Positions 1-64,000 of a stretch of 64,000 nucleotides of DNA are shown piece by piece (position 1 is the first letter of the stretch; each line of letters opens with the position of its first letter). This DNA comes from Planctomycetota bacterium (lineage in GTDB: Bacteria; Planctomycetota; Phycisphaerae; Phycisphaerales; UBA1924), in assembly GCA_039819165.1 (NCBI GenBank), contig JBCBSM010000001.1, positions 2,046,001 to 2,110,000 on the forward strand, written 5' to 3'. Position numbers and translations under genes: made by a program. The notes under the pieces were generated by a model. It saw nothing but the letters and a program-made list of their open reading frames with translations. It did not search any database and had not been told where the DNA came from.

Positions 1-72
1 GCGCTGCGGGCCATGCCCCGGGCCGATGGCGCGCACGCCTGCGCCCGGGCCCTCGCCGACGCCGCCCGCTGA
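1..72 (+). CDS. C-terminal end of an unidentified gene (partial)
   Basis: An open frame enters from the left edge and stops at a TGA at 70-72. It gives about 23 residues rich in Ala and Arg, ending in LADAAR. Nothing can be said about its function. It is kept because the frame is open to the edge, it lies just upstream of the next plus-strand gene, and the TATACT box of that gene starts 30 bases after the stop. It could be chance in such GC-rich DNA. Confidence 0.4.
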   Translation, partial: ALRAMPRADGAHACARALADAAR

Positions 73-101
73 ATCGCGTCGGCGGCCCCGGGATTGTTCG
101 T

Positions 102-113
102 TATACTTCGCGG
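102..113 (+). promoter_or_regulatory. Putative leaderless promoter: TATACT six bases before ATG 114
   Basis: TATACT at 102-107 lies exactly six bases before the ATG, and no Shine-Dalgarno sequence precedes the start. With a normal -10 to +1 distance, transcription would begin at or near the A of ATG. No clear -35 box is seen. Confidence 0.5.
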
Positions 114-788
114 ATGCCGTCCGCACACGCAAGCCAACCGCGGCCCGGATCGCCGGCGCCGCCGAGGGATGCGTCCGCCCGCGCCCGATGCGTGCTGTGG
201 ACGCCCGCGGGGGCGCCGCCGCCCACGCCGCTGGTCGCCTCGCTGGAGCGTCGGGGCATGGCCTGGGCCGGCGTGCAGGACGGCTACGCGGCCCTGGCCG
301 AGCTGCTCGGGCACCACGACGACGCCCAGTTTGCCGCACTCGTGCTCGTCGACCCCACCCGGCTGGACGTGGCGGGCCTGGTGATGGACGCCCTGGCGCG
401 TTACCGGCCCCACGCCGCGGTCTGGCGGTACGACGAGCGGGCCGATCCCGCCCTCGATCACGCCAACCGGCGCGAACTGGCGACCGTCTTCGTCCGAACC
501 GAAGCACAGGGGCAGCCCCCCGGACGCAACCTCCGCGATCTCGCCGGCGCCATCCCGCCGCCGCACGAGTCGAGCAACGGCGCCGACACCGAGAACGGCG
601 CCGCCCACGCCGCGGAGGGGCACGCTCCGGGAGCCGCCACCGGCACGCCCGACGGCCACGCAGCGGCCGCCGAGCAACCGCCGCTCGGGGACACCCGGGA
701 GAACGGGGAGGACGACGACCGGCCGGCGTCGGCCCTGCTCAGCGCCGAGGAGCTCTCGCTCCTGCTCGCCGACCGGCCCGGGAGATAG
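114..788 (+). CDS. Unknown protein with a receiver-like N-terminal half, upstream of a diguanylate cyclase
   Basis: The 224-residue protein is not recognised as a named family. Residues 25-110 alternate hydrophobic strands and helices (VLWTPAG, FAALVLVDPTRLDVAGLVMDAL, HAAVWRYD), resembling a CheY-like alpha/beta fold without an obvious phospho-acceptor pocket. The middle is a low-complexity Ala/Gly/Glu linker. The C-terminus ends in a short LLSAEELSLLLAD motif that looks like a docking peptide. The GGDEF gene begins six bases after its stop, so the two are probably co-transcribed. The N-terminal half of that GGDEF protein has a similar pattern (DALGEIA, RVVVIGE), suggesting distant homology. 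The domain call is inference. Confidence 0.75.
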   Translation: MPSAHASQPRPGSPAPPRDASARARCVLWTPAGAPPPTPLVASLERRGMAWAGVQDGYAALAELLGHHDDAQFAALVLVDPTRLDVAGLVMDALARYRPHAAVWRYDERADPALDHANRRELATVFVRTEAQGQPPGRNLRDLAGAIPPPHESSNGADTENGAAHAAEGHAPGAATGTPDGHAAAAEQPPLGDTRENGEDDDRPASALLSAEELSLLLADRPGR

Positions 789-794
789 CCCGAC

Positions 795-2150
795 GTGGCC
801 GACGCGCCCGCACCAGACCGATCGAACGACGCCGCCCACGCCAACGGCAACGCCGCGGGCGGCGACGACGCCCGCCGCATCGTGCTCGTCGGCAAGACCG
901 GGCTGGAGGCCGCCCTCCGCGGCGAGCGGGTCGTGGCGGTCCGCAGCGGCGTCGACGCCCTGGGCGAGATCGCGCGCACCCAGGCCCACGCCGGCGGCCG
1001 CGTCGTGGTCATCGGCGAGGCCATCGACGTCGACCCGCTCGTGCCCCGCGCCGGGCGCCTCGTCGAGGCCCTCCGCCGGCTCGACCGCGGCGTCAGCGTG
1101 TTCGCCGTCGGCCGCCCGCTGACCGACAAGGGCGCCCTGGCCGATGCCTACGACGGCTGGCTGGACGCCGACGATCCCGAGCACGCCGCTCGCATGGTCC
1201 GCCGCCCCCGCAGCGGCCGTCCAACGCGCACGCCGCCGGCGCCGCCCCATCGACCAGCAACGCACGCCGCACCGACGCAGCAATCGCCGGCGCTGCAGCA
1301 GCAGCCCCCGCAGCCCGCGGCCCCGCGGGACGACGCCGCGCTGGTCGGCCGCCTGCTCGCCGGCCAGCCGCTGCTGGAGGCCGCCCTGGCGATCGCCGCC
1401 CGCCGCCTGGGCGGCGCGAAGCTAGAGCTGCTCGAGGCGCCCCGGCCGGGCGTCGCGACCGCGCAGGTGCGCGCGCCCGACGACGGCGAACGCTTCGGCG
1501 TCCTCGCGGCGCCGCCCGCCGCCGCCGACGGCCTGCCCGACATCGCCGGCTGGCTTGGGCTGTGGCTCTCGCTCGAGCGCCGCCAGCGCGCGCTGCAGCA
1601 CGAGGCGACCACCGATCCGCTGACGGGCGCGCTCAACCGCCGCGCCTTCGAGCGCGTCCTCGGCGACGCCCTCGACCGCGCCCGCGACGAACGCCGCGAC
1701 GTTAGCGTGCTGCTCTTCGACATCGACAACTTCAAGCGTTACAACGACGAGCACGGGCACGCCGCGGGCGACGAGATCCTCGTCGAGGCCGTGCGGCTCA
1801 TCGCCAGCGTCATCCGCCCCAGCGATACCGTCTGCCGCATCGGCGGCGACGAGTTCGCCGTCATCTTCGACGACCCCGAGGGCCCCCGAGAACCCAGCAG
1901 CCACCACCCCACCTCGGTGCTCGACCTGGCGCACCGCTTCCAGGCGCAGATCGCCGCCCAGCGCTTCCCCAAGCTCGGCGACGACGCGCCCGGCTCGCTG
2001 ACGATCTCCGGCGGCCTGGCGACCTTCCCGTGGGACGGCCTCGACGCCGACGACCTCGTCCGCGTCGCCGACGCCCGCGCCATGGACAGCAAGCGGCAGG
2101 GCAAGAACGCCATCACCGTCGGCCCCGCGGCCGAGCCCGAACGCGACTAG
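795..2150 (+). CDS. Diguanylate cyclase (GGDEF domain) with an intact inhibitory site
   Basis: This 451-residue protein should make cyclic di-GMP from two GTP. The GGDEF signature is perfect at residues 350-354 (RIGGDEFAVIF). An RxxD product-inhibition site (RPSD, 341-344) sits exactly five residues upstream, as in feedback-inhibited cyclases. The usual lead-in DPLTGALNRRAF and FDIDNFKRYND (metal-binding Asp) are present. Residues 30-130 look like a divergent receiver-like domain, followed by a Pro/Ala-rich linker. No transmembrane segment is visible, so it is probably cytosolic. The start is GTG at 795, six bases after the previous stop. No EAL or PilZ partner lies in the window. Confidence 0.93.
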   Translation: MADAPAPDRSNDAAHANGNAAGGDDARRIVLVGKTGLEAALRGERVVAVRSGVDALGEIARTQAHAGGRVVVIGEAIDVDPLVPRAGRLVEALRRLDRGVSVFAVGRPLTDKGALADAYDGWLDADDPEHAARMVRRPRSGRPTRTPPAPPHRPATHAAPTQQSPALQQQPPQPAAPRDDAALVGRLLAGQPLLEAALAIAARRLGGAKLELLEAPRPGVATAQVRAPDDGERFGVLAAPPAAADGLPDIAGWLGLWLSLERRQRALQHEATTDPLTGALNRRAFERVLGDALDRARDERRDVSVLLFDIDNFKRYNDEHGHAAGDEILVEAVRLIASVIRPSDTVCRIGGDEFAVIFDDPEGPREPSSHHPTSVLDLAHRFQAQIAAQRFPKLGDDAPGSLTISGGLATFPWDGLDADDLVRVADARAMDSKRQGKNAITVGPAAEPERD

Positions 2151-2238
2151 AGCGCCCCCCAGCTCCAATTGGAGCACGTGCGTCCGCACAGGTCCGCCGG
2201 ATTCGCTCCGGCGCGGCCGGAAGCCGCTACGGAGCGCT
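2148..2238. repeat. Dispersed two-hairpin intergenic element, copy 1
   Basis: This lies between the convergent diguanylate cyclase and tagged-protein genes. It begins at the stop region (tagagc), contains a perfect 14-base palindrome GCTCCAATTGGAGC at 2162-2175, then a 7-bp hairpin (CGCCGGA, loop TTCGC, TCCGGCG, 2195-2213), then a GCGGC/GCCGC hairpin, and ends in cggagcgctcaa. The same order recurs at 34420-34535. It may be a bidirectional terminator or a mobile non-coding repeat. Confidence 0.55.
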
Positions 2239-2248
2239 CAAGATCAAG

Positions 2249-3229
2249 TTAGCAACCGGCCTCGATCGCGTCGAGGAACGCCACGAAGTCGAACAGGTCG
2301 ATCGACCCGTCGCCCGTCACGTCCGCCAGCGGATCGCGGAGCTCGAACAGCTCCATGTACCGCAGCACGTCGAAGAACGTCGCGCGACCGTCGCCGTCGA
2401 GGTCCACCCGGCACGGCGGAGGCGGCGCGATCGCGAGACCGGTGATCGCCGCCACGCCGTCGAGCGTCGCGATGAACCGCTGGTCGCCCGTGAACGGGTC
2501 GAAGCTCCACAGCTCGGCGCGTGCACCAAGGCCGTCGCCGGCCACCGTGAAGTAGCCCACGCCGCCCAGCAACGTCATCCCTCCGACGCTCGCAAGCGGA
2601 CCATCCGCGGCGATCACCGCCAGCGTCTCGGTCGCGCCCGTGTCGGCGTTGATCTCGATGATCTCCGCGGGCCCGGGGTCCTGCCGGAGATCGAGCCCGA
2701 TGATCGCGCCATCCGAGCGCGTCAGCAGCCCCGAGATGTCCGCCGGCCGATCGAGCGTGGCCGCGGCGCGGGCCCGGCCCGTCGCGGCGTCCATCGTGAA
2801 TAGCCGCGGCGGCGAGCCCGTGCTGGCGCCGATGATGGTCCCGTCCTCTCGCTGCGTCAGCCCGCCCTCCCGCGCACCGAGGCGCAGGGGGCCCAGCCGA
2901 ACGGCGGCGCCGGTCTCCACGTCGATGCGGTAGGCCGAGTTGTCGGTGCTGGGCGTGAAGCCCACGAGTTTGCCCGAGGCCAGCCGCACCAACCCGGACA
3001 GCGGCGTGGGCCCCAGCGCCCCGGTGCCGGTGAGCGGCTCCTGGCTGAGGACCTCGCCGGTGCGCGGGTCGATGCGGTAGACCTGGGGCGATCCAAATGC
3101 CGAGTCCGTTGCCACCAGCACGGCCCCACCACCGCCCTGAGCAAGGGCGCCGGAGGGTGCGGATGTGAGGGCGGCAAGGAACGACCCGGCGAGCGCGGCC
3201 GTCTCGCGGCCGCCTGCGCTGCGATTCAT
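2249..3229 (-). CDS. Secreted beta-propeller-like protein with a GC-type dockerin tag
   Basis: The 326-residue protein starts with a signal peptide (cleavage probably after SGALAQ, near residue 31). The body has repeated short units such as VYRIDPRTGEV, AYRIDVETGAAV and LFTMDAATGRA, typical of a beta-propeller that reads like a generated-summary or log-type repeat protein. The C-terminal tag at 273-326 starts with Cys and ends Gly-Cys, but its first calcium loop is divergent (DLDGDGRATFFDVLRYME). Function is unknown; export and attachment at the cell surface are inferred from the tag. It is transcribed away from lpdA. The start has a purine-rich GGAGG-like site just upstream. Confidence 0.85.
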   Translation of the reverse strand: MNRSAGGRETAALAGSFLAALTSAPSGALAQGGGGAVLVATDSAFGSPQVYRIDPRTGEVLSQEPLTGTGALGPTPLSGLVRLASGKLVGFTPSTDNSAYRIDVETGAAVRLGPLRLGAREGGLTQREDGTIIGASTGSPPRLFTMDAATGRARAAATLDRPADISGLLTRSDGAIIGLDLRQDPGPAEIIEINADTGATETLAVIAADGPLASVGGMTLLGGVGYFTVAGDGLGARAELWSFDPFTGDQRFIATLDGVAAITGLAIAPPPPCRVDLDGDGRATFFDVLRYMELFELRDPLADVTGDGSIDLFDFVAFLDAIEAGC

Positions 3230-3441
3230 CGTTCACCTCCACCTATAAGCCTGCATTGCGACCGGGCCGCACGCCAGCGGCGGCGCACTTTTCTGCGGCA
3301 CGCCCTCGGCGCTCCCGCTGTCGCCCCGCGAGCGTCCCCAACACCGCGACCCCCCGCCGAACCCACTTCCTACACTGCCGCTCGCCGTGTTCGGAACGCG
3401 GCAGCATGCGTACGGACAGCGAACACAGAAAGGCTCAACGC

Positions 3442-4986
3442 GTGGCGGACAAGCACTTCGATGTCGTGGTGATCGGGTCGGGTCCGGGCGGCTACGTCGG
3501 CGCCATCCGCGCCGCCCAGCTCGGCTACAAGGTCGCGTGCGTCGAGCGCGCCAAGCTCGGCGGCGTGTGCCTCAACTGGGGCTGCATCCCCTCCAAGGCG
3601 CTGCTCTCCAACGCCGAGCTCATGGAGAAGCTCCACGAGAAGGAAGACTGGGGCCTGAAGATCAACGGCAAGATCGACTTCGACTGGTCGAAGGTCATCG
3701 GCCGCAGCCGCGATGTCGCCAAGAAGCTCAACCAGGGCGTGGGCTTCCTGCTCAAGAAGAACAAGATCGAGCACATCGAGGCCAGCGCCAAGATCGTCGC
3801 GCCCCGCAAGGGCAAGGACCCCGCGAAGATCGAGATCTACGACTGCGAGGTCCTCGAGGAGCGCACCGATGCGCCCGCCACGCCCGCCGACAAGCCCCGC
3901 GAGACCATCACCGCCGACAAGGTGATCATCGCCACCGGCTCGATCGCCCGCGAGCTGCCCTTCGCCAAGTTCGCCGACAGCGACAAGATCTGGGGCGCCC
4001 GCGAAGCGATGTACAACCAGGAGTTTCCCAAGAAGCTCGTCGTCATCGGCTCGGGCGCCATCGGCATGGAGTTCGGCTACTTCTACCACACCTACGGCAC
4101 CGAGGTCACCGTCGTCGAGATGATGGACCGCATCCTGCCCGTCGAGGACGACGAGGTCTGCCAGGCGATGCTCCGCTTCTACAAGAAGGCGGGCATCAAC
4201 TTCAAGCTCGGCATGGCCGCCACCGCCGTCGATCACAAGGGCAAGGGCGTCAAGGTCACCGTCGCACCCTTCAAGAACGGCAAAGCGGACGACAGCAAGG
4301 CAGAGACCCTCGAGGCCGACCGCCTGCTGCTGGCCGTCGGCGTCAAGGGCCGCTTCGATGGCCTGTTCGACGACACGCTCGGCCTCGAGACCGTCAAGGA
4401 CCACATCAAGACCGACTACGACCCCAACGCCATCGGCGAGCAGCGCATCGACTACAAGACCAACCTCGACGGCGTCTACGCCATCGGCGACGTCATCGGC
4501 CCGCCCTGGCTCGCCCACGTCGCCAGCGAAGAAGCCATCCTCTGCGTCGAGCGCTTCGCCTGGAAGGAGGGCAAGCTCGACCACGAGCCCATCCCCATGG
4601 ACTACTCGGTCATCCCCGGCTGCACCTACTGCCACCCGCAGGTCGCCAGCGTGGGCTACTCCGAGCGGGCCCTCAAGGAGAAGGGCCTCAAGGCCGGCGA
4701 GGACTACCAGGTCGGCAAGTTCCCCTTCAGCGCGCTGGGCAAGGCCATCGCCACCACGCACACCGACGGCTTCTGCAAGATCATCCGAGGCCTGCCCCGC
4801 GGCGAGATCCTCGGTGCCCACATCATGGGCGATCAGGCCACCGAGCTCATCGCCGAACTAAGCCTCGCCCGCCGCCTCGAGGCCACCAGCGAGGAACTCA
4901 TCGTCACCGTCCACGCCCATCCCACCATGCACGAGAGCGTGCACGAGGCGGCCCTGGCGAGCGAGGGACGGGTGATCAACGCGTAG
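3442..4986 (+). CDS. lpdA: Dihydrolipoyl dehydrogenase
   Basis: This FAD enzyme reoxidises the dihydrolipoamide of 2-oxoacid dehydrogenase complexes or the glycine cleavage system, passing electrons to NAD. The 514-residue protein has the FAD-binding GSGPGG at 12-17, the redox-active disulfide Cys43-Cys48 (GGVCLNWGCIPSK), the NAD-binding GSGAIGMEFG, and the catalytic His493-Glu498 pair (HPTMHE) near the C-terminus. A 186-base upstream extension of the frame exists, but GTG 3442 has AGAAAGG eight bases before it and gives the expected N-terminus. There is an acidic linker insertion (EERTDAPATPADKPRET) before the FAD interface. No E1 or E2 partner gene is nearby. Confidence 0.96.
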   Translation: MADKHFDVVVIGSGPGGYVGAIRAAQLGYKVACVERAKLGGVCLNWGCIPSKALLSNAELMEKLHEKEDWGLKINGKIDFDWSKVIGRSRDVAKKLNQGVGFLLKKNKIEHIEASAKIVAPRKGKDPAKIEIYDCEVLEERTDAPATPADKPRETITADKVIIATGSIARELPFAKFADSDKIWGAREAMYNQEFPKKLVVIGSGAIGMEFGYFYHTYGTEVTVVEMMDRILPVEDDEVCQAMLRFYKKAGINFKLGMAATAVDHKGKGVKVTVAPFKNGKADDSKAETLEADRLLLAVGVKGRFDGLFDDTLGLETVKDHIKTDYDPNAIGEQRIDYKTNLDGVYAIGDVIGPPWLAHVASEEAILCVERFAWKEGKLDHEPIPMDYSVIPGCTYCHPQVASVGYSERALKEKGLKAGEDYQVGKFPFSALGKAIATTHTDGFCKIIRGLPRGEILGAHIMGDQATELIAELSLARRLEATSEELIVTVHAHPTMHESVHEAALASEGRVINA

Positions 4987-5031
4987 CGAGGAATCCGGCC
5001 GAACCGCTACCCAGAAAGCAGGAGAACGTGC

Positions 5032-6222
5032 ATGCGGATCATGGTTGCAGTCTTGTGCGGTAGTGCATCTACAGCCGTATGCCAACCCATCGGAGCGATG
5101 TACGAGATCGAAGTGCTGGGTGATGATCCCAACTGGGATACTGGCTCGATCTCGTTTGATATCAATGACGCTGGTGCCGTTGTTGGACGCGGCTCGACGG
5201 GTGGCTGCGGCGTGGCATGGATATGGACGCCGAGCGGCGGGTTTCAGCCGTTTGGAGTGTGCAGCTGGACCGAAGGACTAGACGCTACCGGGGTCGCAGC
5301 CGGCGCCTTTGGCCGACCAGGCCTGGCTGCGGTGCTGGCGCCGGGTTCGAGCGATTTTGTGCGACTTCCGGTGCCCATAGGCCTGAGGCTTAGCAATGGG
5401 CATGACATCAACGATGCCGGCACGGTTGTGGCCAATGGCCGGACGTCGGGCGGAGGAATCGACATCGGATACGCGTGGACACGTGGTCCTTCGGGCTACA
5501 ACCCCCCCGTTCAGTTGCCCCGCACCGGCGTCATCCCGTGGAAGATCAACAATGAGGGCACGATCATCGGTTGGACCACGGCCATCCCCCAGACGGGACT
5601 CGTCTGGCGTCAAACTGGCCCCGGGGTGTACGCGGACCAGCCCGAGGTGCTCCCCGATATCCCCGGCGGCACCGGCCGGCGAGAGCCTCGCGGGATCACC
5701 GATGGCGGCCTGATCGGTGGCTTTGCGGTCGAAGGAGCCACACTTCGCGCGGTGATCTGGGACGTCGATGGCCCGCACCTTCTGGATCAGGGGCCATTCT
5801 TAGCCAGCACGGTGAACGGCGTTGGAACGACCGAAGTCCTGGTCGGAGGCGTGCAGCACGCCGACGACGGCAACTACTGGGCAGCGCTCTGGGTCGATCG
5901 GCAACTTATCTCGCTGCGTGAGCGCATCATGGATGCCGAGGCGTGGCCGGGCGGGATCAGCGCTACCGCCGCCAATGCGGACGGGTGGGTCGCCGCATAT
6001 GGCACCAACGCCGATGGCCGGGTGCTGCCCATGGTGCTTCGCCCCCTGGGCTGCTCCATCGCCGACCTCGATCTCGATGGCGACCTCACCCTCTTCGACT
6101 TCCTCGCCTTCCAGAACCTCTTCGCCACGGGCGACCCCCTCGCCGATTTCGACGGCGACGGCGACCTCACCCTCTTCGATTTCCTCGCCTTCCAGAACGC
6201 CTTCGACGCCGGCTGCCCCTGA
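5032..6222 (+). CDS. Secreted HAF-repeat-like protein with a GC-type dockerin tag
   Basis: The 396-residue protein begins with a short signal peptide and has repeats around INDAGAVVGRG, INDAGTVVANG and INNEGTIIGWT, the pattern of HAF-type extracellular repeat proteins that form propeller-like folds. The tag at about 341-396 has two near-identical loops (DGDLTLFDFLAFQN) and ends Gly-Cys-Pro. The start is ATG 5032 with AGGAG seven bases upstream. The body (5032 to about 6050) uses clearly more A/T-ending codons than its neighbours, while the tag is host-like, which hints at an acquired body joined to a native tag. Function unknown. Confidence 0.85.
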   Translation: MRIMVAVLCGSASTAVCQPIGAMYEIEVLGDDPNWDTGSISFDINDAGAVVGRGSTGGCGVAWIWTPSGGFQPFGVCSWTEGLDATGVAAGAFGRPGLAAVLAPGSSDFVRLPVPIGLRLSNGHDINDAGTVVANGRTSGGGIDIGYAWTRGPSGYNPPVQLPRTGVIPWKINNEGTIIGWTTAIPQTGLVWRQTGPGVYADQPEVLPDIPGGTGRREPRGITDGGLIGGFAVEGATLRAVIWDVDGPHLLDQGPFLASTVNGVGTTEVLVGGVQHADDGNYWAALWVDRQLISLRERIMDAEAWPGGISATAANADGWVAAYGTNADGRVLPMVLRPLGCSIADLDLDGDLTLFDFLAFQNLFATGDPLADFDGDGDLTLFDFLAFQNAFDAGCP

Positions 6223-6300
6223 GCCGCAACACGGATCCACCAACCCACGTAGGGAGCCTCGGACACCCCGGCGGATCTGCCGCCTGCCAGGAGAGAGAGC

Positions 6301-7104
6301 ATGCCAACGACACGCAGCCCTTGGCGCACGCTCGCCTGCGTGCTCGTCGCCGCCGCCGCGGCCGCCGCCCAGGACACGCTCCTGCTCGACGACTTCGACG
6401 ACGACAACACCGACGAGCTGCTGGGCGACCAGGGGCTGCTGGCCATCTTCTTCGAGACGCAGCCGCTGCTCACGCAAGATGAGGACTTCGCGTCGACCGG
6501 CGACGTGGGGGCCGTGCTCTACGACGATCCCGACGCCGCCGACACGCTCGTCGCCGGCCAGTATCCCAACGACGCCGGCGCCGTGGGCGCGAGCCTCGGC
6601 CTCAGCTTCACGGACCTCGGCATCATCGGCTTCGAGTTCGAGCTCCGCAACGCGAGCGCGTCCTTCGTCTTCGGCCTCGGGCTCGAGGACGACGGCCCGT
6701 CGGGCACCGTCGAGCGCCGCGTCGCCGCCGCCGACATCGTCGTGCCCGCCGGCGACTCGGTGACCCGCACGCTGTTCACCGACGACGACTGGTTCCTCGA
6801 GCCCGGATTCGACTTCACCGAGATCCGCGCGATCTTCTACGGCCTCAACAACGAGCCGAGGCGGCCCGGCCGCCCGCGGCCCATCGACGCGCTCTCGGTG
6901 GAGTTCGTCGAGTTCCGCGCCATCCTCGCGGACCCATGCCCCGCCGACCTCGACGGCGACGGCGAACTCACCCTCTTCGACTTCCTCGCATTCCAGAACC
7001 TCTTCGACGCCGGCGACCCCATCGCCGACTTCGACGGCGACGGCAGCCTCACGCTCTTCGACTTCCTCGCCTTCCAGAACGCCTTCGCCGCCGGCTGCCC
7101 GTAG
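6301..7104 (+). CDS. Secreted acidic protein with a GC-type dockerin tag
   Basis: The 267-residue product has a signal peptide (ALA-rich, cleavage near AAAQ, residue 23). A mature acidic beta-rich domain follows (LLLDDFDDDNTDEL, ASLGLSFTDLGIIGFEFELRN), which may be a jelly-roll-like module. The tag at 213-267 has two perfect loops and ends Gly-Cys-Pro. AGGAGAGAGAG precedes the ATG. It follows the preceding tagged gene by 78 bases in the same direction, so the two may share a transcript. No enzymatic motif is visible. Confidence 0.85.
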   Translation: MPTTRSPWRTLACVLVAAAAAAAQDTLLLDDFDDDNTDELLGDQGLLAIFFETQPLLTQDEDFASTGDVGAVLYDDPDAADTLVAGQYPNDAGAVGASLGLSFTDLGIIGFEFELRNASASFVFGLGLEDDGPSGTVERRVAAADIVVPAGDSVTRTLFTDDDWFLEPGFDFTEIRAIFYGLNNEPRRPGRPRPIDALSVEFVEFRAILADPCPADLDGDGELTLFDFLAFQNLFDAGDPIADFDGDGSLTLFDFLAFQNAFAAGCP

Positions 7105-7281
7105 GCGGCCGCGGGGCGGACATCCGAGAATCCGTGGCCGCGGGGCCCCCGGCTCCCCCACAGCGCCCAGGTTCCGTTCGACTGCGGGCAATCCGCGCCG
7201 GCCGCGTGAGTACGCCCTGCCGGCGTCGCTCCTTATCGAAGGCCCCTACGTCGGGGGGCACGCCAGACAAGGAGCTCCACC

Positions 7282-8553
7282 GTGCGACACTCTCCCGCCA
7301 TCGCGTTCGCCCTCGCCGCCGGTCTCGCCTCGGCCGCCGCCGCCCAGGTCGTCAACATCCCGCCCGACTCGCTGCCGGCCGAGTCGTGGTTCGCCGCCAA
7401 TCCCGGGGCCACCGTCAACGTGCTCAGCGGCGGAAGCATGTTCCCCGATGCCGGCGGCGGCGCCTTCACCTTCAACGGCGCCACCGTCAACATCGAGGCC
7501 GGCGGCGGCGCCGGCTTCCCGACCATCGACCACTTCGTCGAGGACGTCACCTACAACCTCGACGGCGGCGAGCTCGTCCGCGTGAAGTTCGTCGGCGGCA
7601 CGGGCACCACCACGCTGAACATCATCGACGGCCAGACCCGCCGCGGCGTCTGGCTGCAGGGCAACACCACCTGCACCATGTCGGGCGGCGATGCCGGCCT
7701 CGTCGCCGGCGGCCAGGCCGCGATCATCATCGAGGACGACGCCAGCTTCACCATGACCGGCGGCACCATCGATACCTTCATCCTCGCGATCGATGACGCC
7801 ACCGTCAGCATCATCGACGGCACGATCGAGGGTGCCCTCCAGCTCGACGATCGCGCGACCGCCACCATCTCGGGCGGCTCGGTCGGCCGCAACGGCTTCA
7901 TGAAGACCATCGACAACCGCCTGACCATCACCGGCGGCACCATCGGCCGCGACTTCGTCGTCGAGAAGGGCGTCGTCGACATGTCGGGAGGCGCCATGGA
8001 CCGCAACTGCGCCATCCTCAACGGCGGCGGCGGCGTCGACCCCATCTTCAACATGACCGGCGGCGCCCTCGGCAGCGAGTTCCGCGCCTACGACGGCACC
8101 ATCAACGTCTCGGGCGGACTCATCGGCGACGCCTTCCGCCTCGGCCGCCCCACCGGCGACGGCTCGGGCGTCACCATGAACCTGCTGGTCAAATCCGCCA
8201 CGCTCGACGGCGTCGCCCTCGACCTCACCGAGACGCCCGCCACCATCGCCACCCGCGGCGGCGCCTTCCTCTCCTGCATCCTGCTCGACGACTCGCTCGT
8301 CGGCTTCCACCTCAACGAGGACCTCGTCTTCGGCGAGGACCGCTTCCGCGCCGCCGCCACCCTCACCATCGCCCTGGGCACCACCGCCTGCACGCCCGAC
8401 CTCGACGGCGACGGCGAGCTCACCATCTTCGACTTCCTCGAGTTCCAGAGCCTCTTCGCCACGGGCGATCTGGCCGCCGACCTCGACGGCGATGGCGTTC
8501 TAACCATCTTCGACTTCCTGGCCTTCCAGAGCGCCTTCGCCCTGGGCTGCTAG
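7282..8553 (+). CDS. Secreted beta-helix-like protein with a GC-type dockerin tag
   Basis: The 423-residue protein has a signal peptide (cleavage near AAAQ, residue 22) and many short imperfect repeats ending in SGG or TGG (TMSGGDAG, TMTGGTID, TISGGSVG, TITGGTIG, NVSGGLIG), each about 20 residues. This is the look of a right-handed beta-helix or solenoid. The tag at 370-423 ends Gly-Cys at the very C-terminus. The GTG start at 7282 is supported by AAGGAG nine bases upstream. Third of three tagged genes in a row on the plus strand. It is probably a surface or matrix component; no catalytic residues are recognised. Confidence 0.87.
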   Translation: MRHSPAIAFALAAGLASAAAAQVVNIPPDSLPAESWFAANPGATVNVLSGGSMFPDAGGGAFTFNGATVNIEAGGGAGFPTIDHFVEDVTYNLDGGELVRVKFVGGTGTTTLNIIDGQTRRGVWLQGNTTCTMSGGDAGLVAGGQAAIIIEDDASFTMTGGTIDTFILAIDDATVSIIDGTIEGALQLDDRATATISGGSVGRNGFMKTIDNRLTITGGTIGRDFVVEKGVVDMSGGAMDRNCAILNGGGGVDPIFNMTGGALGSEFRAYDGTINVSGGLIGDAFRLGRPTGDGSGVTMNLLVKSATLDGVALDLTETPATIATRGGAFLSCILLDDSLVGFHLNEDLVFGEDRFRAAATLTIALGTTACTPDLDGDGELTIFDFLEFQSLFATGDLAADLDGDGVLTIFDFLAFQSAFALGC

Positions 8554-8565
8554 CAGCAACGCCGC

Positions 8566-8597
8566 CCGAGCCGCGTGCGCAAGCACGCGGACCATCG
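8566..8597 (+). repeat. REP-like palindromic element, copy A
   Basis: The core at 8571-8590 is CCGCGTGCGCAAGCACGCGG, an 8-bp perfect stem with a GCAA loop. It is preceded by CCGAG and followed by ACCATCG. It sits between convergent genes. Three other copies occur at 20465, 20560 and 21695. Confidence 0.75.
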
Positions 8598-8644
8598 TTC
8601 GCAAGCAAACAACCTCACCCACTGCGAAGCACCCGCGGGCCGCC

Positions 8645-10222
8645 CTACGCCCCGATCTTCGCCGCCAGCCAGTCCCCGACCTTGTCGATCGCGATCCGGT
8701 CCTGCGCCAGCGTGTCGCGGTCGCGATACGTCACGGTCTGGTCGGCCAGCGTGTCGCCGTCGATGGTGAAGCACACCGGGCAGCCCGCCTCGTCCATCCG
8801 GGCGTACCGCTTGCCGATGCTCTGCTTGGGGTCGTACTCGATCAGCCCAAGGTGGCCGAAGCGGCCGCGCAGCTCGCGGGCCAGCCTCTCGGCCACCTCG
8901 GGCATGCCGTCCTTGTTGACCAGCGGGTACACCGCCGCCTTGATGGGCGCGAGCGCCGGATCGAACTTCATGACCACCTTGCTCGCGCGGTCGGCGTCGG
9001 GCGTGAAGGCCTCGCACAGCAGCGCCAGCACGCCCCGCGTCAGCCCCGCCGCCGGCTCGATCACGTCGGGCAGGTACCGCTCGTTGCGCTCCTGGTCGAA
9101 GTAGGCGATCTTCTTGCCGGAGTGCTCGGCATGCTGCGCGAGGTCGTAGTTCGCGCGGTGGCTGATGCCCTCCAGCTCGCCGAAGCCCGGATGCGTGAAC
9201 GGCCAGCGATACTCGATGTCGTAGGTGCCAGCGCCCTCCTTGGCGTAGTGCGCCAGCTCGTCGCGATCGTGCTCGCGGATGATCATGTTGTCGTCGCTCA
9301 GCCCGACGCTCCGCCACCACGAAAGCCGCTGCTGCACCCAGTAGTCCAGCCACGGCTTGGCCTCGTCGGTGTGGCAGAAGAACTCCATCTCCATCTGCTC
9401 GAACTCGCGGCTGCGGAACACGAAATTCCGCGGCGTCACCTCGTTGCGGAAGGCCTTGCCGATCTGCGCGATGCCGAAGGGGATGCGCACCCGCGTGGTA
9501 TCGACGACATTCGCGAAGTTCACGAAGATGCCCTGGGCCGTCTCGGGGCGGAGATAGGCCTTGTCCTCCTCGCTCGCCGTCGCGCCGACGTAGGTCTGGA
9601 ACATCAGGTTGAACTCGCGCGGCTCGGTCAGCGTGCCGGGCTCAGCAGCGTCTGGTCCAACGACCATGTGCATTGCCTGCTGAATCTCCTGATTGGTGAA
9701 CAGAGCAGCCGTTGGAGTCTCTGTAACGGGTAGGCCACGCTTCTTCGCGTACTTGTGAAGCTTCTTCAATGCTCGCTCTTGAGAGGCTTCATCGTCAGCG
9801 ATGAACGCAAACAGTCGATCGGCCTGGGTTTCATCACCGGAATCGATGTAGACATCCCAGTGGCAGTAGACCATCAGGTGGTCGGCCCGGTAGCGGAACT
9901 TGCTCTCGGTGCAGTCCACCATCGGATCACTAAACCCGCCCACATGCCCGCTCGCCTCCCACACCCGCGGGTTCTGGATGATGCTCGAATCCAGCCCCAC
10001 GATCGACACGGGCTTGCCGTCGCGTTCCGGCGGCGCCAGCGTCATGTCCCGCCACCAGCGGTCGGCCAGGTTCTTCTTGAGCTGCGCGCCCAGCGGCCCG
10101 TAGTCCCAGAAGCCGTTCAGCCCGCCGTAGATCTCGCTGGCCGGGTACACGAAGCCCCGACGCTTGCACAGGCTGACGAGCTCGTCCATGGACTTCGCGG
10201 GCGCAACGGCGACATCGGGCAT
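8645..10222 (-). CDS. glyQS: Glycyl-tRNA synthetase (single-chain, dimeric type)
   Basis: This charges tRNA-Gly. The 525-residue product has the class II motifs of the eukaryote/archaeal-type enzyme: RRGFVYPASEIYGGLNGFWDYGPLG at the N-terminus, YLRPETAQGIFVNF, RNEVTPRNFVFRSREFEQMEMEFF (motif 2), and a C-terminal anticodon-binding domain with GCPVCFTIDGDTL. The ATG at 10222 has GAGGAG seven bases upstream; a TTG 18 bases further out is less likely. A stretch at about 9640-9860 (residues 120-195) is markedly less GC-rich than the rest of the gene. A TACCGT box about 24 bases upstream of the start may be the -10. Confidence 0.96.
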   Translation of the reverse strand: MPDVAVAPAKSMDELVSLCKRRGFVYPASEIYGGLNGFWDYGPLGAQLKKNLADRWWRDMTLAPPERDGKPVSIVGLDSSIIQNPRVWEASGHVGGFSDPMVDCTESKFRYRADHLMVYCHWDVYIDSGDETQADRLFAFIADDEASQERALKKLHKYAKKRGLPVTETPTAALFTNQEIQQAMHMVVGPDAAEPGTLTEPREFNLMFQTYVGATASEEDKAYLRPETAQGIFVNFANVVDTTRVRIPFGIAQIGKAFRNEVTPRNFVFRSREFEQMEMEFFCHTDEAKPWLDYWVQQRLSWWRSVGLSDDNMIIREHDRDELAHYAKEGAGTYDIEYRWPFTHPGFGELEGISHRANYDLAQHAEHSGKKIAYFDQERNERYLPDVIEPAAGLTRGVLALLCEAFTPDADRASKVVMKFDPALAPIKAAVYPLVNKDGMPEVAERLARELRGRFGHLGLIEYDPKQSIGKRYARMDEAGCPVCFTIDGDTLADQTVTYRDRDTLAQDRIAIDKVGDWLAAKIGA

Positions 10223-10271
10223 CGGCGTCTCCTCGGGCAAGCGGGAACGGTAGGGGAAGGCACCGGTGCGC

Positions 10272-10385
10272 GGGCAATGGGCAATGGGTAATGGAGATCA
10301 GGCAATGGCGTGAGGCACCGGACGAGGGACGGCCACCGCATCCGCCCCATTCCCCATTCCCCATTGCCTACTGCCCATTGCCCCC
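10272..10385. repeat. Imperfect CAATGGG-type repeats in inverted orientation
   Basis: Units of gcaatgggcaatggg at 10272-10294 are matched in inverted form at 10345-10385 (ccccattccccattgcc). The right arm overlaps the last four codons of the minus-strand gene at 10368, whose C-terminus GNGQ is encoded by the repeat. A long hairpin is possible. Simple-sequence origin is likely. Confidence 0.6.
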
Positions 10386-11051
10386 AAAGAGATGCCGCCA
10401 CAGATCCCCGAAGGTGATCCGCGCCTGCTCCTCGCGGGCCTCGGCCTCGATGGTCTCGAAGCTGGCGACCTCGGGGGCCTCCTGCAGCGGCGGCCGCTCG
10501 TCCTCGTCGACCCGCACCAGCCCCAGCGCCCCCTGCCCCGTCACGCTGATCTGCCAGACGCCCTCGCCCAGCGAGCGGTACACCGCCTTGCCGACCTGCG
10601 CCCCCTCGCCGTCCCAGTCCACCTCGGCCAGCTCGGGATCGATCACCACGCCGTCCAGCGGCGGCGTGCGGTCGTCGAAGACCCGCCGGATCCACAGCCG
10701 CCCGTCCAGCACGGCGTAGTCCACGTAGATCTCCCGCGAGGGGTCGAACGGTGTCGGGATCTCGCGATCAACACCAACGCCGTCCCGCACCCGCACCGAG
10801 ATCTCGCCGCCCTCCACGACCAGCTCGGTGACGGCGGTCTGGGCGACGGCGGCGTTGTACTGGTCCCGGAGGGCGGCCAGGTCCTGGCTCATCGCGAGCA
10901 GCTTGTCGCGGTAGATGCCGGCCCGGATATCCGCCTTGGCTCGCTGCAGGCTCTGGAAACCCCCCAGGGTCACACCCAGCACCACCACGAACACCAAGAT
11001 CAGGGTAAAAAGCGATCGACGGATGGATGTAGGGGTTGACTTCCCGGCCAT
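10368..11051 (-). CDS. Unknown membrane-anchored protein
   Basis: The 227-residue protein has one N-terminal transmembrane helix (LFTLILVFVVVLGVTLGGF, about 14-32) followed by a short coiled-coil stretch (AKADIRAGIYRDKLLAMSQD). A beta-rich extracytoplasmic domain follows (ISVRVRDGVGV, EIYVDYAVLDGRLWIRRVFDD, WQISVTGQGALGLVRVDED). The family is not recognised. A TACCAT box eight bases before the ATG, without a Shine-Dalgarno sequence, suggests a leaderless message. The gene end runs into the CAATGGG-type repeat. It lies 145 bases upstream of glyQS in the same direction. Confidence 0.75.
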   Translation of the reverse strand: MAGKSTPTSIRRSLFTLILVFVVVLGVTLGGFQSLQRAKADIRAGIYRDKLLAMSQDLAALRDQYNAAVAQTAVTELVVEGGEISVRVRDGVGVDREIPTPFDPSREIYVDYAVLDGRLWIRRVFDDRTPPLDGVVIDPELAEVDWDGEGAQVGKAVYRSLGEGVWQISVTGQGALGLVRVDEDERPPLQEAPEVASFETIEAEAREEQARITFGDLWRHLFGGNGQ

Positions 11052-11065
11052 TTCGGGTGATGGTA
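11052..11065 (-). promoter_or_regulatory. Putative leaderless promoter: TACCAT eight bases before ATG 11051
   Basis: On the minus strand TACCAT (11065-11060) is followed by eight bases and then the ATG. No Shine-Dalgarno sequence is present. Confidence 0.4.
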
Positions 11066-11421
11066 CGCAGGAGCCCTAGGGCTCTACCCGGGGCGCCGCC
11101 AGCGCCCGAGATCCGCGATCCCGACGGGCAATCCCGAACGGTTCGCGAGCAGAGAGAGATGATGTTCGCCCCGGCGGTGCCCGGGGACGCGCGACAGAAG
11201 CCCCAGGGACGGGGTGGCCCGATGCGGAGGGGGAGATCCGCCCGGGCCAGAGAGAGATGAAGGGGGATGCGTTCGGTGTGCCATCGCCGCCCGCATACAC
11301 CAGACCCGACTTGCTGACCCGCGGCCATCTCGGAGATGGCGCGCGGTTGTTCGTATTTGGGCCTCCGGGACGTTCCGGTCGCCTTCCATCACAGTTCCTG
11401 ATCATTGGGGGCTCGTAAGAG
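11066..11421. other. Long intergenic region upstream of the triplicated tagged protein
   Basis: About 350 bases lie between divergent genes. The sequence agagagatga occurs twice (near 11152 and 11250). Short frames in it have no protein-like character. The last bases (gtaagagatg) provide a weak purine-rich site for ATG 11422. I see no recognisable riboswitch or terminator. Confidence 0.5.
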
Positions 11422-13452
11422 ATGAACACTCAGAAGACCTTGGGCGCAGCCGCCCTGCTCGCCATGGCGGGCACCGCTCTCGGACAGACCGTTCTGTTCG
11501 ATTCCTCGTCGGCGACCTCCGGCCGCCTGGTTGCCCAGAACGCCGCCGCCGCTGCCGGCATCACGGTGGACACCGAGATCCTGGACGACTTCATTGCCCT
11601 CGACGCCGCCGCGGCCGATGCGGGCAACAACTTCTTCATCATCAACAACAGCTGCTGCTTCTTCGGTGCCGGCTACGCGGCCAGCATTGACGCCCGCGTC
11701 TCCGACGGCGCCATCGTCCACCAGACCTTCTGGAACATGGACGCCGAGCCCGGCCTGCAGGGCACCTTCGGCATCAGCGGCACGGTCGACTTCTTCGACC
11801 CCCGCGAGATCCACAACAACGCCGGCCACCCCTCGTGGGGCGGCATCCCGGGCCCCATCCTCCCGGATGGCTCGATCTTCTGGGCCGACAACGGCGATGA
11901 GCTGTCGACCACCACCGGCGAGGTCATCGCCACCCACGACAGCCCCGCCGGCCCCGGCGCCTCGGTGTTCAACGGCACCACGATCCACAACGGCTTCGAC
12001 TACGACAGCTTCTTCGAGGTCGACATCACCGACCTCATCACCGAGCAGCTCGGCTTCCTCGCCGGCGGCATCCCCAACACGATCGCCCTGAGCACCGACT
12101 CGACCTTCGGCGCGTCCACCGACGCCGCCAACAACCTGGGCCTCAGCTTCGATACGTTCGACTTCTCGACGATCGGCGCCGCCCTGGGCACCGGCCAGTA
12201 CAGCTTCGCCATCATCGACAACCCGGCCAGCACCTTCTCGGCCGCCGACGAGCTGGCCATCGACACCTTCATCGAAGACGGCAACCGCGCCCACTTCAGC
12301 TACTGGAACCTCGACGCCAGCCCGGCCCTCCAGGCCACCTTCGACGTCGACAGCACCGTCGAGTTCACGCTGCCGCGTGACGTCTTCGACAACGCCGGCC
12401 ACCCGTCGTGGGCCGGCGCCACCAGCCCGGTGACCACCACCGGCGTGGACGAGTGGGCCGACAACGGCGACGAGCTCACCAGCACCGCCGGCGAGGTCGT
12501 CTCGACCTTCGATAGCGCCGCCGGCGCCGGCGCCACCGTGGCCGGCAACGACAACCGCACCCTGGCCAACGGCTTCGAGTACGACAGCCTCGGCCTGGCC
12601 GGCGTCACCGATCTGCTCGAGTCGCAGATCGACTGGGTCCGCACCGCCGCGCCCCCGCCGCCGCCTCCGGGCTCGGCCGTCGTCCTGTTCGATTCGTCGT
12701 CGGCCACCTCGGGCCGCTTCATCGTCCAGAACGCCGCCGCCGCCGCCGGCGTCACCGTCGACCTCGAGATCCTCGACGACTTCATCGCCCTCGATGCCGC
12801 CGCGGCCGATCCCAGCAACGGCGTCTTCATCATCAACAACAGCTGCTGCTTCTTCGGCGGCGGCTACGCGGCCAGCATCGCCGACCGCGTCGCCGCGGGC
12901 GCCCGCGTCCACCAGACCTTCTGGAACATGGACGCCGAGCCCGGCCTGCAGGCCACCTTCGGCATCAGCGGCGCGGTCGACTTCTTCGACCCCCGCGAGG
13001 TCCACAACAACATCAGCCACCCGTCGTGGGGCAGCGTTGCCGGTCCGATCCTGCCGGATGGCTCGATCTTCTGGGCCGACAACGGTGACGAGCTCACGCC
13101 CGCCGCCGGCGGCACCGTGGTCTCGACGCACGACAGCACCGCCGGCCCGGGTGCCACGGTCGTCGCCAACGGCGATACCGAGACCACCCTGCACAACGGC
13201 TTCGACTACGACAGCTTCTTCGAGACCGACATGACCGATCTCATCACCGCCCAGCTCGAGTGGCTGCTCGACGGTGACACGGTCTGCCTGCCCGACATCG
13301 ACATGGACGGCGAGCTGACCATCTTCGACTTCCTCGCCTTCCAGAACCTCTTCGACATGGGCGACCTCGCCGCCGACTTCGACGGCGACGGCTTCCTCAC
13401 CATCTTCGACTTCCTCGAGTTCCAGAACCTCTTCGACATGGGCTGCCCGTAA
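11422..13452 (+). CDS. Secreted triplicated-domain protein with a GC-type dockerin tag
   Basis: The 676-residue protein has a signal peptide (residues 1-22), three tandem domains of about 190 residues (about 23-213, 221-405 and 419-615), a poly-Pro linker (PPPPPPPGS) before the third, and the tag at 622-676. Domains 1 and 3 are nearly identical even in DNA and share IINNSCCFFG, HQTFWNMDAEPGLQ and HPSWG. Domain 2 is diverged and lacks the double Cys. The strand-helix pattern and the HPSW loop resemble a flavodoxin-like or ThuA/glutamine-amidotransferase-like fold, which is inference. A strong terminator follows at 13497. Function unknown. Confidence 0.88.
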   Translation: MNTQKTLGAAALLAMAGTALGQTVLFDSSSATSGRLVAQNAAAAAGITVDTEILDDFIALDAAAADAGNNFFIINNSCCFFGAGYAASIDARVSDGAIVHQTFWNMDAEPGLQGTFGISGTVDFFDPREIHNNAGHPSWGGIPGPILPDGSIFWADNGDELSTTTGEVIATHDSPAGPGASVFNGTTIHNGFDYDSFFEVDITDLITEQLGFLAGGIPNTIALSTDSTFGASTDAANNLGLSFDTFDFSTIGAALGTGQYSFAIIDNPASTFSAADELAIDTFIEDGNRAHFSYWNLDASPALQATFDVDSTVEFTLPRDVFDNAGHPSWAGATSPVTTTGVDEWADNGDELTSTAGEVVSTFDSAAGAGATVAGNDNRTLANGFEYDSLGLAGVTDLLESQIDWVRTAAPPPPPPGSAVVLFDSSSATSGRFIVQNAAAAAGVTVDLEILDDFIALDAAAADPSNGVFIINNSCCFFGGGYAASIADRVAAGARVHQTFWNMDAEPGLQATFGISGAVDFFDPREVHNNISHPSWGSVAGPILPDGSIFWADNGDELTPAAGGTVVSTHDSTAGPGATVVANGDTETTLHNGFDYDSFFETDMTDLITAQLEWLLDGDTVCLPDIDMDGELTIFDFLAFQNLFDMGDLAADFDGDGFLTIFDFLEFQNLFDMGCP

Positions 13453-13496
13453 TCCGGCACCCAGCCGAAGTCGTTCGTAGCTTCTGAGTAGTTCGC

Positions 13497-13528
13497 AGGG
13501 CCCCGGAGCAATCCGGGGCCCTGTTTTT
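13497..13528 (+). terminator. Rho-independent terminator after the triplicated protein gene
   Basis: A perfect 11-bp stem AGGGCCCCGGA/TCCGGGGCCCT with loop GCAA (13497-13522) is followed by GTTTTT. This is a textbook intrinsic terminator 45 bases after the stop. Confidence 0.92.
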
Positions 13529-13578
13529 CTCCGTGCACGGGTGGGGTGCCTCGCTCGTGCGTCCGGGCCGCCGCCGAC

Positions 13579-14928
13579 CTACGCCGGCCGCCGCACCACG
13601 AGCGTGTCGTTCTGCCCGCCGAAGCCGAAGCTGTTCGACAGGCACGCCGCCACGCCGCCGACGCCACCCAGGTCCCGAGCCTCCAGCGGCACGTGGTCCA
13701 GGTCGCAGTCGGCATCGGGCTCCCGCAGGTTGATCGTCGGCGGCACCACGCCCGTGCGGATCGCCTGCACGCACGTGATCAGCTCCACCGCGCCCGCCGC
13801 CTGGATCAGGTGCCCCAGCATGCTCTTCACGCTGCTGAACGGCACCCGGTCGGCCTGCGGGCCGAACACCCGCTTCACCGCGCGGGTCTCGATGCCGTCG
13901 TTCTCCGGCGTGCCCGTGCCGTGCGCCGAGAGGTAGTGCACGCCGGGCCGCCCGTCCCCGCCGACGGCCCGCGGATCGATGCCCGCCTGCCGCAACGCCG
14001 CCTCCATCGCCAGCGCCGCCCCGTTGCCCTCGGGGTCGATGTCCGTAATGCGGTAGGCGTCGGCCGACGAGCCATACCCGGCGATCTCCGCCAGAGGCGT
14101 CGCCCCCCGCGCCTCGGCGTGCTCCCGCGACTCGAGCACCAGCACGCCCGCGCCCTCGCCCATCACGAAGCCGTCCCGCGTGCGATCGAACGGCCGCGAG
14201 GCGTGCCCCGGATCATCCCGCCGGGTGCTCATCGCCGTGAGCCGGATGAAGCCCGTCATCCCCAGCGGGTGGATCATCGAGTGCGACCCACCGGTCAGCA
14301 TCACGTCGGCGCCCCCGCGGCGGACGATCTCCGCCGCCTCGCCGATCGCCTGCGTGCTCGCGGCACATGCCGTCATGCAGTTCATCGATGGGCCGCGGCA
14401 CCCGAACTCGGCCGCCACGTGCGACACCGTGATCTGCGGCTCCTGCGCCAGCTCCCGTTCTAGCACAAGACGCTCCAGCCCCGCCGCCAGTGCGCCGTCG
14501 TCCAGCCGCCGCTCGTCGGCGTTCCACGCACCGATGTGCGCCCGGCTGAAGCCCGCGACGTCCATCGAGCCCTCGCCCGCGCCGAGGTACAACCCCAGCC
14601 GCTCGGACCGCACCACCGACGACCGTCCCGAGCCATCCCGCTCGCCCAAGCCCGCCTGCCGCCAGGCCCGTTCCGCGGCCGCCAGCGCAAAGCCCGTGCT
14701 CCGTCCCGCGCTCGAGTGCCTCGCGGCGGCGTCGCCCAGGTGGTCCCCGAGCGAGAAGTTGGCGACCTCCGCCGCAAAGTTCGTCGCAAAGGTCGCCGCA
14801 TCGAACTGCTCGACGCGCCGCACGGCGCTCTCGCCGGCGATTAGCCGGGCCCACACGCCGTCCACGTCGCACCCAAGCGGCGTCACCCACCCCATGCCCG
14901 TGATCACGACTCGCCGGTCGTCCGCCAT
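13579..14928 (-). CDS. Beta-ketoacyl-ACP synthase, FabF-like
   Basis: This condensing enzyme extends acyl-ACP with malonyl-ACP in fatty acid or polyketide synthesis. The 449-residue protein carries the thiolase-fold signatures: VVITGMGWVTPLG at the N-terminus, the nucleophile Cys188 (TACAAST), the two catalytic His in SAHGTGTPEND and SMLGHLIQAAG, and the C-terminal SNSFGFGGQN. It is about 35 residues longer than typical FabF. No acp, fabD or fabG is adjacent. Instead it lies 34 bases downstream of a run of virion-like genes on the same strand, with its own GGGAGG five bases before the ATG. It may be the housekeeping FabF or a specialised paralogue. Confidence 0.92.
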   Translation of the reverse strand: MADDRRVVITGMGWVTPLGCDVDGVWARLIAGESAVRRVEQFDAATFATNFAAEVANFSLGDHLGDAAARHSSAGRSTGFALAAAERAWRQAGLGERDGSGRSSVVRSERLGLYLGAGEGSMDVAGFSRAHIGAWNADERRLDDGALAAGLERLVLERELAQEPQITVSHVAAEFGCRGPSMNCMTACAASTQAIGEAAEIVRRGGADVMLTGGSHSMIHPLGMTGFIRLTAMSTRRDDPGHASRPFDRTRDGFVMGEGAGVLVLESREHAEARGATPLAEIAGYGSSADAYRITDIDPEGNGAALAMEAALRQAGIDPRAVGGDGRPGVHYLSAHGTGTPENDGIETRAVKRVFGPQADRVPFSSVKSMLGHLIQAAGAVELITCVQAIRTGVVPPTINLREPDADCDLDHVPLEARDLGGVGGVAACLSNSFGFGGQNDTLVVRRPA

Positions 14929-14962
14929 GCAAGCCTCCCGCGACCCACGCCGCGGGCACAGC

Positions 14963-15283
14963 CTAGACGCGCTCGGCCTCGAGCGGCTCGTCCGCCGACC
15001 CCCGCGCCTGCTCCCGCGCTGGTCCCCGCGAGGGCACCAGCGCCCGCAGCAGCCCCGCGATCTCCCGCTGGCTGGCCTCCAGCAGCGTCAGCGCCCGCGT
15101 GTTGGCCTCCACCAGCGCGAACAACGCCGCCGCCGACTCCCGCTCCGCAGACAGCCGCCGGTGCGCATCCTCGATCTGCCGCTCCCGCGCCGTCGCCGCC
15201 CGCCGCTCGGTCAGCCACATCCACGCGATCATCCCCGCCATGCCGAACTGCGCCACGATCGTCGCAACCTCGATCTGCTGCAT
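14963..15283 (-). CDS. Small membrane protein at the end of the virion-gene run
   Basis: The 106-residue protein has one N-terminal transmembrane segment (VATIVAQFGMAGMIAWMWL) followed by an Arg/Glu/Ala-rich coiled coil. This topology is common for small proteins encoded near phage tail or lysis genes. It starts four bases after the stop of the preceding virion-like gene, with GGGGTGAGG upstream. A holin, spanin-like or membrane-tether role is possible but unsupported by any specific motif. Confidence 0.7.
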   Translation of the reverse strand: MQQIEVATIVAQFGMAGMIAWMWLTERRAATARERQIEDAHRRLSAERESAAALFALVEANTRALTLLEASQREIAGLLRALVPSRGPAREQARGSADEPLEAERV

Positions 15284-15286
15284 GCC

Positions 15287-15670
15287 TCACCCCGCGCGGA
15301 ACACCGCCTCGTACCCGATCGTCCACCGCCGCCCGCGGTCCACCGGCCCCAGCTCGCGGTAGCCCACCAGCTCCATGTCCGCCCACTGCTGCCCACCGTG
15401 ATCCTCCAGCGTGCCGCTCGTCGGCGAGGCCGTTAGCAAACCCGTGATCGCATCCCGCAGCAACCACAACGCCGACTCGCTCGCCGCCACCAGCCGCCCG
15501 CGCACCGCGATCGACAGCGGCATCAAACCAAGCTGGATCCACTGCGGGACCGGCTGGCCCTGCTGCCCCAGCACCGTGCCCGGCGGCAGCTCCGCCTGCC
15601 CCTGCTCGAGCACCACGAAGCGGTGCGGGCCCGAACCGAACAAGTCCGTCGATGCAAATGCGCTCGCCAT
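15287..15670 (-). CDS. Virion-like structural protein (tail or connector type)
   Basis: The 127-residue product is beta-rich and ends in a pattern often seen in small phage tail or connector proteins (LEDHGGQQWADMELVGY, then DRGRRWTIGYEAVFRAG). It has no signal peptide or membrane segment. It begins 12 bases after the upstream gene stop and has GGGGGCGGCGG before the ATG. The family is not recognised with confidence; the phage assignment rests mostly on position in the portal-capsid operon. Confidence 0.65.
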   Translation of the reverse strand: MASAFASTDLFGSGPHRFVVLEQGQAELPPGTVLGQQGQPVPQWIQLGLMPLSIAVRGRLVAASESALWLLRDAITGLLTASPTSGTLEDHGGQQWADMELVGYRELGPVDRGRRWTIGYEAVFRAG

Positions 15671-15682
15671 CCGCCGCCCCCT

Positions 15683-16108
15683 TTACGCCCCGCGGTCGCC
15701 GTCTTCGCCGCTGGTTACCTCGATCGGATCGGCCGCGCCCCCATCCGACAGCGCCACCATCCGCCACCGCCGCTGCGCCCGAGACCCCGGCTCCACGTCG
15801 TACCGCGCCTCGAGCACCACCACCGAGGCCTCCACCCGCCTCCGCCCGCCGCTGCCCGCCACCGGCGCCGTGAAGAACCGCAGCGTGCCCTCGTCCCCGG
15901 GCGCGGCACCCTCCAGCGAATCCCGCGCGATGTCGGCCACCACCTCGATCTCCACCCGCTGCTCGGGCACGTCCGCGAAGATCGGGAACGCACCCTCGTC
16001 GCCCCACTCGACCAGCGATCGCGCGGCCGACCGCTGCACCACCACCCGCCGCACGCCCTCGATCGTCGTGCCCAGCAGCGATACCCATTCGGGGTTCAGC
16101 ACCAGCAT
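15683..16108 (-). CDS. Virion-like structural protein (possible tail-tube or neck protein)
   Basis: The 141-residue protein is beta-rich, with a sequence style of phage tail-tube or head-closure proteins (VSLLGTTIEGVRRVVVQRS, AAPGDEGTLRFFTAP, RRVEASVVVLEARYDV). GGAGG lies eight bases before the ATG. It follows the 211-residue gene by 31 bases. Assignment to a specific phage family would need a profile search; the operon position downstream of the capsid gene supports a virion role. Confidence 0.65.
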   Translation of the reverse strand: MLVLNPEWVSLLGTTIEGVRRVVVQRSAARSLVEWGDEGAFPIFADVPEQRVEIEVVADIARDSLEGAAPGDEGTLRFFTAPVAGSGGRRRVEASVVVLEARYDVEPGSRAQRRWRMVALSDGGAADPIEVTSGEDGDRGA

Positions 16109-16139
16109 GACACCAACCTCCTCCGCCAGCGCATCACAA

Positions 16140-16775
16140 CTAGCCCCGCACCAGCTGCACGACCCCCGGCCGCCGCGTCGCGTCGGCGATGCCGTCGCCG
16201 TCCACGTCCAGCCGCACCGCCAGCACCCGCTGCGCCCGCGAGAACATCTCCCGGTACATCACCGCACGAGCGCCGATCGCCGAACTCGGGCCGGCCAGCG
16301 CCGATGCCGAGGCGTACACCAGGTGCAACGCACCGAGCGCCTCGACGTTGGCGAGCGCACCGGCCGACTCGGCCACCACCGCTGCCTCGCCCGGGCCCTC
16401 CGGGTCGTCCAGCCCCAGCATCGCCATGATCTGGGCGTGCACCAACGCGATCTGCGGCGCGAACGACACCAGCGTGAACGATGCATTCGATGCCGGCGCG
16501 GGCGGCAGCGACGCGTCGTCGACGCTCGCGCGAAGCCGCGAGAGCCCCAGCTCCGTCGCTGACGCCACCGCCGTGATCTCGTATGGCACGCCGTTAAACA
16601 CGATCACGCCGCCCGCCGCCGCGCCCGCGACATCGAAGCCCGCGTCCACACTCGATGCGACCAGCGTCGTGCCCGAGACCGTCGCGATCCCGCTGGCCAG
16701 CCGCCGACCCGCCCACAACGCGTCGGTGAACGCGTGCGGCTCCAGATACAGAACATCCCGGTCCTGCGCAAACAT
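16140..16775 (-). CDS. Head-tail connector-like protein with an EF-hand-like loop
   Basis: The 211-residue protein sits directly after the capsid gene, where phages usually encode the head-completion protein. Its N-terminus (MFAQDRDVLYLEP) and the mixed beta then helical layout fit such a role. Near the C-terminus it carries VRLDVDGDGIADATRR, a calcium-loop-like DxDGDGxAD motif. GGAGG lies four bases before the ATG. Function as a connector is inferred from gene order rather than from a recognised domain. Confidence 0.68.
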   Translation of the reverse strand: MFAQDRDVLYLEPHAFTDALWAGRRLASGIATVSGTTLVASSVDAGFDVAGAAAGGVIVFNGVPYEITAVASATELGLSRLRASVDDASLPPAPASNASFTLVSFAPQIALVHAQIMAMLGLDDPEGPGEAAVVAESAGALANVEALGALHLVYASASALAGPSSAIGARAVMYREMFSRAQRVLAVRLDVDGDGIADATRRPGVVQLVRG

Positions 16776-16841
16776 GCAGCCTCCAATCCGGCCCCGCTCG
16801 GTCTCGCATCCACTCGATCCGACGCTCCCGCGTCCAAACCC

Positions 16842-16865
16842 GCGGACGGGCTCTCACCCGTCCGC
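16842..16865. other. Hairpin between capsid and connector genes
   Basis: A perfect 9-bp stem GCGGACGGG/CCCGTCCGC with a 6-base loop lies in the 149-base gap downstream of the capsid gene on its strand. No T-tract follows. It could partially terminate or stabilise the capsid message. Confidence 0.45.
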
Positions 16866-16924
16866 GAGCCGACGACCCCGCCCCCACACGAAGGGCCGCC
16901 GTGCCCGCCGCAACACCCAGCGAC

Positions 16925-18103
16925 TCAGCTCGTCGCCAGCGCCGTGATCATCCCGTGCGCGTTCTCGTTGCGCAGCTCCAGCGTGTACTCGCCGATCACC
17001 TGGCCCATCGCCGCGTCGCCCGTCGATGCCAACGGCTTGAACTGGAACTGCCGGCCCTCCAGCGGCATCACCTCGATCCGCGACGAATCCAGCAGCAGGA
17101 TCGAGTCCGAAGGCATCCACCGCGACAGCACCACGCGGCACACGCCGAAGTCGCTCTCGTACACGCTCACCAAGTCGCTGAACCGATCGTCATCCGGCCC
17201 GTATCGCCGCGACGAGCTCACGAAGCCGTTGATCCGTCGCTTCTGCACGCCGTTGCACACGATGGTGTCGATCGGGCCCGACGCCTGCTCCCACACCTCG
17301 CGCAGCGCGGCGTTCAGCACCGCCTCGTTCAGCTCGTCGGAGCCCACCCCGCCACCGCCCGGAATGGGACCAGCCCCCGGCTCGAAGATGTTCGTCTCCA
17401 GCCCGTGGATGATGCCGTTCATCGATCGGCGGACACTGCTGCCGCCCTCGGGCGAGCTCGCCGGCGCCACGCCATTGATGACGCAGTTCTCCAGATCCCG
17501 CAGCAGCTCACGCATCCGCTCCTGCTTCTGGTAGTCCAGCTCGTCCTCGATGCCGTGCGCCCGCGCCGCCTGCATCGAGCCGCTCACCTCCACCGTCGAG
17601 GTGAAGATCTGCGTGTAGTTCTGGCGTCGTACGCGATTGGTGAAGCGAGCCTCGGGCGCGTCGGCGCCCTCGAGCGCCGCGTTGCCCAGGATCGTCAGCA
17701 CCATGCCCGCCGCCAGCGTCACCGACGACGTCCCGCCGTACGCACGCACCACCGACAGCGTCTCGGTCATCGGATCGATCGAGGTCACCAGCAGCACCTC
17801 GGGGCCATCGCCGGGCCGAAGCAGATCGCCGATGCGAAACCGGCTGCTGTCGTCCACCTGCACCGTGTCGTCGGTCTCGGGCGACGGCGAGAACGACTGC
17901 GACGCCAGCGTCCCCGTATTGGGCAGCAGCTCGTCCTCCACCCACTCGTGCACCGTGCTCGCCGCCGTCCGCCGCGGATCACCCAGGTGGTCCAGCAGCG
18001 GCGTCTCGTAGGGACTCACGATCCCGATGATGTCCGACACGTCCTCGACCAGCTCGGGCAATGCCGAGCCCGCCGAAAAGGTCGCCTTCCCCGTAAACGT
18101 CAT
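16925..18103 (-). CDS. Major capsid protein, SU10/DUF5309-like
   Basis: The 392-residue protein resembles the HK97-fold capsid proteins grouped as SU10-type (DUF5309). It has an N-terminal segment DIIGIVSPYETPLLDHLGD, the central NRVRRQNYTQIFTSTVEVSGSMQ and QKQERMRELLRDLENCVING, and a C-terminal part DFGVCRVVLSRWMPSDSILLLD ending ELRNENAHGMITAL. No signal peptide is present. AAGGAG precedes the ATG by six bases, a strong site fitting high expression. Scaffold-like and portal genes lie directly upstream, which is the canonical phage order. GC content is host-like and the frame is intact, so it is not visibly decaying. Confidence 0.86.
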   Translation of the reverse strand: MTFTGKATFSAGSALPELVEDVSDIIGIVSPYETPLLDHLGDPRRTAASTVHEWVEDELLPNTGTLASQSFSPSPETDDTVQVDDSSRFRIGDLLRPGDGPEVLLVTSIDPMTETLSVVRAYGGTSSVTLAAGMVLTILGNAALEGADAPEARFTNRVRRQNYTQIFTSTVEVSGSMQAARAHGIEDELDYQKQERMRELLRDLENCVINGVAPASSPEGGSSVRRSMNGIIHGLETNIFEPGAGPIPGGGGVGSDELNEAVLNAALREVWEQASGPIDTIVCNGVQKRRINGFVSSSRRYGPDDDRFSDLVSVYESDFGVCRVVLSRWMPSDSILLLDSSRIEVMPLEGRQFQFKPLASTGDAAMGQVIGEYTLELRNENAHGMITALATS

Positions 18104-18177
18104 GCGCTACTCCTTTGCGGCTTCCCGCCGCGCTTCCATCCCTCGCACCGCCGCGGGGGCCGCTCCGATCCTCGTGC

Positions 18178-18684
18178 TCAGCCGCCCCGTCGCAGCCGCA
18201 GGTACCGCATCAACGCCCGTCGATCGCCCGTCGACCGCGCCTCGCTCCGCGCCCGATCCAGCCGCGCCCCGCCGTGCGAGCCCTGCGAGGGGTGCATCGG
18301 GCTCACCGCCGATGCCCGTGCGCCCGACGCCCGGAACAGCGCAGGTCGCTCCCGTCGCAGCACCGCGATCACCCGCTCGGCCCCGATGCTCGCGTTGGCC
18401 TCCATCCGCGCCTCGACGAGCATCGCCAGCGATTCGCCGTCGATCGCGCCCGAGGATGCCACCGCCCGGTCGATCGCGCTCCGCCGCTCCAGCTTCTCGA
18501 GCTTGCCGCGGTGCTCGTGCAGTTCCGCCTCGCGTTCGGCCAGCTGCTCTGCGAGCTGGTCGGCCAGCCGATCCCGCTGACGCACCGCGTCCTCGTTCCG
18601 CGACGCATCGTCGTGCGCCTCCGCGTCGATCTCGATCCGCTCCCGATCCAGGTCCGCCTCGTTCGTGGATCCCTGCTGCGTCAT
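18178..18684 (-). CDS. Capsid scaffolding-like protein
   Basis: The 168-residue protein is highly charged. It has a long predicted coiled coil (DRLADQLAEQLAEREAELHE, then GKLEKLERRSAIDRAV) and an Arg-rich C-terminus (RRALMRYLRLRRGG). This fits an internal scaffold that guides capsid assembly. Its position between portal and capsid genes is the usual one. GGAGG is five bases upstream of the ATG. No protease gene is visible, so whether it is cleaved is unknown. The call rests on architecture and location. Confidence 0.7.
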   Translation of the reverse strand: MTQQGSTNEADLDRERIEIDAEAHDDASRNEDAVRQRDRLADQLAEQLAEREAELHEHRGKLEKLERRSAIDRAVASSGAIDGESLAMLVEARMEANASIGAERVIAVLRRERPALFRASGARASAVSPMHPSQGSHGGARLDRARSEARSTGDRRALMRYLRLRRGG

Positions 18685-18812
18685 GCCAGCCTCCGTTTCG
18701 TGTGCTCCGCGAGCCGACCGCGCGCGCGGTCCCTCCCGCCCCTGCCGCTCGCCATCTCACCTGTGTGTGCCGCAAACCGGCCCACCACGACCATCCCGCC
18801 GGTGGCCCGCCG

Positions 18813-20258
18813 CTAGCCTGCCCGCGGCTCGGGCTCGTAGCCCAGCTCCGCGATCACCCGCTCGCGATCGATGCCCAGCTCGCTCTTGCGGCGGGCCGCC
18901 ACGAGCTGCTCGTTCTCGTCGAAGCCCACCGGGTCGGGCCACGCCACGTGCAGCCGCCGGTCCTTCGGATCGCTCGCCAGCACGCCCGCGCGATCGAGCG
19001 CCTCGAGGATCAGCCCCGACATCCGCTCGATGCCCGCGCCGTACCCCACACGCTTGCGGCGCGTCTTGCTGAGCAAACCCAGCAGCGTGACCCGCAGCGC
19101 GTTGCCGCTCGACAGGTTGCCGATCTTCGCCCGCACGACGCCCGCGGCCACCGGCGGCACGCCCGACGCCTTGTCCAGCGCCTCGCGCACGTCCTCGACG
19201 TGCCGCGTCTCGCTGGGCGAGTCCGCGTCGCCGCCGAAGGCCTCGACCTCGGCGTCGGGGTTGTCCGTCGACAGGATCCGCCCCGGACCGATGCGGGCCT
19301 GATCGAACCCCTCGATGCCCTTGGCCAGGTACATCTTGAAGCTCTGCATGGTCACGCGGGCCGCCCGATCGCTCAGCCGCGTGTTCAGCTCGTCCTGCAG
19401 CGGGATCAGCGGCTCGACCTCGCTCAGCCCCGGATAGCACAGCGGCTGCGCCAGGTTCTGGATGTGCACCACCGGCACCCGGCCCGGTGCACAGCGGTTG
19501 GGGCCCTGCTCGATCAGCCGCCCGTCGACGTACAGCTGCCGCCACGCGCCGCTGAACACCTCCGTCACCCGCTCCATCGCTAGCTGCTCGGTGCGGCGTT
19601 CGTCCTCCAGCCGGCTCGTCCGCCGCGCGAAATCGATCGCGTAGGCATCCAGACGCCGGTAGTCCGAGGGATCCACGATCGGCACGCCGCGCGCCGGATC
19701 GATCGCCTCGACCCGGATCGCCTCGGCCAGCACCTCGGCGGGCAGCTCGAGCAACCCATCGAGATCGCTCGCCATCGCCGTCAATCGCTCGACGTCGCAC
19801 CGCAGCAGCAGATCGACGTGGCCGTAGACGTGCCCGAGCAGCAGGGCGTCGTGCAGCAGGCCCAGCCCGCCCGAGGCCTCCCACACCGCGTCCAGCGCCG
19901 CCTCGATCCGCCGCCGCTCACCCACCGTGCCCGCCTGCGACAGCAGCACCAGCGGCTCGGGCAGCATGAAGTCCACCATCGCGTGGATCCGCCAGGCGAT
20001 GTCGTTCTCGATGACCGCCTCGTTCGCCGCCGCCTCCACCATGCGGTCGTCCGACCACGGATCCCACACGCCCCGCAGCCGCGGCGGCAGCCCGGCCTTC
20101 TGCGGCGCATCGCCGCCGGGATGCGCAGGCTCGTTGCGGTAGTAGCCCCACAGCCAGTGCAGCCGGGGGATGACGTCGCGCTCGTGCTCGGCCAGCAGCA
20201 CCTCCAGTGCTCCGGCCGACAACGAGATGTCCGTGAATGCATCGAGCTGGAACGCCAC
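18813..20258 (-). CDS. Phage-type portal protein
   Basis: The 481-residue protein matches the general pattern of portal proteins of the SPP1 gp6 class: an N-terminal helical region with WRIHAMVDFMLPEPLVL, the central RVPVVHIQNLAQPLCYPGLS, EVEPLIPLQDELNTRLSDRA, and the long helix region near MYLAKGIEGF. In phages it forms the ring through which DNA enters the head. GTG 20258 is chosen because AGGAGG lies six bases upstream; an earlier GTG at 20297 has no such site. No terminase gene lies upstream. It is the first gene of the virion-like run, and the frame is intact. Confidence 0.85.
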   Translation of the reverse strand: MAFQLDAFTDISLSAGALEVLLAEHERDVIPRLHWLWGYYRNEPAHPGGDAPQKAGLPPRLRGVWDPWSDDRMVEAAANEAVIENDIAWRIHAMVDFMLPEPLVLLSQAGTVGERRRIEAALDAVWEASGGLGLLHDALLLGHVYGHVDLLLRCDVERLTAMASDLDGLLELPAEVLAEAIRVEAIDPARGVPIVDPSDYRRLDAYAIDFARRTSRLEDERRTEQLAMERVTEVFSGAWRQLYVDGRLIEQGPNRCAPGRVPVVHIQNLAQPLCYPGLSEVEPLIPLQDELNTRLSDRAARVTMQSFKMYLAKGIEGFDQARIGPGRILSTDNPDAEVEAFGGDADSPSETRHVEDVREALDKASGVPPVAAGVVRAKIGNLSSGNALRVTLLGLLSKTRRKRVGYGAGIERMSGLILEALDRAGVLASDPKDRRLHVAWPDPVGFDENEQLVAARRKSELGIDRERVIAELGYEPEPRAG

Positions 20259-20363
20259 GGCGGGCCTCCTCCGGTTGCTGCGAGTCCCGTCCCACACGGG
20301 CCCTCACCCAACGGGAGGCCGGACACTTCCGCGCGCAACGGCACGCACGCCAGCAATCAAGTC

Positions 20364-20406
20364 AATCCGGATTCACCACGAATACCCGACCAAGCACGTG
20401 ATCACG
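20364..20406. promoter_or_regulatory. Two 10-base palindromes upstream of the portal gene (possible operators)
   Basis: AATCCGGATT (20364-20373) and CGTGATCACG (20397-20406) are both perfect palindromes, with centres 33 bases apart, about three helical turns. They lie in the AT-richer stretch upstream of the first virion-like gene. An operator role is inference. Confidence 0.35.
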
Positions 20407-20464
20407 ATTTTCGGAGGCACAAGCCCGGCGAGTCCCAGCCGTGCGCAGCCACGCGGCGCTCCGA

Positions 20465-20495
20465 CCGAGCCGCGTGCGTAAGCACGCGGACACAC
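20465..20495 (+). repeat. REP-like palindromic element, copy B
   Basis: The core CCGCGTGCGTAAGCACGCGG at 20470-20489 has an 8-bp stem and GTAA loop, preceded by CCGAG. It faces copy C, 70 bases away. Confidence 0.78.
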
Positions 20496-20559
20496 GCTCG
20501 GCGTTTCGGTGATGTTGTTCTGGAAGCATGGACGCGCGGGCGTTGCGCGTGGTGCTGGG

Positions 20560-20591
20560 CGTTGGTCCGCGTGCTTACGCACGCGGCTCGG
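20560..20591 (-). repeat. REP-like palindromic element, copy C
   Basis: On the minus strand the core at 20586-20567 is identical to copy B, with CCGAG before it and ACCAACG after it. B and C form an inverted pair like the paired palindromes of bacterial REP clusters. Confidence 0.78.
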
Positions 20592-20606
20592 AGAGAGGAG
20601 GCGTAC

Positions 20607-21578
20607 CTAGTGCTTGGGCACCAGCCGCCCCATGTCGGCGTCCTCCGCCGCCTCCCGCTGGGCCGTCTGCACGTGCTCGAACTCCAGCGTCGTGTGACCG
20701 ATGCCCCACTCGTCCTGCAGCCGCTCGCGGATGGCGTGCTTGATCGGCTCGATGTCCGCCAGCCGCTCCCGTGCGCACACGACGTGGGCCTCGAGCAGGA
20801 TCGTCTGCTCGTCCAGCCGCCAGACGTGCAGGTGGTGCACGTCCTCGACGCCCACGACGGTGCGCAGGTCGGCGGCGATGGCGTTGATATCCAGCTCGGG
20901 CGGCACGCCCTGCATAAGGATGCCCGTGGTCTCGCCGATCATCGCCCGAGCCTGCCAGGCCATGTAGAATGCGATGCCGAAGGCCACCAGCGTGTCGATC
21001 CAGTAGACCTCGTAGAGGTACACCAGCAGGCCCGCGAAGATCACGCCCACGCTGCCGGCCGCGTCGGCGATCTTGTGGATCATCGCCACCCGCGTGCCCA
21101 TGCTCGCCCCCGCCAGCCGCGCGACAAGCCACGCGCTCGCCAGGTCGACCAGCAGCGCCACCCCCGCCACGATCATGATCGGCAGGGCGATGATCTCCTG
21201 GGGCATCAGCAGCCGCTGCACGCCCTCGAGCGTCAAGAAGCCCGCCAGCACCACCAGCAGCACCAGGTTGATGAGCGCCCCCACCACGTCGGCCCGCCGG
21301 TAGCCGAAGGTCCGACGCTCGTCGGCCGGCTTCTTGCTGATCCGCCGGCCGACCAGCGCCACCACGAGCGAGCCCGCGTCGGCCAGGTTGTGCAGCCCGT
21401 CGGCGATGAGCGCCAGGCTGCCCGACAGCACACCCGCCACCAGCTCCACCACCGTCAGCAGCACGTTGATCACCACCGCAATCACCAGCGGCGTGTCGCT
21501 CGCGCTCTCCAACTCGGGGTGGTGGTGGCCATGCCCATGGCTGTGCCCATGTCCGTGATGGTGGTGGCCGTGGCCCAT
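20607..21578 (-). CDS. Cation diffusion facilitator family metal exporter
   Basis: This inner-membrane antiporter exports divalent metals such as zinc or cobalt. The 323-residue protein starts with a His-rich stretch (alternating GHG and HHH) that can bind metal. Six transmembrane helices follow, with the transport-site motifs DGLHNLADAG in helix II and HKIADAAGS in helix V. The C-terminal cytosolic domain has VGVEDVHHLHVWRLDE, typical of the family. The start has no Shine-Dalgarno but a TACGCT box nine bases upstream. The gene is bracketed by REP-like copies C and D in the same orientation. Confidence 0.94.
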   Translation of the reverse strand: MGHGHHHHGHGHSHGHGHHHPELESASDTPLVIAVVINVLLTVVELVAGVLSGSLALIADGLHNLADAGSLVVALVGRRISKKPADERRTFGYRRADVVGALINLVLLVVLAGFLTLEGVQRLLMPQEIIALPIMIVAGVALLVDLASAWLVARLAGASMGTRVAMIHKIADAAGSVGVIFAGLLVYLYEVYWIDTLVAFGIAFYMAWQARAMIGETTGILMQGVPPELDINAIAADLRTVVGVEDVHHLHVWRLDEQTILLEAHVVCARERLADIEPIKHAIRERLQDEWGIGHTTLEFEHVQTAQREAAEDADMGRLVPKH

Positions 21579-21593
21579 GCGTGCGGGAGCGTA
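21579..21593 (-). promoter_or_regulatory. Putative leaderless promoter: TACGCT nine bases before ATG 21578
   Basis: On the minus strand TACGCT (21593-21588) precedes the ATG by nine bases. No Shine-Dalgarno sequence lies in between. Confidence 0.4.
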
Positions 21594-21694
21594 TCAGAGC
21601 AACGCGAGCGCCGCGAAGGGGCTAGAGCGATCCAACCCGAGCCGCCGGCGGCCATGGCCAGCTCCCGTGGAGTCCGGGTCCCAGAGTTCTCGGG

Positions 21695-21726
21695 CGTTGG
21701 CCCGCGTGCTCACGCACGCGGCTCGG
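21695..21726 (-). repeat. REP-like palindromic element, copy D
   Basis: The core at 21721-21702 on the minus strand has the same 8-bp stem with a GTGA loop, with CCGAG before it and GCCAACG after it. It lies between the small beta-barrel-like gene and the efflux gene. Confidence 0.75.
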
Positions 21727-21733
21727 ATGGAAC

Positions 21734-21997
21734 TCAGACCGACTCCGCTCGTGGCTCGTCCAGCACCTCGACCGCCGAGTGGCGATCGAGGTTGACCACC
21801 ACCAGCTCGCCGTCGTCCTTGCGGAGCTCGACGCGGTCGATCCACACCTTCTTGTCCTTGGTGTGGGCGAACCACGAGCCGCTCTTCTCCTGGCCCACGC
21901 GGGCCACCACGCCCTCCACCGTCGACACCATCGTGCCGCTCAGGCGGGGGAACTGCTGGGTGATCCGCACGCGGCTGCCGGGCTTGAGGTCGATCAT
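21734..21997 (-). CDS. Small unknown protein, possibly an SH3/KOW-like beta barrel
   Basis: The 87-residue protein reads as a compact all-beta domain (GSRVRITQQFP, GTMVSTVEGVVARVGQE, KVWIDRVELRKDDGELVVVN), suggestive of an SH3- or KOW-like barrel. No family is recognised. An in-frame extension upstream is discounted because ATG 21997 has a TACCGT box nine bases before it and begins at the conserved-looking MIDLKPGSRV. It is transcribed away from der, whose promoter is in the same 107-base gap. Its end abuts REP-like copy D. Confidence 0.75.
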   Translation of the reverse strand: MIDLKPGSRVRITQQFPRLSGTMVSTVEGVVARVGQEKSGSWFAHTKDKKVWIDRVELRKDDGELVVVNLDRHSAVEVLDEPRAESV

Positions 21998-22012
21998 GGC
22001 GGGGCAACGGTA
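21998..22012 (-). promoter_or_regulatory. Putative leaderless promoter: TACCGT nine bases before ATG 21997
   Basis: On the minus strand TACCGT (22012-22007) precedes the ATG by nine bases. No Shine-Dalgarno sequence is seen. Confidence 0.4.
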
Positions 22013-22091
22013 GGGCCGCCGGCCGCCACCGATCGCTGCCGGCTGCCATCGGCGGGGCTGGCCGGGCCCCGGGGGCGACCCACGCGGCTGA

Positions 22092-22104
22092 TACAATCCG
22101 CCCC
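22092..22104 (+). promoter_or_regulatory. Putative leaderless promoter: TACAAT seven bases before ATG 22105
   Basis: TACAAT at 22092-22097 is followed by seven C/G bases and the der start codon. No Shine-Dalgarno sequence can fit in between. Confidence 0.5.
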
Positions 22105-23739
<1,635 letters not shown>

Positions 23740-23762
23740 CACGCATCGATGCGCAACGCACA

Positions 23763-23813
23763 AACCGCACGGCCCGATCTCGGGGGATGAGTCCGAGCGC
23801 GGGCCGTACGGTT
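23763..23813 (+). terminator. Long terminator-like hairpin after der
   Basis: AACCGCACGGCCCG (23763-23776) pairs with CGGGCCGTACGGTT (23800-23813) at 13 of 14 positions, with a nested CTCGG/CCGAG stem inside. No clean T-tract follows, so it could be a terminator, an mRNA-stabilising structure or both. Confidence 0.5.
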
Positions 23814-24006
23814 CATTGGGGGCTGTTTGTCGTACGAACACTGCCGTACTAAACGGTGAACCCCCACGGTTGCTCACGTATTCCGGAGCACTTTCTGCAT
23901 CTGAACACCACATCTATGTTCGGAAGCGGCGGGGGCCGGTTGCGTGTTGGCACAACCATTGCGCCGCGGTCCCCGCTGGCGCACCGCACGACGCGGTGCG
24001 CACAGG

Positions 24007-24030
24007 AAAACCCCGAGATTTCTCGGGGTT
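24007..24030 (-). terminator. Rho-independent terminator of the tagged-protein gene
   Basis: The perfect stem AACCCCGAGA/TCTCGGGGTT is followed on the minus strand by TTTTCC. It lies 27 bases beyond the stop codon of the gene at 24057. Confidence 0.85.
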
Positions 24031-24056
24031 CTGGCGTTCGCGGTGCGACTTCGTTT

Positions 24057-24938
24057 TCAGCAGCCGGCGTCGAACTCGCTCTGGAACGCCAGGAAATCGA
24101 AGATCGTGAACGCGCCGTCGCCGTCGAAGTCGGCGCGGGCATCACCCCGGCCGAATGCGATCTGGAAGGCCAGGAAGTCGAAGACCGTGAGCCGGCCGTC
24201 CCCGTCCAGATCGGCGCGGCACGGCGCGGGGCCCAACCCCTGCGGCACGTCGCTCGTCGTGGCCCTTAGCGTCATGACGCCCGTCGACGCATCGACCTCC
24301 CACACCCGGCGACCCAGGTCGGTCATTACCAGCGTGCCATCCCGCTCGAATGCGATGCCGCCCGGCACGCTTCCGACGGTGGGCCTGCTCATGGGGATGG
24401 TCGCCAGCGGCGCGCCCGTCGCCGGGTCGATCACCAGCAGTTCGGGCACCGAGAACGGCGCCGCGCTCGTCACGCCGTAGAAGAGGCCGCTGCGCTGGTC
24501 GTAGTCCAGGCCGTAGAGCCGCGGCAGCGACGGTCCGCCGAGCGAGGTCGCCACGCCCGTCGCGGTGCTGACCGTCGCGAGGCGGGTGCCCAGCATGCCA
24601 TACAGCCGCCCGCCCGGGCCGAAGCTGATCGAGTCGCCCACGGTGCCGCCGATGTGCGTCGCGATCCCCGTCGCCGGGTCGACGCGGCTGAGATTCGCGT
24701 CGCCCGCCGGCGAGTTGTTGATCACGTAGATCGACCCGCCCGGGCTCACGGCCATGCTCACCGGCGTAACGTACCGCGCTGGGTCGGGGTTCAGCGGACC
24801 GATGACCGAGACGGTGGCACCGGTCGCGGTATCGAAGATGTACAGGCTGTCGGTGCCCGCATCGCAGGCATACATGCGGTCGGCCGACGCCAGGCCGGCG
24901 GCGGACAACAGGACGGCGGCGGTGCACGAACGGATCAT
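24057..24938 (-). CDS. Secreted beta-propeller-like protein with a GC-type dockerin tag
   Basis: The 293-residue protein has a signal peptide (cleavage near GLASA, residue 20) and repeats of the form SLYIFDTATGATVSVI, LSRVDPATGIATHIGG, LATVSTATGVATSLGG, LLVIDPATGAPLATIP and VWEVDASTGVMTL, giving a YVTN-like or NHL-like beta-propeller. The tag at 240-293 starts Cys and ends Gly-Cys. ATG 24938 is preferred over an in-frame upstream codon because AGGGGG lies eight bases before it and the signal peptide starts there. It is similar in style to the protein at 2249. Function unknown. Confidence 0.86.
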   Translation of the reverse strand: MIRSCTAAVLLSAAGLASADRMYACDAGTDSLYIFDTATGATVSVIGPLNPDPARYVTPVSMAVSPGGSIYVINNSPAGDANLSRVDPATGIATHIGGTVGDSISFGPGGRLYGMLGTRLATVSTATGVATSLGGPSLPRLYGLDYDQRSGLFYGVTSAAPFSVPELLVIDPATGAPLATIPMSRPTVGSVPGGIAFERDGTLVMTDLGRRVWEVDASTGVMTLRATTSDVPQGLGPAPCRADLDGDGRLTVFDFLAFQIAFGRGDARADFDGDGAFTIFDFLAFQSEFDAGC

Positions 24939-25034
24939 GGCGGTCCCCCTTTGGGCCCACGTGGGCCGGATTGCGCGCGAGCGACGCACCCGCGCCGCTC
25001 GATCAGGATGGGGAGCGCCGGCGCAGCGGCCGCC

Positions 25035-25928
25035 TCACGCCGGGGCCGGATTTTCTTCGTCGCCCGGGTAGTGGATCCACTCCAGGCACAGGCCGCTCGG
25101 GCCTGCGGTCGGCCCCGCCCGCCGCCGATCACGGCTTTCTAGCGCAGCGGCCACGTCGCCTGGCGACATCCGTCCTCGGCCGACCTCGTGCAACGTGCCG
25201 GCGATGATCCGCACCATGTTGTACAGGAACCCGCTGCCGCTGACGTCGATCCGCACCCGCACCGGCGACTCGCGAACCACCGAGATGCCGTGGATCGTCC
25301 GCACCGTGCTCACGCGGTCGTGGTTGATCTGCGTGAAGGCCGCGAAGTCGTGCTCGCCCGCCAGCACGCGGGCGGCGTCGCCCATCGCCTCGGCGTCCAG
25401 CTCGTGGTGCGTGTGCGTGACGAAGGCGCGATCGAACAGCGGCCGCTCGGCCCCGGTGCAGAAGGCGTATGAGTAGCCCTTGCTGATCGCGCCGCCGATG
25501 GGATCGAAGCCGTCCTGGGCGACGCGGGCATCGCGGACCAGGGCGTCGGGCGGCAGCCGATCGTTGAGCGCTCGCACGAGCGCCCCGACGCCGCGTTCGA
25601 CGGGCCAGCCGCCGCCCCGCCGCGCTGGGTCGTCGCCGGCCGAGCACGCGAAGGCCGCGACCTGCCCCCGCGCATGCACCCCGGCGTCGGTGCGGCTCGC
25701 GCCGGTCAGCCGCACGGGCTCGCGGACCACCCGCTGCACGGCCTGCTCCACGACCGCTTGCACGGTGCGGAGCGCGACGCGGCCCTCGGGCGCCGGCAGC
25801 GACGCGTCGGCCTTGTGCACCGCCCCGGTCGCCACGCCGCCGTCCGCCTCGGGGATCGGCGGCTCCTGCTTCTGCCAGCCGCTGAAGGCGGTGCCGTCGT
25901 AGGCGATGGTCAACCGGTACGTCGGCAC
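25035..25928 (-). CDS. truA: tRNA pseudouridine synthase A
   Basis: TruA converts uridines 38-40 of tRNA anticodon stems to pseudouridine. The 297-residue protein has YRLTIAYDGTAFSGWQ at the N-terminus and the catalytic Asp81 in GASRTDAGVHARGQ, followed by GFDP and the C-terminal GSGFLYNMVRIIAGTL. An insertion of about 25 residues lies after GWQKQ, which moves the Asp from its usual place near residue 55. The start is GTG 25928 with a TAGGCT box exactly six bases upstream and no Shine-Dalgarno, indicating a leaderless message. It lies downstream of no obvious partner. Confidence 0.95.
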   Translation of the reverse strand: MPTYRLTIAYDGTAFSGWQKQEPPIPEADGGVATGAVHKADASLPAPEGRVALRTVQAVVEQAVQRVVREPVRLTGASRTDAGVHARGQVAAFACSAGDDPARRGGGWPVERGVGALVRALNDRLPPDALVRDARVAQDGFDPIGGAISKGYSYAFCTGAERPLFDRAFVTHTHHELDAEAMGDAARVLAGEHDFAAFTQINHDRVSTVRTIHGISVVRESPVRVRIDVSGSGFLYNMVRIIAGTLHEVGRGRMSPGDVAAALESRDRRRAGPTAGPSGLCLEWIHYPGDEENPAPA

Positions 25929-25940
25929 GCCGCAAGCCTA
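25929..25940 (-). promoter_or_regulatory. Putative leaderless promoter: TAGGCT six bases before GTG 25928
   Basis: On the minus strand TAGGCT (25940-25935) is followed by six bases and the GTG start of truA. Confidence 0.45.
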
Positions 25941-26177
25941 CGGGCGATAGACCTCCCCCGTGGCGGCCAGCCCTGGCCCGCGCCGGCCACCATGGACCCA
26001 ACGCTCCGGTGCGTCGGCCGTGGCTGGCCGTGGCCCAAAGAAGTCGCGCATCGCCGCACCAAAACCGCGCAACTTCCGGCAATAGCCGGCCATACTCCCC
26101 GTTGCAGAACAGAGCGGTCGCGCTGGGGAGGCCGGCCCGCATCCGAGACGCATCGAGAAGGAATGAGGAGCTCGAAG

Positions 26178-26642
26178 ATGACCAGAACCCTGTCCATGCT
26201 GTCCGCCGTGCTGATGGTGCTCGTCGCCGCCGCCGCCACGCAGGCGCAGACCAGGCCCGATCCCGCCGACGTCGCCGCCCGCTGCGTCGCCACCATGCAG
26301 CAGACCACCGATCGCGTCGTCGGCGCCATCGGCGGCACGACCTCGGCCGTCCTCGATCGCATCGCCGACCTCGACGCCAGCGGCGCGAGCGACGACGAGA
26401 TCATCGCCGCCGGCCGCCGGGGCATCTCCCGCGTCACCGGCCTGGCCCGCATGGGCGTCGCCCGCGTCAGCCGCACCGAGCGCCGTTGCATCGGCGTCCT
26501 CCGCCGCCTCGGCGCGGACCGCGCCCTCATCGGCCGCGTTGCCGACGCCGCCGACGGCTTCCGCGAGGACATCGGCAACGCCGCCAGCCGCGGCGTGGGC
26601 GCCATCCGCCAGGCCGTCGACGACGCCACCGGCGGCGGCTAA
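26178..26642 (+). CDS. Unknown secreted protein
   Basis: The 154-residue protein has a clear signal peptide (TLSMLSAVLMVLVAAAATQAQ, cleavage near residue 23). A helical mature part follows with repeating small residues (TTSAVLDRIADLDASGASDDEI, RLGADRALIGRVADAADGF). GAGGAG lies nine bases before ATG 26178. A perfect terminator follows 47 bases after the stop. The family is not recognised; a periplasmic helical-bundle protein is likely. Confidence 0.78.
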   Translation: MTRTLSMLSAVLMVLVAAAATQAQTRPDPADVAARCVATMQQTTDRVVGAIGGTTSAVLDRIADLDASGASDDEIIAAGRRGISRVTGLARMGVARVSRTERRCIGVLRRLGADRALIGRVADAADGFREDIGNAASRGVGAIRQAVDDATGGG

Positions 26643-26689
26643 GCATCAACCAGGTCGCACGCAGCCAGCGACACACTCCGGCAACATGG

Positions 26690-26728
26690 CACGCCCCGGG
26701 ACCACCGTCCCGGGGCGTGCTTTCGTTT
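26690..26728 (+). terminator. Rho-independent terminator of the secreted helical protein gene
   Basis: A perfect 14-bp stem GCACGCCCCGGGAC/GTCCCGGGGCGTGC with loop CACC (26690-26721) is followed by TTTCGTTT. Confidence 0.9.
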
Positions 26729-26789
26729 GACCGAATCCGATTCGAGCAGGTTCGATGGACCGCATCGCCGACGGAAATCGGCGACGCCG

Positions 26790-28562
26790 CTACAGCTCGA
26801 CCAGCCGCATGTCGGTGCTCGCCTTGGCCTCCGCGGGCGGGTGCCGGACGTCGCCGGCGAATTCGCCCAGCCCGGCATCGACGAGCATCCGCCGGGCCTC
26901 GTCGGCGCGGAACGGCCGACCGCGGGGCAACTCCACCTCGGTCGCCTGCGGCACCTGGCCCGGTCCCTCGTCCACGATGACGACGTTCGCCCGGTGAGCC
27001 GTACGTGTGGCGACGGGGCCGGTGTCGCGGATGAACTCGTCCACGCCCAGCGCCGCCAGCAGGTCGAAGGCGATCTGCCCCTCGGTCCGCGCGAGCGGCG
27101 GGATGGCCCGCTCGAAGGACTGCAGCAGCCCGCGATGGTTCTCGAAGGTGCCCGCCTTCTCCGCCCACGTCGCCCCGGGCAGCACCACGTCGCTGGCGTC
27201 GATCAGCCGCGTCGGCAGCGTATCGAGCAGCACCGTGAACCGCTCCCGGGCCGCGTCGGCGACCTCGACGGCTGACCAGTCGGTCGCATAATTGCCCGTC
27301 AGCACCAGGGCGCCGACGCCGTTGAGCGAACGCATGAACGCCGCGAACTCCAGCGGTTCGTCGCCCAGCACGGCCCGCAGCACACGCCGCACGCCCCGGG
27401 CGTTGGGTGCCTTCTCGGCCTTCATGACGAAGGCGTCCGGATCGTCGGGCTGCTTGGTCGGGGGGAAGGCCTTGTCCTCGCCGTGCATCGGCACCGGACC
27501 CACGCCGAGGATCGCCTGGTCGTCCAGCCGCCTGGCGAGCGTGGCGAGGGCGAAGGCCTCTTCGCAGGTCAGCATCGGGCTGATCATCACCGCCAGCCGG
27601 GTGCCGCCGTCGAGCTGCCGCGCGATGCCCGCGAGTGCGTCGCGGTAGGCCCGCGTCCACTCGGTCTCGACGAGGGCCCCGTACCGCCGCGTCCGCGGCT
27701 CGATCAGCCGATCGTCGCGATGCACGAACTTCCAGCCGTAGCGGACCTCGTCGGTGATCCAGTGCTTGTTGACGTCCTCGTTGGAGCGCGGCTTGACGCG
27801 GTAGATCTTGCCCTCGTTGTGCTCGAGGTAGATGTTGTCGCCCGAGGCGGTGATGCCGTCGATGCTCGGGGTTCGCTTCAGGAACCACACCCGCTGGGCG
27901 AACAGGAAGTCCTTATCGAGCAGGGCGCCCACGGGGCACAGGTCCACGACGTTGCCGCTCAACTCGTTCTGCAGGGCGCGGCCCGGGAACACGTCGATCT
28001 CGCTGCGGTTGCCCCGGCCGCCGATCATCAGCTCGTCGGCGCCGGCGATCTCGCGATCGAAGCGGACGCACCGCGTGCACATGATGCAGCGGTCCGAATA
28101 CAGGTACACGTGCGGGCCCAGATCCTTCTTGGGCTGCTTGACCTTCTGCTCCTGGAAGCGGCTGACGCCCCGGCCGAACTCGTAGCTGTAGTCTTGCAGG
28201 AAGCACTCGCCCGACTGGTCGCACACCGGGCAGTCCAGCGGGTGGTTGATGAGCAGGTACTCCATCACCGCCTTCTGGTTGGCCACCGAGGCGGGCGAGT
28301 CGCTCCGCACCACCATGCCGTCGGCCGCGGGCGTGGTGCAGGTGGGCAGCAGCTTGCCGCCGGCGATGGCCTCCAGCTTGCCCTCGTTCCGCGCGTTGGG
28401 CCCCCACATCTGCGCGAGGCAGATGCGGCACTGGGCCGGGGCGCTCAGCCCGTCGTGATAGCAATAGAACGGGATCTCGACGCCGCTGGCGTTGGCGACC
28501 TGCAGCACCGTCTGCCCGGGCTCGAAATCGCACGACACTCCGTTGATGGTCATCGTCGGCAT
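26790..28562 (-). CDS. nuoG: NADH-quinone oxidoreductase subunit G
   Basis: NuoG carries iron-sulfur clusters in the peripheral arm of complex I. The 590-residue protein has an N-terminal 2Fe-2S domain (FYCYHDGLSAPAQCRICLAQ, then LLPTC), the His/Cys-ligated 4Fe-4S motif HPLDCPVCDQSGECFLQ, and a CIMCTRCVRF 4Fe-4S site with CPVGALLD. A molybdopterin-oxidoreductase-like domain follows that is shorter than in E. coli. ATG 28562 is chosen from the ferredoxin N-terminus and from a TACCAT box eight bases upstream. No other nuo gene is in the window, which is unusual since nuoG usually sits between nuoF and nuoH. A small hairpin at 26765-26784 follows its stop. Confidence 0.93.
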   Translation of the reverse strand: MPTMTINGVSCDFEPGQTVLQVANASGVEIPFYCYHDGLSAPAQCRICLAQMWGPNARNEGKLEAIAGGKLLPTCTTPAADGMVVRSDSPASVANQKAVMEYLLINHPLDCPVCDQSGECFLQDYSYEFGRGVSRFQEQKVKQPKKDLGPHVYLYSDRCIMCTRCVRFDREIAGADELMIGGRGNRSEIDVFPGRALQNELSGNVVDLCPVGALLDKDFLFAQRVWFLKRTPSIDGITASGDNIYLEHNEGKIYRVKPRSNEDVNKHWITDEVRYGWKFVHRDDRLIEPRTRRYGALVETEWTRAYRDALAGIARQLDGGTRLAVMISPMLTCEEAFALATLARRLDDQAILGVGPVPMHGEDKAFPPTKQPDDPDAFVMKAEKAPNARGVRRVLRAVLGDEPLEFAAFMRSLNGVGALVLTGNYATDWSAVEVADAARERFTVLLDTLPTRLIDASDVVLPGATWAEKAGTFENHRGLLQSFERAIPPLARTEGQIAFDLLAALGVDEFIRDTGPVATRTAHRANVVIVDEGPGQVPQATEVELPRGRPFRADEARRMLVDAGLGEFAGDVRHPPAEAKASTDMRLVEL

Positions 28563-28576
28563 GCGGGCCGATGGTA
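28563..28576 (-). promoter_or_regulatory. Putative leaderless promoter: TACCAT eight bases before ATG 28562
   Basis: On the minus strand TACCAT (28576-28571) precedes the nuoG start by eight bases. No Shine-Dalgarno sequence is present. Confidence 0.4.
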
Positions 28577-28692
28577 GGGTTGCGGACGCCCGCGCGGCCC
28601 GATCCCCGGGCACCCAAACAACCCCTAGGCCCTTCGACGAGATCCCTCGCGGGAGACCGCCTCGGATACGCCGCCGCCGGCGGTCGCCGGCC

Positions 28693-28944
28693 CTAGATCC
28701 CGCAGACGACCCCGCCCGCCGGCCGGCTGCTCTCGGCCACCCATCGCTGGGCCGCCGGCGCGACCCGATGGGTCGCCGCTCCTGGGGTCGCCTCCCCGGC
28801 GTCTCCGCCACCGCCGCCCGATGCCGACCCGCCCAGGGCCAGCGAGCACGCCGCCGCCGCAAGTCCCGCCAGCACGGCCGCCGATACCGACCACGCCCCG
28901 AGCCGCCGCCGCCCGGGAGCCCCATCCATCGCCGCTGCGCGCAT
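28693..28944 (-). CDS. Small exported or membrane protein
   Basis: The 83-residue protein has one hydrophobic segment (AWSVSAAVLAGLAAAACSLALGG) with a Cys that could be a lipobox position (AAAC), then a Gly-rich linker and a short tail. The ATG at 28944 has an unusually strong purine site, GGAGGTGAGGAGG, eight bases upstream, which is the main reason to believe in the gene. It lies 130 bases upstream of nuoG on the same strand. Nothing about function can be said. Confidence 0.55.
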   Translation of the reverse strand: MRAAAMDGAPGRRRLGAWSVSAAVLAGLAAAACSLALGGSASGGGGGDAGEATPGAATHRVAPAAQRWVAESSRPAGGVVCGI

Positions 28945-29452
28945 CGTCCGCGCCTCCTCACCTCCCCTAGGTGTCGCCGGCCGGCCGCCCCCCACGATGG
29001 AGCGCGGGCCGTCCTCCTCGGCTCCCCTCTACCGGCTTGTTCCGAACACGGACGCACGGCTTGCGGCCGCCCGTCGCCACGCCCCGTCGGATCTCATGCC
29101 CCGGGGCCCCGGTCCGCCCAAACACGGCTGGTGGCCCGCAAAGACTGCGCGAATCCGCCCTCGGCTTGCGTCCAAGGCCCCGGCATGCCGAACGTGCGAC
29201 GAGCATCCGGGCGGCCGAACGCGCGTCCGGACCCACAACGCGCCCCGCGTGCGGGGGAACGTGCAACTTTCCGGCCGGTGCCCCGTAGAAAGCAGCGTGC
29301 GGCGAAGCCGCGCCGCACCACAATTCCACCTCCCCAGAGGGCCGTCTCGCTTCGGCGGGCGGCCCTCATTCTCGCTCGTCGGAACCCGCTGCGCACGAAG
29401 AAGGCCGCCCCGAGAGGCGGCCCGCACGGACTCGATGATCGGCCTTGATGCG
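28945..29452. other. Gene-free region of about 500 bases with several hairpins
   Basis: No frame here looks protein-like. The right end contains three hairpins: a 7-bp stem GTGCGGC/GCCGCAC at 29297-29318, an 8-bp stem GAGGGCCG/CGGCCCTC at 29337-29367, and the terminator at 29397-29423. The left part (28980-29280) shows nothing I recognise; an unannotated RNA is possible. Confidence 0.5.
29397..29423 (-). terminator. Terminator of the SYLF lipoprotein gene
   Basis: On the minus strand a GGCCGCC/GGCGGCC stem with a 6-base loop is followed by TTCTTCG. It lies 30 bases beyond the stop at 29453. Confidence 0.65.
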
Positions 29453-30025
29453 TCAGTTGCCCATCGCGTCGTCGATGTCGTTGTAGCTGAAGTTGTCGAA
29501 GGTGAAGTGCACCGCCGCGAGGCTGCCGGCACGCGGATCGCTCACCATCGTCATGTCGCGGTTGAAGGACGTCTGCCCGCTGGCGGCCAGGCCCAGGATG
29601 CCCCAGCCCGCGTTGCCGCCGACTGACCAACCGCCCTCCTGGAAGTCGGCCAGCGCCTCCTCGGTGGGGAAGAACAGGACGAAGTCCTCGTAGCCGCCCC
29701 AGGCGCCGATGCCCAGGTTGATCCGCGCGTGGCGGCTGTAGCCGATGACCTCGCCCGAGTTGTCGTACACCAGGCCGTCCCCGCCGCCCCCGCCCAGGAA
29801 GTAGGCCAGGATGTTGAAGTCGCCCGGGAACACCGCCCAGGCATGGCTGCTCTCGACCAGACCGTCGAACTCCGGCTCGGTGTTGGAGAGATGGGTGATG
29901 GTCGCCTGGCACTCGGCCTTGGTGATCTCGAGCGCCTCGGGCGTCAGCCCCGTGGCGGCGCAGCCGCCCAGCATGCACCCCAGACCAACCACGCCGACAC
30001 CCGCTGCGGAACGCTTGAAGGACAT
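29453..30025 (-). CDS. SYLF (Ysc84-like) domain lipoprotein
   Basis: The 190-residue protein has a lipoprotein signal (VGLGCMLGGC, modified Cys near residue 22). A single SYLF-type domain follows: SHAWAVFPGDFNILAYFLGGGGGDGLVYDN, VIGYSRHARINLGIGAWGGYEDFVLFF and TEEALADFQEGGWSVGGNAGWG. SYLF proteins bind lipids, and bacterial forms are periplasmic. The very Gly-rich first loop is longer than usual. AGGAG lies seven bases before ATG 30025. It is divergent from hisS and followed by a terminator hairpin. Confidence 0.85.
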   Translation of the reverse strand: MSFKRSAAGVGVVGLGCMLGGCAATGLTPEALEITKAECQATITHLSNTEPEFDGLVESSHAWAVFPGDFNILAYFLGGGGGDGLVYDNSGEVIGYSRHARINLGIGAWGGYEDFVLFFPTEEALADFQEGGWSVGGNAGWGILGLAASGQTSFNRDMTMVSDPRAGSLAAVHFTFDNFSYNDIDDAMGN

Positions 30026-30109
30026 ATCGCTTCTCCTGCTACCTTGAATACGCTCCGGGTCCGGTCCGCCTAGACGATCTGGCGGCGCCGCCCGGAGGGA
30101 CCCTCCACG

Positions 30110-31612
30110 ATGAGCAGGCCGCAAGCCGCCCCCATCGCAGCGCCCAAGGGTACGCGCGATCTCTATCCCGACGAGCACCTCCGCCAGGCCTACATCTGCA
30201 AGCTCTGGCGGGACACCGCCGTCCGCCACGGCTTCGAGGAGATCAACGGCCCCACCTTCGAGATGCTCGAGCTCTACAAGAAGAAGTCCGGCGAGGGCAT
30301 CGTCAGCGAACTCTTCAGCTTCCGACGCCAGGGCGGCGACGACGACTACGCCCTCCGCCCCGAGTTCACCCCCACCCTCGCCCGCATGTACGCCGCCAAA
30401 GCCGCCAGCCTGCCGAGCCCAACCAAGTGGTTCAGCATCGGGCCGTACTTTCGGGCGGAGAAGCCGCAGCGGGGGCGGCTGCGGGAGTTCTTGCAGTGGA
30501 ACGTGGACATATTGGGCGGCGACACGCCGGAAGAACAAACCCGGCACGACGTTGAGTCGATCGGCGTCGTGGATTCGCTGCTGCGCGGCGGCGGCGTCCC
30601 CGTCGACGATGTCGCGACGCAGTTGAACCACCGGGGCGTCTTTCAGCAGATTCTCTCGAAGCTCGGCATTCCTCCGGGTTCGATGGAGTCCGCGTTTGCT
30701 CTGGCGGACAGAGCGGCGAAGATCAACTCCGAGACGTTCATCGGCAACTGGATGGACCTGGGCGCAGAACGCGAGCCAGGAGAGCGGCTGCGCCGCGTAC
30801 TACTCGACCCCCACGGCGTCGCCGACGCACGCGATCGCGCCCAGGGCCTGTGGCTCCAGTTCCGATCGATCGCAGACCGCCTGGGCATTGGCGAGCTGTC
30901 GGCGGATGCTGCGGCAACCGAACGCACGCTTCGAGCACTCTTCGAGCAACTCGCACGTGCGGACGTTGGCCACGTACAACTCGTACCCTCCATCGTCCGC
31001 GGCCTCGCCTACTACACCGGCACCGTCTTCGAGGTCATCGCCGAGGGCGAGCGGGCCATCGCCGGCGGCGGCCGCTACGACAACCTCATCGAACTCTTCG
31101 GCGGGCCGCCCACGCCCGCCGTCGGCTTCGGCATGGGCGACGTCGTGCTGGGCCTGCTGCTCGACGACAAGGGGCTGATGCCCCAGGGCAAGGACCTGCT
31201 CGATGCCCTCAGCCAGCCCGCCGCCAGCCTGCGGCCCGACGCCTTCGTGATCGCCGGAAGCGAGGACGAGGACGCCCTCGTCGAGCCGCTGCTGGCCAAC
31301 CTGCGGCGCGGCATCGAGCACGACGGCTTCTCCATCCAAGGTGGCGGCAAGCCCTGGGCAGCCGATCGCTACGCCGTGCGCCCCGTGCACGCCCGCCGCA
31401 CGTACAAGACCACCCGCAACCTCAAGAAGCTGCTCAGCGACGCCGAGAAGCAGCACGCCCGCTACGCCATCGTGCTGCACGGCGAGGACAAGGTGCAGGT
31501 CAAGAACCTCGACACCCGCGAGGAGCTGGCCCACGACGAGCGCGGCGACTTCAGCGTCCGCCCCGAGAGCGACGCCTACGTCGGCGCCGCGCTCGCGCAC
31601 GCACTGCCGTGA
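30110..31612 (+). CDS. hisS: Histidyl-tRNA synthetase
   Basis: This charges tRNA-His. The 500-residue class II enzyme has KGTRDLYPDE near the N-terminus, motif 2 in FSIGPYFRAEKPQRGRLREF with Gln/Trp in FLQWNVDILG, the His-binding RGLAYYTGTVFEV, GGGRYDNL of motif 3 and a C-terminal anticodon-binding domain. GGAGGG lies upstream of ATG 30110. A stretch from about 30425 to 31000 uses more A/T-ending and less biased codons than the flanks, giving the gene a mosaic look. The downstream glycosyltransferase gene overlaps by four bases (GTGA), so they are co-transcribed. Confidence 0.96.
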   Translation: MSRPQAAPIAAPKGTRDLYPDEHLRQAYICKLWRDTAVRHGFEEINGPTFEMLELYKKKSGEGIVSELFSFRRQGGDDDYALRPEFTPTLARMYAAKAASLPSPTKWFSIGPYFRAEKPQRGRLREFLQWNVDILGGDTPEEQTRHDVESIGVVDSLLRGGGVPVDDVATQLNHRGVFQQILSKLGIPPGSMESAFALADRAAKINSETFIGNWMDLGAEREPGERLRRVLLDPHGVADARDRAQGLWLQFRSIADRLGIGELSADAAATERTLRALFEQLARADVGHVQLVPSIVRGLAYYTGTVFEVIAEGERAIAGGGRYDNLIELFGGPPTPAVGFGMGDVVLGLLLDDKGLMPQGKDLLDALSQPAASLRPDAFVIAGSEDEDALVEPLLANLRRGIEHDGFSIQGGGKPWAADRYAVRPVHARRTYKTTRNLKKLLSDAEKQHARYAIVLHGEDKVQVKNLDTREELAHDERGDFSVRPESDAYVGAALAHALP

Positions 31613-32844
31613 CACGCATCCTCCACATCTCCACCCGGCTCATCCTCGGCGGCAGCCAGGAGAACACCGTGCTCTCCTGCGAGGGTCAGGCCGATGCGGG
31701 CCGCGACGTGCACCTCGCCTACGGCCCCATCCACGGACCCGAGGGCTCCATGCTCGACCGCGTGCGCGGCTTCCAGGCCATGGACGGCGGCGGCATCGCC
31801 ACGCACGAGGTGCCATCGCTCGTTCGCCCCGTACACCCCGCCAGGGACATCGCGGCGTACAAGCAGCTCAAGCGGCTGATCGACGACATCGAGCCCGACG
31901 TCGTGCACACGCACTCGTCCAAGGCGGGCATCCTCGGCCGGCTCGCGGCCTGGCGTGCGCGATGCAAGCCCGCGGTCGTGCACACCATCCATGGTCCGCC
32001 GTTCATGCCCGTCGAGGGCTCGCCCGTCCGACGGCTCCGCCTCCGGCTGAACAACGCGATCTACACGCTCGCCGAGCGCGTGGCCGCAACGCGGTGCGAT
32101 GCCATCGTGTCCGTCGCCGACGCGATGACCCGCCAGTTCCTCGACCGCGGCATCGGCACGCCCGCGCTCTACACGACCGTCCGCAGCGGCGTCGACCTTG
32201 CGCCCTACACCGAGCCCACGCCGACCCGCGACGAGGTTCGCGCAGGGCTCGGCCTCGAGCCACACGACTTCGTCGTCGGCACGGTCGCCCGCCTCGCGCA
32301 GCACAAGGGCCACGACGACCTGCTCGATGCGCTCGCCGACGACCTCGCCGCCAACCCCCACTGGAAGCTGCTCTGGGTCGGCGACGGCTACTGGCGGGAG
32401 CGGCTGGAGGCCCGGATCGCCGAACACGCGTTATCGAATCAGGTCGTGCTCACCGGCCTCGTGCCGCCGGCGGACGTTCCCGGGCTCATCCGCGCCATGG
32501 ACGTGCTGGCCCACCCCAGCTATCGCGAGGGGCTGCCCCGCACGGTCACCCAGGCGCTGCTGTCGGGCGTCTGTCCGGTCGCCTACGACTGCGACGGCAC
32601 GCCCGAGATCTGCCGGCACGACCGCACGGGCCTGCTCATCCCCACCGGCGACGTCGCGGCCCTACGCGGGGCCGTCAAGCGGCTGGCCGACCACCCCGAC
32701 GAACGGCTGCGGATGGCGGCGACGGGCAGGGAGTCGGCCGCCCGCGAGTTCAGCGCCCGCGCCATGGTGGCCGGGCTGGAGCACGTGTACGCCGAAGCGC
32801 TGGAACGCCGCGCGCGCCGGACCGGACCGCGGCGGGGCCGATAG
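31609..32844 (+). CDS. Glycosyltransferase, family 4 (GT-B fold)
   Basis: The 411-residue protein transfers a sugar from a nucleotide-sugar donor to an unknown acceptor. The N-terminal domain has ILHISTRLILGGSQENT and PDVVHTHSSKAGILGRLAA, typical of GT4 enzymes acting on cell-surface polymers. The C-terminal domain has VARLAQHKGHDDLLDA and SYREGLPRTVTQALLSGVCPVAYDCDGTPEI, the donor-binding EGLP and E-x7-E-like region. GTG 31609 overlaps the hisS stop. A lipoprotein gene follows after 19 bases. An exopolysaccharide or cell-wall glycan role is inferred. Confidence 0.92.
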   Translation: MTRILHISTRLILGGSQENTVLSCEGQADAGRDVHLAYGPIHGPEGSMLDRVRGFQAMDGGGIATHEVPSLVRPVHPARDIAAYKQLKRLIDDIEPDVVHTHSSKAGILGRLAAWRARCKPAVVHTIHGPPFMPVEGSPVRRLRLRLNNAIYTLAERVAATRCDAIVSVADAMTRQFLDRGIGTPALYTTVRSGVDLAPYTEPTPTRDEVRAGLGLEPHDFVVGTVARLAQHKGHDDLLDALADDLAANPHWKLLWVGDGYWRERLEARIAEHALSNQVVLTGLVPPADVPGLIRAMDVLAHPSYREGLPRTVTQALLSGVCPVAYDCDGTPEICRHDRTGLLIPTGDVAALRGAVKRLADHPDERLRMAATGRESAAREFSARAMVAGLEHVYAEALERRARRTGPRRGR

Positions 32845-32863
32845 CCTCCCGGCGGAACCCGCC

Positions 32864-33682
32864 ATGACCCACCGCGTCCGATCACCACGCCGCGCCGCCC
32901 GCGTCGCACTCGCCGCCACCGCCGCGCTGACGGCGCTCGCCGCGGGCTGCAGCAGCGGCGGCGGCGGGCTCGATCCCGTCGTCATGGCGCCGCCCATCGT
33001 GCCGCCGGCGCCGCCGCCCGCACCCGACCCCGATCCGCTGCCCGAGGATCCCATCGGCACGCCCACCGGCGGCAGCGGCCCGAGCGGCACGGGCGGCGGC
33101 GGCATCCGCGCCTATACGGGCACCATGGACGGCGTCGAGCTACTCGCGCGGTCCGCCCTCGCCTACGGCCGGCTGAGCGAGTACGCCGACAGCGGCGTCC
33201 TCTTCGTCGATCAGCCCGCCGGACGCACCGAGTATCGCTTCGTCACCACGGCCTCGGGCGACGAGACCTTCGCCTTCGACCTAGTCAGCAGCGACTCGAC
33301 GCGGCTACCGAGCCTCCGCGTCACCCGCGCCGCCCGCCGCTACGAGGTCGTCCGCGGCAGCTCCTACGGCCAGGCGCGGACCATCGAGGACGCCCTGCGG
33401 CCGCTGGACGCCGAGGCCACCGAGTTCGCCACCGTCGTGCCCAAGATGCTGATCGGCATCGACTGGGCCGGGCCCGCCGACGACTACACCGACGCGCGGA
33501 TCATCGGCACCGCCACCGTGAGCGGGCAGCCGGTCATCGGCGTCGATCTGCGGCTGGCCGGCCTGGGCGAGGCCACCGTCTGGATCGACGAGGCCACGCT
33601 GCTCATCCGCCAGATCAGCCACCAGTCGGTCCGCAGCGAGACCCGCGCGACGGTCAACTTCCAGCAGGTCCGCGCCCGATAG
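32864..33682 (+). CDS. Lipoprotein with a LolA/DUF2092-like domain
   Basis: The 272-residue protein has a lipoprotein signal (ALTALAAGC, Cys near residue 29) and then a Pro/Gly-rich spacer of about 55 residues. A C-terminal beta-sandwich-like region follows with ARSALAYGRLSEYADSGVLFVDQP, then FAFDLVSSDSTRLPSLRVT and ATVWIDEATLLIRQI. This order of motifs resembles the LolA-like half-barrel family (DUF2092 type) that binds lipid. It is the third gene of the hisS run. The domain call is from pattern only. Confidence 0.75.
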   Translation: MTHRVRSPRRAARVALAATAALTALAAGCSSGGGGLDPVVMAPPIVPPAPPPAPDPDPLPEDPIGTPTGGSGPSGTGGGGIRAYTGTMDGVELLARSALAYGRLSEYADSGVLFVDQPAGRTEYRFVTTASGDETFAFDLVSSDSTRLPSLRVTRAARRYEVVRGSSYGQARTIEDALRPLDAEATEFATVVPKMLIGIDWAGPADDYTDARIIGTATVSGQPVIGVDLRLAGLGEATVWIDEATLLIRQISHQSVRSETRATVNFQQVRAR

Positions 33683-33699
33683 CCGGAGCCCGCGCGGCG

Positions 33700-33711
33700 T
33701 ACGCTCGCCCC
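33700..33711 (+). promoter_or_regulatory. Putative leaderless promoter: TACGCT six bases before GTG 33712
   Basis: TACGCT at 33700-33705 is followed by six bases and the GTG start. It lies in the 29-base gap after the lipoprotein gene. Confidence 0.4.
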
Positions 33712-34422
33712 GTGGACGCCCGCCTCATCAGCCTCGGCACGCTGCCGGCCAACCCGCTGTGGAGCGAATCCGCGCCCGTCCGCACGGGCCACGCCACCAC
33801 CACGCTCATCCGCGCGGGCGGCAAGGCCATCCTTGTCGATCCCAGCCTGCCCGAGCCCGCCCTGGCCGCACGGCTGCACGAGAGGACGGGGCTGCGGCCC
33901 CGCGACGTTACCGATGTCTTCCTGACCACCTACAAGCCCGACATGACGCGGGGCCTGCGGCTCTTCGACGCCGCCACGTGGTGGATCCACGACGACGAAC
34001 GCGAGAGCGCCGGCGTGCTGCTGGCCACCACCCTCCGCCGCGCCGCCGAGGACCACGACTCGCTCTCCAACGGAACCGCGGAGGACGAGCCCTCGCCCAT
34101 CGACGACCTCCGCGAGCGGGTCGCGATGCTCCAGCGGTGCAAGGCCGCGCCCCAGTCGCTGGCCGAGCGCGTCGACCTCTTCCCGCTGCCCGGCGTGACG
34201 CCGGGGCTCTGCGGCCTGCTGCTGGCCGACGCGCGGCACACGACGCTGCTGTGCTCCGATGCCGTGCCCGACGCCGACCACATCGCCCAGGGCCGGGTGC
34301 TCGACGGCGCAGCGGACGTCGACCAGGCACGCGAGTCCTTCGCTGAGGCCCTGGAGATCGCCGACGTGCTCATCTGCGGCCGCGACGGGCTGGTGATCAA
34401 CCCGACCAAGCGGCCGTTCTAG
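33712..34422 (+). CDS. Metallo-beta-lactamase-fold protein lacking the metal-binding motif
   Basis: The 236-residue protein follows the fold pattern of the family: strand-loop HATTTLIRAGGKAILVDPSLPE, then a helix and VTDVFLTTYKPDMTRGLRLF where the family has THxHxDHxGG. The histidines are replaced (TTYKPDM), so only the Asp remains, and a later GLCGLLLADARHTTLLCSDAVPDADH resembles the D-x-x-H region. It is therefore probably not a metal hydrolase of the usual kind. The start is a GTG with TACGCT six bases upstream. Family membership is moderately sure; activity is unknown. Confidence 0.75.
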   Translation: MDARLISLGTLPANPLWSESAPVRTGHATTTLIRAGGKAILVDPSLPEPALAARLHERTGLRPRDVTDVFLTTYKPDMTRGLRLFDAATWWIHDDERESAGVLLATTLRRAAEDHDSLSNGTAEDEPSPIDDLRERVAMLQRCKAAPQSLAERVDLFPLPGVTPGLCGLLLADARHTTLLCSDAVPDADHIAQGRVLDGAADVDQARESFAEALEIADVLICGRDGLVINPTKRPF

Positions 34423-34535
34423 AGCAGATCCGATCCTCGTGTAGCGCGTGCGTTCGTGTCGGCCCGCCGGATTCACTCCGGCGAGGCCGACGAGAGCAAG
34501 CGTCGCGGCCGTCCGGCCGCGACGGAGCGCTCAAA
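34420..34535. repeat. Dispersed two-hairpin intergenic element, copy 2
   Basis: This lies between convergent genes, like copy 1 at 2148. It starts tagagc, contains the CGCCGGA-TTCAC-TCCGGCG hairpin (34465-34483), then a perfect 11-bp hairpin CGTCGCGGCCG/CGGCCGCGACG (34501-34524), and ends cggagcgctcaa. The shared start, loop and end argue for a common origin. Confidence 0.55.
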
Positions 34536-34541
34536 CATGCC

Positions 34542-35981
34542 CTACGCGGGGCAGCCCGCGCCGAACAGGTTCTGGAACTCCAGGAAGTCGAAGACGGTCA
34601 GCTCGCCGTCGCCGTTGATGTCGGCGGCGAGGTCGCCCGCGTCGAACAGGTTCTGGAACTCCAGGAAGTCGAAGATCGTCAGCTCGCCATCACCGTCGAT
34701 GTCGGCCAGGCACTGGCAGTCGTCGGGGATGCCGTCGCCGTTGACGTCCGCCTCGGCGCCCGCGGCGATCTCGCACGCGTCGTCGGTCAGGTCGCCGTCG
34801 CAATCGGTGATGGCCTCGGTGGGCATGATCTTGACGATCTCGCCGCCCAGGCTCACGACGTACAGCTCGCCGAAGGCGTCCCGGCCGAAGCTCACGATGC
34901 TGCCGATGCCACCGAACTGGCTGGTGCGGTTGACGAACTCCGTGGCCTCGCCGTCGACCACCCGGATCGACCAGACGCGGTTGGTGCACAGATCGGCGTA
35001 GAAGTAGGTGCCGTCGAGCCCATCGATCTGGCAGCCGCGGTAGACCATGCCGCCCGTGATCGAGCAGCCGCCCGCCGAGCTGTGGTCGTACACGATCACC
35101 GGCTCGACGAAGGCCGACGGATCGCAGCTCGTCGGGCACGGCACCGCGGTCGAGAAGCAGATGTCGCCCTCGCGGCACTTCCAGCCGTAGTTCTCGCCGC
35201 CCGCGCTGTCCGCCGGCTGGTAGTTGACCTCCTCGCGCGCGCCCTGGCCGACGTCGGCGATGTACAGGTCGCCGGTCTCGGGATCGACGTCGCACCGCCA
35301 GGCGTTCCGCAGGCCGTAGGCCCAGATCTCGTCGAGCCCCGGCCTGCCCACGAAGGGGTTGTCGTCCGGAATGCCGTAGGCCAGCCCCGGCTCGGGCAGG
35401 CCCAGCACGTCGATGCGGACCATCTTGCCCAGCAGCGTGTCCAGCCGCTGGCCCCGGCCGCCCGGATCGCCGCCGCTGCCGCCATCGCCCCACGAGATGT
35501 AGAGCATGTCGTCGCCGCCGAAGCCGATCCAGCCGCCGTTGTGGTTCGTGAACGGCTGGTCCTCCGTCAGCAGGATCTCGGCCGACGCCGGGTCGGCCAC
35601 GTCCGGATTGGTGTCCGACACGCGGTACCGCGCAATCACGCTGTCGCCCGAGTTGTTGGTGTAGTGCACGTAGAACTCGCCATCGGCGCCGTACTCGGGG
35701 CTGAACGCCAGTCCGAGCAGCCCACGCTCGCCGAAGCTCGAGATCAGCGGGTCGATGTCCAGGAACGGCGTGGGCAGCACGTCGCCGTCCCGCACGACGC
35801 GAATGACGCCTCGCTTCTCGACGACGAACATGCGGTCGAAGTCGCCCTCGAGGGCGGTCAGGAACACGGGCTCGTCCAGCCCGCTCAGGAAGGGCGTCGT
35901 GGTGACGTCGACCTGGCCGGTAGCGGTCGCGGCGGCCAGGCCGCACGCGGCGGCGGCCAGGAGGGTCTTCGTGGCGGTCAT
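34542..35981 (-). CDS. Secreted PQQ-type glucose/sorbosone dehydrogenase-like protein with a GC-type dockerin tag
   Basis: The 479-residue protein has a signal peptide and a six-bladed propeller typical of soluble quinoprotein sugar dehydrogenases: LEGDFDRMFVVEKRGVIRVV, GERGLLGLAFSPEYGADGEF, FTNHNGGWIGFGGDDMLYIS with the active-site His, GDGGSGGDP, and EIWAYGLRNAWRCDVD. A thrombospondin-type-3-like segment (DVNGDGIPDDCQ) precedes the tag at 424-479, which ends Gly-Cys-Pro-Ala. GAGAGG lies six bases before ATG 35981. It likely oxidises a sugar outside the cell; substrate unknown. Extra cysteines (CSITGGMVYRGC) suggest disulfides. Confidence 0.9.
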   Translation of the reverse strand: MTATKTLLAAAACGLAAATATGQVDVTTTPFLSGLDEPVFLTALEGDFDRMFVVEKRGVIRVVRDGDVLPTPFLDIDPLISSFGERGLLGLAFSPEYGADGEFYVHYTNNSGDSVIARYRVSDTNPDVADPASAEILLTEDQPFTNHNGGWIGFGGDDMLYISWGDGGSGGDPGGRGQRLDTLLGKMVRIDVLGLPEPGLAYGIPDDNPFVGRPGLDEIWAYGLRNAWRCDVDPETGDLYIADVGQGAREEVNYQPADSAGGENYGWKCREGDICFSTAVPCPTSCDPSAFVEPVIVYDHSSAGGCSITGGMVYRGCQIDGLDGTYFYADLCTNRVWSIRVVDGEATEFVNRTSQFGGIGSIVSFGRDAFGELYVVSLGGEIVKIMPTEAITDCDGDLTDDACEIAAGAEADVNGDGIPDDCQCLADIDGDGELTIFDFLEFQNLFDAGDLAADINGDGELTVFDFLEFQNLFGAGCPA

Positions 35982-36153
35982 GTGCATCCTCTCTCGGAGT
36001 GTCATCGTGGATCACGACGCGGGCCGGAGCATCGCCCGCACCAATGCCTAGCCCATCGGGGGCCGCGGGCGTTGCGGAAAGCCCGCTCAACGGCGGGATC
36101 TACCACCTTCTAACTTGCAAACACGCTCCCCAGGCGCAGCCCGCACGGACCGC

Positions 36154-38313
36154 TCAGCAGCCCGCATCGAAGGCGTTCTGGAACGCCAGGAAGTCGAAGA
36201 TCGTCAGCGAGCCATCCCCATCGAAGTCGGCCGCAAGGTCGCCCGAGTCGAACAGGTTCTGGAACGCCAGGAAGTCGAAGATCGTCAGCGAGCCGTCGCC
36301 GTCGATATCGGGCGGGCATGCCACGATCGGCAGCTCGAAGCGGACCACGCCGCGATCGGTGCCCGCCGGCGTCGTGACCTCGAACTCCAGGTCGCCGATG
36401 GCCGCCGGCTCGTCGTCGATCCGCACCAGCGCGAAGGCCTTGCCGTCGTGCCACAGAACCTCGGCCCCCGTGGCGGGCCCGGCCGTGATCGAATACGTCA
36501 CGTCCGCCGGATCGGCATCGTGGCCGACCGGCAGATCGACCAACAATGTCTGTCCGGGCTCGACGCGGCGCGTGTGATCGAAGGCGATCGGCGGGCTCGC
36601 GGCGGGCAGGGTCGACCGGAACTCGATGTCCAGGCCCTTGATCTCGTTCGTCCGAACAATGGTGCCGTCGGGATACGACGCCTCGCCCCAGAACGACACG
36701 GGCCCGGGGCCCACGTTCACACCGAAGAGATCCACCTCGCCCGACTCGCCCTGCACCGCGCCGAGAACCCTGCCGCCGCGGACGACCCGGATCTCGGTCG
36801 CCCCCGGCGCCTCGAGAAACACGTTCACCTCCTCATCGAGGGCCTCTCGGCCGCCGACCTCGATCGTCGCCACGCGGCCCGTGTTCACGACGTCCGCGAA
36901 CAGCGTCGTGCTGCCGCGGGTCTCCAGGTCGGTGTCGTCGTATCCGATCACGCGGATCTCGTTGAGCCCGTCGGGCAGCTGCGTGGTGTCCAGCGAGACC
37001 GTCTCGCCCGCGGCAACCTCGGCCACCGTCACGCCGTTGGCGAGGATGACGAAGCGGGCCAGCTCGGCACCGGGCTTGGACGTAAAGCCCCGCGGCTCGA
37101 ACTCGACTACGCCGCTCACCTGCGGTGCGATCGGCGGCCTCGTGATGCTGGGCACGTACGCGAACGGCCGCGCCAGCGGGTCGCCGATGAACTGCACCTG
37201 GAAGGGCATGAAGCCGATGCTGCGGAGGTAGGCCTCGCCCAGCGTCGCGCCCTGGTCGTAGAAGTAGTGCAGCCGTGCGTGGGGGAACTTGCCCGTGTAG
37301 TTGCACGGCTCCTCGACGGTGCCCGAACTGCCGACCGCGCCCTTGGCAATCCAGCGGGACATCTTGGTCTGCGCCTCGGTGCCGAAGTGGCCCGCGAAGC
37401 TCGTCAGGTGATCGGCAAATGCCCCGTTGCGGCGGATGGAGAACGTGCCGCCGTCGATGTCGGGCGTCGCCCAGCCGGTCATGATCCCCGCCGCCGGCCC
37501 CGTCGGCAGCACGCCATCCTCCTGCGTCGCCGGCGTGCCCTTGGCGTTGAGGTCGGCGATCACCGCCGCGAACTGCGGCTGCCGCACATTGCGCGCCGAG
37601 TCCGTCGTGTTCATGAATCGGTACGGCCGTATCGACCCGCCGGGCGACTCGCCGTCGGCCGCGACCGACTCGTCGATCATGTCCAGCACGTCCTGGATCG
37701 TGTTGCCCCGCTCGCCCGTCCAGCCCAGCACCGCGCCAATGAACGACTGCCGCGCCAGCGGCGACGTGCTCGGGTTGCCCGCGATGTACAGCACCTCGCT
37801 ATCGAACCCGCGGGGCTCGCCCACGGGGCGGTAGAACGGCTGCGACCGCGTCACGCTCAGCCCGCCGGCGAGCACCTCGTCGGCGTAGAAGGCCATCGTG
37901 TACCCGCTCGAGATGCCGAAGTTGTTCACCGGGCTGCAGGCGTCGGCCACGGTGGTCGCCGCGCCCATGCGATACCGGGAAGGCGGAGCCACGATGACGT
38001 AGTCGGCGCGATCGCCGATGCCCCGGCCCTCGATGGTGCCGAAGAGCGCCACCAGGTTCTCGTCGCGAAAGCGGGCGAAATCCACCGCGTCGGGCGTCAT
38101 GTACAGCACCGCCGTCTCGGGCAGGCCCCGCGCCGCGATGTACGCGTTCGCCGCCCACTGCGCCTCGATGGACGACGGATCGACGATCAGGATGGCGTGC
38201 TCGGCCACGCCCGGGCCGGCGGTCGCTACGCCGGCGGCGAGGCTGTTCGCCAGGACACCCGCCGCCGCGGCGAGTCCCCATGGGCTTCGTGTCGAGAGCG
38301 TCTTCATGGGCAT
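36154..38313 (-). CDS. Secreted TIGR03790-like protein with a GC-type dockerin tag
   Basis: The 719-residue protein has a signal peptide (cleavage near GVATAG, residue 33). The N-terminal domain looks like TIGR03790 proteins: AILIVDPSSIEAQWAANAYI, ARGLPETAVLYMT, ADYVIVAPP and, further on, GTVEEPCNYTGKFPHARLHYFY and YDQGATLGEAYLRSIG. Ig-like or beta-sandwich segments follow at about 420-650, then the tag at 666-719 ending Gly-Cys. GGGGAGG lies four bases before ATG 38313; a second ATG six bases in is an alternative. TIGR03790 function is not known to me. It lies 172 bases upstream of the sugar dehydrogenase on the same strand. Confidence 0.82.
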   Translation of the reverse strand: MPMKTLSTRSPWGLAAAAGVLANSLAAGVATAGPGVAEHAILIVDPSSIEAQWAANAYIAARGLPETAVLYMTPDAVDFARFRDENLVALFGTIEGRGIGDRADYVIVAPPSRYRMGAATTVADACSPVNNFGISSGYTMAFYADEVLAGGLSVTRSQPFYRPVGEPRGFDSEVLYIAGNPSTSPLARQSFIGAVLGWTGERGNTIQDVLDMIDESVAADGESPGGSIRPYRFMNTTDSARNVRQPQFAAVIADLNAKGTPATQEDGVLPTGPAAGIMTGWATPDIDGGTFSIRRNGAFADHLTSFAGHFGTEAQTKMSRWIAKGAVGSSGTVEEPCNYTGKFPHARLHYFYDQGATLGEAYLRSIGFMPFQVQFIGDPLARPFAYVPSITRPPIAPQVSGVVEFEPRGFTSKPGAELARFVILANGVTVAEVAAGETVSLDTTQLPDGLNEIRVIGYDDTDLETRGSTTLFADVVNTGRVATIEVGGREALDEEVNVFLEAPGATEIRVVRGGRVLGAVQGESGEVDLFGVNVGPGPVSFWGEASYPDGTIVRTNEIKGLDIEFRSTLPAASPPIAFDHTRRVEPGQTLLVDLPVGHDADPADVTYSITAGPATGAEVLWHDGKAFALVRIDDEPAAIGDLEFEVTTPAGTDRGVVRFELPIVACPPDIDGDGSLTIFDFLAFQNLFDSGDLAADFDGDGSLTIFDFLAFQNAFDAGC

Positions 38314-38528
38314 GCTGCCTCCCCGGCCGCGGCATCGCGGGTCCACCCGCGCCGGGCCGCCTGTCTGTATGGTCCGCCATTCCGGCCGGTTCTGCAAGGG
38401 AATCCGCGGGCGAGGCCCGCCCATTCCGCCCCGGCCGCTCGCGGGCCGCCCAGAAATTCCCCCGCCGGGGCTGCTGCGAACTTGCATCGAAGGCCGATTT
38501 TCGGGAAGCTACGGAGAGGCCAAACCCC

Positions 38529-39017
38529 ATGCGGATCTACATCTGCCGACACGCACAGGCCGTCCCGACGGCCGTCTCCGGCCGGGACCTCGACCGCCCG
38601 CTGACCCGCCACGGCCAGCTCCAGGCCCGATATCTCGCCAGCGTGCTGGGCGACGCCCGGGGTCCAGAACGGCCCCGCGGCGTGCTGGCCAGCCCCGCCG
38701 CCCGCACCCAGGAGACCGCCCAGAGCATCGCCGACGAGCTGGGCTTCCAGGTGGCCACCCACCAGGAACTCGCCCCAGACCAGCCGCCGGGTGTCCTGCT
38801 CGACCTGATCGACGCCGCCGACGACCTGCCCGTCGTGCTCGTGGGCCACAACCCCACCGTGTCGGCCCTGGTCTCGCTGCTGGCGTCGGGCATCGGCCCC
38901 CGCCGCGTCGCGCTGGATACCGGGCAGATGGCCGTCCTCCGCTTCGACGGGGAGCTGGCCCCGGGCGAGGGCGAGCTGGTCGCCCACTTCCGCTACGACG
39001 CCGTCCACAGCCACTAG
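38529..39017 (+). CDS. sixA: Phosphohistidine phosphatase SixA-like (histidine phosphatase superfamily)
   Basis: SixA removes phosphate from phosphohistidine in signalling proteins. The 162-residue protein has the catalytic RHAQA (Arg7-His8) at the N-terminus, SPAARTQETAQSIADEL with the second Arg, and GHNPTVSALVSLL with the second His (His107). Length is typical of SixA. GGAGAGG precedes ATG 38529 by about nine bases. The substrate in this organism is unknown; some members act on small phosphoesters instead. Confidence 0.9.
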   Translation: MRIYICRHAQAVPTAVSGRDLDRPLTRHGQLQARYLASVLGDARGPERPRGVLASPAARTQETAQSIADELGFQVATHQELAPDQPPGVLLDLIDAADDLPVVLVGHNPTVSALVSLLASGIGPRRVALDTGQMAVLRFDGELAPGEGELVAHFRYDAVHSH

Positions 39018-39053
39018 CCACGAGCAGCAAGGGCGCTCCCACGAACGCCGGCG

Positions 39054-40646
39054 CTACGCGCCGGGTGCGGGCTCGTCGGCCTCCGCCCGCTGGAACAGCA
39101 CCTCGCCCTTCTGCACGGCCGCCCCCGGAGCGATCGCGTGCGCGCCCCGCCAGGCCACGTGCGAGTCGAGGCCGCCGTCCGTCGGCACGCCCGCGCCGAG
39201 CGTCCGCAAGGCATCCGCCGCCCGACCCGGCAGGAACGGCAGAAGCAGCACCGCCGCGATCCGCAGCGCCTCGGCGCAGTTGTACAGGATGAGCGCCAGC
39301 TCTCCATGCTTCGGATCGTCCTCGCCCTCGATCTGCTTGGCCAGGCGGAACGGCTCGGTCTGGAAGATGTACTGATCGACGGCCGACACGATCGCCATTG
39401 CCTGGTGGCCCGCGCCGTGCAGATCGATGACGGCCATCCGCTCGTGCGCCGCCTGCACGTGCCCCGCGATCAGCTCGGGCCAGTTCACGCCGCCATGCAC
39501 CGTTGCATCGCCGGCTTCCGGATACACGCCACCGAAATACTTCTGCACCATGTTGACCACGCGGTTCACGCTGTTGCCGAAGCGGTTGGCCAGTTCGGCG
39601 TTGTAGACCTCGACGAAGTTGGCGTGCGCGAAGTCCGCATCGGTCGCGCCCAGCGGACCCTGCGTCGCCAGGTACCACCGCACCGCATCGATCGAGTACC
39701 GCTCGCCGTACGCACGCAGCTGGTCGATCTCGATGAAATTCCCCAGGCTCTTGGACATCTTGCGGCCCTCGGCCACGAAGTAGGCGTGCGCGTACACGCA
39801 GCCGGGCAGCGGGCGATCGAGCGCCATCAGCATCGCGGGCCACACCACCGCGTGGAACCACAGGATGTCCTTGGCCAGCATGTGCACGTCGGCGGGCCAG
39901 TAGCCGCGGCACTCGTCGGTATCGACGACGGTCAGGTAGTTGCACAGCGCTTCGATCCACACGTACACGCGGTGCGCCGGGTCGTTGGGCATCAGGATGC
40001 CCCAGTCGGCCTCGCCCCCGCGGACCGCGCGGCTCACCGGCACGTCCTGCAGGCCCTGCTGCAGCCGCCCCAGCACCTCGTTGAGCCGCGCCTGCGGCCG
40101 CACGAAGCTCGGGTGCGCCTCCAGATGCGCCGCCAGCCGGTCCTCGTAGGCCGATAGGCGGAAGAAGTAGTTCTGCTCGGTCCGCTTCTCGAGGGGCTTG
40201 CCCGTCACCGGGCTGGCGTAGGCGTGCTGCTTGGCGACCGACTCGGTGACGTACTCCTCCTGGCTCGTGTCGTACCAGCCCTCGTAGTCGCCCAGGTAGA
40301 TGTCACCCGAATCCACGAGGTGCTGGATGTAGGCCGACGCGCGGTTCTTGTGCCGCTCCTCGCTGGTCCGCACGAAATCGTCGTTCGAGATCGCCAGCAA
40401 CTCGAACGCCTCGCGGAACGCCTGCGCGTTGCGGTCGGCCCACTCCTGCACGCCCACGCCCGCCTCGCGAGCCCGCTCGATGACCTTCTCGGCGTGCTCG
40501 TCGGTGCCGGTCAGGAACAGCACGTCCCGCCCCGCCAGCCGGTGGAAGCGCGCCAGCACGTCGGCCACCAGCGTGGTATAGCAATGGCCGATGTGCGGAT
40601 GATCGTTGACGTAGTAGATCGGCGTGGTGACGTAGAACGTGCCCAT
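39054..40646 (-). CDS. metG: Methionyl-tRNA synthetase
   Basis: This charges tRNA-Met. The 530-residue class I enzyme has HIGH at 18-21 and KMSKS at 296-300, with the stem-contact helix region FGNSVNRVV after it. It has no Cys-based zinc knuckle in the connective peptide (YEGWYDTSQEEYVTE), so it is of the zinc-free type. It lacks the C-terminal dimerisation domain of E. coli MetG. ATG 40646 has a TAGACT box exactly six bases upstream and no Shine-Dalgarno, so the message is likely leaderless. Confidence 0.96.
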   Translation of the reverse strand: MGTFYVTTPIYYVNDHPHIGHCYTTLVADVLARFHRLAGRDVLFLTGTDEHAEKVIERAREAGVGVQEWADRNAQAFREAFELLAISNDDFVRTSEERHKNRASAYIQHLVDSGDIYLGDYEGWYDTSQEEYVTESVAKQHAYASPVTGKPLEKRTEQNYFFRLSAYEDRLAAHLEAHPSFVRPQARLNEVLGRLQQGLQDVPVSRAVRGGEADWGILMPNDPAHRVYVWIEALCNYLTVVDTDECRGYWPADVHMLAKDILWFHAVVWPAMLMALDRPLPGCVYAHAYFVAEGRKMSKSLGNFIEIDQLRAYGERYSIDAVRWYLATQGPLGATDADFAHANFVEVYNAELANRFGNSVNRVVNMVQKYFGGVYPEAGDATVHGGVNWPELIAGHVQAAHERMAVIDLHGAGHQAMAIVSAVDQYIFQTEPFRLAKQIEGEDDPKHGELALILYNCAEALRIAAVLLLPFLPGRAADALRTLGAGVPTDGGLDSHVAWRGAHAIAPGAAVQKGEVLFQRAEADEPAPGA

Positions 40647-40658
40647 GCCGCTAGTCTA
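40647..40658 (-). promoter_or_regulatory. Putative leaderless promoter: TAGACT six bases before ATG 40646
   Basis: On the minus strand TAGACT (40658-40653) is followed by six bases and the metG start. Confidence 0.5.
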
Positions 40659-40659
40659 C

Positions 40660-40725
40660 CGGAATGCGCGAAGCCGCGGGCGAAATGCGCGAGCCCACGG
40701 GCGGAATGCGAGAACCAAGGCCGCG
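40660..40725. repeat. Short tandem repeat of about 21 bases, three imperfect units
   Basis: Three units beginning ggaatgcgcgaagcc, aaatgcgcgagccca and gaatgcgagaacc follow one another between metG and the next gene. Their role is unknown; they may be slippage products upstream of the metG promoter box. Confidence 0.5.
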
Positions 40726-40737
40726 GGTCGCCCGCGT

Positions 40738-41694
40738 TCAGTTGTCTTCCTGCGGCACGCCGATGTCGGCCAGCTCGGGCATCGGGTCGGGCGGCAGCAG
40801 CTCCCGCAGCTCGGCCATGACCGCGAACATGGCCCGGAAGCCCATCTGGTCCAGCAGCGCGACCATCGCCTGGATCCGGGCCTCGTCGCCCTCGGCCGAC
40901 GTAGCGGCCTCGATCGCCTCGCGATGGGCCTCGGCGTCGATGCCCGCGTTCGCCATCGCCGCTTCGATGTACTCGGGCGACCGCGCGAGCACCGAGCGGA
41001 ACATCCGCATCGCGTCGTCGGTCAGGTTGACCATCGTCGAGCGGCCGGCAAGCAGCACCGCCTGCTGCTGGTCGCCGCCGGTCTCCTCCAGCGCGGCGTC
41101 GATCGCCGCCTGGTTGCGCTTCGAGATGAAGTCCCGCACGATCAGCCGGTTGGCCTCGGCCTGCTCGCTGGTGATGGCGCCGGCGTTGGACAGGTGCGTC
41201 GTCAGGTTGGTGGAGGACGTCAGCGCCTTCATCACCTCGGAGGCGAACTCCCACCGCTCCTTGTCGTTGATGTCCAGGTCCTCGAAGAGGCCCTGGGCGA
41301 CCTCCAGGCACAGGTCGGGGTTCTGGGTCACCATCAGCTCGACCTCGTCGTGCCACGCCCGGAACGACCGCTCGATGGCGCTCCGCTGCTCGGGGTCGAT
41401 CTTGGGGTTGCGAGTCAGCGCCGCCAGGTCGGGCCAGCGGGCCGGCGCGATGATCGCGCCGGCCTCGGTCGTCTGGTAGATCGGCTCGTACTCGAAGTCG
41501 GCCTGCGGCTGGCCTCGATCAATCCCCTGCCCCCGGCGGTCGGGCGGCGGCTGACGCGGGGGCGGCGGCTCGGGCAGCTGCGTCTCGGGCTTGGCCTCCG
41601 GCTCGCCCGGCGGCGGCGAGAACTGACCCATGGCCGGCGCCACGCCGACCGCGACCGCCGCACCCACGACCAGCAAGGACCACTCTCCGCGCAT
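40738..41694 (-). CDS. Unknown secreted helical protein
   Basis: The 318-residue protein has a signal peptide (SLLVVGAAVAVGVAPAMGQ, cleavage near residue 24), a Pro-rich spacer, and a mostly helical body. The body contains LTRNPKIDPEQRSAIERSFR, a repeated run of acidic and Ala-rich helices and a C-terminal LLPPDPMPELADIG. GGAGG lies seven bases before ATG 41694. The family is not recognised. It lies 121 bases downstream of another secreted unknown, and both could belong to one lineage-specific secreted set. Confidence 0.75.
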   Translation of the reverse strand: MRGEWSLLVVGAAVAVGVAPAMGQFSPPPGEPEAKPETQLPEPPPPRQPPPDRRGQGIDRGQPQADFEYEPIYQTTEAGAIIAPARWPDLAALTRNPKIDPEQRSAIERSFRAWHDEVELMVTQNPDLCLEVAQGLFEDLDINDKERWEFASEVMKALTSSTNLTTHLSNAGAITSEQAEANRLIVRDFISKRNQAAIDAALEETGGDQQQAVLLAGRSTMVNLTDDAMRMFRSVLARSPEYIEAAMANAGIDAEAHREAIEAATSAEGDEARIQAMVALLDQMGFRAMFAVMAELRELLPPDPMPELADIGVPQEDN

Positions 41695-41815
41695 CGCATT
41701 CCCTCCGATCGTCGCGGCCGGCGGACGCATCACGCCCGCGGGCCACCCATTCCGTGCCGCCCTGCGCGACCTGGTGCCATTGTTGCGCCCGCCCGCGCGA
41801 GCATCGAAGCTCCGC

Positions 41816-43615
41816 TCAGCCGCCGTTGCCCGCCCGGACCCGCGAATCCTGGGACTCGCCCTGGCCCTGCTCCACGGTCCTCCGGGGCCAGCGGCCCTCG
41901 AAGAACCCCGGCTCGGGCACCGCCCGGCCCGTGCGGGCCGCGATCAGCTGCTGGTGGGCCGACGCCGGAAGCTCCACCGCCACAGCCCAGAACGAGTCGT
42001 GCGTCAGCGGCTCGTCGCCGGCGAGCACCGGCTCGAGCTTGGCGGCGATCTCGGGCTCCACCGTCAGCGACGCCAGCGCATCGCGGAAGTCCGGCTCGCC
42101 CACCCTGAGCTGCCGCGCGTAGGACTCCTTGGCGTGGCCGATGAGCACCTGCAGACGCCAGGGCCGCTTGATGCTCGCGGGCATGGAAAGCCCCTGATCG
42201 AGCAGCTCGCCCGTGCGCACCTTCTTGATCAGCTCGATGCGCGCATCGAAGATGTGCGCCGCGTCGTATTCGTTGGCGATCCGCGTCAGCTCCAGCAGCG
42301 TCTCCCACTCGATGGCCTCGCGAACGGCCGGGTCGCTGTGGAACGTCGACGGCGCGGGCAGCTCATCGTTCAGCCACGCGCCGTACCGCGTGGCGGGCCC
42401 GAGCCACTCGGGCGCCAGCACCGCCCGGTGCGTCGGCCAGGTCTCGACGCGGCCGACCTGTGCGGTCTCCAGCAGCAGCTCGTACAGCCGCAGAGTCTGC
42501 TCGTCGAGGGTCCGCTGCCGTTGGGCGACCACCTCCGCGAGCCGCTCGGCCTCGGGCTTGGAGATCATGTCGTGCTCGCGCATCAACTCGAAGGCCGCCA
42601 CGTGCGCGCTCTCATCGAGCCGGACGGCGAGGCCCTCGGCGTCCCGCTCCACCAGCGAGACCACGCCATCCTCGGGATTGACCCGCAGCTGCTCGAGCTC
42701 GGCGTGTGGGTCGGGCATCGGGAAGCCGCCGTCCTGCGGCACCAGCCCCGTGCTGTAGATGATGTAGCCGTCGGGGCTGGGGTACTCCACCTCCATCCCC
42801 GTCACCTCGGCCACGAACACCTCCAGGCCGTCGTCGGTCATGGACCACATCGTGGACCAGTAGCCCTGCTCGGCGATGGCGCCGGCCAGCCCGGGACGCA
42901 GCTCGGCCAGCTTGGCCTCGCCGCCCAGGGCAACCTTCAGCAGCCGCGCCGCGTCGGCGACGGAGTCCCGATTGCGGAAGGCCTGCTGGATCGTCGATGA
43001 CCGCAGCTCGATCGGGCTGTATTCCGCGCCCTCCTCGTCCATCTCGCGCCGCATCTCGGTCCGGCGCTCGTTGATGCGGGCCTGGTTGTAGTCGCGGACC
43101 ATCTTGGCTAGGTCCGTACTCGCGGCCCGAGCGATGTCGCGCCGCACCGCCGGCTCGCTCACGAACGTGCCCCGCTGCTGCAACGGACCCAGCGACGCCC
43201 AGAAGGCCCGCGCGTATTCGTCGGCGGCGAAGTCGTCCCCCGAAGCGCGCTCCCGCATCTCGCCCAGCACCTTGTCGGCGTGGGCGATGGCGATCTTGGT
43301 CAGCAGCGCGTCACGCTCGGCGATGAGGCCGTCCACCAGCTCGCGATCGGCGGCGTTCAGCCGCACCAGCCGGGCGGCGTGGTAGCCCGGATCGCCCTCG
43401 ACCCACTGCACCGAGCCATCGGCCGCGAACGAGAGGATGCTCGGCAGCTCGCGCGGCGGCTGGGCCGTGGGCGCCTGCACCTGAGGCTGGGGTCCCACCG
43501 AGTTCTGTGCATGCGCCCCAGACGCCGCGATTCCCGCCAGCGCCGCCGAGGCGATGCAGACGCGGCCCATCCGCCGCAGCGTGTTTGCCCATTGCTCGGT
43601 ATCGGTCTCGCGCAT
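41816..43615 (-). CDS. Unknown large secreted protein
   Basis: The 599-residue protein has an N-terminal signal with a twin-Arg (RRMGRVCIASAALAGIAASG, cleavage near AHAQ, residue 37). A long helical body with many Glu/Arg/Ala follows (LVDGLIAERDALLTKIAIAH, VRDYNQARINERRTEMRREM), and no catalytic motif is recognisable. GGGAG lies six bases before ATG 43615. The end is Gly/Asn/Gly. It is divergent from pyrE. The repeated helix style is like that of the preceding secreted unknown, but I cannot show homology by eye. Confidence 0.72.
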   Translation of the reverse strand: MRETDTEQWANTLRRMGRVCIASAALAGIAASGAHAQNSVGPQPQVQAPTAQPPRELPSILSFAADGSVQWVEGDPGYHAARLVRLNAADRELVDGLIAERDALLTKIAIAHADKVLGEMRERASGDDFAADEYARAFWASLGPLQQRGTFVSEPAVRRDIARAASTDLAKMVRDYNQARINERRTEMRREMDEEGAEYSPIELRSSTIQQAFRNRDSVADAARLLKVALGGEAKLAELRPGLAGAIAEQGYWSTMWSMTDDGLEVFVAEVTGMEVEYPSPDGYIIYSTGLVPQDGGFPMPDPHAELEQLRVNPEDGVVSLVERDAEGLAVRLDESAHVAAFELMREHDMISKPEAERLAEVVAQRQRTLDEQTLRLYELLLETAQVGRVETWPTHRAVLAPEWLGPATRYGAWLNDELPAPSTFHSDPAVREAIEWETLLELTRIANEYDAAHIFDARIELIKKVRTGELLDQGLSMPASIKRPWRLQVLIGHAKESYARQLRVGEPDFRDALASLTVEPEIAAKLEPVLAGDEPLTHDSFWAVAVELPASAHQQLIAARTGRAVPEPGFFEGRWPRRTVEQGQGESQDSRVRAGNGG

Positions 43616-43760
43616 GATCATCTCCCGTCGTCGCGATGCGGTGCGTATCGCCGCGGCATACGCCGCCGCCCGATCGTGGGATCGGACGTCCACCCATGCA
43701 TCTTTCGCACTCCGGAGCCGCCGCGGCGGGCGTGCCGCATCTCCGCGATCGACCCTCCCC

Positions 43761-43772
43761 TATCCTGACCGC
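43761..43772 (+). promoter_or_regulatory. Putative leaderless promoter: TATCCT six bases before ATG 43773
   Basis: TATCCT at 43761-43766 is followed by six bases and the pyrE start codon. No Shine-Dalgarno sequence is present. Confidence 0.5.
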
Positions 43773-44366
43773 ATGGAGTCGGCTCCGCCCCCCGTCCGTC
43801 ACCCGCCGGCCGCTCGCCCAGCCGATTCATCGGACCTGGCCCGCCGCATCGCCGACGCCTGCCTGCTCCGGGGCACGTTCACGCTCCGCTCGGGCCGCAC
43901 GAGCACCTACTACCTGGACAAGTACCGCTTTAGCAGCCGGCCCGAGCTTCTCGGACCCGTAGCCGACCACCTGGCCGACCGCGCCGCCGCGCTGCTGGCC
44001 GCGCACGCCGACGCGCCCCATCGCCTTGCGGGCGCGGAGCTGGGCGGCATCCCCCTGGTGACCGCCGCCGCGCTGCGGCTGGGCCTGCCGATGGTCTTCG
44101 TCCGCAACGCCAAGAAGGACTACGGCACCGCCAAGCAGCTGGAGGGCGCCCTCGAGGCCGGCGACGCGGTCGTGCTGCTCGAGGACGTCGCCACCACCGG
44201 CGGGCAGTCGGTCGAGGCCGCCACCGTCCTGCGCGATGCGGGCGCCACCGTCGCCGGCGTGATCGCCACCATCGATCGCCAGGAGGGCGCCCGCGAGAAC
44301 ATCGAGGCCGCCGGCCTGCGCTTCGAAGCGCTCTTCACCGCCCGCGACCTCGGCGTCACCGAGTAG
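43773..44366 (+). CDS. pyrE: Orotate phosphoribosyltransferase
   Basis: This makes orotidine monophosphate from orotate and PRPP in pyrimidine synthesis. The 197-residue protein has GTFTLRSGRTSTYYLDKY at the N-terminus, AGAELGGIPLVTAAAL, RNAKKDYGT (Lys pair that binds PRPP) and the PRPP loop VVLLEDVATTGGQS. Length is typical. ATG 43773 is supported by a TATCCT box six bases upstream. It overlaps the following minus-strand gene tail to tail by 11 bases. No other pyr gene is present. Confidence 0.95.
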   Translation: MESAPPPVRHPPAARPADSSDLARRIADACLLRGTFTLRSGRTSTYYLDKYRFSSRPELLGPVADHLADRAAALLAAHADAPHRLAGAELGGIPLVTAAALRLGLPMVFVRNAKKDYGTAKQLEGALEAGDAVVLLEDVATTGGQSVEAATVLRDAGATVAGVIATIDRQEGARENIEAAGLRFEALFTARDLGVTE

Positions 44367-45186
44367 CCCCCAGCCGCGCGATCGCCTCGCGGAGCCACCA
44401 GCGACGAGCCCGGTCGAGCTGCGCCAGTTCGATGGTGTCGGCGTGCACCAATCCCAGCACGCCCGTTTCATCCCGCAGGATCGCCCCCAGCACGAAGTCG
44501 TGCAGCCTCGGGCCGTCGGCGTGGTCCCACAGCGCATCGATCCGGCTTGCGAAGCCGCGGGCCCGCCGCAGTTGCTCGCGCAGCAGCGCTGCCGCCGGCG
44601 GCGCTCGGTGCGCCGCCGGCGGCAGCGCTGCGTGCGATCGCGTCGGCCCCACCAGCGACCACACTCCCTCCGGATCGATCGACGCAGCCCACGGGCGGCC
44701 CCGGCGTTCCAGCAGCGCCGCGAGCGCGGCCGTCCCGCCCGGCTCGGCCAGGATCTCGCCCTCCAGCGCGGCGATCCGCCGCTGCGCCCGCGCCCGTGCC
44801 ACCCCGCGGATGCCAACCGGGTCGGCCGGATCGAGCGCAGCCAGCAACTCGCGCAGCGATCGCATCGCGTCCTCCGAACTCGCCGCGAGCAGGGCCCGCG
44901 CGTCGGCGTGCCGCAGCTCGACCAGCGCGGCGTCCAGCGTCCGTGCCGCGGCGAAGCGGTCGGCCCCCGCGGCGTGCGTCCCCTCGAGCATCGCGACAAC
45001 CGCCCCGATCCACGCCGCGGCGTCTCCACGGCGGCGCGCAGCCTCTGCTGCCTGGGCCAGCGCGTCGGCCTGCGCGGCCGCCGTTGGCGGTGCGCCGTAG
45101 GCGTACCGGAACGCGGACTCATCGAACGACGCGCGCACGCCGCCGCCCGCGGGCAGCACCGCGAGCACACACGCCAGCCATCGCAT
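44356..45186 (-). CDS. Unknown secreted protein, tandem paralogue 2
   Basis: The 276-residue protein has a short signal (WLACVLAVLPAGGGVRA). A helical body follows that shares motifs with the gene upstream: LDPADPVGIRGVARARAQRR and RDETGVLGLVHADTIELAQLD. The start ATG overlaps the stop of the upstream paralogue (TGATG), so they are translationally coupled. The family is not recognised. Its last bases overlap pyrE tail to tail. Confidence 0.78.
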   Translation of the reverse strand: MRWLACVLAVLPAGGGVRASFDESAFRYAYGAPPTAAAQADALAQAAEAARRRGDAAAWIGAVVAMLEGTHAAGADRFAAARTLDAALVELRHADARALLAASSEDAMRSLRELLAALDPADPVGIRGVARARAQRRIAALEGEILAEPGGTAALAALLERRGRPWAASIDPEGVWSLVGPTRSHAALPPAAHRAPPAAALLREQLRRARGFASRIDALWDHADGPRLHDFVLGAILRDETGVLGLVHADTIELAQLDRARRWWLREAIARLGATR

Positions 45187-46166
45187 CAGGGCAGCACCGA
45201 TCGCATCGCCCGCAGACGCTCCCGCAGCTCGGCGTCGGCGGCGCCCAGCTCCGCCGCGTCGGCGAGCAGCAGCCGCAGGATGCCGGTTTCGTCGTCGCGG
45301 ATCCGCTCGCGGATGCGGCGCTCGACGTCGGGCCTCGGCGGCTCGTTCCAGAGGTCGGCGAGCGCCTCGGCCAGCGCAACGGCCTCGACGGGCAGCCGGC
45401 TCAGCTCGCGATCGGTGGGCGGCCGCGCATCGGGCGTCCGCCGCCGCGACACGCGCCGCGCCACCGCCCGTGCGTCGGGTCCCGTCGCCCGCTCGAGGAA
45501 GGCGCTCGACCGCGCCCGGACCTCGTGCAGCATCGCGCCGCGTCGACCAACGGGATCCGTTGCGTCCAGCCCGTCGAGCGCCCGGATGAGCCCCGCGGCC
45601 GACGACGGATCCAACGCCAGCCGCAGCGGCGCCGCGGCGGGTTGCTCGACGGCGGCGGTCGCCGCACGCAGCATCTCGTCGGCCGCCGCCGCCGCGTGCG
45701 ACGAACCCGACGACGCCAGCTCGCCCGCGCGCTCCACGAGCAGCCCGATCGCGTCGGCCGCGCCCGCGACGTCGGCCCGCGCCAGCCGGAGGGCGGCCTC
45801 GGCGCGGCACAACGCCGCCCACTCGCGGTTGGCCTCGATCGCCATCCGCTGCTCCACGCTCGTCGCCTGGTCGAGCGGAGACGCCGAACTCACCGGTACG
45901 CCCGGTGCTCGCTCGCCCGCCGCCGACCACGCCTCGGCGATGCGATCCCGCAGCTCGGGCCAGGGCTCCCGCGGATGTCCCGGCGGGCTGGTGGCATAAT
46001 CCAGCTCGGCGAGCCCGGCCAGCAGCGAAGGCGGCACGCGCGCCGCCGATGGCTCCGCCGCCGGCGACGGCACCCCCGCCCGAGCCGACGCCGGCGCCTC
46101 GTCGCACCCCGCGGCCAACGCCACCAGGAGCACACCCACGCCGCAGCCACGACCGATCGCCCGCAT
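45186..46166 (-). CDS. Unknown lipoprotein, tandem paralogue 1
   Basis: The 326-residue protein has a lipoprotein signal (VGVLLVALAAGC, Cys near residue 21). A helical body follows with LDATDPVGRRGAMLHEVRAR and, near the end, RIRDDETGILRLLLADAAELG, matching the downstream gene in order and spacing. The two genes are probably an old duplication. ATG 46166 has a TAGCCT box five bases upstream and no Shine-Dalgarno. No catalytic motif is visible. Confidence 0.78.
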   Translation of the reverse strand: MRAIGRGCGVGVLLVALAAGCDEAPASARAGVPSPAAEPSAARVPPSLLAGLAELDYATSPPGHPREPWPELRDRIAEAWSAAGERAPGVPVSSASPLDQATSVEQRMAIEANREWAALCRAEAALRLARADVAGAADAIGLLVERAGELASSGSSHAAAAADEMLRAATAAVEQPAAAPLRLALDPSSAAGLIRALDGLDATDPVGRRGAMLHEVRARSSAFLERATGPDARAVARRVSRRRTPDARPPTDRELSRLPVEAVALAEALADLWNEPPRPDVERRIRERIRDDETGILRLLLADAAELGAADAELRERLRAMRSVLP

Positions 46167-46177
46167 GCCGAAGGCTA
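46167..46177 (-). promoter_or_regulatory. Putative leaderless promoter: TAGCCT five bases before ATG 46166
   Basis: On the minus strand TAGCCT (46177-46172) is followed by five bases and the ATG. Confidence 0.4.
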
Positions 46178-46229
46178 TCGGCCGCTGGAGGCCCGCCACT
46201 CGCACGGCCGATGCCATGGGCCGCCCCGC

Positions 46230-47351
46230 ATGACGCCCGATCCGCCACACGCCGACGCTCGCCGCCCGCGCCTCCGCGCCACGCTGCGCTGGCTCGCCCG
46301 CGGGCTGCTGCTCGCGACGCTCGGCGGGTGGGCCCTCGCCGTGGTCGCTACCGATCGCACGGCCGCCTCGCAGTGGCTGTTCTGGACGCCCCGCGAGGCC
46401 TGGCTCGTCCTCGCCGTCGCCCTGGCCGTCCCCGCGACGCTGTTCACGCCCCGCCCGCAGAGGCTGCGGCGCTGGCTGCCCGCCATCGCCGCCGGCGTCC
46501 TGGTGCTGCACACGGCCTTCCTGCACTGGCGGCTTGCGAACGTCGTGCTCCGCCCGAGCGGCCCGACCGCGCTGCGGCTGGCCCACTGGAACGCCACCGA
46601 AGCTACCGACGCCTCGCTCCAGGCCTTCCTGCGGGAGCAGGACCCCTTCGCCATCGGTGCCGCAACACCCGGCGTCGTCGTGCTCGCCAATCCGCCGCTG
46701 CGGCTGCCATGGGAGGACATCGTGCGGGCGCTCGCCCCTCGCGAGCTGACCGGGGCCGACCTGACCCGGCACCTCGCGCGGGCCGGCCGCGTCGTGTTCA
46801 TCAGCGGCGCGCCCATCTCGCGGTCGGGCTCGTCCACGCTGGGCCTCGCCGGCCGCACCCGCACCGAGATGCTCGACCGCGGACGCGCCGCCTTCGCCGA
46901 GCTGGACACCGAGGCCGGCCCCATCGTGCTGTGGGCCATCGACTGGCCGAGCGATCCGAGCATCGTCCGCATCGACATGGTGCGGCCGTCCCGCGAGTCC
47001 ATCGACACCTCGGTGCACAGGCGTTTCGGCCCCACGGCCGCCGGCCCGATGCGCGCCACGCGGACCACCGGCTTCCCGCCCGCCGACGTCGTGCTGGGCG
47101 ACTTCAACACCGCCCGCGGGTCCGCGGCCGTCGACGCGTTGCTGCCCGGCATGGCATCGGCCCACGCCCAGGCCGGCATCGGGCCCGGCTACGCCTGGCC
47201 CCGGGACCACGTCTTCCCTGGCATCCCGCTGCTCGCGCTCGATCAGGCCTTCGTCCGCCGCGACGCCTGGCGAGCCACCCGATACCGCGTGCACGACACG
47301 GGCTCGGGCGTGCACCGCGCGCAGCTGCTCGCGATCACCCCCGCGCGGTGA
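46230..47351 (+). CDS. Membrane-anchored endonuclease/exonuclease/phosphatase-fold protein
   Basis: The 373-residue protein has three transmembrane segments in the first 100 residues (LARGLLLATLGGWALAVVA, WLVLAVALAVPATL and LPAIAAGVLVLHTAFLHW). An extracytoplasmic EEP-fold domain follows: LRLAHWNATEATDASLQAF, VVLGDFNTARGSAAVDALL (metal-binding GDFN) and LLALDQAFV near the end. Several catalytic positions are not obvious to the eye, so activity is uncertain. It is convergent with the next gene, overlapping by 17 bases. Confidence 0.82.
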   Translation: MTPDPPHADARRPRLRATLRWLARGLLLATLGGWALAVVATDRTAASQWLFWTPREAWLVLAVALAVPATLFTPRPQRLRRWLPAIAAGVLVLHTAFLHWRLANVVLRPSGPTALRLAHWNATEATDASLQAFLREQDPFAIGAATPGVVVLANPPLRLPWEDIVRALAPRELTGADLTRHLARAGRVVFISGAPISRSGSSTLGLAGRTRTEMLDRGRAAFAELDTEAGPIVLWAIDWPSDPSIVRIDMVRPSRESIDTSVHRRFGPTAAGPMRATRTTGFPPADVVLGDFNTARGSAAVDALLPGMASAHAQAGIGPGYAWPRDHVFPGIPLLALDQAFVRRDAWRATRYRVHDTGSGVHRAQLLAITPAR

Positions 47352-48885
47352 GCGCGGCCGCGGGCTCGCCCAGAGCGGCACTCGGGGCCTGGGGCGCGGG
47401 CAGCCGCGGATCGTTCGGCCGCGTGGGCTCGCCCCGCCGCCACGGATCGATCTCCTTCGTCCACAGCACGAAGCCCGTCAGCGCCGCGAGCACCACCGCC
47501 AGCCCGAAGGGCGGCAGCAGCTGGGCGTTGGGTGTCCCGGTCGCGGGGGGCCTGCGGCCGCCAACGATGACGGCCGTCGCCAGCCCGAGGAACAGCAGCG
47601 CGAACGGCTCGTGGTACCGCTGCCAGACCTCGAAGCTCGCCGACTGCGCGATGCCGAAGCCCGCGAGCCCCGCCGCCAGCACCCACCGCTGCCGCCGCGG
47701 TGCGAACGCCAGCAGGAACACGAGCAGCCCGGCGCCGAACGAAGCCGCCAGCACCAGCAGCGGGCTCAGATGCTCGGGCGCCGGGCTGAGCGCGTTGGCC
47801 AGCCCGCCCAGCTGCCAGACCAGGCCCGCGCGGCCCTGCTTGGGCGCCAGCGTTGTTGGCACCAGCACCGCCACGACCAGCGACACCCCCGCCGCCGACA
47901 GCATCCACCAGCGGACGGCCCGCAGGCGTTCGGCCGCCCGCGCGCGCCACCCCTCCTCGCCCACGCCGACGATCGCCGGCGTGAACCAGATGCCCAGCAT
48001 CCCGAGCATCGCCAGCTGCAGCGGCACGTTCGACGGGTTCGCGCCGCGGTACTGGCCCTGGAATTCGAAGGGCACGAGCCCATCCCAGACCGTGTACAGG
48101 TACCCGAGGCTCGCGACCGCCGGCAGCGTGGCCAGCGCCATCGGACCCAGCGACGCCGCCCGAGAGCCGAGCGACGCCCGCGGCGTGCCGGCGGCCTCCG
48201 ATCCCGGGGTGACCCCCCCCGGCCCATCTCGCGGCGCCGCCAGCCACGCGGCCGCCCACAGCGGCAGGGCAAGCCACAGCAGGTTCTGCCTCGTCCAGAC
48301 CGCCAGCAGCAGCCCGCCCCCCGCGACGACCGCCGTCCGCCAGGACCACGACGCCCGCACCGCCAACGCGAGCAGCGCGAACACCCAGAACCAGCCGGCG
48401 TTGTCGGCCAGCAGCCAGGCCCCGGAGTTCGCCACGTACACCGACGCGCACAGCGGCGCCGCGAGCGCCACGGCCCGCACCGGTCCGGCCCACCGCGCAA
48501 GCACGAGCACGAAGCCCGCCAGGATCGCGGCGCTCAGCCCGAGCCCGACCAGCCGCAGCGCGCCCGGCCCCGCCCCGGTGAACCTCTGGGCCGCCGCCAG
48601 CGTCCAGTGGAAGCCGGGCGTCATGGCGACGAAGTGCCGCGGCTTGGCCGCGGGGGCATCCTCCGGCGGGTCGACCAGGTGGGCCACCGGCCAGGTCCGC
48701 GCGAGTTGCTCGATGGTGTGCTCGTGGAACAGGACGTGGTCGAAGGTCGCCCGCCCGCCGGCGTGCCGAACGTCCAGCACCGCGATCGGGCTCAGCAGCA
48801 GCGCGTACGCCAGCGGCAGCAGCAGCAACGCCACCCCCGCCCCGCGGAGCCACCTCCCTCGCTGTCCAGGCCCTCGGCGTGCCAT
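47335..48885 (-). CDS. Multi-spanning glycosyltransferase-like membrane protein
   Basis: The 516-residue protein has roughly ten transmembrane helices. A first extracytoplasmic loop has FDHVLFHEHTIEQLARTWPV and TPGFHWTLAAAQRFTG, in which acidic and His residues and a TPG-H motif resemble polyprenyl-phosphate-sugar-dependent GT-C enzymes, perhaps ALG10-like. The helices carry WTRQNLLWLALPLW and ANSGAWLLADNAGWFWVF. GGGGGT lies a few bases before ATG 48885. It is divergent from the UbiA-type gene. The glycosyltransferase role is inference. Confidence 0.7.
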   Translation of the reverse strand: MARRGPGQRGRWLRGAGVALLLLPLAYALLLSPIAVLDVRHAGGRATFDHVLFHEHTIEQLARTWPVAHLVDPPEDAPAAKPRHFVAMTPGFHWTLAAAQRFTGAGPGALRLVGLGLSAAILAGFVLVLARWAGPVRAVALAAPLCASVYVANSGAWLLADNAGWFWVFALLALAVRASWSWRTAVVAGGGLLLAVWTRQNLLWLALPLWAAAWLAAPRDGPGGVTPGSEAAGTPRASLGSRAASLGPMALATLPAVASLGYLYTVWDGLVPFEFQGQYRGANPSNVPLQLAMLGMLGIWFTPAIVGVGEEGWRARAAERLRAVRWWMLSAAGVSLVVAVLVPTTLAPKQGRAGLVWQLGGLANALSPAPEHLSPLLVLAASFGAGLLVFLLAFAPRRQRWVLAAGLAGFGIAQSASFEVWQRYHEPFALLFLGLATAVIVGGRRPPATGTPNAQLLPPFGLAVVLAALTGFVLWTKEIDPWRRGEPTRPNDPRLPAPQAPSAALGEPAAALTARG

Positions 48886-49103
48886 ACACCCCCAACGCAG
48901 CAGATCGGCCAAGGCCAGCGGGGGCTGGAGCCGGCACGCTTATCGGATGCACTCTGTGCAGTCGGCGGGGACCCGCCCGGGTGGTGGACTCCGCCGCCGA
49001 TGCCACCGATTCTTACGCGGGGGTGCCGCACCGGACCGCCCCCGCAGCGAGATCCTCCGCCCCCAGGCACCTTCGGCCGGCCGAGCCCCATGACCAGTGC
49101 CCA

Positions 49104-50246
49104 ATGACCAGCGCCCCAGCCCAGCCCGACGCCCTTGAGCACGCCCCGCGCCGGGGCGCGTCGCTCGTGCCGGCCCTCATCCGCCTGGCGCGGCCCAAGC
49201 AGTGGACCAAATCGGCCTTCGTGGCCATCGGCCCCGTGTACGGCGGGCTGGGGCTCGAGGCGGCACCCGTCGTCGCCCTGGGCATGCTCGCCTTCGCGCT
49301 GGTCTCCAGCGGCTGCTACGTCATCAACGATCTCCGCGACGCCGAGGCCGACCGCCTGCACCCCCGCAAGCGCCGCCGCCCCATCGCCTCGGGCCGCGTC
49401 GGCCCCCGGACCGCGATGGCCTACGCCGCCGCGCTGTGGCTGGCCGCCGCCGCCTGCCTGGGGGCCCTGCCGCCGTTGGGCGTCGGCCTCGATCGCCTCG
49501 GAATCCTCGCAAGCTGCCTGCTGCTCTACGCCGCCAACGTCACGGCCTACAGCCTGGGCCTCAAGCGGGTCGTCGTGCTCGACGTGCTGAGCCTGGCGAT
49601 GGGCTTCGTGCTGCGGGTCCTCGGCGGATGCGTCATCGCCGGCATCACCCCCAGCACCTGGCTGCTCAACTGCACCCTCTTCCTGGCAATGTTCCTGGCC
49701 TTCGGCAAGCGGCTGGGCGAACGCCGCACCCTCGGCGTCGACGCCAGCGGCGCCCGCGCCGTCCAGAGCGTCTACACCGACGATCTCCTGCGCATGGCGG
49801 TCGTCGTTACCGCGGTCGCCACGCTTCTTACATACGCCGGTTATGTGCAAGATCAAGAAACCAGATTCATCTGGCATCTGGGCGACCTCGATGGCGCGGC
49901 CGGCGCGGGGATTAACGTGCTGTGGATCACCATCCTGCCCGCCACTTTTGCCGTGCTGCGCTGTATCGTGTTGCTTGAGCGGGGTCTCTTCGATGACCCC
50001 ACCGAGCTCGCGACCAAGGACAGGGGGTTCCAGATCGCAGCCGCCATCTTCGTTGCGCTCACCGGATGGCTGCTGGCCCAGGCCGGGCCCGCGGAGGATC
50101 CGGGTGCCGCCGTGCCGGCCGACGCCGGACGCCCGGCCACCGAGCAAGATGGACCTCAGGCGGCCCGATCTTCGACCGATATCCTCGGATGTGAGCCGGG
50201 CAAGGATGCCATAGGCCGGCTTGGGCGTGGTGGCGCGTCCACATAG
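49104..50246 (+). CDS. UbiA-family prenyltransferase, decaprenyl-phosphate phosphoribosyltransferase-like
   Basis: The 380-residue integral membrane protein has the two Asp motifs of the family: CYVINDLRDAEADRLHPRKR (NDxxDxxxD) and a second region VVLDVLSLAMGFVLRVLGG, with WLLNCTLFLAMFLAFGKRLGERR after it. That second part matches the type that attaches phosphoribose to polyprenyl phosphate. The product would feed cell-envelope glycan synthesis. No DprE1/DprE2-like epimerase is nearby. The last 50 residues are a poorly conserved-looking hydrophilic tail. The start is ATG 49104. Confidence 0.88.
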   Translation: MTSAPAQPDALEHAPRRGASLVPALIRLARPKQWTKSAFVAIGPVYGGLGLEAAPVVALGMLAFALVSSGCYVINDLRDAEADRLHPRKRRRPIASGRVGPRTAMAYAAALWLAAAACLGALPPLGVGLDRLGILASCLLLYAANVTAYSLGLKRVVVLDVLSLAMGFVLRVLGGCVIAGITPSTWLLNCTLFLAMFLAFGKRLGERRTLGVDASGARAVQSVYTDDLLRMAVVVTAVATLLTYAGYVQDQETRFIWHLGDLDGAAGAGINVLWITILPATFAVLRCIVLLERGLFDDPTELATKDRGFQIAAAIFVALTGWLLAQAGPAEDPGAAVPADAGRPATEQDGPQAARSSTDILGCEPGKDAIGRLGRGGAST

Positions 50247-50340
50247 CCGGTGACGCGTGGGGCGCCCGGCGGGCGCTTCTGGATGTGGATCGCGGGCGGG
50301 GCGAGAGATCCCGGTCCGCGCAATAGGGAGTATGACGATC

Positions 50341-53064
50341 ATGAAGACCAGGTGCCGCACAACCGCCGCCGTCGTCGCCTCGCTCGCGTTCTGCGCCGGG
50401 CAGGCCCTCGGCCAGGGCAACAAGGACGACCTGCCGCCCTTCGAGAAGGTCAGCGAGGGGTACAAGAAGGTGGTCTCCACCACCGACGGCAAGAGCCTGT
50501 ACAACGTGTGGAAGCGCGACAAGGACGGCCAGCTGCTGGCCGAGCTGCCCCGCGGCTACGAGAACCAGAAGCACTTCTTCGCCATGACCATGGCCAGCGG
50601 CGACATCTTCGCCGGCCTGCAATCCGGCGACCGCTACGTCTACTGGAAGAAGTACGACGACCGCCTCGCGCTCATCGCCCCGGACCTGAGCGTCCGCGCC
50701 AAGGGCGACAAGCAGCTGCAGAAGGGCGTCGACCGCATCTTCACCGATCGCGTGCTGCTCGACGTGCCCATCGTGTCCAAGGGCCCCAGCGGCCAGCCGG
50801 TCATCGACCTGGACGCCCTGCTCGTCGGCAACGCGAGCACGTTCTTCGGGCCGGGCGCCAACAGGCTCAATGCGCGCCTGGCGACGATCACCAAGGCCAA
50901 GGCCTTCCCCGAGAACATCGAGATCGCCATCGAGGTGCCCCGCGCCAACGGACGCATGGCCACCTACCACTACTCGATCAGCAAGATCCAGGGCACGCCG
51001 GGCTTCAAGCCCCGCGAGGCCGACAACCGCGTCGGCTTCTTCACCACCGCCTACCGCGACTTCACCGAGATGGACGGCTCGCAGCTCTGGACGCGATACA
51101 TCAACCGCTGGCACCTCGAGAAGGCCGACAAGGGCCTCAAGAAGAGCCCGCCCAAGGAACCGATCGTCTACTACGTCGATCACCAGGTTCCCGTGAAGTA
51201 CCGCCGCTACGTCAAGCAGGGCGTGGACTACTGGAACCGGGCCTTCGAGGAGGTCGGCATCGTCGGCGCCATCGAGGTCCGCTATCAGGACGCCACCTCG
51301 GGTGCCCACATGGACAAGGACCCCGAGGACGTCCGCTACAACTTCATCCGCTGGCTGACCAACGGCATCGGTACGGCCATCGGCCCCAGCCGCGTCAACC
51401 CCGAGACCGGCGAGATCCTCGACGCCGACGTGGTGCTCACCGATGGCTGGATCCGCGCCTACTGGTTCCAGTACAACAACCTCCTGCCCGACGTCGCGAT
51501 GGAGGGCTTCGGCCCCGAGACGCTCGCGTGGCTCGACCAGAACCCGCAGTGGGACCCGCGGATCCAGCTCGCACCGCCCGCGCAGCGCGACTTCCTGATC
51601 GCCCAGCGCGAGGCCCGCGGCCCGCAGCCCTTTGGCGGGCACGCCGCCGCCATGGCCGACCCGACGATGCTCGGCGATGAGGCCTTCGACGGCCTCGCCG
51701 GCCGCCTCACCCAGATGAACGGCGCCTGCAACATGGCCGAGCTCAAGGCCATGAACATGGACTTCGCGCGGCTCGGCGCCGAGGTTCTGGGCATCTTCGA
51801 GAATGAGGAGATGGGCGAGGCCGACATGCTCGACGGCGTGCCCGAGTGGTTCATCGGACCCGCCCTGGCGCACCTCACCGCGCACGAGGTCGGCCACACC
51901 ATCGGCCTGCGACACAACTTCAAGGCGTCGGCCATCTACAGCATGGCCGAGATCAACTCCGAGGACGTCAAGGACAAGGAGCCCTTCGCCTCGTCCGTGA
52001 TGGACTACAACCCCATCAACATCAACATGGACTCCGGAGAGATCCAGGGCAACTACGAGGTCATCGACATCGGTCCCTACGACGTGTGGGCCGTCGAGTA
52101 CGGCTACACCAGCGGCAGCACGGACGAGGTGCTCGCCCGCGCGGGTGATCCCAAGCTCGCCTACCTCACCGATGAGGACACCTGGGGCCCCGATCCCCTC
52201 GCACGCCGCTACGACCTCTCGTCCGACCCGCTCGACTACGCAGAGAACCAGATGCGGCTGGTCGCCGAGCTCCGCTCGAAGATCCTCGAGAAGTACGTCG
52301 AGGACGGCGACAGCTGGGCCCGGGCCCGCCGCGGCTACAGCATCACCCTGGGCCAGCACGTCCAGGCCGTCAGCATGATGGCCAACTGGGTCGGCGGCAC
52401 GCACCAGAGCCGCAACAAGAAGGGCGACCCGGGCGAGCCGCTCACCCCGGTGCCCGCCGAGCAGCAACGTGCCGCCCTCGACTTCGTTGTCGAGAACACC
52501 TTCCACGACGACGCCTTCGGCCTCGACCCCGAGCTGCTCAGCAAGATGACCATCGACAAGAACTGGGAGACCGGCGACATCTTCGCCGAGCCGGCCTACC
52601 CCGTGGCCGACCAGATCCGCGGCATCCAGGCATCGGCCATGACCATGATCCTCAATCCGACCACGCTCGGCCGGGTCTACAACAACGAGCTGCACGTGCC
52701 CGCCGACGAGGACTACATCACCCTCGCCGAGGTCATGACCACCATCAAGGACGCCGCGTGGTCCGAGCTCGACGAGAAGTCCAGCGGCAGCTACACCGAG
52801 CGTGAGCCCATGATCAGCACGCTCCGCCGCGGCCTGCAGCGGCAGCACGTCGATCGCCTCATCGACCTCGCCACCGGCGGCTACCCCGGCGCCGCCGGCG
52901 ACGCCCTGACCAACCTGGCGGTGCTGCAGCTCCGCGAGCTGCGGCAGGACATCAACAATGCCAGCAAGGCCGGCGGCATCGACATGTACACCAAGGCCCA
53001 CCTGCAGGACGCGCACACCCGCATCGAGCGCGCCCTCGAGGCCCAGTACGTCCAGCGCCGATAA
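50341..53064 (+). CDS. Large secreted zinc metalloprotease (DUF5117/DUF4953 type)
   Basis: The 907-residue protein has a signal peptide (cleavage near ALGQ, residue 25), an N-terminal beta-rich domain and a zincin catalytic domain. The zinc motif HEVGHTIGLRH lies at 515-525, with the catalytic Glu516, and a Met-turn-like SSVMDYN lies about 40 residues later. The order of domains fits the DUF5117-DUF4953 family of planctomycete and Bacteroidetes proteases. ATG 50341 is chosen with GGGAG ten bases upstream; ATG 50332 lies only one base after that site. It probably degrades proteins outside the cell. A terminator hairpin follows. Confidence 0.92.
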   Translation: MKTRCRTTAAVVASLAFCAGQALGQGNKDDLPPFEKVSEGYKKVVSTTDGKSLYNVWKRDKDGQLLAELPRGYENQKHFFAMTMASGDIFAGLQSGDRYVYWKKYDDRLALIAPDLSVRAKGDKQLQKGVDRIFTDRVLLDVPIVSKGPSGQPVIDLDALLVGNASTFFGPGANRLNARLATITKAKAFPENIEIAIEVPRANGRMATYHYSISKIQGTPGFKPREADNRVGFFTTAYRDFTEMDGSQLWTRYINRWHLEKADKGLKKSPPKEPIVYYVDHQVPVKYRRYVKQGVDYWNRAFEEVGIVGAIEVRYQDATSGAHMDKDPEDVRYNFIRWLTNGIGTAIGPSRVNPETGEILDADVVLTDGWIRAYWFQYNNLLPDVAMEGFGPETLAWLDQNPQWDPRIQLAPPAQRDFLIAQREARGPQPFGGHAAAMADPTMLGDEAFDGLAGRLTQMNGACNMAELKAMNMDFARLGAEVLGIFENEEMGEADMLDGVPEWFIGPALAHLTAHEVGHTIGLRHNFKASAIYSMAEINSEDVKDKEPFASSVMDYNPININMDSGEIQGNYEVIDIGPYDVWAVEYGYTSGSTDEVLARAGDPKLAYLTDEDTWGPDPLARRYDLSSDPLDYAENQMRLVAELRSKILEKYVEDGDSWARARRGYSITLGQHVQAVSMMANWVGGTHQSRNKKGDPGEPLTPVPAEQQRAALDFVVENTFHDDAFGLDPELLSKMTIDKNWETGDIFAEPAYPVADQIRGIQASAMTMILNPTTLGRVYNNELHVPADEDYITLAEVMTTIKDAAWSELDEKSSGSYTEREPMISTLRRGLQRQHVDRLIDLATGGYPGAAGDALTNLAVLQLRELRQDINNASKAGGIDMYTKAHLQDAHTRIERALEAQYVQRR

Positions 53065-53091
53065 ACGCCGGCGTCAAACCCCGATGCAACA

Positions 53092-53127
53092 AGGGCCCCG
53101 CGGCAACGCGGGGCCCTCTTCTGTTGT
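53092..53127 (+). terminator. Terminator of the metalloprotease gene
   Basis: A perfect 11-bp stem AGGGCCCCGCG/CGCGGGGCCCT with loop GCAA (53092-53117) is followed by CTTCTGTTGT. It lies 27 bases after the stop and may also serve the convergent gene. Confidence 0.85.
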
Positions 53128-53156
53128 GGCAGAACTGTCCTGCGACGTTCCGGGGG

Positions 53157-54035
53157 CTACTCGCAGCCCGCGTCGAACTCGTTCTGGAACTCCAGGAAGT
53201 CGAAGATGGTCAGCTGGCCATCGCCATCGAAGTCCGCGGCCAGATCGCCGGCATCGAAGGCGTTCTGGAAGGCCAGGAAATCGAAGATGGTCAGCTCGCC
53301 GTCGAAATCGAAGTCCGCCCGGCAGTCGTTGCCGGCGGCGAACAGCAGCGACTGCACCAGCATCAGATCGCCGTCGGTCGCCGGATCCCACCAGCCCGAC
53401 GCCGCATCCGCCGACGGCGGATAGAACGCGAGGTCCACCCGCTTCTCGTTGGCGCCGATCGCCACGAGCACGCGGCCGTCGTCCCATTCGGCGATCGCCC
53501 GCGCGCCGGGCCGTAGATCGGTCACCACCGGGCGGAAGCTGGACGTGCCGCCGTCGAAGGTCGCCACGCCGTCCATGATCGGGTGGGGTTCCAGGATGGT
53601 GCCCAGGCCCGCTTGGCCCGTCTGGTTGCCGCTGCCCGGCACGATGACCTCGTACTCGGCGCTGCCCTGCCAACGACCCGCGATCTGGCGAGTTGTCGTC
53701 GTCGTGCTGTTGGCGAACACCGCCACCACCACGCCGCCGCCGCCATCCACGTAGTCGGCCAGCACGTTGCCGACCGCCACGTTGTCATCGGGCGTCGTGT
53801 TGGTCCACACGATGATCGAGTCGAAGGCCTCCAGCTCGGCCAGCGTCGGCGTGCTCGTCTCGAGCGCGATGTTGGCCACGCTGTCGAACGCCCCGCTGCC
53901 CACGAGGATCGCCTCGACGTCGTCGGCCTGGAAGCTGCCCGCCGCCGCGACGATCGCGACGTCCTGGGCCGCCGCCCCGCTTGCCGCTGCGACCAAGGCC
54001 GCCGCAGAAATACCGATAACCGTGCCGCGTTGCAT
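53157..54035 (-). CDS. Secreted ThuA-like-fold protein with a GC-type dockerin tag
   Basis: The 292-residue protein has a signal peptide (cleavage near GAAAQ, residue 24). A domain follows with the strand-helix order of ThuA or class I glutamine-amidotransferase-like folds: VAIVAAAGSFQADDVEAIL, LEAFDSIIVWTN, VLADYVDGGGGVVVAVFA and ILEPHPIMDGVATFDGG. The catalytic Cys of amidotransferases is absent. The tag at 238-292 ends Gly-Cys-Glu. It recalls the repeats of the 676-residue protein at 11422. A purine-rich GGGGGA lies upstream of ATG 54035. Confidence 0.85.
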   Translation of the reverse strand: MQRGTVIGISAAALVAAASGAAAQDVAIVAAAGSFQADDVEAILVGSGAFDSVANIALETSTPTLAELEAFDSIIVWTNTTPDDNVAVGNVLADYVDGGGGVVVAVFANSTTTTTRQIAGRWQGSAEYEVIVPGSGNQTGQAGLGTILEPHPIMDGVATFDGGTSSFRPVVTDLRPGARAIAEWDDGRVLVAIGANEKRVDLAFYPPSADAASGWWDPATDGDLMLVQSLLFAAGNDCRADFDFDGELTIFDFLAFQNAFDAGDLAADFDGDGQLTIFDFLEFQNEFDAGCE

Positions 54036-54200
54036 GATCCAATTCCCCCTTGCCGCAAGAGCGGCCTGTCGAGTGGCGGAGCGTCCGTCGCTCCGCGTGA
54101 TCCTCGCCGAACAGCCTACTGCAGTCCACGCCCCGGTGCAACGCGACCGTCGGCGAATCACCGGGGATGCCGCCCGGATTCGCCCACCATCGGCCCTGGC

Positions 54201-55763
54201 TCAGCCGCGAGAGCGAGCCAGCAGACGCCGCAGTTCGCCGTAACCCACCACCCGCGACGCGACGCCGTACGCCGCCACGCCCGCCAGCACGCACGCCGCC
54301 AGCCGGCCGAGCCGCACGCCCCAGTCCTCGCCGACCCACAAGAACCGCACCGCCAGCACCGCCGCGATCACAGCGACCAGCGGCACCGCAGCGCGCGACG
54401 TCCGCCGCCACGCCTCGCCCGCCACCCGCACGCCGTGCCGCCTGCGAAGCAGCACCGCGAGCACCACCGCCTGCAGCACCGCGGCGATCGCCGTCGCCCA
54501 CGCAAGCCCGGCCTCCCGCAGCACCCAGATCAGCGACAGGTTGAGCGCGAGGTTGGCCAGCAGCACGCCGACGGCCACCAGCGCCGGCGTCCGCGTATCG
54601 CCCAGCGCGTAGAAGCCCCGCGTCAGCACCTGGTTGATCGCGTACGCCCAGACGCACGACGCATAGCCCACGAGCGCCGCCGACGCCCGGCCCACCCCCT
54701 CCGCGCTGAACGAGCCCCAGCCCGAGAACAGCACCGCGACCAGGTCGCCCGACACCAGCACCAGCCCCACGCTCGCGGGCAGCGCGATCGCGAGCGTGAG
54801 GCACAGCGCGTCGACCGTGGCCGAGCGGAACCTCGCCGCGTCGCCCGCCGCACGGCTGAGCAGCGGCAAAGCCGCGGTGGCCACCGCCACGCCGAAGACG
54901 CCTAGCGGGAATTGGTACAGCCGCTGCGCGTAGAACAGCACCGCGTTGGACTGCTCATCGAGCGGGTACGCAACGCCGAACACCACGCCGCCGACCCAGA
55001 TGGGCCACATCGCAAGCAGCACGTCGACGAGGGCGCTCGCCTGCAGCGTGCCGAGCCCGATCACCGCGGTCGCCCAGCGACCCAGCAGCCGCCGCGCGCT
55101 GTCGCCCACGCCCGCGAGGGCGCGCGTCCACCGCACGTGCGGCCGCAGGGCGAGCGCGCTCCACGCGACCTGGATGGCCCCCGAAAGCACCACCGCCCCG
55201 CACAGCAGCATCGCAGCCGATTCGAGCGGAGCGCCCTCCCGCAGCGCGTGCGCGCCCGCGGCCCCCAGCACGCACGTGTTGAGCACGATGGGCTGCGCCG
55301 CCGGCGGGCCGAAGCGGCCCCGTGCCTGCAGCACACCCGCCATCACCGCCGCGATGCAGATCAGCGGCATGAAGGGCAGCGCCACCATCACCAGCACCAG
55401 CGAGAACCGCTGCGTGCCCTCGTCGAGCCGCACAACGACGAGCCACAACGCGGCCTCGGCCAGCACGACCAGGAGCGTCGTCGCGGCCGCGATCACCGCG
55501 AGGGTGAACGACGCGAAACGGTCGGCCGCGCGCGGGTCCCGCTCGACGAGCTGCGCGTACTCGGGCACGAAGGCCGCCGCCAGCGCGCCCTCGCCGAACA
55601 AGCGGCGGAAGGTGTTGGGCACGGCGAAGGCGGCCGCGAAGGCCGAACCGATCGCGGTATCGCCGAAGAGCCGCGCGGTCACGACGTCGCGGACCAGCCC
55701 CGCCACCCGCGATACCAGCGTGAGCGAGGAGACCACCCGCACCGCCCGCGCCAGCGCCGTCAC
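54201..55763 (-). CDS. murJ: Lipid II flippase MurJ (MviN family)
   Basis: MurJ flips the peptidoglycan precursor lipid II to the outer face of the membrane. The 520-residue protein has the family N-terminus SSLTLVSRVAGLVRDVVTARLFG and VPNTFRRLFGEGALAAAFVPEY, and about 14 transmembrane helices. NQVLTRGFYALGDTRTP in the second half is typical. GTG 55763 overlaps the VanZ stop by four bases. It is the last gene of a ParA-VanZ-MurJ operon. MurJ-like proteins also act in exopolysaccharide export, and such a cluster starts about 1.5 kb upstream on the same strand (WecA ends at 57288). Confidence 0.94.
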   Translation of the reverse strand: MTALARAVRVVSSLTLVSRVAGLVRDVVTARLFGDTAIGSAFAAAFAVPNTFRRLFGEGALAAAFVPEYAQLVERDPRAADRFASFTLAVIAAATTLLVVLAEAALWLVVVRLDEGTQRFSLVLVMVALPFMPLICIAAVMAGVLQARGRFGPPAAQPIVLNTCVLGAAGAHALREGAPLESAAMLLCGAVVLSGAIQVAWSALALRPHVRWTRALAGVGDSARRLLGRWATAVIGLGTLQASALVDVLLAMWPIWVGGVVFGVAYPLDEQSNAVLFYAQRLYQFPLGVFGVAVATAALPLLSRAAGDAARFRSATVDALCLTLAIALPASVGLVLVSGDLVAVLFSGWGSFSAEGVGRASAALVGYASCVWAYAINQVLTRGFYALGDTRTPALVAVGVLLANLALNLSLIWVLREAGLAWATAIAAVLQAVVLAVLLRRRHGVRVAGEAWRRTSRAAVPLVAVIAAVLAVRFLWVGEDWGVRLGRLAACVLAGVAAYGVASRVVGYGELRRLLARSRG

Positions 55764-56203
55764 CCCGCTGGCTCCGAGTGGGGCTCCGGGTCGGAATCCG
55801 AGCCGGGCTGGACATCGGCGGCGGTGATCCGCGCGAGCGCGTGCGCGGCCACGGCCCCCGCCACCGCCCCGACGGTGTTCGCCACGAGATCCGACAGATC
55901 GAACACGCGGTTGAGCCCGGGGATGGCCTGCGTCGCCTCATCGACCCAGGCGTACAGCACACCGACGACGGCCAGAACCCCGAGCGCTCGCACGCGTCGC
56001 ACCGGACCGATGAAGCCCGACAACCCGAGCAGCAGCGTCCACAGCCCGAAGGCCGCCACATGCACGAGCAGGTCCAGCCGGATGCCCGCGGCCAGCGGCA
56101 CCGCGACGCCCGGCTTGTGCGTCGCGATGAACAGCACGATGGCGTAGGCGACGAAGGCGATCCGCAGCGGGCGGCGATGCCGCGCCGGATCCCACCGGCT
56201 CAC
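55760..56203 (-). CDS. VanZ-like membrane protein
   Basis: The 147-residue protein has four transmembrane helices and the VanZ-like pattern: LLVHVAAFGLWTLLLG, VLYAWVDEATQAIPGLNR with the conserved Asp-Glu, and FDLSDLVANTVGAVAG. VanZ-family function is unclear. The ATG overlaps the stop of parA, and its own stop overlaps the murJ start, so the three are translationally coupled. Confidence 0.9.
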   Translation of the reverse strand: MSRWDPARHRRPLRIAFVAYAIVLFIATHKPGVAVPLAAGIRLDLLVHVAAFGLWTLLLGLSGFIGPVRRVRALGVLAVVGVLYAWVDEATQAIPGLNRVFDLSDLVANTVGAVAGAVAAHALARITAADVQPGSDSDPEPHSEPAG

Positions 56204-57234
56204 GACGCCGGCTGCCGCGGCTCGGCCGGCTGCGTCACGATCTCGGGCGCCGGCACTTCATCGGCTGTGGGCTCGCCTTGCACGACTTCCGATGCCGGCG
56301 ATTCGACCTCGGGCGGCGCCTCGACCATCGACGGCGACGCTGGCTCGATCAACGCCGCGAAGTGCTTCGCCAGCGCCGCGTAGTCTCGCGCGCCCGCGGC
56401 CTGCGGCGAGTATTCGAAGATCGACTGCCCGAAGCTCGGCGCCTCGGCCAGCTTGATGTTGCGACGGATGGGCGGCCACAGCACACGCGCCTCGCTCCAC
56501 GGCAGGCCCTTGCCCCGCGCATCGGCAAAGAACGCCTCGATGTCGCCCACCACCTCCTGCGTGTGGCTGGCCTGCTGGTCGTACATGCACAGCACCACGC
56601 CGGCGACCCGCAGCCCGGGCCTGACCGAGCCCGACACCAGCCGCACCGTCTCCAGCAGCTTGCCCACGCCGTGCAGCGCCAGGAAGTGCGCCTGCATCGG
56701 GATGACGACCTCGTCGGCCGCCGCCAGCCCGTTGAGCGTCAGCAGCCCCAGCGACGGCGGACAGTCGACCAGCACGACGTCCAGCGGCGTCGAACGGCCG
56801 ATCGCCTCGATCGCGCGGGCCAGCCGCTGCAGCCGGCCGTCGGCCTGCGCCAGCTCGGTCTCGATGGCCGCCAGGTCGGTCTCGCTGGGCAGCAGCCGCA
56901 GGTTGTCGGCGACCGCCACCGCCGACGCCGATCCGGGATCGAGCAACGCGTCATAGGCCGTCGGCGGCCGATCCCCGTCGTCGCCCTCCGCGGATACGCC
57001 CAGGTGCAGCGTGGCGTGCGCCTGGGGGTCCAGGTCCACCAGCAGCACTCGCTGGCCCAGCCGCGCCAGCGCGGCCCCGAGGTTGACGGCCGTGGTGGAC
57101 TTGCCCACGCCGCCCTTCTGGTTCATCAATGCGAAGACCCGCGGCCCGGGCGATCCTGCGGCCGCATCCGGGCCGTCGTGCGGGCTCGCGTCGGGGGGCG
57201 GAGAACTCTGGCTGCCGGATCCGTGGCCGTCCAT
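56200..57234 (-). CDS. ParA/Soj-family ATPase
   Basis: The 344-residue ATPase has a deviant Walker A KGGVGKST, Walker A-prime LLVDLDPQAHATLHLG, and Walker B VVLVDCPPSLGLLT, with the ParA-type switch AEAPSFGQSIFEY near the end. Such proteins position chromosomes, plasmids or large complexes. No ParB gene or parS site is near, so it is an orphan. A long N-terminal Ser/Pro/Asp-rich tail and a C-terminal acidic tail flank the domain. ATG 57234 has a TAGAAT box exactly six bases upstream. It is followed by vanZ and murJ. Confidence 0.92.
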   Translation of the reverse strand: MDGHGSGSQSSPPPDASPHDGPDAAAGSPGPRVFALMNQKGGVGKSTTAVNLGAALARLGQRVLLVDLDPQAHATLHLGVSAEGDDGDRPPTAYDALLDPGSASAVAVADNLRLLPSETDLAAIETELAQADGRLQRLARAIEAIGRSTPLDVVLVDCPPSLGLLTLNGLAAADEVVIPMQAHFLALHGVGKLLETVRLVSGSVRPGLRVAGVVLCMYDQQASHTQEVVGDIEAFFADARGKGLPWSEARVLWPPIRRNIKLAEAPSFGQSIFEYSPQAAGARDYAALAKHFAALIEPASPSMVEAPPEVESPASEVVQGEPTADEVPAPEIVTQPAEPRQPAS

Positions 57235-57246
57235 CCGCCGATTCTA
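57235..57246 (-). promoter_or_regulatory. Putative leaderless promoter: TAGAAT six bases before ATG 57234
   Basis: On the minus strand TAGAAT (57246-57241) is followed by six bases and the parA start codon. Confidence 0.5.
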
Positions 57247-57287
57247 TCGGCCGATGCCGCCCGTTCCGCCGAAGAAGACCGCCGCCG

Positions 57288-58604
57288 CTACGAGGCCGAT
57301 CGAGAGCGATCCTCGGCCGGCCCGATGGCCAGCGTCGCCTGCTCCTCGAGGTGCCGCCGCCGGCTGACCTTGATCGCCGTCACGCCCAGGTAGCTGATCA
57401 CCACCAGCGCCAGGGCGTACACCACGCGGGCCCGGCTGAGGCTCAGGGCCACCCCAAGAACCGTGAAGCACCCCGCGATGCCGTACAGCGTGAGCACCGC
57501 ACCCTTCACGCCGAGCGCCCGCTTGAGCATGTGGTGCAGGTGCTGGTCGTCGGCCTCGCTGATGCTCCGGCCCGCCATCCGCCGCCGCACGATCGCCAGC
57601 GTCGCGTCGATGATCGGCACCGCGAACATCATCAGTCCCGCCAGCACCAGGTGGGTCTGGCCGATGTCGCCCAGCGTCAGGATGATCACGATCGTGCAGT
57701 AGCCCAGCAGCATCGAGCCGCAATCGCCCAGGAAGATGCTCGCCGGATTGAAATTGTGCGGCAGGAAGCCCATGCACGCGCCCAGCACCGCAAGGCACAG
57801 CACCACCCGCTGGGCGTCCCGCGGTCCCTGGTCGATCATCGCCAGCGACAGCGCAACCACGAGCAGCCCCGCGACGGTAATCGTCGTCGTGCCGGTCAGC
57901 AGCCCATCGAGCCCGTCGATGAAGTTGGCCGCGTTGCACGCCCCGAGCACGAAGATCGCGATGACGCCCGCCCCCGTCCAGTAGACGACGTCCAGCGGCA
58001 CCTCGCCCAGCCCGGGCAGCGGGATCATGAACACCAGGTCGCTGGTGGCCAGCAGCCCGCGATCCACCAGGAACTCGCCGATGGGCCGCAGCACGCCCCT
58101 CGCCACCTGCACGCCCACGTCATCGATCGCCAGCGCCGCCGCCGCGATGAGCTGCCCGCTGATCTTCAGGCCCGGGCGGATGCCCACGACGTCGTCGAGC
58201 AGCCCCACGATCGTGATGATCGCCATGCCCATCAGCACGCTGATGGGCACCACCGCGTGGTACTCGCCGTCGACCATGTGCTCGCTTGGGAACACCTCGG
58301 CCAGCGCGCCACCCGCGGTCGCGAAGTAGCTGACCATGGTGCCGCCCATGATGCCCAGGAACACCGCCACGCCGCCCATGTAGGCCACCGGCACACGGTG
58401 CACCTTCCGTGGATCGCTCGGGCGATCGATGATCCCGTTGGCGATCGCCAATCGCCGCATGATCGGCGTCGCGATGATCGCGATCGCGAACGCCGCCAGG
58501 AACACCCAGATGTAGCGATGGAAGATCCCCAGCCGCGTCGTCGCGAGCGACTCGCCCGCCTCGACAACAACGCCGGCATCGGGCATCGCCGAGGGATCGA
58601 TCAC
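57288..58604 (-). CDS. Polyprenyl-phosphate GlcNAc-1-phosphate transferase (WecA/TagO-like)
   Basis: This enzyme attaches a sugar-1-phosphate to undecaprenyl phosphate, the first step of many surface glycans. The 438-residue protein has about 11 transmembrane helices, DRPSDPRKVHRVPVAYMGG, the metal-site GLLDDVVGIRP, NAANFIDGLDGLLTG, FLGDCGSMLLGY and a C-terminal His motif ADDQHLHHML. GTG 58604 overlaps the stop of the epimerase gene by four bases. It is the last gene of the exopolysaccharide run and precedes parA by 53 bases. The substrate sugar is not determined. Confidence 0.93.
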   Translation of the reverse strand: MIDPSAMPDAGVVVEAGESLATTRLGIFHRYIWVFLAAFAIAIIATPIMRRLAIANGIIDRPSDPRKVHRVPVAYMGGVAVFLGIMGGTMVSYFATAGGALAEVFPSEHMVDGEYHAVVPISVLMGMAIITIVGLLDDVVGIRPGLKISGQLIAAAALAIDDVGVQVARGVLRPIGEFLVDRGLLATSDLVFMIPLPGLGEVPLDVVYWTGAGVIAIFVLGACNAANFIDGLDGLLTGTTTITVAGLLVVALSLAMIDQGPRDAQRVVLCLAVLGACMGFLPHNFNPASIFLGDCGSMLLGYCTIVIILTLGDIGQTHLVLAGLMMFAVPIIDATLAIVRRRMAGRSISEADDQHLHHMLKRALGVKGAVLTLYGIAGCFTVLGVALSLSRARVVYALALVVISYLGVTAIKVSRRRHLEEQATLAIGPAEDRSRSAS

Positions 58605-59662
58605 GACGCCGCCTCCGCGCCGCCCGCGACGTCGGCGAGTGCGTCGGCCACCGCCCGGATGGTCTCGCGCAACCCGAAGGACGGCTCGAAGCCGATGGCC
58701 CCACGAATGCGCGAGAGATCGGGCTCCCGCCGCCGCAGATCCTCGAAGCCCGGGCCGTAAGCCTCGTCGTAGGGCACGTGCACGATCGCCGACGGCGACC
58801 CCAGCTCATCGATGACCGCCCGCGCCAGATCCTCGATGGAGATCGGACGATCGCTGCCGACGTTGAATATTTGCCCCGCGCACGCCGGCGTGCCGACCAG
58901 GTCGACCAGCCCGCGCACCACGTCCCGCACGTCGCAGAAGCAGCGGACCTGCCGGCCGTCGCCGTACACGCGGAGCGGCTCGCCCGCCCGCGCCGCCGCC
59001 ACGAACCGCGGCAGCACCATGCCGTACCGGCCGATCTGCCGCGGCCCGACCGTGTTGAACAGTCGCGCCACCACCACGGGCAGCCCGCTCTTCTCGTGGT
59101 GTGCCAGCGCCAGGAACTCGTCGAGCGCCTTCGAGCACGCGTAGCTCCAACGCGACGCCGTCGTGGGCCCGTAGACCACATCATCGTCCTCGCCGAAGGG
59201 CGTCCGCTCGCTCTTGCCGTACACCTCGGAGCTGCTGGCGACCAGCACCCGCGGCGCGGGATGCATGCCGGCGGCGAAGTGCAGCACCGCCGACGTCTGC
59301 TCGGTGTTGGTCTCGATGGTCCGCACCGGGTCGGCCACGACGAGCTCGACGCCCACCGCCGCCGCGAGGTGATAGATCTCGTGGAAGAGCCCGGCGCTCG
59401 CGCCGTCGGCCCCAAGCCAGTCCTTCAGGTCGGCCTCGGCGAAGGCGATGTCGTCGTGCGCCGCCGGCAGGTTGCCCCGTCGCCCGGTGGACAGGTCATC
59501 GACGACGAACACCGAATCGCCCCGCGCCAGCAGCCGCTCGACCAGGTGCGAGCCGACGAAGCCCGCGCCGCCCGTGACGAGCACGCGGCGACGCCGGCCG
59601 GACCGGATGCCTGCGGACTCGTCCACCGAGCGTCCCCCGAGTGGGCCCCGAATAGCGCCCAC
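58601..59662 (-). CDS. NAD-dependent sugar epimerase/dehydratase (extended SDR)
   Basis: The 353-residue protein acts on a nucleotide sugar. It has the NAD-binding TGGAGFVGSHL, VDDLSTGRRGNL, the substrate Ser in ASSSEVYG, and the catalytic Tyr-Lys in WSYACSKAL. GPRQIGRYGMVLPRFV and VYGDGRQVRCFCDVRDVV resemble UDP-glucose 4-epimerase or UDP-glucuronate decarboxylase groups, which I cannot separate by eye. GTG 59662 is eight bases after the Wzz-like gene stop, and the gene overlaps the WecA-like gene. An upstream TAGGCC is a weak TANNNT-like box. Confidence 0.92.
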   Translation of the reverse strand: MGAIRGPLGGRSVDESAGIRSGRRRRVLVTGGAGFVGSHLVERLLARGDSVFVVDDLSTGRRGNLPAAHDDIAFAEADLKDWLGADGASAGLFHEIYHLAAAVGVELVVADPVRTIETNTEQTSAVLHFAAGMHPAPRVLVASSSEVYGKSERTPFGEDDDVVYGPTTASRWSYACSKALDEFLALAHHEKSGLPVVVARLFNTVGPRQIGRYGMVLPRFVAAARAGEPLRVYGDGRQVRCFCDVRDVVRGLVDLVGTPACAGQIFNVGSDRPISIEDLARAVIDELGSPSAIVHVPYDEAYGPGFEDLRRREPDLSRIRGAIGFEPSFGLRETIRAVADALADVAGGAEAAS

Positions 59663-59670
59663 GGATCGGC

Positions 59671-61875
59671 CTAGCCGGCGGCCTTGACCGCGTAGCTGTG
59701 GCTGGCGCGGATGTTGCCGCGAAGGTAGCCGCCGCTGGCGCCCCGAGCCGCGTTGACCAGCACGCCCAGGTACTCGGCGGGCTGCTCGGACAGCTCCCGC
59801 GACAGCCGGCCGATCTGGCCCCGCGTCTCGCCAAAGGCCCGCGCGACCAGCATCGTGCAGTCCACGATCTGCGCGAGGGCATACGCGTCGCCCGACACCG
59901 CCGCCGGCGCCACGTCCAGGATCACGTAGTCGGCATGCTGGGTCGCCTCCAGCAGCAGCCGCTGCAGCGTGCCGGTGGCCATCGCCTCCATCTGGCTGGC
60001 GTCGATCTCGCCCGCGGTGATGATCCGCAGGTTGGGACCGCCGGGCTTCTGCACGACCTCGGCCAGCGGCGTGCCGCCGAGCATCTCGCCCACGCCCGGG
60101 CCGACCGGCAGCCCGAACACCTCGTGCAGACGCGGCCGACGCAGGTTCGCATCGATCAGCAGCACACGGTTGTCCGCCGCCGCCAGTGCCTCGGCCAGGT
60201 TGCTGGCGATCGTCGTCGAGCCCGAACCCGGCATCGCCGACACCACCGCCAGCGACTTCGAGCCGTCCATCCGCATCCGCTTGATGATGCTCGAACGCAC
60301 CTGGCGGAAGCTCTCGGCCGTCGACGTCGTCGGCTGCTCGGCGAAGACCCGCTCGGGCTGCACGATCCGCACCGGGTCCTCGCTGGCGTGCGGGATCATG
60401 CCCAGCACGCGGACGCTTGGCAGCGCCGAGATGTCCGCCGGGCTCTTGACTCGCTGGTCGATCAACTCGAGCAGGAACACCACGCCGCCCACGAGCGCGA
60501 CGACGAGCACCACGCCCGCGGGGCCCATGATGTAGATCTTCGGGAAGGCCATCACCGTCGGGATCCGCTCGGACTGGATCACCTCCACGCGAGACGCCGT
60601 GCTCAGCTGGCTCGTCGCCTCGACCATCCGCAGATCCTTCTCGAACTCCGCCCGCAGCTCGGCGAGCGACATCAGCTCGTTGGCGAGGTTGGCGAGCTCG
60701 TCCTGCGCCAGCACCAGCTCGTTGAGCCGCTGCGTCAGCGCGTCCTGCTTCTCGGCCTGCTGAGCCAGCTGCGCCCGGAATTGGTTCTCGGCGATCCGCA
60801 GCTGCGACAGGTTGGCCTGGAAGAGCTCCATGCGGAGGCTCTCTCGCTGCTGATCGAGGTTGCGCTGCAGCGACCCGATGCGATCGTCCATCCGCTGGAT
60901 GGTCAGGTGGTCCTCGCCGAAGTCCTCCTTCATCGCGTCCCGCTCGATCTCGGTCAGGATGATCTGCTGCCGCAGCCCCGCCACGACCGGGTGCATCTCC
61001 ACCTGCGCACGAAGCTGGTCGTTGAATTGCAGCCCCTGCGGGTTGCGGAGCTGGGCCTCCATCTCGGCCTTCTGGCTCAGCACCGCCTGCAGGTTGAGCG
61101 TGACCTCCTGGATGCTGGTCTGCACCAGCTGCATCGCCTGCTGCTCCTGGCTCAGGCTCACGTTGAGCTGGTCCAGCCGCTTGGTCGTCACGATCTCATC
61201 GCGCTGGGCCTCGATGTCGGCCTGCTCGTCCTCGAGGTTGTTGATCGCCCGCTGCAGCGTCTCGCGACGCTCGGTGGTGGTGCGGGCGCCGCGCCGGCGG
61301 AGGTCCTGCAGGTAGGTGTCCTTGACCACCGAGGCCAGCGCCGCCACCTCGGCCGCGTCGGTCCAGCTCACCCGCATGCGGATGAGGTCGGTGCCCGCGC
61401 TAGGGCGGGCGTTGACGCGGTCCTCCAGGTCGATCGCCGCCGCCGCATAGTCGTACACGCCCCGCGACTCGAACTGATTGATCCAGTCCGGCGCCTCGTT
61501 GATCAGCCGCGGATTCTCGACGGCCCGCCGCAGCACGAGCTCGGAGCCCATGATCGACGCCTCAGTCGCCATGAAGCGCTCGAACTCCTCGTCGTCGATG
61601 TTGGGGTTGTCGGGGTTAACCTCGGTCTGCGGCGGGAAGCACTTGTAGACCACCGGCGTCGACCAGGTCGGCCGGAACTCCGCGAGCGCGAAGTGGCCCG
61701 CCACGCCCAGCACGCCGCCGATGAAGCCCGCGATGACGAGCACGATCTTGTGCTTGCGGATGACCCGCAGCGGATCGACGCCGCCGCCCGGCTTGCCGCC
61801 CGCCGCCGATGGCGGCTGGTGGGGCATCGTGCTCGCCGACCCGTTCATGCTCGATGTAGTCGTCACGATTGTCAT
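59671..61875 (-). CDS. Wzz/BY-kinase fusion-like polysaccharide co-polymerase
   Basis: The 734-residue protein controls polysaccharide chain length or export. An N-terminal Wzz domain has a transmembrane helix (VLVIAGFIGGVLGVAGHFAL) and a second one near residue 450 (GPAGVVLVVALVGGVVFLL), with a long coiled coil between. The C-terminal part has the BY-kinase layout. However, Walker A at 548-556 reads MPGSGSTTI, without the invariant Lys (usual GEGKSTT). Walker A-prime is LLIDANLRRP (usual DxD), and Walker B ILDVAP keeps its Asp. The C-terminus has only two Tyr. ATG 61875 follows the TPR gene by 153 bases. Confidence 0.92.
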   Translation of the reverse strand: MTIVTTTSSMNGSASTMPHQPPSAAGGKPGGGVDPLRVIRKHKIVLVIAGFIGGVLGVAGHFALAEFRPTWSTPVVYKCFPPQTEVNPDNPNIDDEEFERFMATEASIMGSELVLRRAVENPRLINEAPDWINQFESRGVYDYAAAAIDLEDRVNARPSAGTDLIRMRVSWTDAAEVAALASVVKDTYLQDLRRRGARTTTERRETLQRAINNLEDEQADIEAQRDEIVTTKRLDQLNVSLSQEQQAMQLVQTSIQEVTLNLQAVLSQKAEMEAQLRNPQGLQFNDQLRAQVEMHPVVAGLRQQIILTEIERDAMKEDFGEDHLTIQRMDDRIGSLQRNLDQQRESLRMELFQANLSQLRIAENQFRAQLAQQAEKQDALTQRLNELVLAQDELANLANELMSLAELRAEFEKDLRMVEATSQLSTASRVEVIQSERIPTVMAFPKIYIMGPAGVVLVVALVGGVVFLLELIDQRVKSPADISALPSVRVLGMIPHASEDPVRIVQPERVFAEQPTTSTAESFRQVRSSIIKRMRMDGSKSLAVVSAMPGSGSTTIASNLAEALAAADNRVLLIDANLRRPRLHEVFGLPVGPGVGEMLGGTPLAEVVQKPGGPNLRIITAGEIDASQMEAMATGTLQRLLLEATQHADYVILDVAPAAVSGDAYALAQIVDCTMLVARAFGETRGQIGRLSRELSEQPAEYLGVLVNAARGASGGYLRGNIRASHSYAVKAAG

Positions 61876-62028
61876 GTCGTTCTCACGCGGGCCGGCGCCG
61901 TGCGCCCCGTCTTCCATACGTCGGTCCGGCACGCGGGCGGATTCGCTCCCGCCGCCGGGTTGCTCGCCGCGACCATCGCGACGCCCTCGCCGCGGGTCCG
62001 AGAACCCGCGCCCCCGCCCGCCCGGCGG

Positions 62029-64000
62029 CTATCCGCCCAGCGCTGCCCGCAGCTCCTCGAGGGGCTGGCGGTAGCTCTCCGCGCGGCCGCCGTACCGCTC
62101 CAGCAGCGTTGCCGCCTGCTCGGCGCTCCGCCGCGCCGCGTCGGCCCGCCCCGACGCCAGCTCCCACTGGCCCCGGCGAACGATCGCGAGCACCTCCTCG
62201 GGTGTACCCCGCGCACCGATCAGGAGTTCGCCGATGATCGACTCGGCCTCGTCCAGCCGGTCGCAGGCGATGTAGGCGGTCGCCAGCGTGCTCCCGACGA
62301 TCTGCGGCGGCATGCGGCCCGTGGCCCGGGCCCGCTCCGCCAGAGCGATCGCCTCCTCGCAGTCGTCCATCTCGGTCGCCAGCAGGTACGCCAGGTTGTT
62401 GAGCGTCTGCCCGTCCTCGGGGTTCCGCTCGATGACCGTCCGCCAGGCCGCCTCCGCCTCGCTGTACCGCGCGCGGTTGTAGAGGGACGAGCCCAGCATG
62501 CCGCCCGCCTGCTGCGCCAGCACGTCGTCGGAGCTGCCGGCAAGCTGCCGCAGCTCGTCGAGGCCCTGCACCTCGGTGGACTCGTCGGCCAGCATCAGCG
62601 AGCACAGCCAGACCTCGCCGATGCGGTTGGGCGTCTGCGCCACGCCGACTTGACGCGCGAGCTCCAACCGCGTGGGATGGTCCCGCACTGCGCTGGCCAG
62701 CGCATTGAACCACGCCACCACCAGCGACGGATCGTTCCGCACCAAGTTGAACGACTGGCGGGCCTCGGCCACCGCGCGGTCCGACGCACCCTCGTCGATC
62801 GACAGCCGCGCCGCCAGCAGCGGCAGCACCCAGCTGCCCTCCACGTTGAGCAGCGGGTCGTTCAGCACCTCGCGGGCCTTGCGGCGAGCCGTCGCCGACC
62901 CCTGGTTGCTCAGGTGCTCCACGAACTGGGCGGCGATCTGCGGGTTGCGACGCTTGGCCAGCGCCGCCTCGAACAGCGTCGTCGCCTCGTTGGGCCGCTC
63001 CATCTCGGCCATCAGCCGCGCGAACCCCACGATCGAATCCACGTCGCCCGGACGATCCTCGATCGACCGGTTGATCAGGCCCATCGCCTCGGCGACGCGG
63101 GCGTTCTCGACCATCGTGCCGACCAGCTGCGTACGCAGCGGCGCGAGCCGTGGGTTGAGCCGCACCGCCTCGGCCACCGCGTCGCCGGCCTCCTCGTAGC
63201 GCCGCTGATCCATGGCGATCGCGGCCCGCAGCCGGTACGCATCGGCGAGCGCCGGATTGAGCCGGACCGCCTCGGCCAGGTCCTCCTCGGCGTCGCGGCG
63301 GAACTGGGTCTTCTCGGCCTCGGTCAGCTGCTCGTCCGTGAGCACCCGGGCCCAGATCAGCTCGGCCCGCCGGGTGTAGGCCAGCGCCGACGACGGGTGG
63401 CGGGCGATGACCTCGTCCAGCCCCCGCCGCGCACCCGGCAGGTCGCCCTGCCGCCGCGCGATGCGGGCGCTCAGCAGGCCGATGACCTCCGACCGGCGAT
63501 CCTCGTCGGACAGCTGCCCGATCGCGTCGCGGGCTTCATCCAGCCGATCGCTGGTGATGAGCGCCTCGATGCGAGCGCGGCGGAAGACGCCGTCCTCGTC
63601 CGCGCCGCCGGCGATCAACCCATCGATGACATCGATGGCCTCGTCGCCGCGGCCCGATACCAGCAGCAGCTGCGCCAGATTCCGCTCCATCGTGCGGGCC
63701 TCGTCGTCGAGCGAGGAGTACTCCCGCAGCACGGCGATCGCCCGATCCCGCTGGCCGCGGCTGGACAGGAAGGCCGCGTAGGTCATCGCGTCCTGCTGCG
63801 CCAGCGTGCCGGCGTCGCGGCGACGCTGCAGGTAGCCATCGAACACCGCAACGGCGTCGCCCATCCGGCCCTGCTCGGCGTGCCACGCCGCGGCCACCGT
63901 GGCCACCTCGAGCGAGTCCTCGCCCGCGGCGAGCTCGTCGATCAGCGCCCGGCCCTTGGCCCACTCGCCCAGCTGCACGTACAGCCGCGCCAGCGCCAGG
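62029..64000 (-). CDS. TPR-repeat protein of the exopolysaccharide cluster (N-terminus beyond the right edge)
   Basis: The frame is open to the right edge, giving at least 657 residues. It is built of many tetratricopeptide repeats: DDEARTMERNLAQLLLVSGR, NPALADAYRLRAAIAMDQRRYEEAG and SEAEAAWRTVIERNPEDGQTLNNLAYLL. Such proteins act as periplasmic or cytosolic scaffolds, for example for PrsT-type export systems. It lies upstream of the Wzz-like gene on the same strand. The N-terminus, including any signal peptide, is not visible. The first GTG in the window (63978) is internal to a repeat and is not the true start. Confidence 0.88.
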   Translation of the reverse strand, partial: LALARLYVQLGEWAKGRALIDELAAGEDSLEVATVAAAWHAEQGRMGDAVAVFDGYLQRRRDAGTLAQQDAMTYAAFLSSRGQRDRAIAVLREYSSLDDEARTMERNLAQLLLVSGRGDEAIDVIDGLIAGGADEDGVFRRARIEALITSDRLDEARDAIGQLSDEDRRSEVIGLLSARIARRQGDLPGARRGLDEVIARHPSSALAYTRRAELIWARVLTDEQLTEAEKTQFRRDAEEDLAEAVRLNPALADAYRLRAAIAMDQRRYEEAGDAVAEAVRLNPRLAPLRTQLVGTMVENARVAEAMGLINRSIEDRPGDVDSIVGFARLMAEMERPNEATTLFEAALAKRRNPQIAAQFVEHLSNQGSATARRKAREVLNDPLLNVEGSWVLPLLAARLSIDEGASDRAVAEARQSFNLVRNDPSLVVAWFNALASAVRDHPTRLELARQVGVAQTPNRIGEVWLCSLMLADESTEVQGLDELRQLAGSSDDVLAQQAGGMLGSSLYNRARYSEAEAAWRTVIERNPEDGQTLNNLAYLLATEMDDCEEAIALAERARATGRMPPQIVGSTLATAYIACDRLDEAESIIGELLIGARGTPEEVLAIVRRGQWELASGRADAARRSAEQAATLLERYGGRAESYRQPLEELRAALGG

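Follow-up and report, generated by a model that had tools for sequence, protein, structure and literature searches.

A conserved phage-type head module in Phycisphaerales chromosomes, likely one of two loci of a planctomycete gene transfer agent

The phage-type head module found in the chromosome of a Planctomycetota bacterium (GCA_039819165.1, own genome or G000 below; order Phycisphaerales, class Phycisphaerae) is likely an operon for the head and mini-tail of a domesticated phage particle that packages DNA. It would belong to a Planctomycetota lineage of gene transfer agents (GTAs), here split into two loci, DNA packaging and transfer themselves being inferred. The analyses below show what the genes are or how they fold, that catalytic residues are invariant, that gene order is kept, that the genes are inherited largely vertically under purifying selection and that the two loci co-occur. 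GTAs have been described from few lineages (PMC11841831) and we found no planctomycete GTA in the literature searched. A deeply conserved one, if confirmed, would mean that homology searches starting from known GTAs miss whole lineages, and would add a route of gene exchange to a phylum with none of this kind in the literature searched.

The module lies on the minus strand at positions 14963-20258 of the window, the whole stretch of 64,000 nucleotides that was analysed, to which coordinates refer unless a contig is named. Locus counts refer to the comparison of 65 loci described below.

20306..20324, minus strand: conserved motif GTCCGGCCTCCCGTTGGGT, preceding the portal gene; candidate promoter or activator site
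18813..20258, minus strand: portal protein (Pfam SPP1_portal, E 1.6e-10; PHROG portal, 2.7e-18)
18178..18684, minus strand: scaffold protein (Phage_scaffold, E 8.8e-6; family in 59/65 loci, before the capsid gene)
16925..18103, minus strand: major capsid protein (MCP) of SU10 type (SU10_MCP, E 3.3e-89; PHROG major head protein, 1.1e-74)
16140..16775, minus strand: g4, head-tail adaptor-like, inferred from position only (family in 64/65 loci, after the MCP gene)
15683..16108, minus strand: g5, tail-tube fold (AlphaFold pLDDT 80.6 and structure comparison)
15287..15670, minus strand: g6, Dit/baseplate-hub fold (AlphaFold pLDDT 85.9 and structure comparison)
14963..15283, minus strand: g7, a conserved small protein, hydrophobic over a stretch at its N-terminus, putatively holin-like (family in 45/65 loci, last in order)

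The initial annotation had described portal, scaffold-like and SU10-type capsid genes followed by four small genes in one minus-strand run, with intact frames and codon use like that of the neighbours. Pfam, PHROGs and the folds confirmed the first part. The second held as well, since all seven frames are open and the mean GC (0.719) and GC3 (0.914) are near those of the window's other called genes (0.714 and 0.930). The portal gene starts with a GTG at 20258 preceded by GGAGG, a start conserved in the genus alignment. The Pfam match of the scaffold protein (26.2 bits) is under the curated cut-off of 35, and g4 had no match in Pfam or PHROGs. The Pfam search was also without match for g5 and g6, whose functions rest on their models: the top structural matches of g5 were tail-tube proteins (VIA Z about 10; chain 50 of the GTA particle 6tba at Z 8.9, rmsd 7.0), and g6 matched baseplate proteins (VIA Z 10.8-10.0), among them the SPP1 Dit 2x8k (Z 10.0, rmsd 3.1). 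For g7, Pfam returned only DUF5671 (E 0.087) and PHROGs a family of unknown function (0.0029). Its holin-like nature is no more than a possible inference, and its hydropathy maximum of 1.58 is undecisive on this point because g4 reaches the same value. Of a tail for delivery, the tube and Dit folds are thus represented in the own genome; we recognised neither a tape-measure gene nor one for a fibre or lysozyme in its two loci. Other families have a fibre-like f21, which occurred in 13 of 101 genomes, none from the own family.

The neighbours of the module are housekeeping genes, FabF on one side and a cation efflux gene and Der on the other, with a class II tRNA synthetase also near. The absence of an adjoining terminase and the housekeeping flanks, both claimed by the initial annotation, were confirmed; the claimed absence of an adjacent integrase held for the neighbours tested with Pfam (five of the head module and eight of the terminase locus). 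The genome-wide terminase search that it had proposed gave a Terminase_6C match (G000:C1:2014651-2015115) at a distance of 48 kb from the MCP gene; the TerL_ATPase profile PF03354 matched nowhere in the own genome. This second locus consists of a divergent HTH-S24 (CI/LexA-like) repressor gene, then an operon with sigma-r4-like, ABC-ATPase and GNAT genes and an intact TerL gene. A GTA would be expected to have a small terminase (TerS) lacking a DNA-binding domain; we could identify no certain TerS there, and the first gene (142 aa) carries a sigma-r4-like HTH. The Walker A motif (R-G-G-G-K-T), RCDE and aspartates 337, 391, 477 and 481 of TerL were invariant in 12/12 aligned sequences, from which we infer that the enzyme is catalytically intact. 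In the repressor, Ala173-Gly174, Ser212 and Lys250 were invariant in 11/11 sequences, and self-cleavage is predicted from these sequences. The terminase still adjoins the portal in another family of the class, and G108 has a single cluster, ABC-GNAT-TerL-portal-scaffold-MCP-g4. The own genome holds a second terminase, of GpA type, inside a separate prophage-like region (G000:C1:712000-731900). This region, including a 662-aa gene that might, judging by its size alone, encode a tape measure, was set aside as a source of tail genes, having its own portal and GpA-type terminase.

Across the order (101 genomes including the own), MCP was detected in 75 genomes, the terminase in 81, both in 70 and neither in 15 (Fisher p 2e-7). 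The MCP count includes two genomes with fragments only (G028 and G069), and the terminase count three weak matches (G085, G094 and G100); 26/101 genomes gave no MCP match. In the class scan, 131/298 genomes had an MCP. The gene was nearly always present as one close copy per genome. We recovered the module in 6/6 other members of the genus and in most of the family, so that absence from close relatives, which the initial annotation would have counted as a refutation, was not seen within the genus; some wider relatives lack the genes or carry broken copies, and in family f2 the system was found in only 1/12 genomes. The portal is truncated in G004, a single contig, and in both G002 and G071 a stop falls within the MCP reading; the class scan adds G130 and one piece in G165. 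After removal of three loci with incomplete MCP from the 68 with an MCP match (window included), gene order was kept in 65/65 loci, as far as members were present, which argues against a chance assemblage. The script found 62 of them in order; the other three had been sorted by the start of the open frame and were in order by match coordinates. In five of these loci nothing but the right part of an interrupted MCP gene is present, so that the order upstream of this gene was left unscored there.

The synteny and dN/dS comparison advocated by the initial annotation thus gave a conserved order together with unrelaxed selection on portal and MCP. Both are under purifying selection, with dN/dS within the genus of 0.13-0.28 and 0.08-0.26, respectively. 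MCP identity to the own sequence exceeded that of the GTPase Der in 64/65 genomes, with a tie in one, and in the pair for which Der was at hand pN/pS was 0.290 for MCP and 0.335 for Der. The Spearman correlation with Der was 0.68 for MCP (65 genomes) and 0.73 for TerL (55 genomes). Constraint on TerL is looser than on Der (pN/pS 0.49-0.55) and looser still on the accessory genes (ABC up to 0.89; g7 dN/dS up to 0.81), where frames taken from stop to stop inflate the values. In the MCP tree (88 rows, 54 from genomes and 34 viral), 54/54 genome rows fell in one clade of 57 (SH-aLRT 99), and 31/34 viral rows branched outside. The labels required 18 changes, against a minimum of 16 and a shuffled mean of 49. 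Inheritance is thus largely vertical and the tree largely follows host families, with some horizontal exchange indicated by two phage-like contigs whose MCP gene branched inside the bacterial clade.

GTCCGGCCTCCCGTTGGGT has its sole match in the own genome upstream of the portal gene and one match in each of the seven genus genomes, before the portal in 6/7; in G004 the single match lies elsewhere, with one mismatch. CCGTTGGG was found at most 70 bases from the portal start in 6/59 upstream regions, all from the own genus. Of the seven genus genomes, all but G005 and G006 have a match to the CTTGCAATTGTTTnCAA site. In G000, G003 and G004 it lies in the interval that separates repressor and packaging operon, in G001 and G002 a few kb from TerL, and G003 has one extra match with two mismatches. 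No third member of the regulon was found in these seven genomes, since matches to GTCCGGCCTCCCGTTGGGT and CTTGCAATTGTTTnCAA were limited to these sites. An operator shared by the two loci was rejected: no common word of at least 11 bases was present in five genomes, and only one low-complexity 10-mer in one.

In the functioning that we propose, which is inferred throughout, the GTA would probably be SOS-inducible and the two operons jointly controlled. RecA-stimulated self-cleavage of the HTH-S24 repressor would open the packaging operon. A procapsid would be assembled from portal, scaffold and MCP, and TerL, without a phage genome to choose, would pump headfuls of host DNA into it; the adaptor, the tube ring and the Dit ring would close a very short tail, and g7 may aid release. 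The repressor, being of a self-cleaving type, offers a testable switch. Particle formation, the short tail, the packaging of host DNA and its transfer are all inferred.

Other explanations could be considered. A decaying or defective prophage, widespread by accident, would account for genes of phage type, for the truncated portal of G004 and for the stops in the MCP readings of G002, G071, G130 and one piece of G165. We consider it highly improbable, given the nearly constant single close copy, the order kept in 65/65 loci, an MCP more conserved than Der with low dN/dS (0.08-0.26), a tree largely following host family and the absence of an integrase among the 13 neighbours tested; of a temperate prophage one would expect a phage genome in one piece, integrase included, and a patchy occurrence in related genomes, and this is not what we observed. 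The virus-derived nanocompartment suggested by the initial annotation, an encapsulin-like shell without DNA, would fit a capsid gene in a chromosomal setting. It can practically be ruled out and was not supported, because the portal and scaffold genes have been retained together with tail folds and a terminase that is catalytically intact, whereas an encapsulin would be a shell without portal or terminase. A possible link to aster-like nanoparticles (PMC9040852) was considered and dropped, nothing there bearing on it.

A domesticated DNA-packaging particle with another use (killing, stress, DNA export or repair) is harder to dismiss, although we regard it as improbable. It would rest on the same gene evidence, on the lack of a fibre found in the own family and on the repressor of self-cleaving type. 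The tube and Dit folds suggest delivery and the terminase residues are invariant; neither point excludes such a particle. The split GTA, one of the readings offered by the initial annotation, is supported by the conserved terminase locus 48 kb away, the presence of the module in the genus and most of the family and purifying selection, without being proven for particles or packaged DNA. Three features expected of a GTA are present: phage-derived head and packaging genes are intact, they are inherited vertically under purifying selection (largely, with some exchange), and they are dispersed (loci 48 kb apart) without adjoining integration genes (13 neighbours, by Pfam).

The Rhodobacter-type RcGTA of alphaproteobacteria likewise keeps head and packaging genes vertically in its host class, in several loci (PMC11841831), and g5 resembles the tube fold of the solved particle 6tba (Z 8.9), which we take to be RcGTA. 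The planctomycete module differs from it by its SU10-type capsid, SPP1-type portal, HTH-S24 repressor and ABC/GNAT genes, by the lack of a tape measure found and by its host phylum; an independent origin is only inferred, because no RcGTA sequence was compared. The GTAs of Bartonella, Brachyspira, Desulfovibrio and Methanococcus are also domesticated phages whose loci may be dispersed (PMC11841831), but they differ in host phylum, no sequence comparison having been made. The SU10-type phages of IMG/VR (L203-L232) have MCPs 34-43% identical, which branch outside the bacterial clade, and 22/30 loci have a TerL match about 3-10 kb upstream of the MCP gene and in the same orientation.

The satellite reading of the initial annotation was not supported for the head module itself; a satellite-like element was instead observed inside the capsid gene of other genomes. 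In 11 genomes the capsid gene of the GTA is split by a serine-recombinase element. The insertion is site-specific, at the conserved HEWxED|xLLPN codons, inside what would be a late gene of its helper. The element contains an AAA_25 ATPase, without recognised portal or terminase, and in nine of the 11 genomes it brings a capsid gene of its own, a Mu-gpT-like fusion unrelated to that of the GTA, which is broken in one of the nine. Contig C204 of G083, on which an element adjoins MCP codons 56-96, was left out of the count of insertions and is probably contamination, because its MCP residues are those of G086 and an intact MCP of G083 lies on C115. A bolder reading, which we put forward only as a possibility, is that the GTA lineage predates the families of a class and that the element is the GTA's own parasite, in other words a GTA satellite. 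The integrated element would silence the GTA, then excise, swap the shell and leave using the GTA's portal and terminase, this mobilisation being inferred. Elements living inside the capsid gene raise the question of whether GTAs have parasites. Compared with helper-embedded PICIs (PMC10111431), this element would have a GTA as its helper, it uses a serine recombinase, and a capsid gene of its own is present in most copies.

The seven genes that fill positions 14963-20258 of the window, on the minus strand, encode a portal, a scaffold, an SU10-type major capsid protein (MCP) and four small proteins, g4 to g7. This head module, which we read as part of a gene transfer agent (GTA), is flanked by FabF after it and by a cation-efflux gene and the GTPase gene Der before it, and its base composition is that of the neighbouring genes. 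Structure models were informative for two of the small proteins:

g5: tail-tube protein matches (14-row alignment, pLDDT 80.6)
g6: baseplate-hub/Dit protein matches (16-row alignment, pLDDT 85.9)

Against tail-tube proteins, g5 gave a best Foldseek E-value of 9e-4, and its highest-ranked VIA matches reached a Z of about 10 at rmsd 2.8-6.6; chain 50 of the GTA particle 6tba was matched at VIA Z 8.9 (rmsd 7.0). The top VIA matches of g6 ranged from Z 10.8 to 10.0, with SPP1 Dit (2x8k) at Z 10.0 and rmsd 3.1 over 115 residues. Tube and Dit proteins largely have a common fold and each match list includes the other kind too, so that the assignment of g5 as tube and g6 as Dit rests on rank and gene order only. 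No tape measure was recognised in the loci; from this and the tube/Dit folds we infer that the tail would be very short. We call g4 adaptor-like by position only. A holin-like role for g7, suggested by its size, place and N-terminal hydrophobic stretch, is possible and no more than a guess, since its hydropathy maximum (1.58) is not above that of g4.

The module is widespread. Within a set of 101 genomes (own genome included, several being fragmented drafts), MCP was present in 75, two of them with fragments only, and the large terminase (TerL) in 81, three with weak matches; 70 genomes had both, five MCP alone, 11 TerL alone and 15 neither. MCP was also found in 131 of 298 genomes of a class scan, across 17 family labels, and in 46 of 294 genomes of a phylum scan (20 in the same class, 22 strong matches elsewhere at E 1e-60 or better, and four weak ones). 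Named genome records held 275 loci encoding a relative; only the best 80 were listed, and their titles were mostly Phycisphaerales, Phycisphaeraceae, Phycisphaerae or Planctomycetota.

Gene order was compared in 65 loci, that is, the 68 with an MCP match (window included) minus three with incomplete MCP. The order portal-scaffold-MCP-g4-g5-g6-g7 was kept in all 65 as far as members were present, 62 being scored by script and L108, L109 and L120 by match coordinates. Near MCP we recovered portal in 54 loci, scaffold in 59, g4 in 64, g5 in 48, g6 in 52 and g7 in 45, counts partly lowered by contig ends and interrupted genes. Extra genes follow g6 in the genome families f3, f5, f6 and several further ones; they belong to protein families f34, f21 (PHROG tail collar, 6.9e-6), f50 and others. 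In L076, from the single-contig genome G004 of the same genus, the portal match spans residues 318-489 only, with MCP and TerL present. In family f49, from another part of the phylum, MCP is accompanied by a homologue of the scaffold (hhalign E 2.7e-6, probability 89%) and by what is probably a homologue of the portal (E 8.9e-5, probability 60%), which has no match in Pfam or PHROG. Three f49 loci (L338, L334, L339) have probable portal, scaffold, capsid and further unknown genes in a single run, which in L338 adjoins argS (arginyl-tRNA synthetase), a host-embedded head module in that part of the phylum.

MCP identity to the own protein exceeded that of Der in 64 of 65 genomes and tied with it in the remaining one, and identity correlated with Der identity for both MCP (Spearman 0.68, 65 genomes) and TerL (0.73, 55 genomes); genomes with partial matches were mostly excluded. 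Within the genus, dN/dS was 0.08-0.26 for MCP and 0.13-0.28 for portal, and a comparison of the own genome (G000) with G003 gave pN/pS values of 0.290 (MCP), 0.333 (portal) and 0.335 (Der). The value for TerL was 0.49-0.55, and accessory and small genes were looser, up to 0.89 for the ABC gene and a dN/dS of 0.81 for g7, values inflated because frames were taken stop to stop.

A quick maximum-likelihood tree was obtained for 88 MCPs, of which 54 came from genomes. The other 34 are from IMG/VR, where 36 of the 80 loci were submitted (L236-L280 were left out except L257) and two of these, L232 and L233, dropped out for want of a match of sufficient length. All 54 genome rows fell in one clade of 57 (SH-aLRT 99), with 31 viral rows outside. 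Label changes numbered 18, versus a minimum of 16 and 49 in shuffles (all labels together). Some exchange or weak resolution remains in this tree, because f5, f6, f20 and f23 were each not one clade and f1 had a support of 77 only.

Annotated phage records with a match numbered 151, all less than 60% identical, and the 25 listed peaked at 32.4%. The IMG/VR contigs L203-L232 carry MCP at 34-43% identity, and in 22 of these 30 TerL is matched upstream of it in the same orientation; we take these contigs as probable relatives of the ancestor. Three others from IMG/VR branched inside the bacterial clade. L257 appears chromosomal, with HsdM, radical SAM and spore-photoproduct-lyase genes; a Terminase_2 small-subunit gene (PF03592, 1.4e-26) lies at 6276-6722 beside its GTA head module. 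The two others are phage-like, L201 with RecT, exonuclease and methyltransferase genes and a terminase further on, L202 with DnaB-type, replication and methyltransferase genes, and their MCP is accompanied by at most a scaffold-like gene. Their GTA-type capsid genes (L201 7023-8183, 60% identical; L202 5970-7124, 54% identical) were apparently captured from hosts by phages.

The own genome has one Terminase_6C gene (G000:C1:2014651-2015115), 48 kb from MCP, in this packaging locus:

gene 1: divergent 297-aa HTH-S24 protein, a CI/LexA-like repressor (HTH_3 8e-7, Peptidase_S24 1e-14)
gene 2: 142-aa protein with a sigma-70 region 4-like HTH
gene 3: ABC-type ATPase (weak match, 2e-6)
gene 4: open GNAT-type frame (1e-5)
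gene 5: TerL (Terminase_6C)

Among the genes around this locus are UvrC, prepilin-like, PD40 and DUF58/VWA-type ones; of the eight neighbours tested, two were without match. The Walker and RCDE residues and four aspartates were kept in 12 of 12 TerL homologues. In other families TerL is preceded by a ParB-like protein (PHROG 2.1e-13) and a small protein, f22. The separation of head and packaging loci is probably a derived state, since in G108 (family f14) ABC, GNAT and TerL adjoin portal in a single cluster. Conserved in all 11 repressor homologues are the pair Ala173-Gly174, Ser212 (within G-S-M) and Lys250; this is the layout of self-cleaving LexA/CI proteins. We propose that DNA damage would lead to repressor cleavage, which would open the packaging operon. 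No operator common to both loci was found, so the switching-on of the head operon is unexplained. That the terminase packages host DNA is inferred from its being intact with no phage genome to package.

In the literature searched, which excluded most subscription papers and all bioRxiv preprints, no planctomycete GTA was described by title or abstract start. GTAs are named for alphaproteobacteria including Caulobacter, for Bartonella, Brachyspira, Desulfovibrio and Methanococcus, and GTA activity for gut Oscillospiraceae and Ruminococcaceae (PMC11841831, PMC12946183, PMC9953437, PMC9040852, PMC10111431).

The MCP gene is in two pieces in six of the 75 genomes (G008, G010, G023, G041, G072, G086), none of the pieces having internal stops, and also in G101 and G274 (class scan) and G372, G373 and G390 (loci fetched later); this count of 11 is unsystematic. 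TerL is present in all six insertion genomes of the 101, in G010 over two reading frames. The element has these features:

loci L035-L041, L295, L296, L304, L311, L318: inverted-repeat ends, break near MCP codon 57-61 (codon 325 in L296, as in G274)
typical genes: large serine recombinase, HARE-HTH protein, AAA_25 ATPase, capsid fusion (Phage_capsid_4 3e-40, Mu gpT-like 2e-10), sigma-like protein, e20

Inserts with their two ends on a single contig measure about 10-12 kb, about 7 kb in G101; in G072 the insertion is rearranged with part of the gene inverted, and G010 shows two ends only, on separate contigs. CCCGTCTG was found at four of six left junctions and its mirror CAGACGGG at seven of eight right junctions (one from a G083 contig). 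Serine-integrase sites would carry ends of this kind. Between G008 and G086, of two families, recombinases were 93% and element capsids 95% identical, versus 62% for the MCP pieces, which indicates a mobile element. The remaining inserts are less closely related, with element capsids at 54% identity in G023 and 61% in G072 and G372. The element capsid gene occurs in nine inserts (G008, G023, G041, where it is broken into pieces, G072, G086, G274, G372, G373, G390); it is absent from that of G101 and was not found in G010. Elsewhere in genomes it had 14 more full-length matches (91-99% to the G008 protein), four being named inserts or the G083 contig; in L301 and L307 it is without a serine recombinase match. 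No element portal or terminase was recognised by our models or Pfam on the element proteins tested, but the inserts in L035-L038 each retain 2.7-4.2 kb without assignment. The arrangement of an element in MCP is like that of helper-embedded PICIs (PMC10111431).

Two further observations concern the own genome. L320 (G000:C1:712000-731900) is a separate prophage-like region; its portal is lambda-type, its terminase GpA-type, and its capsid fusion shares 38% identity with the one in the element. Proteins ending in a twofold DGxxTIFDFLxFQ-like repeat recur, at window 11422-13452 and 24057-24938 and at L033 9382-10728.
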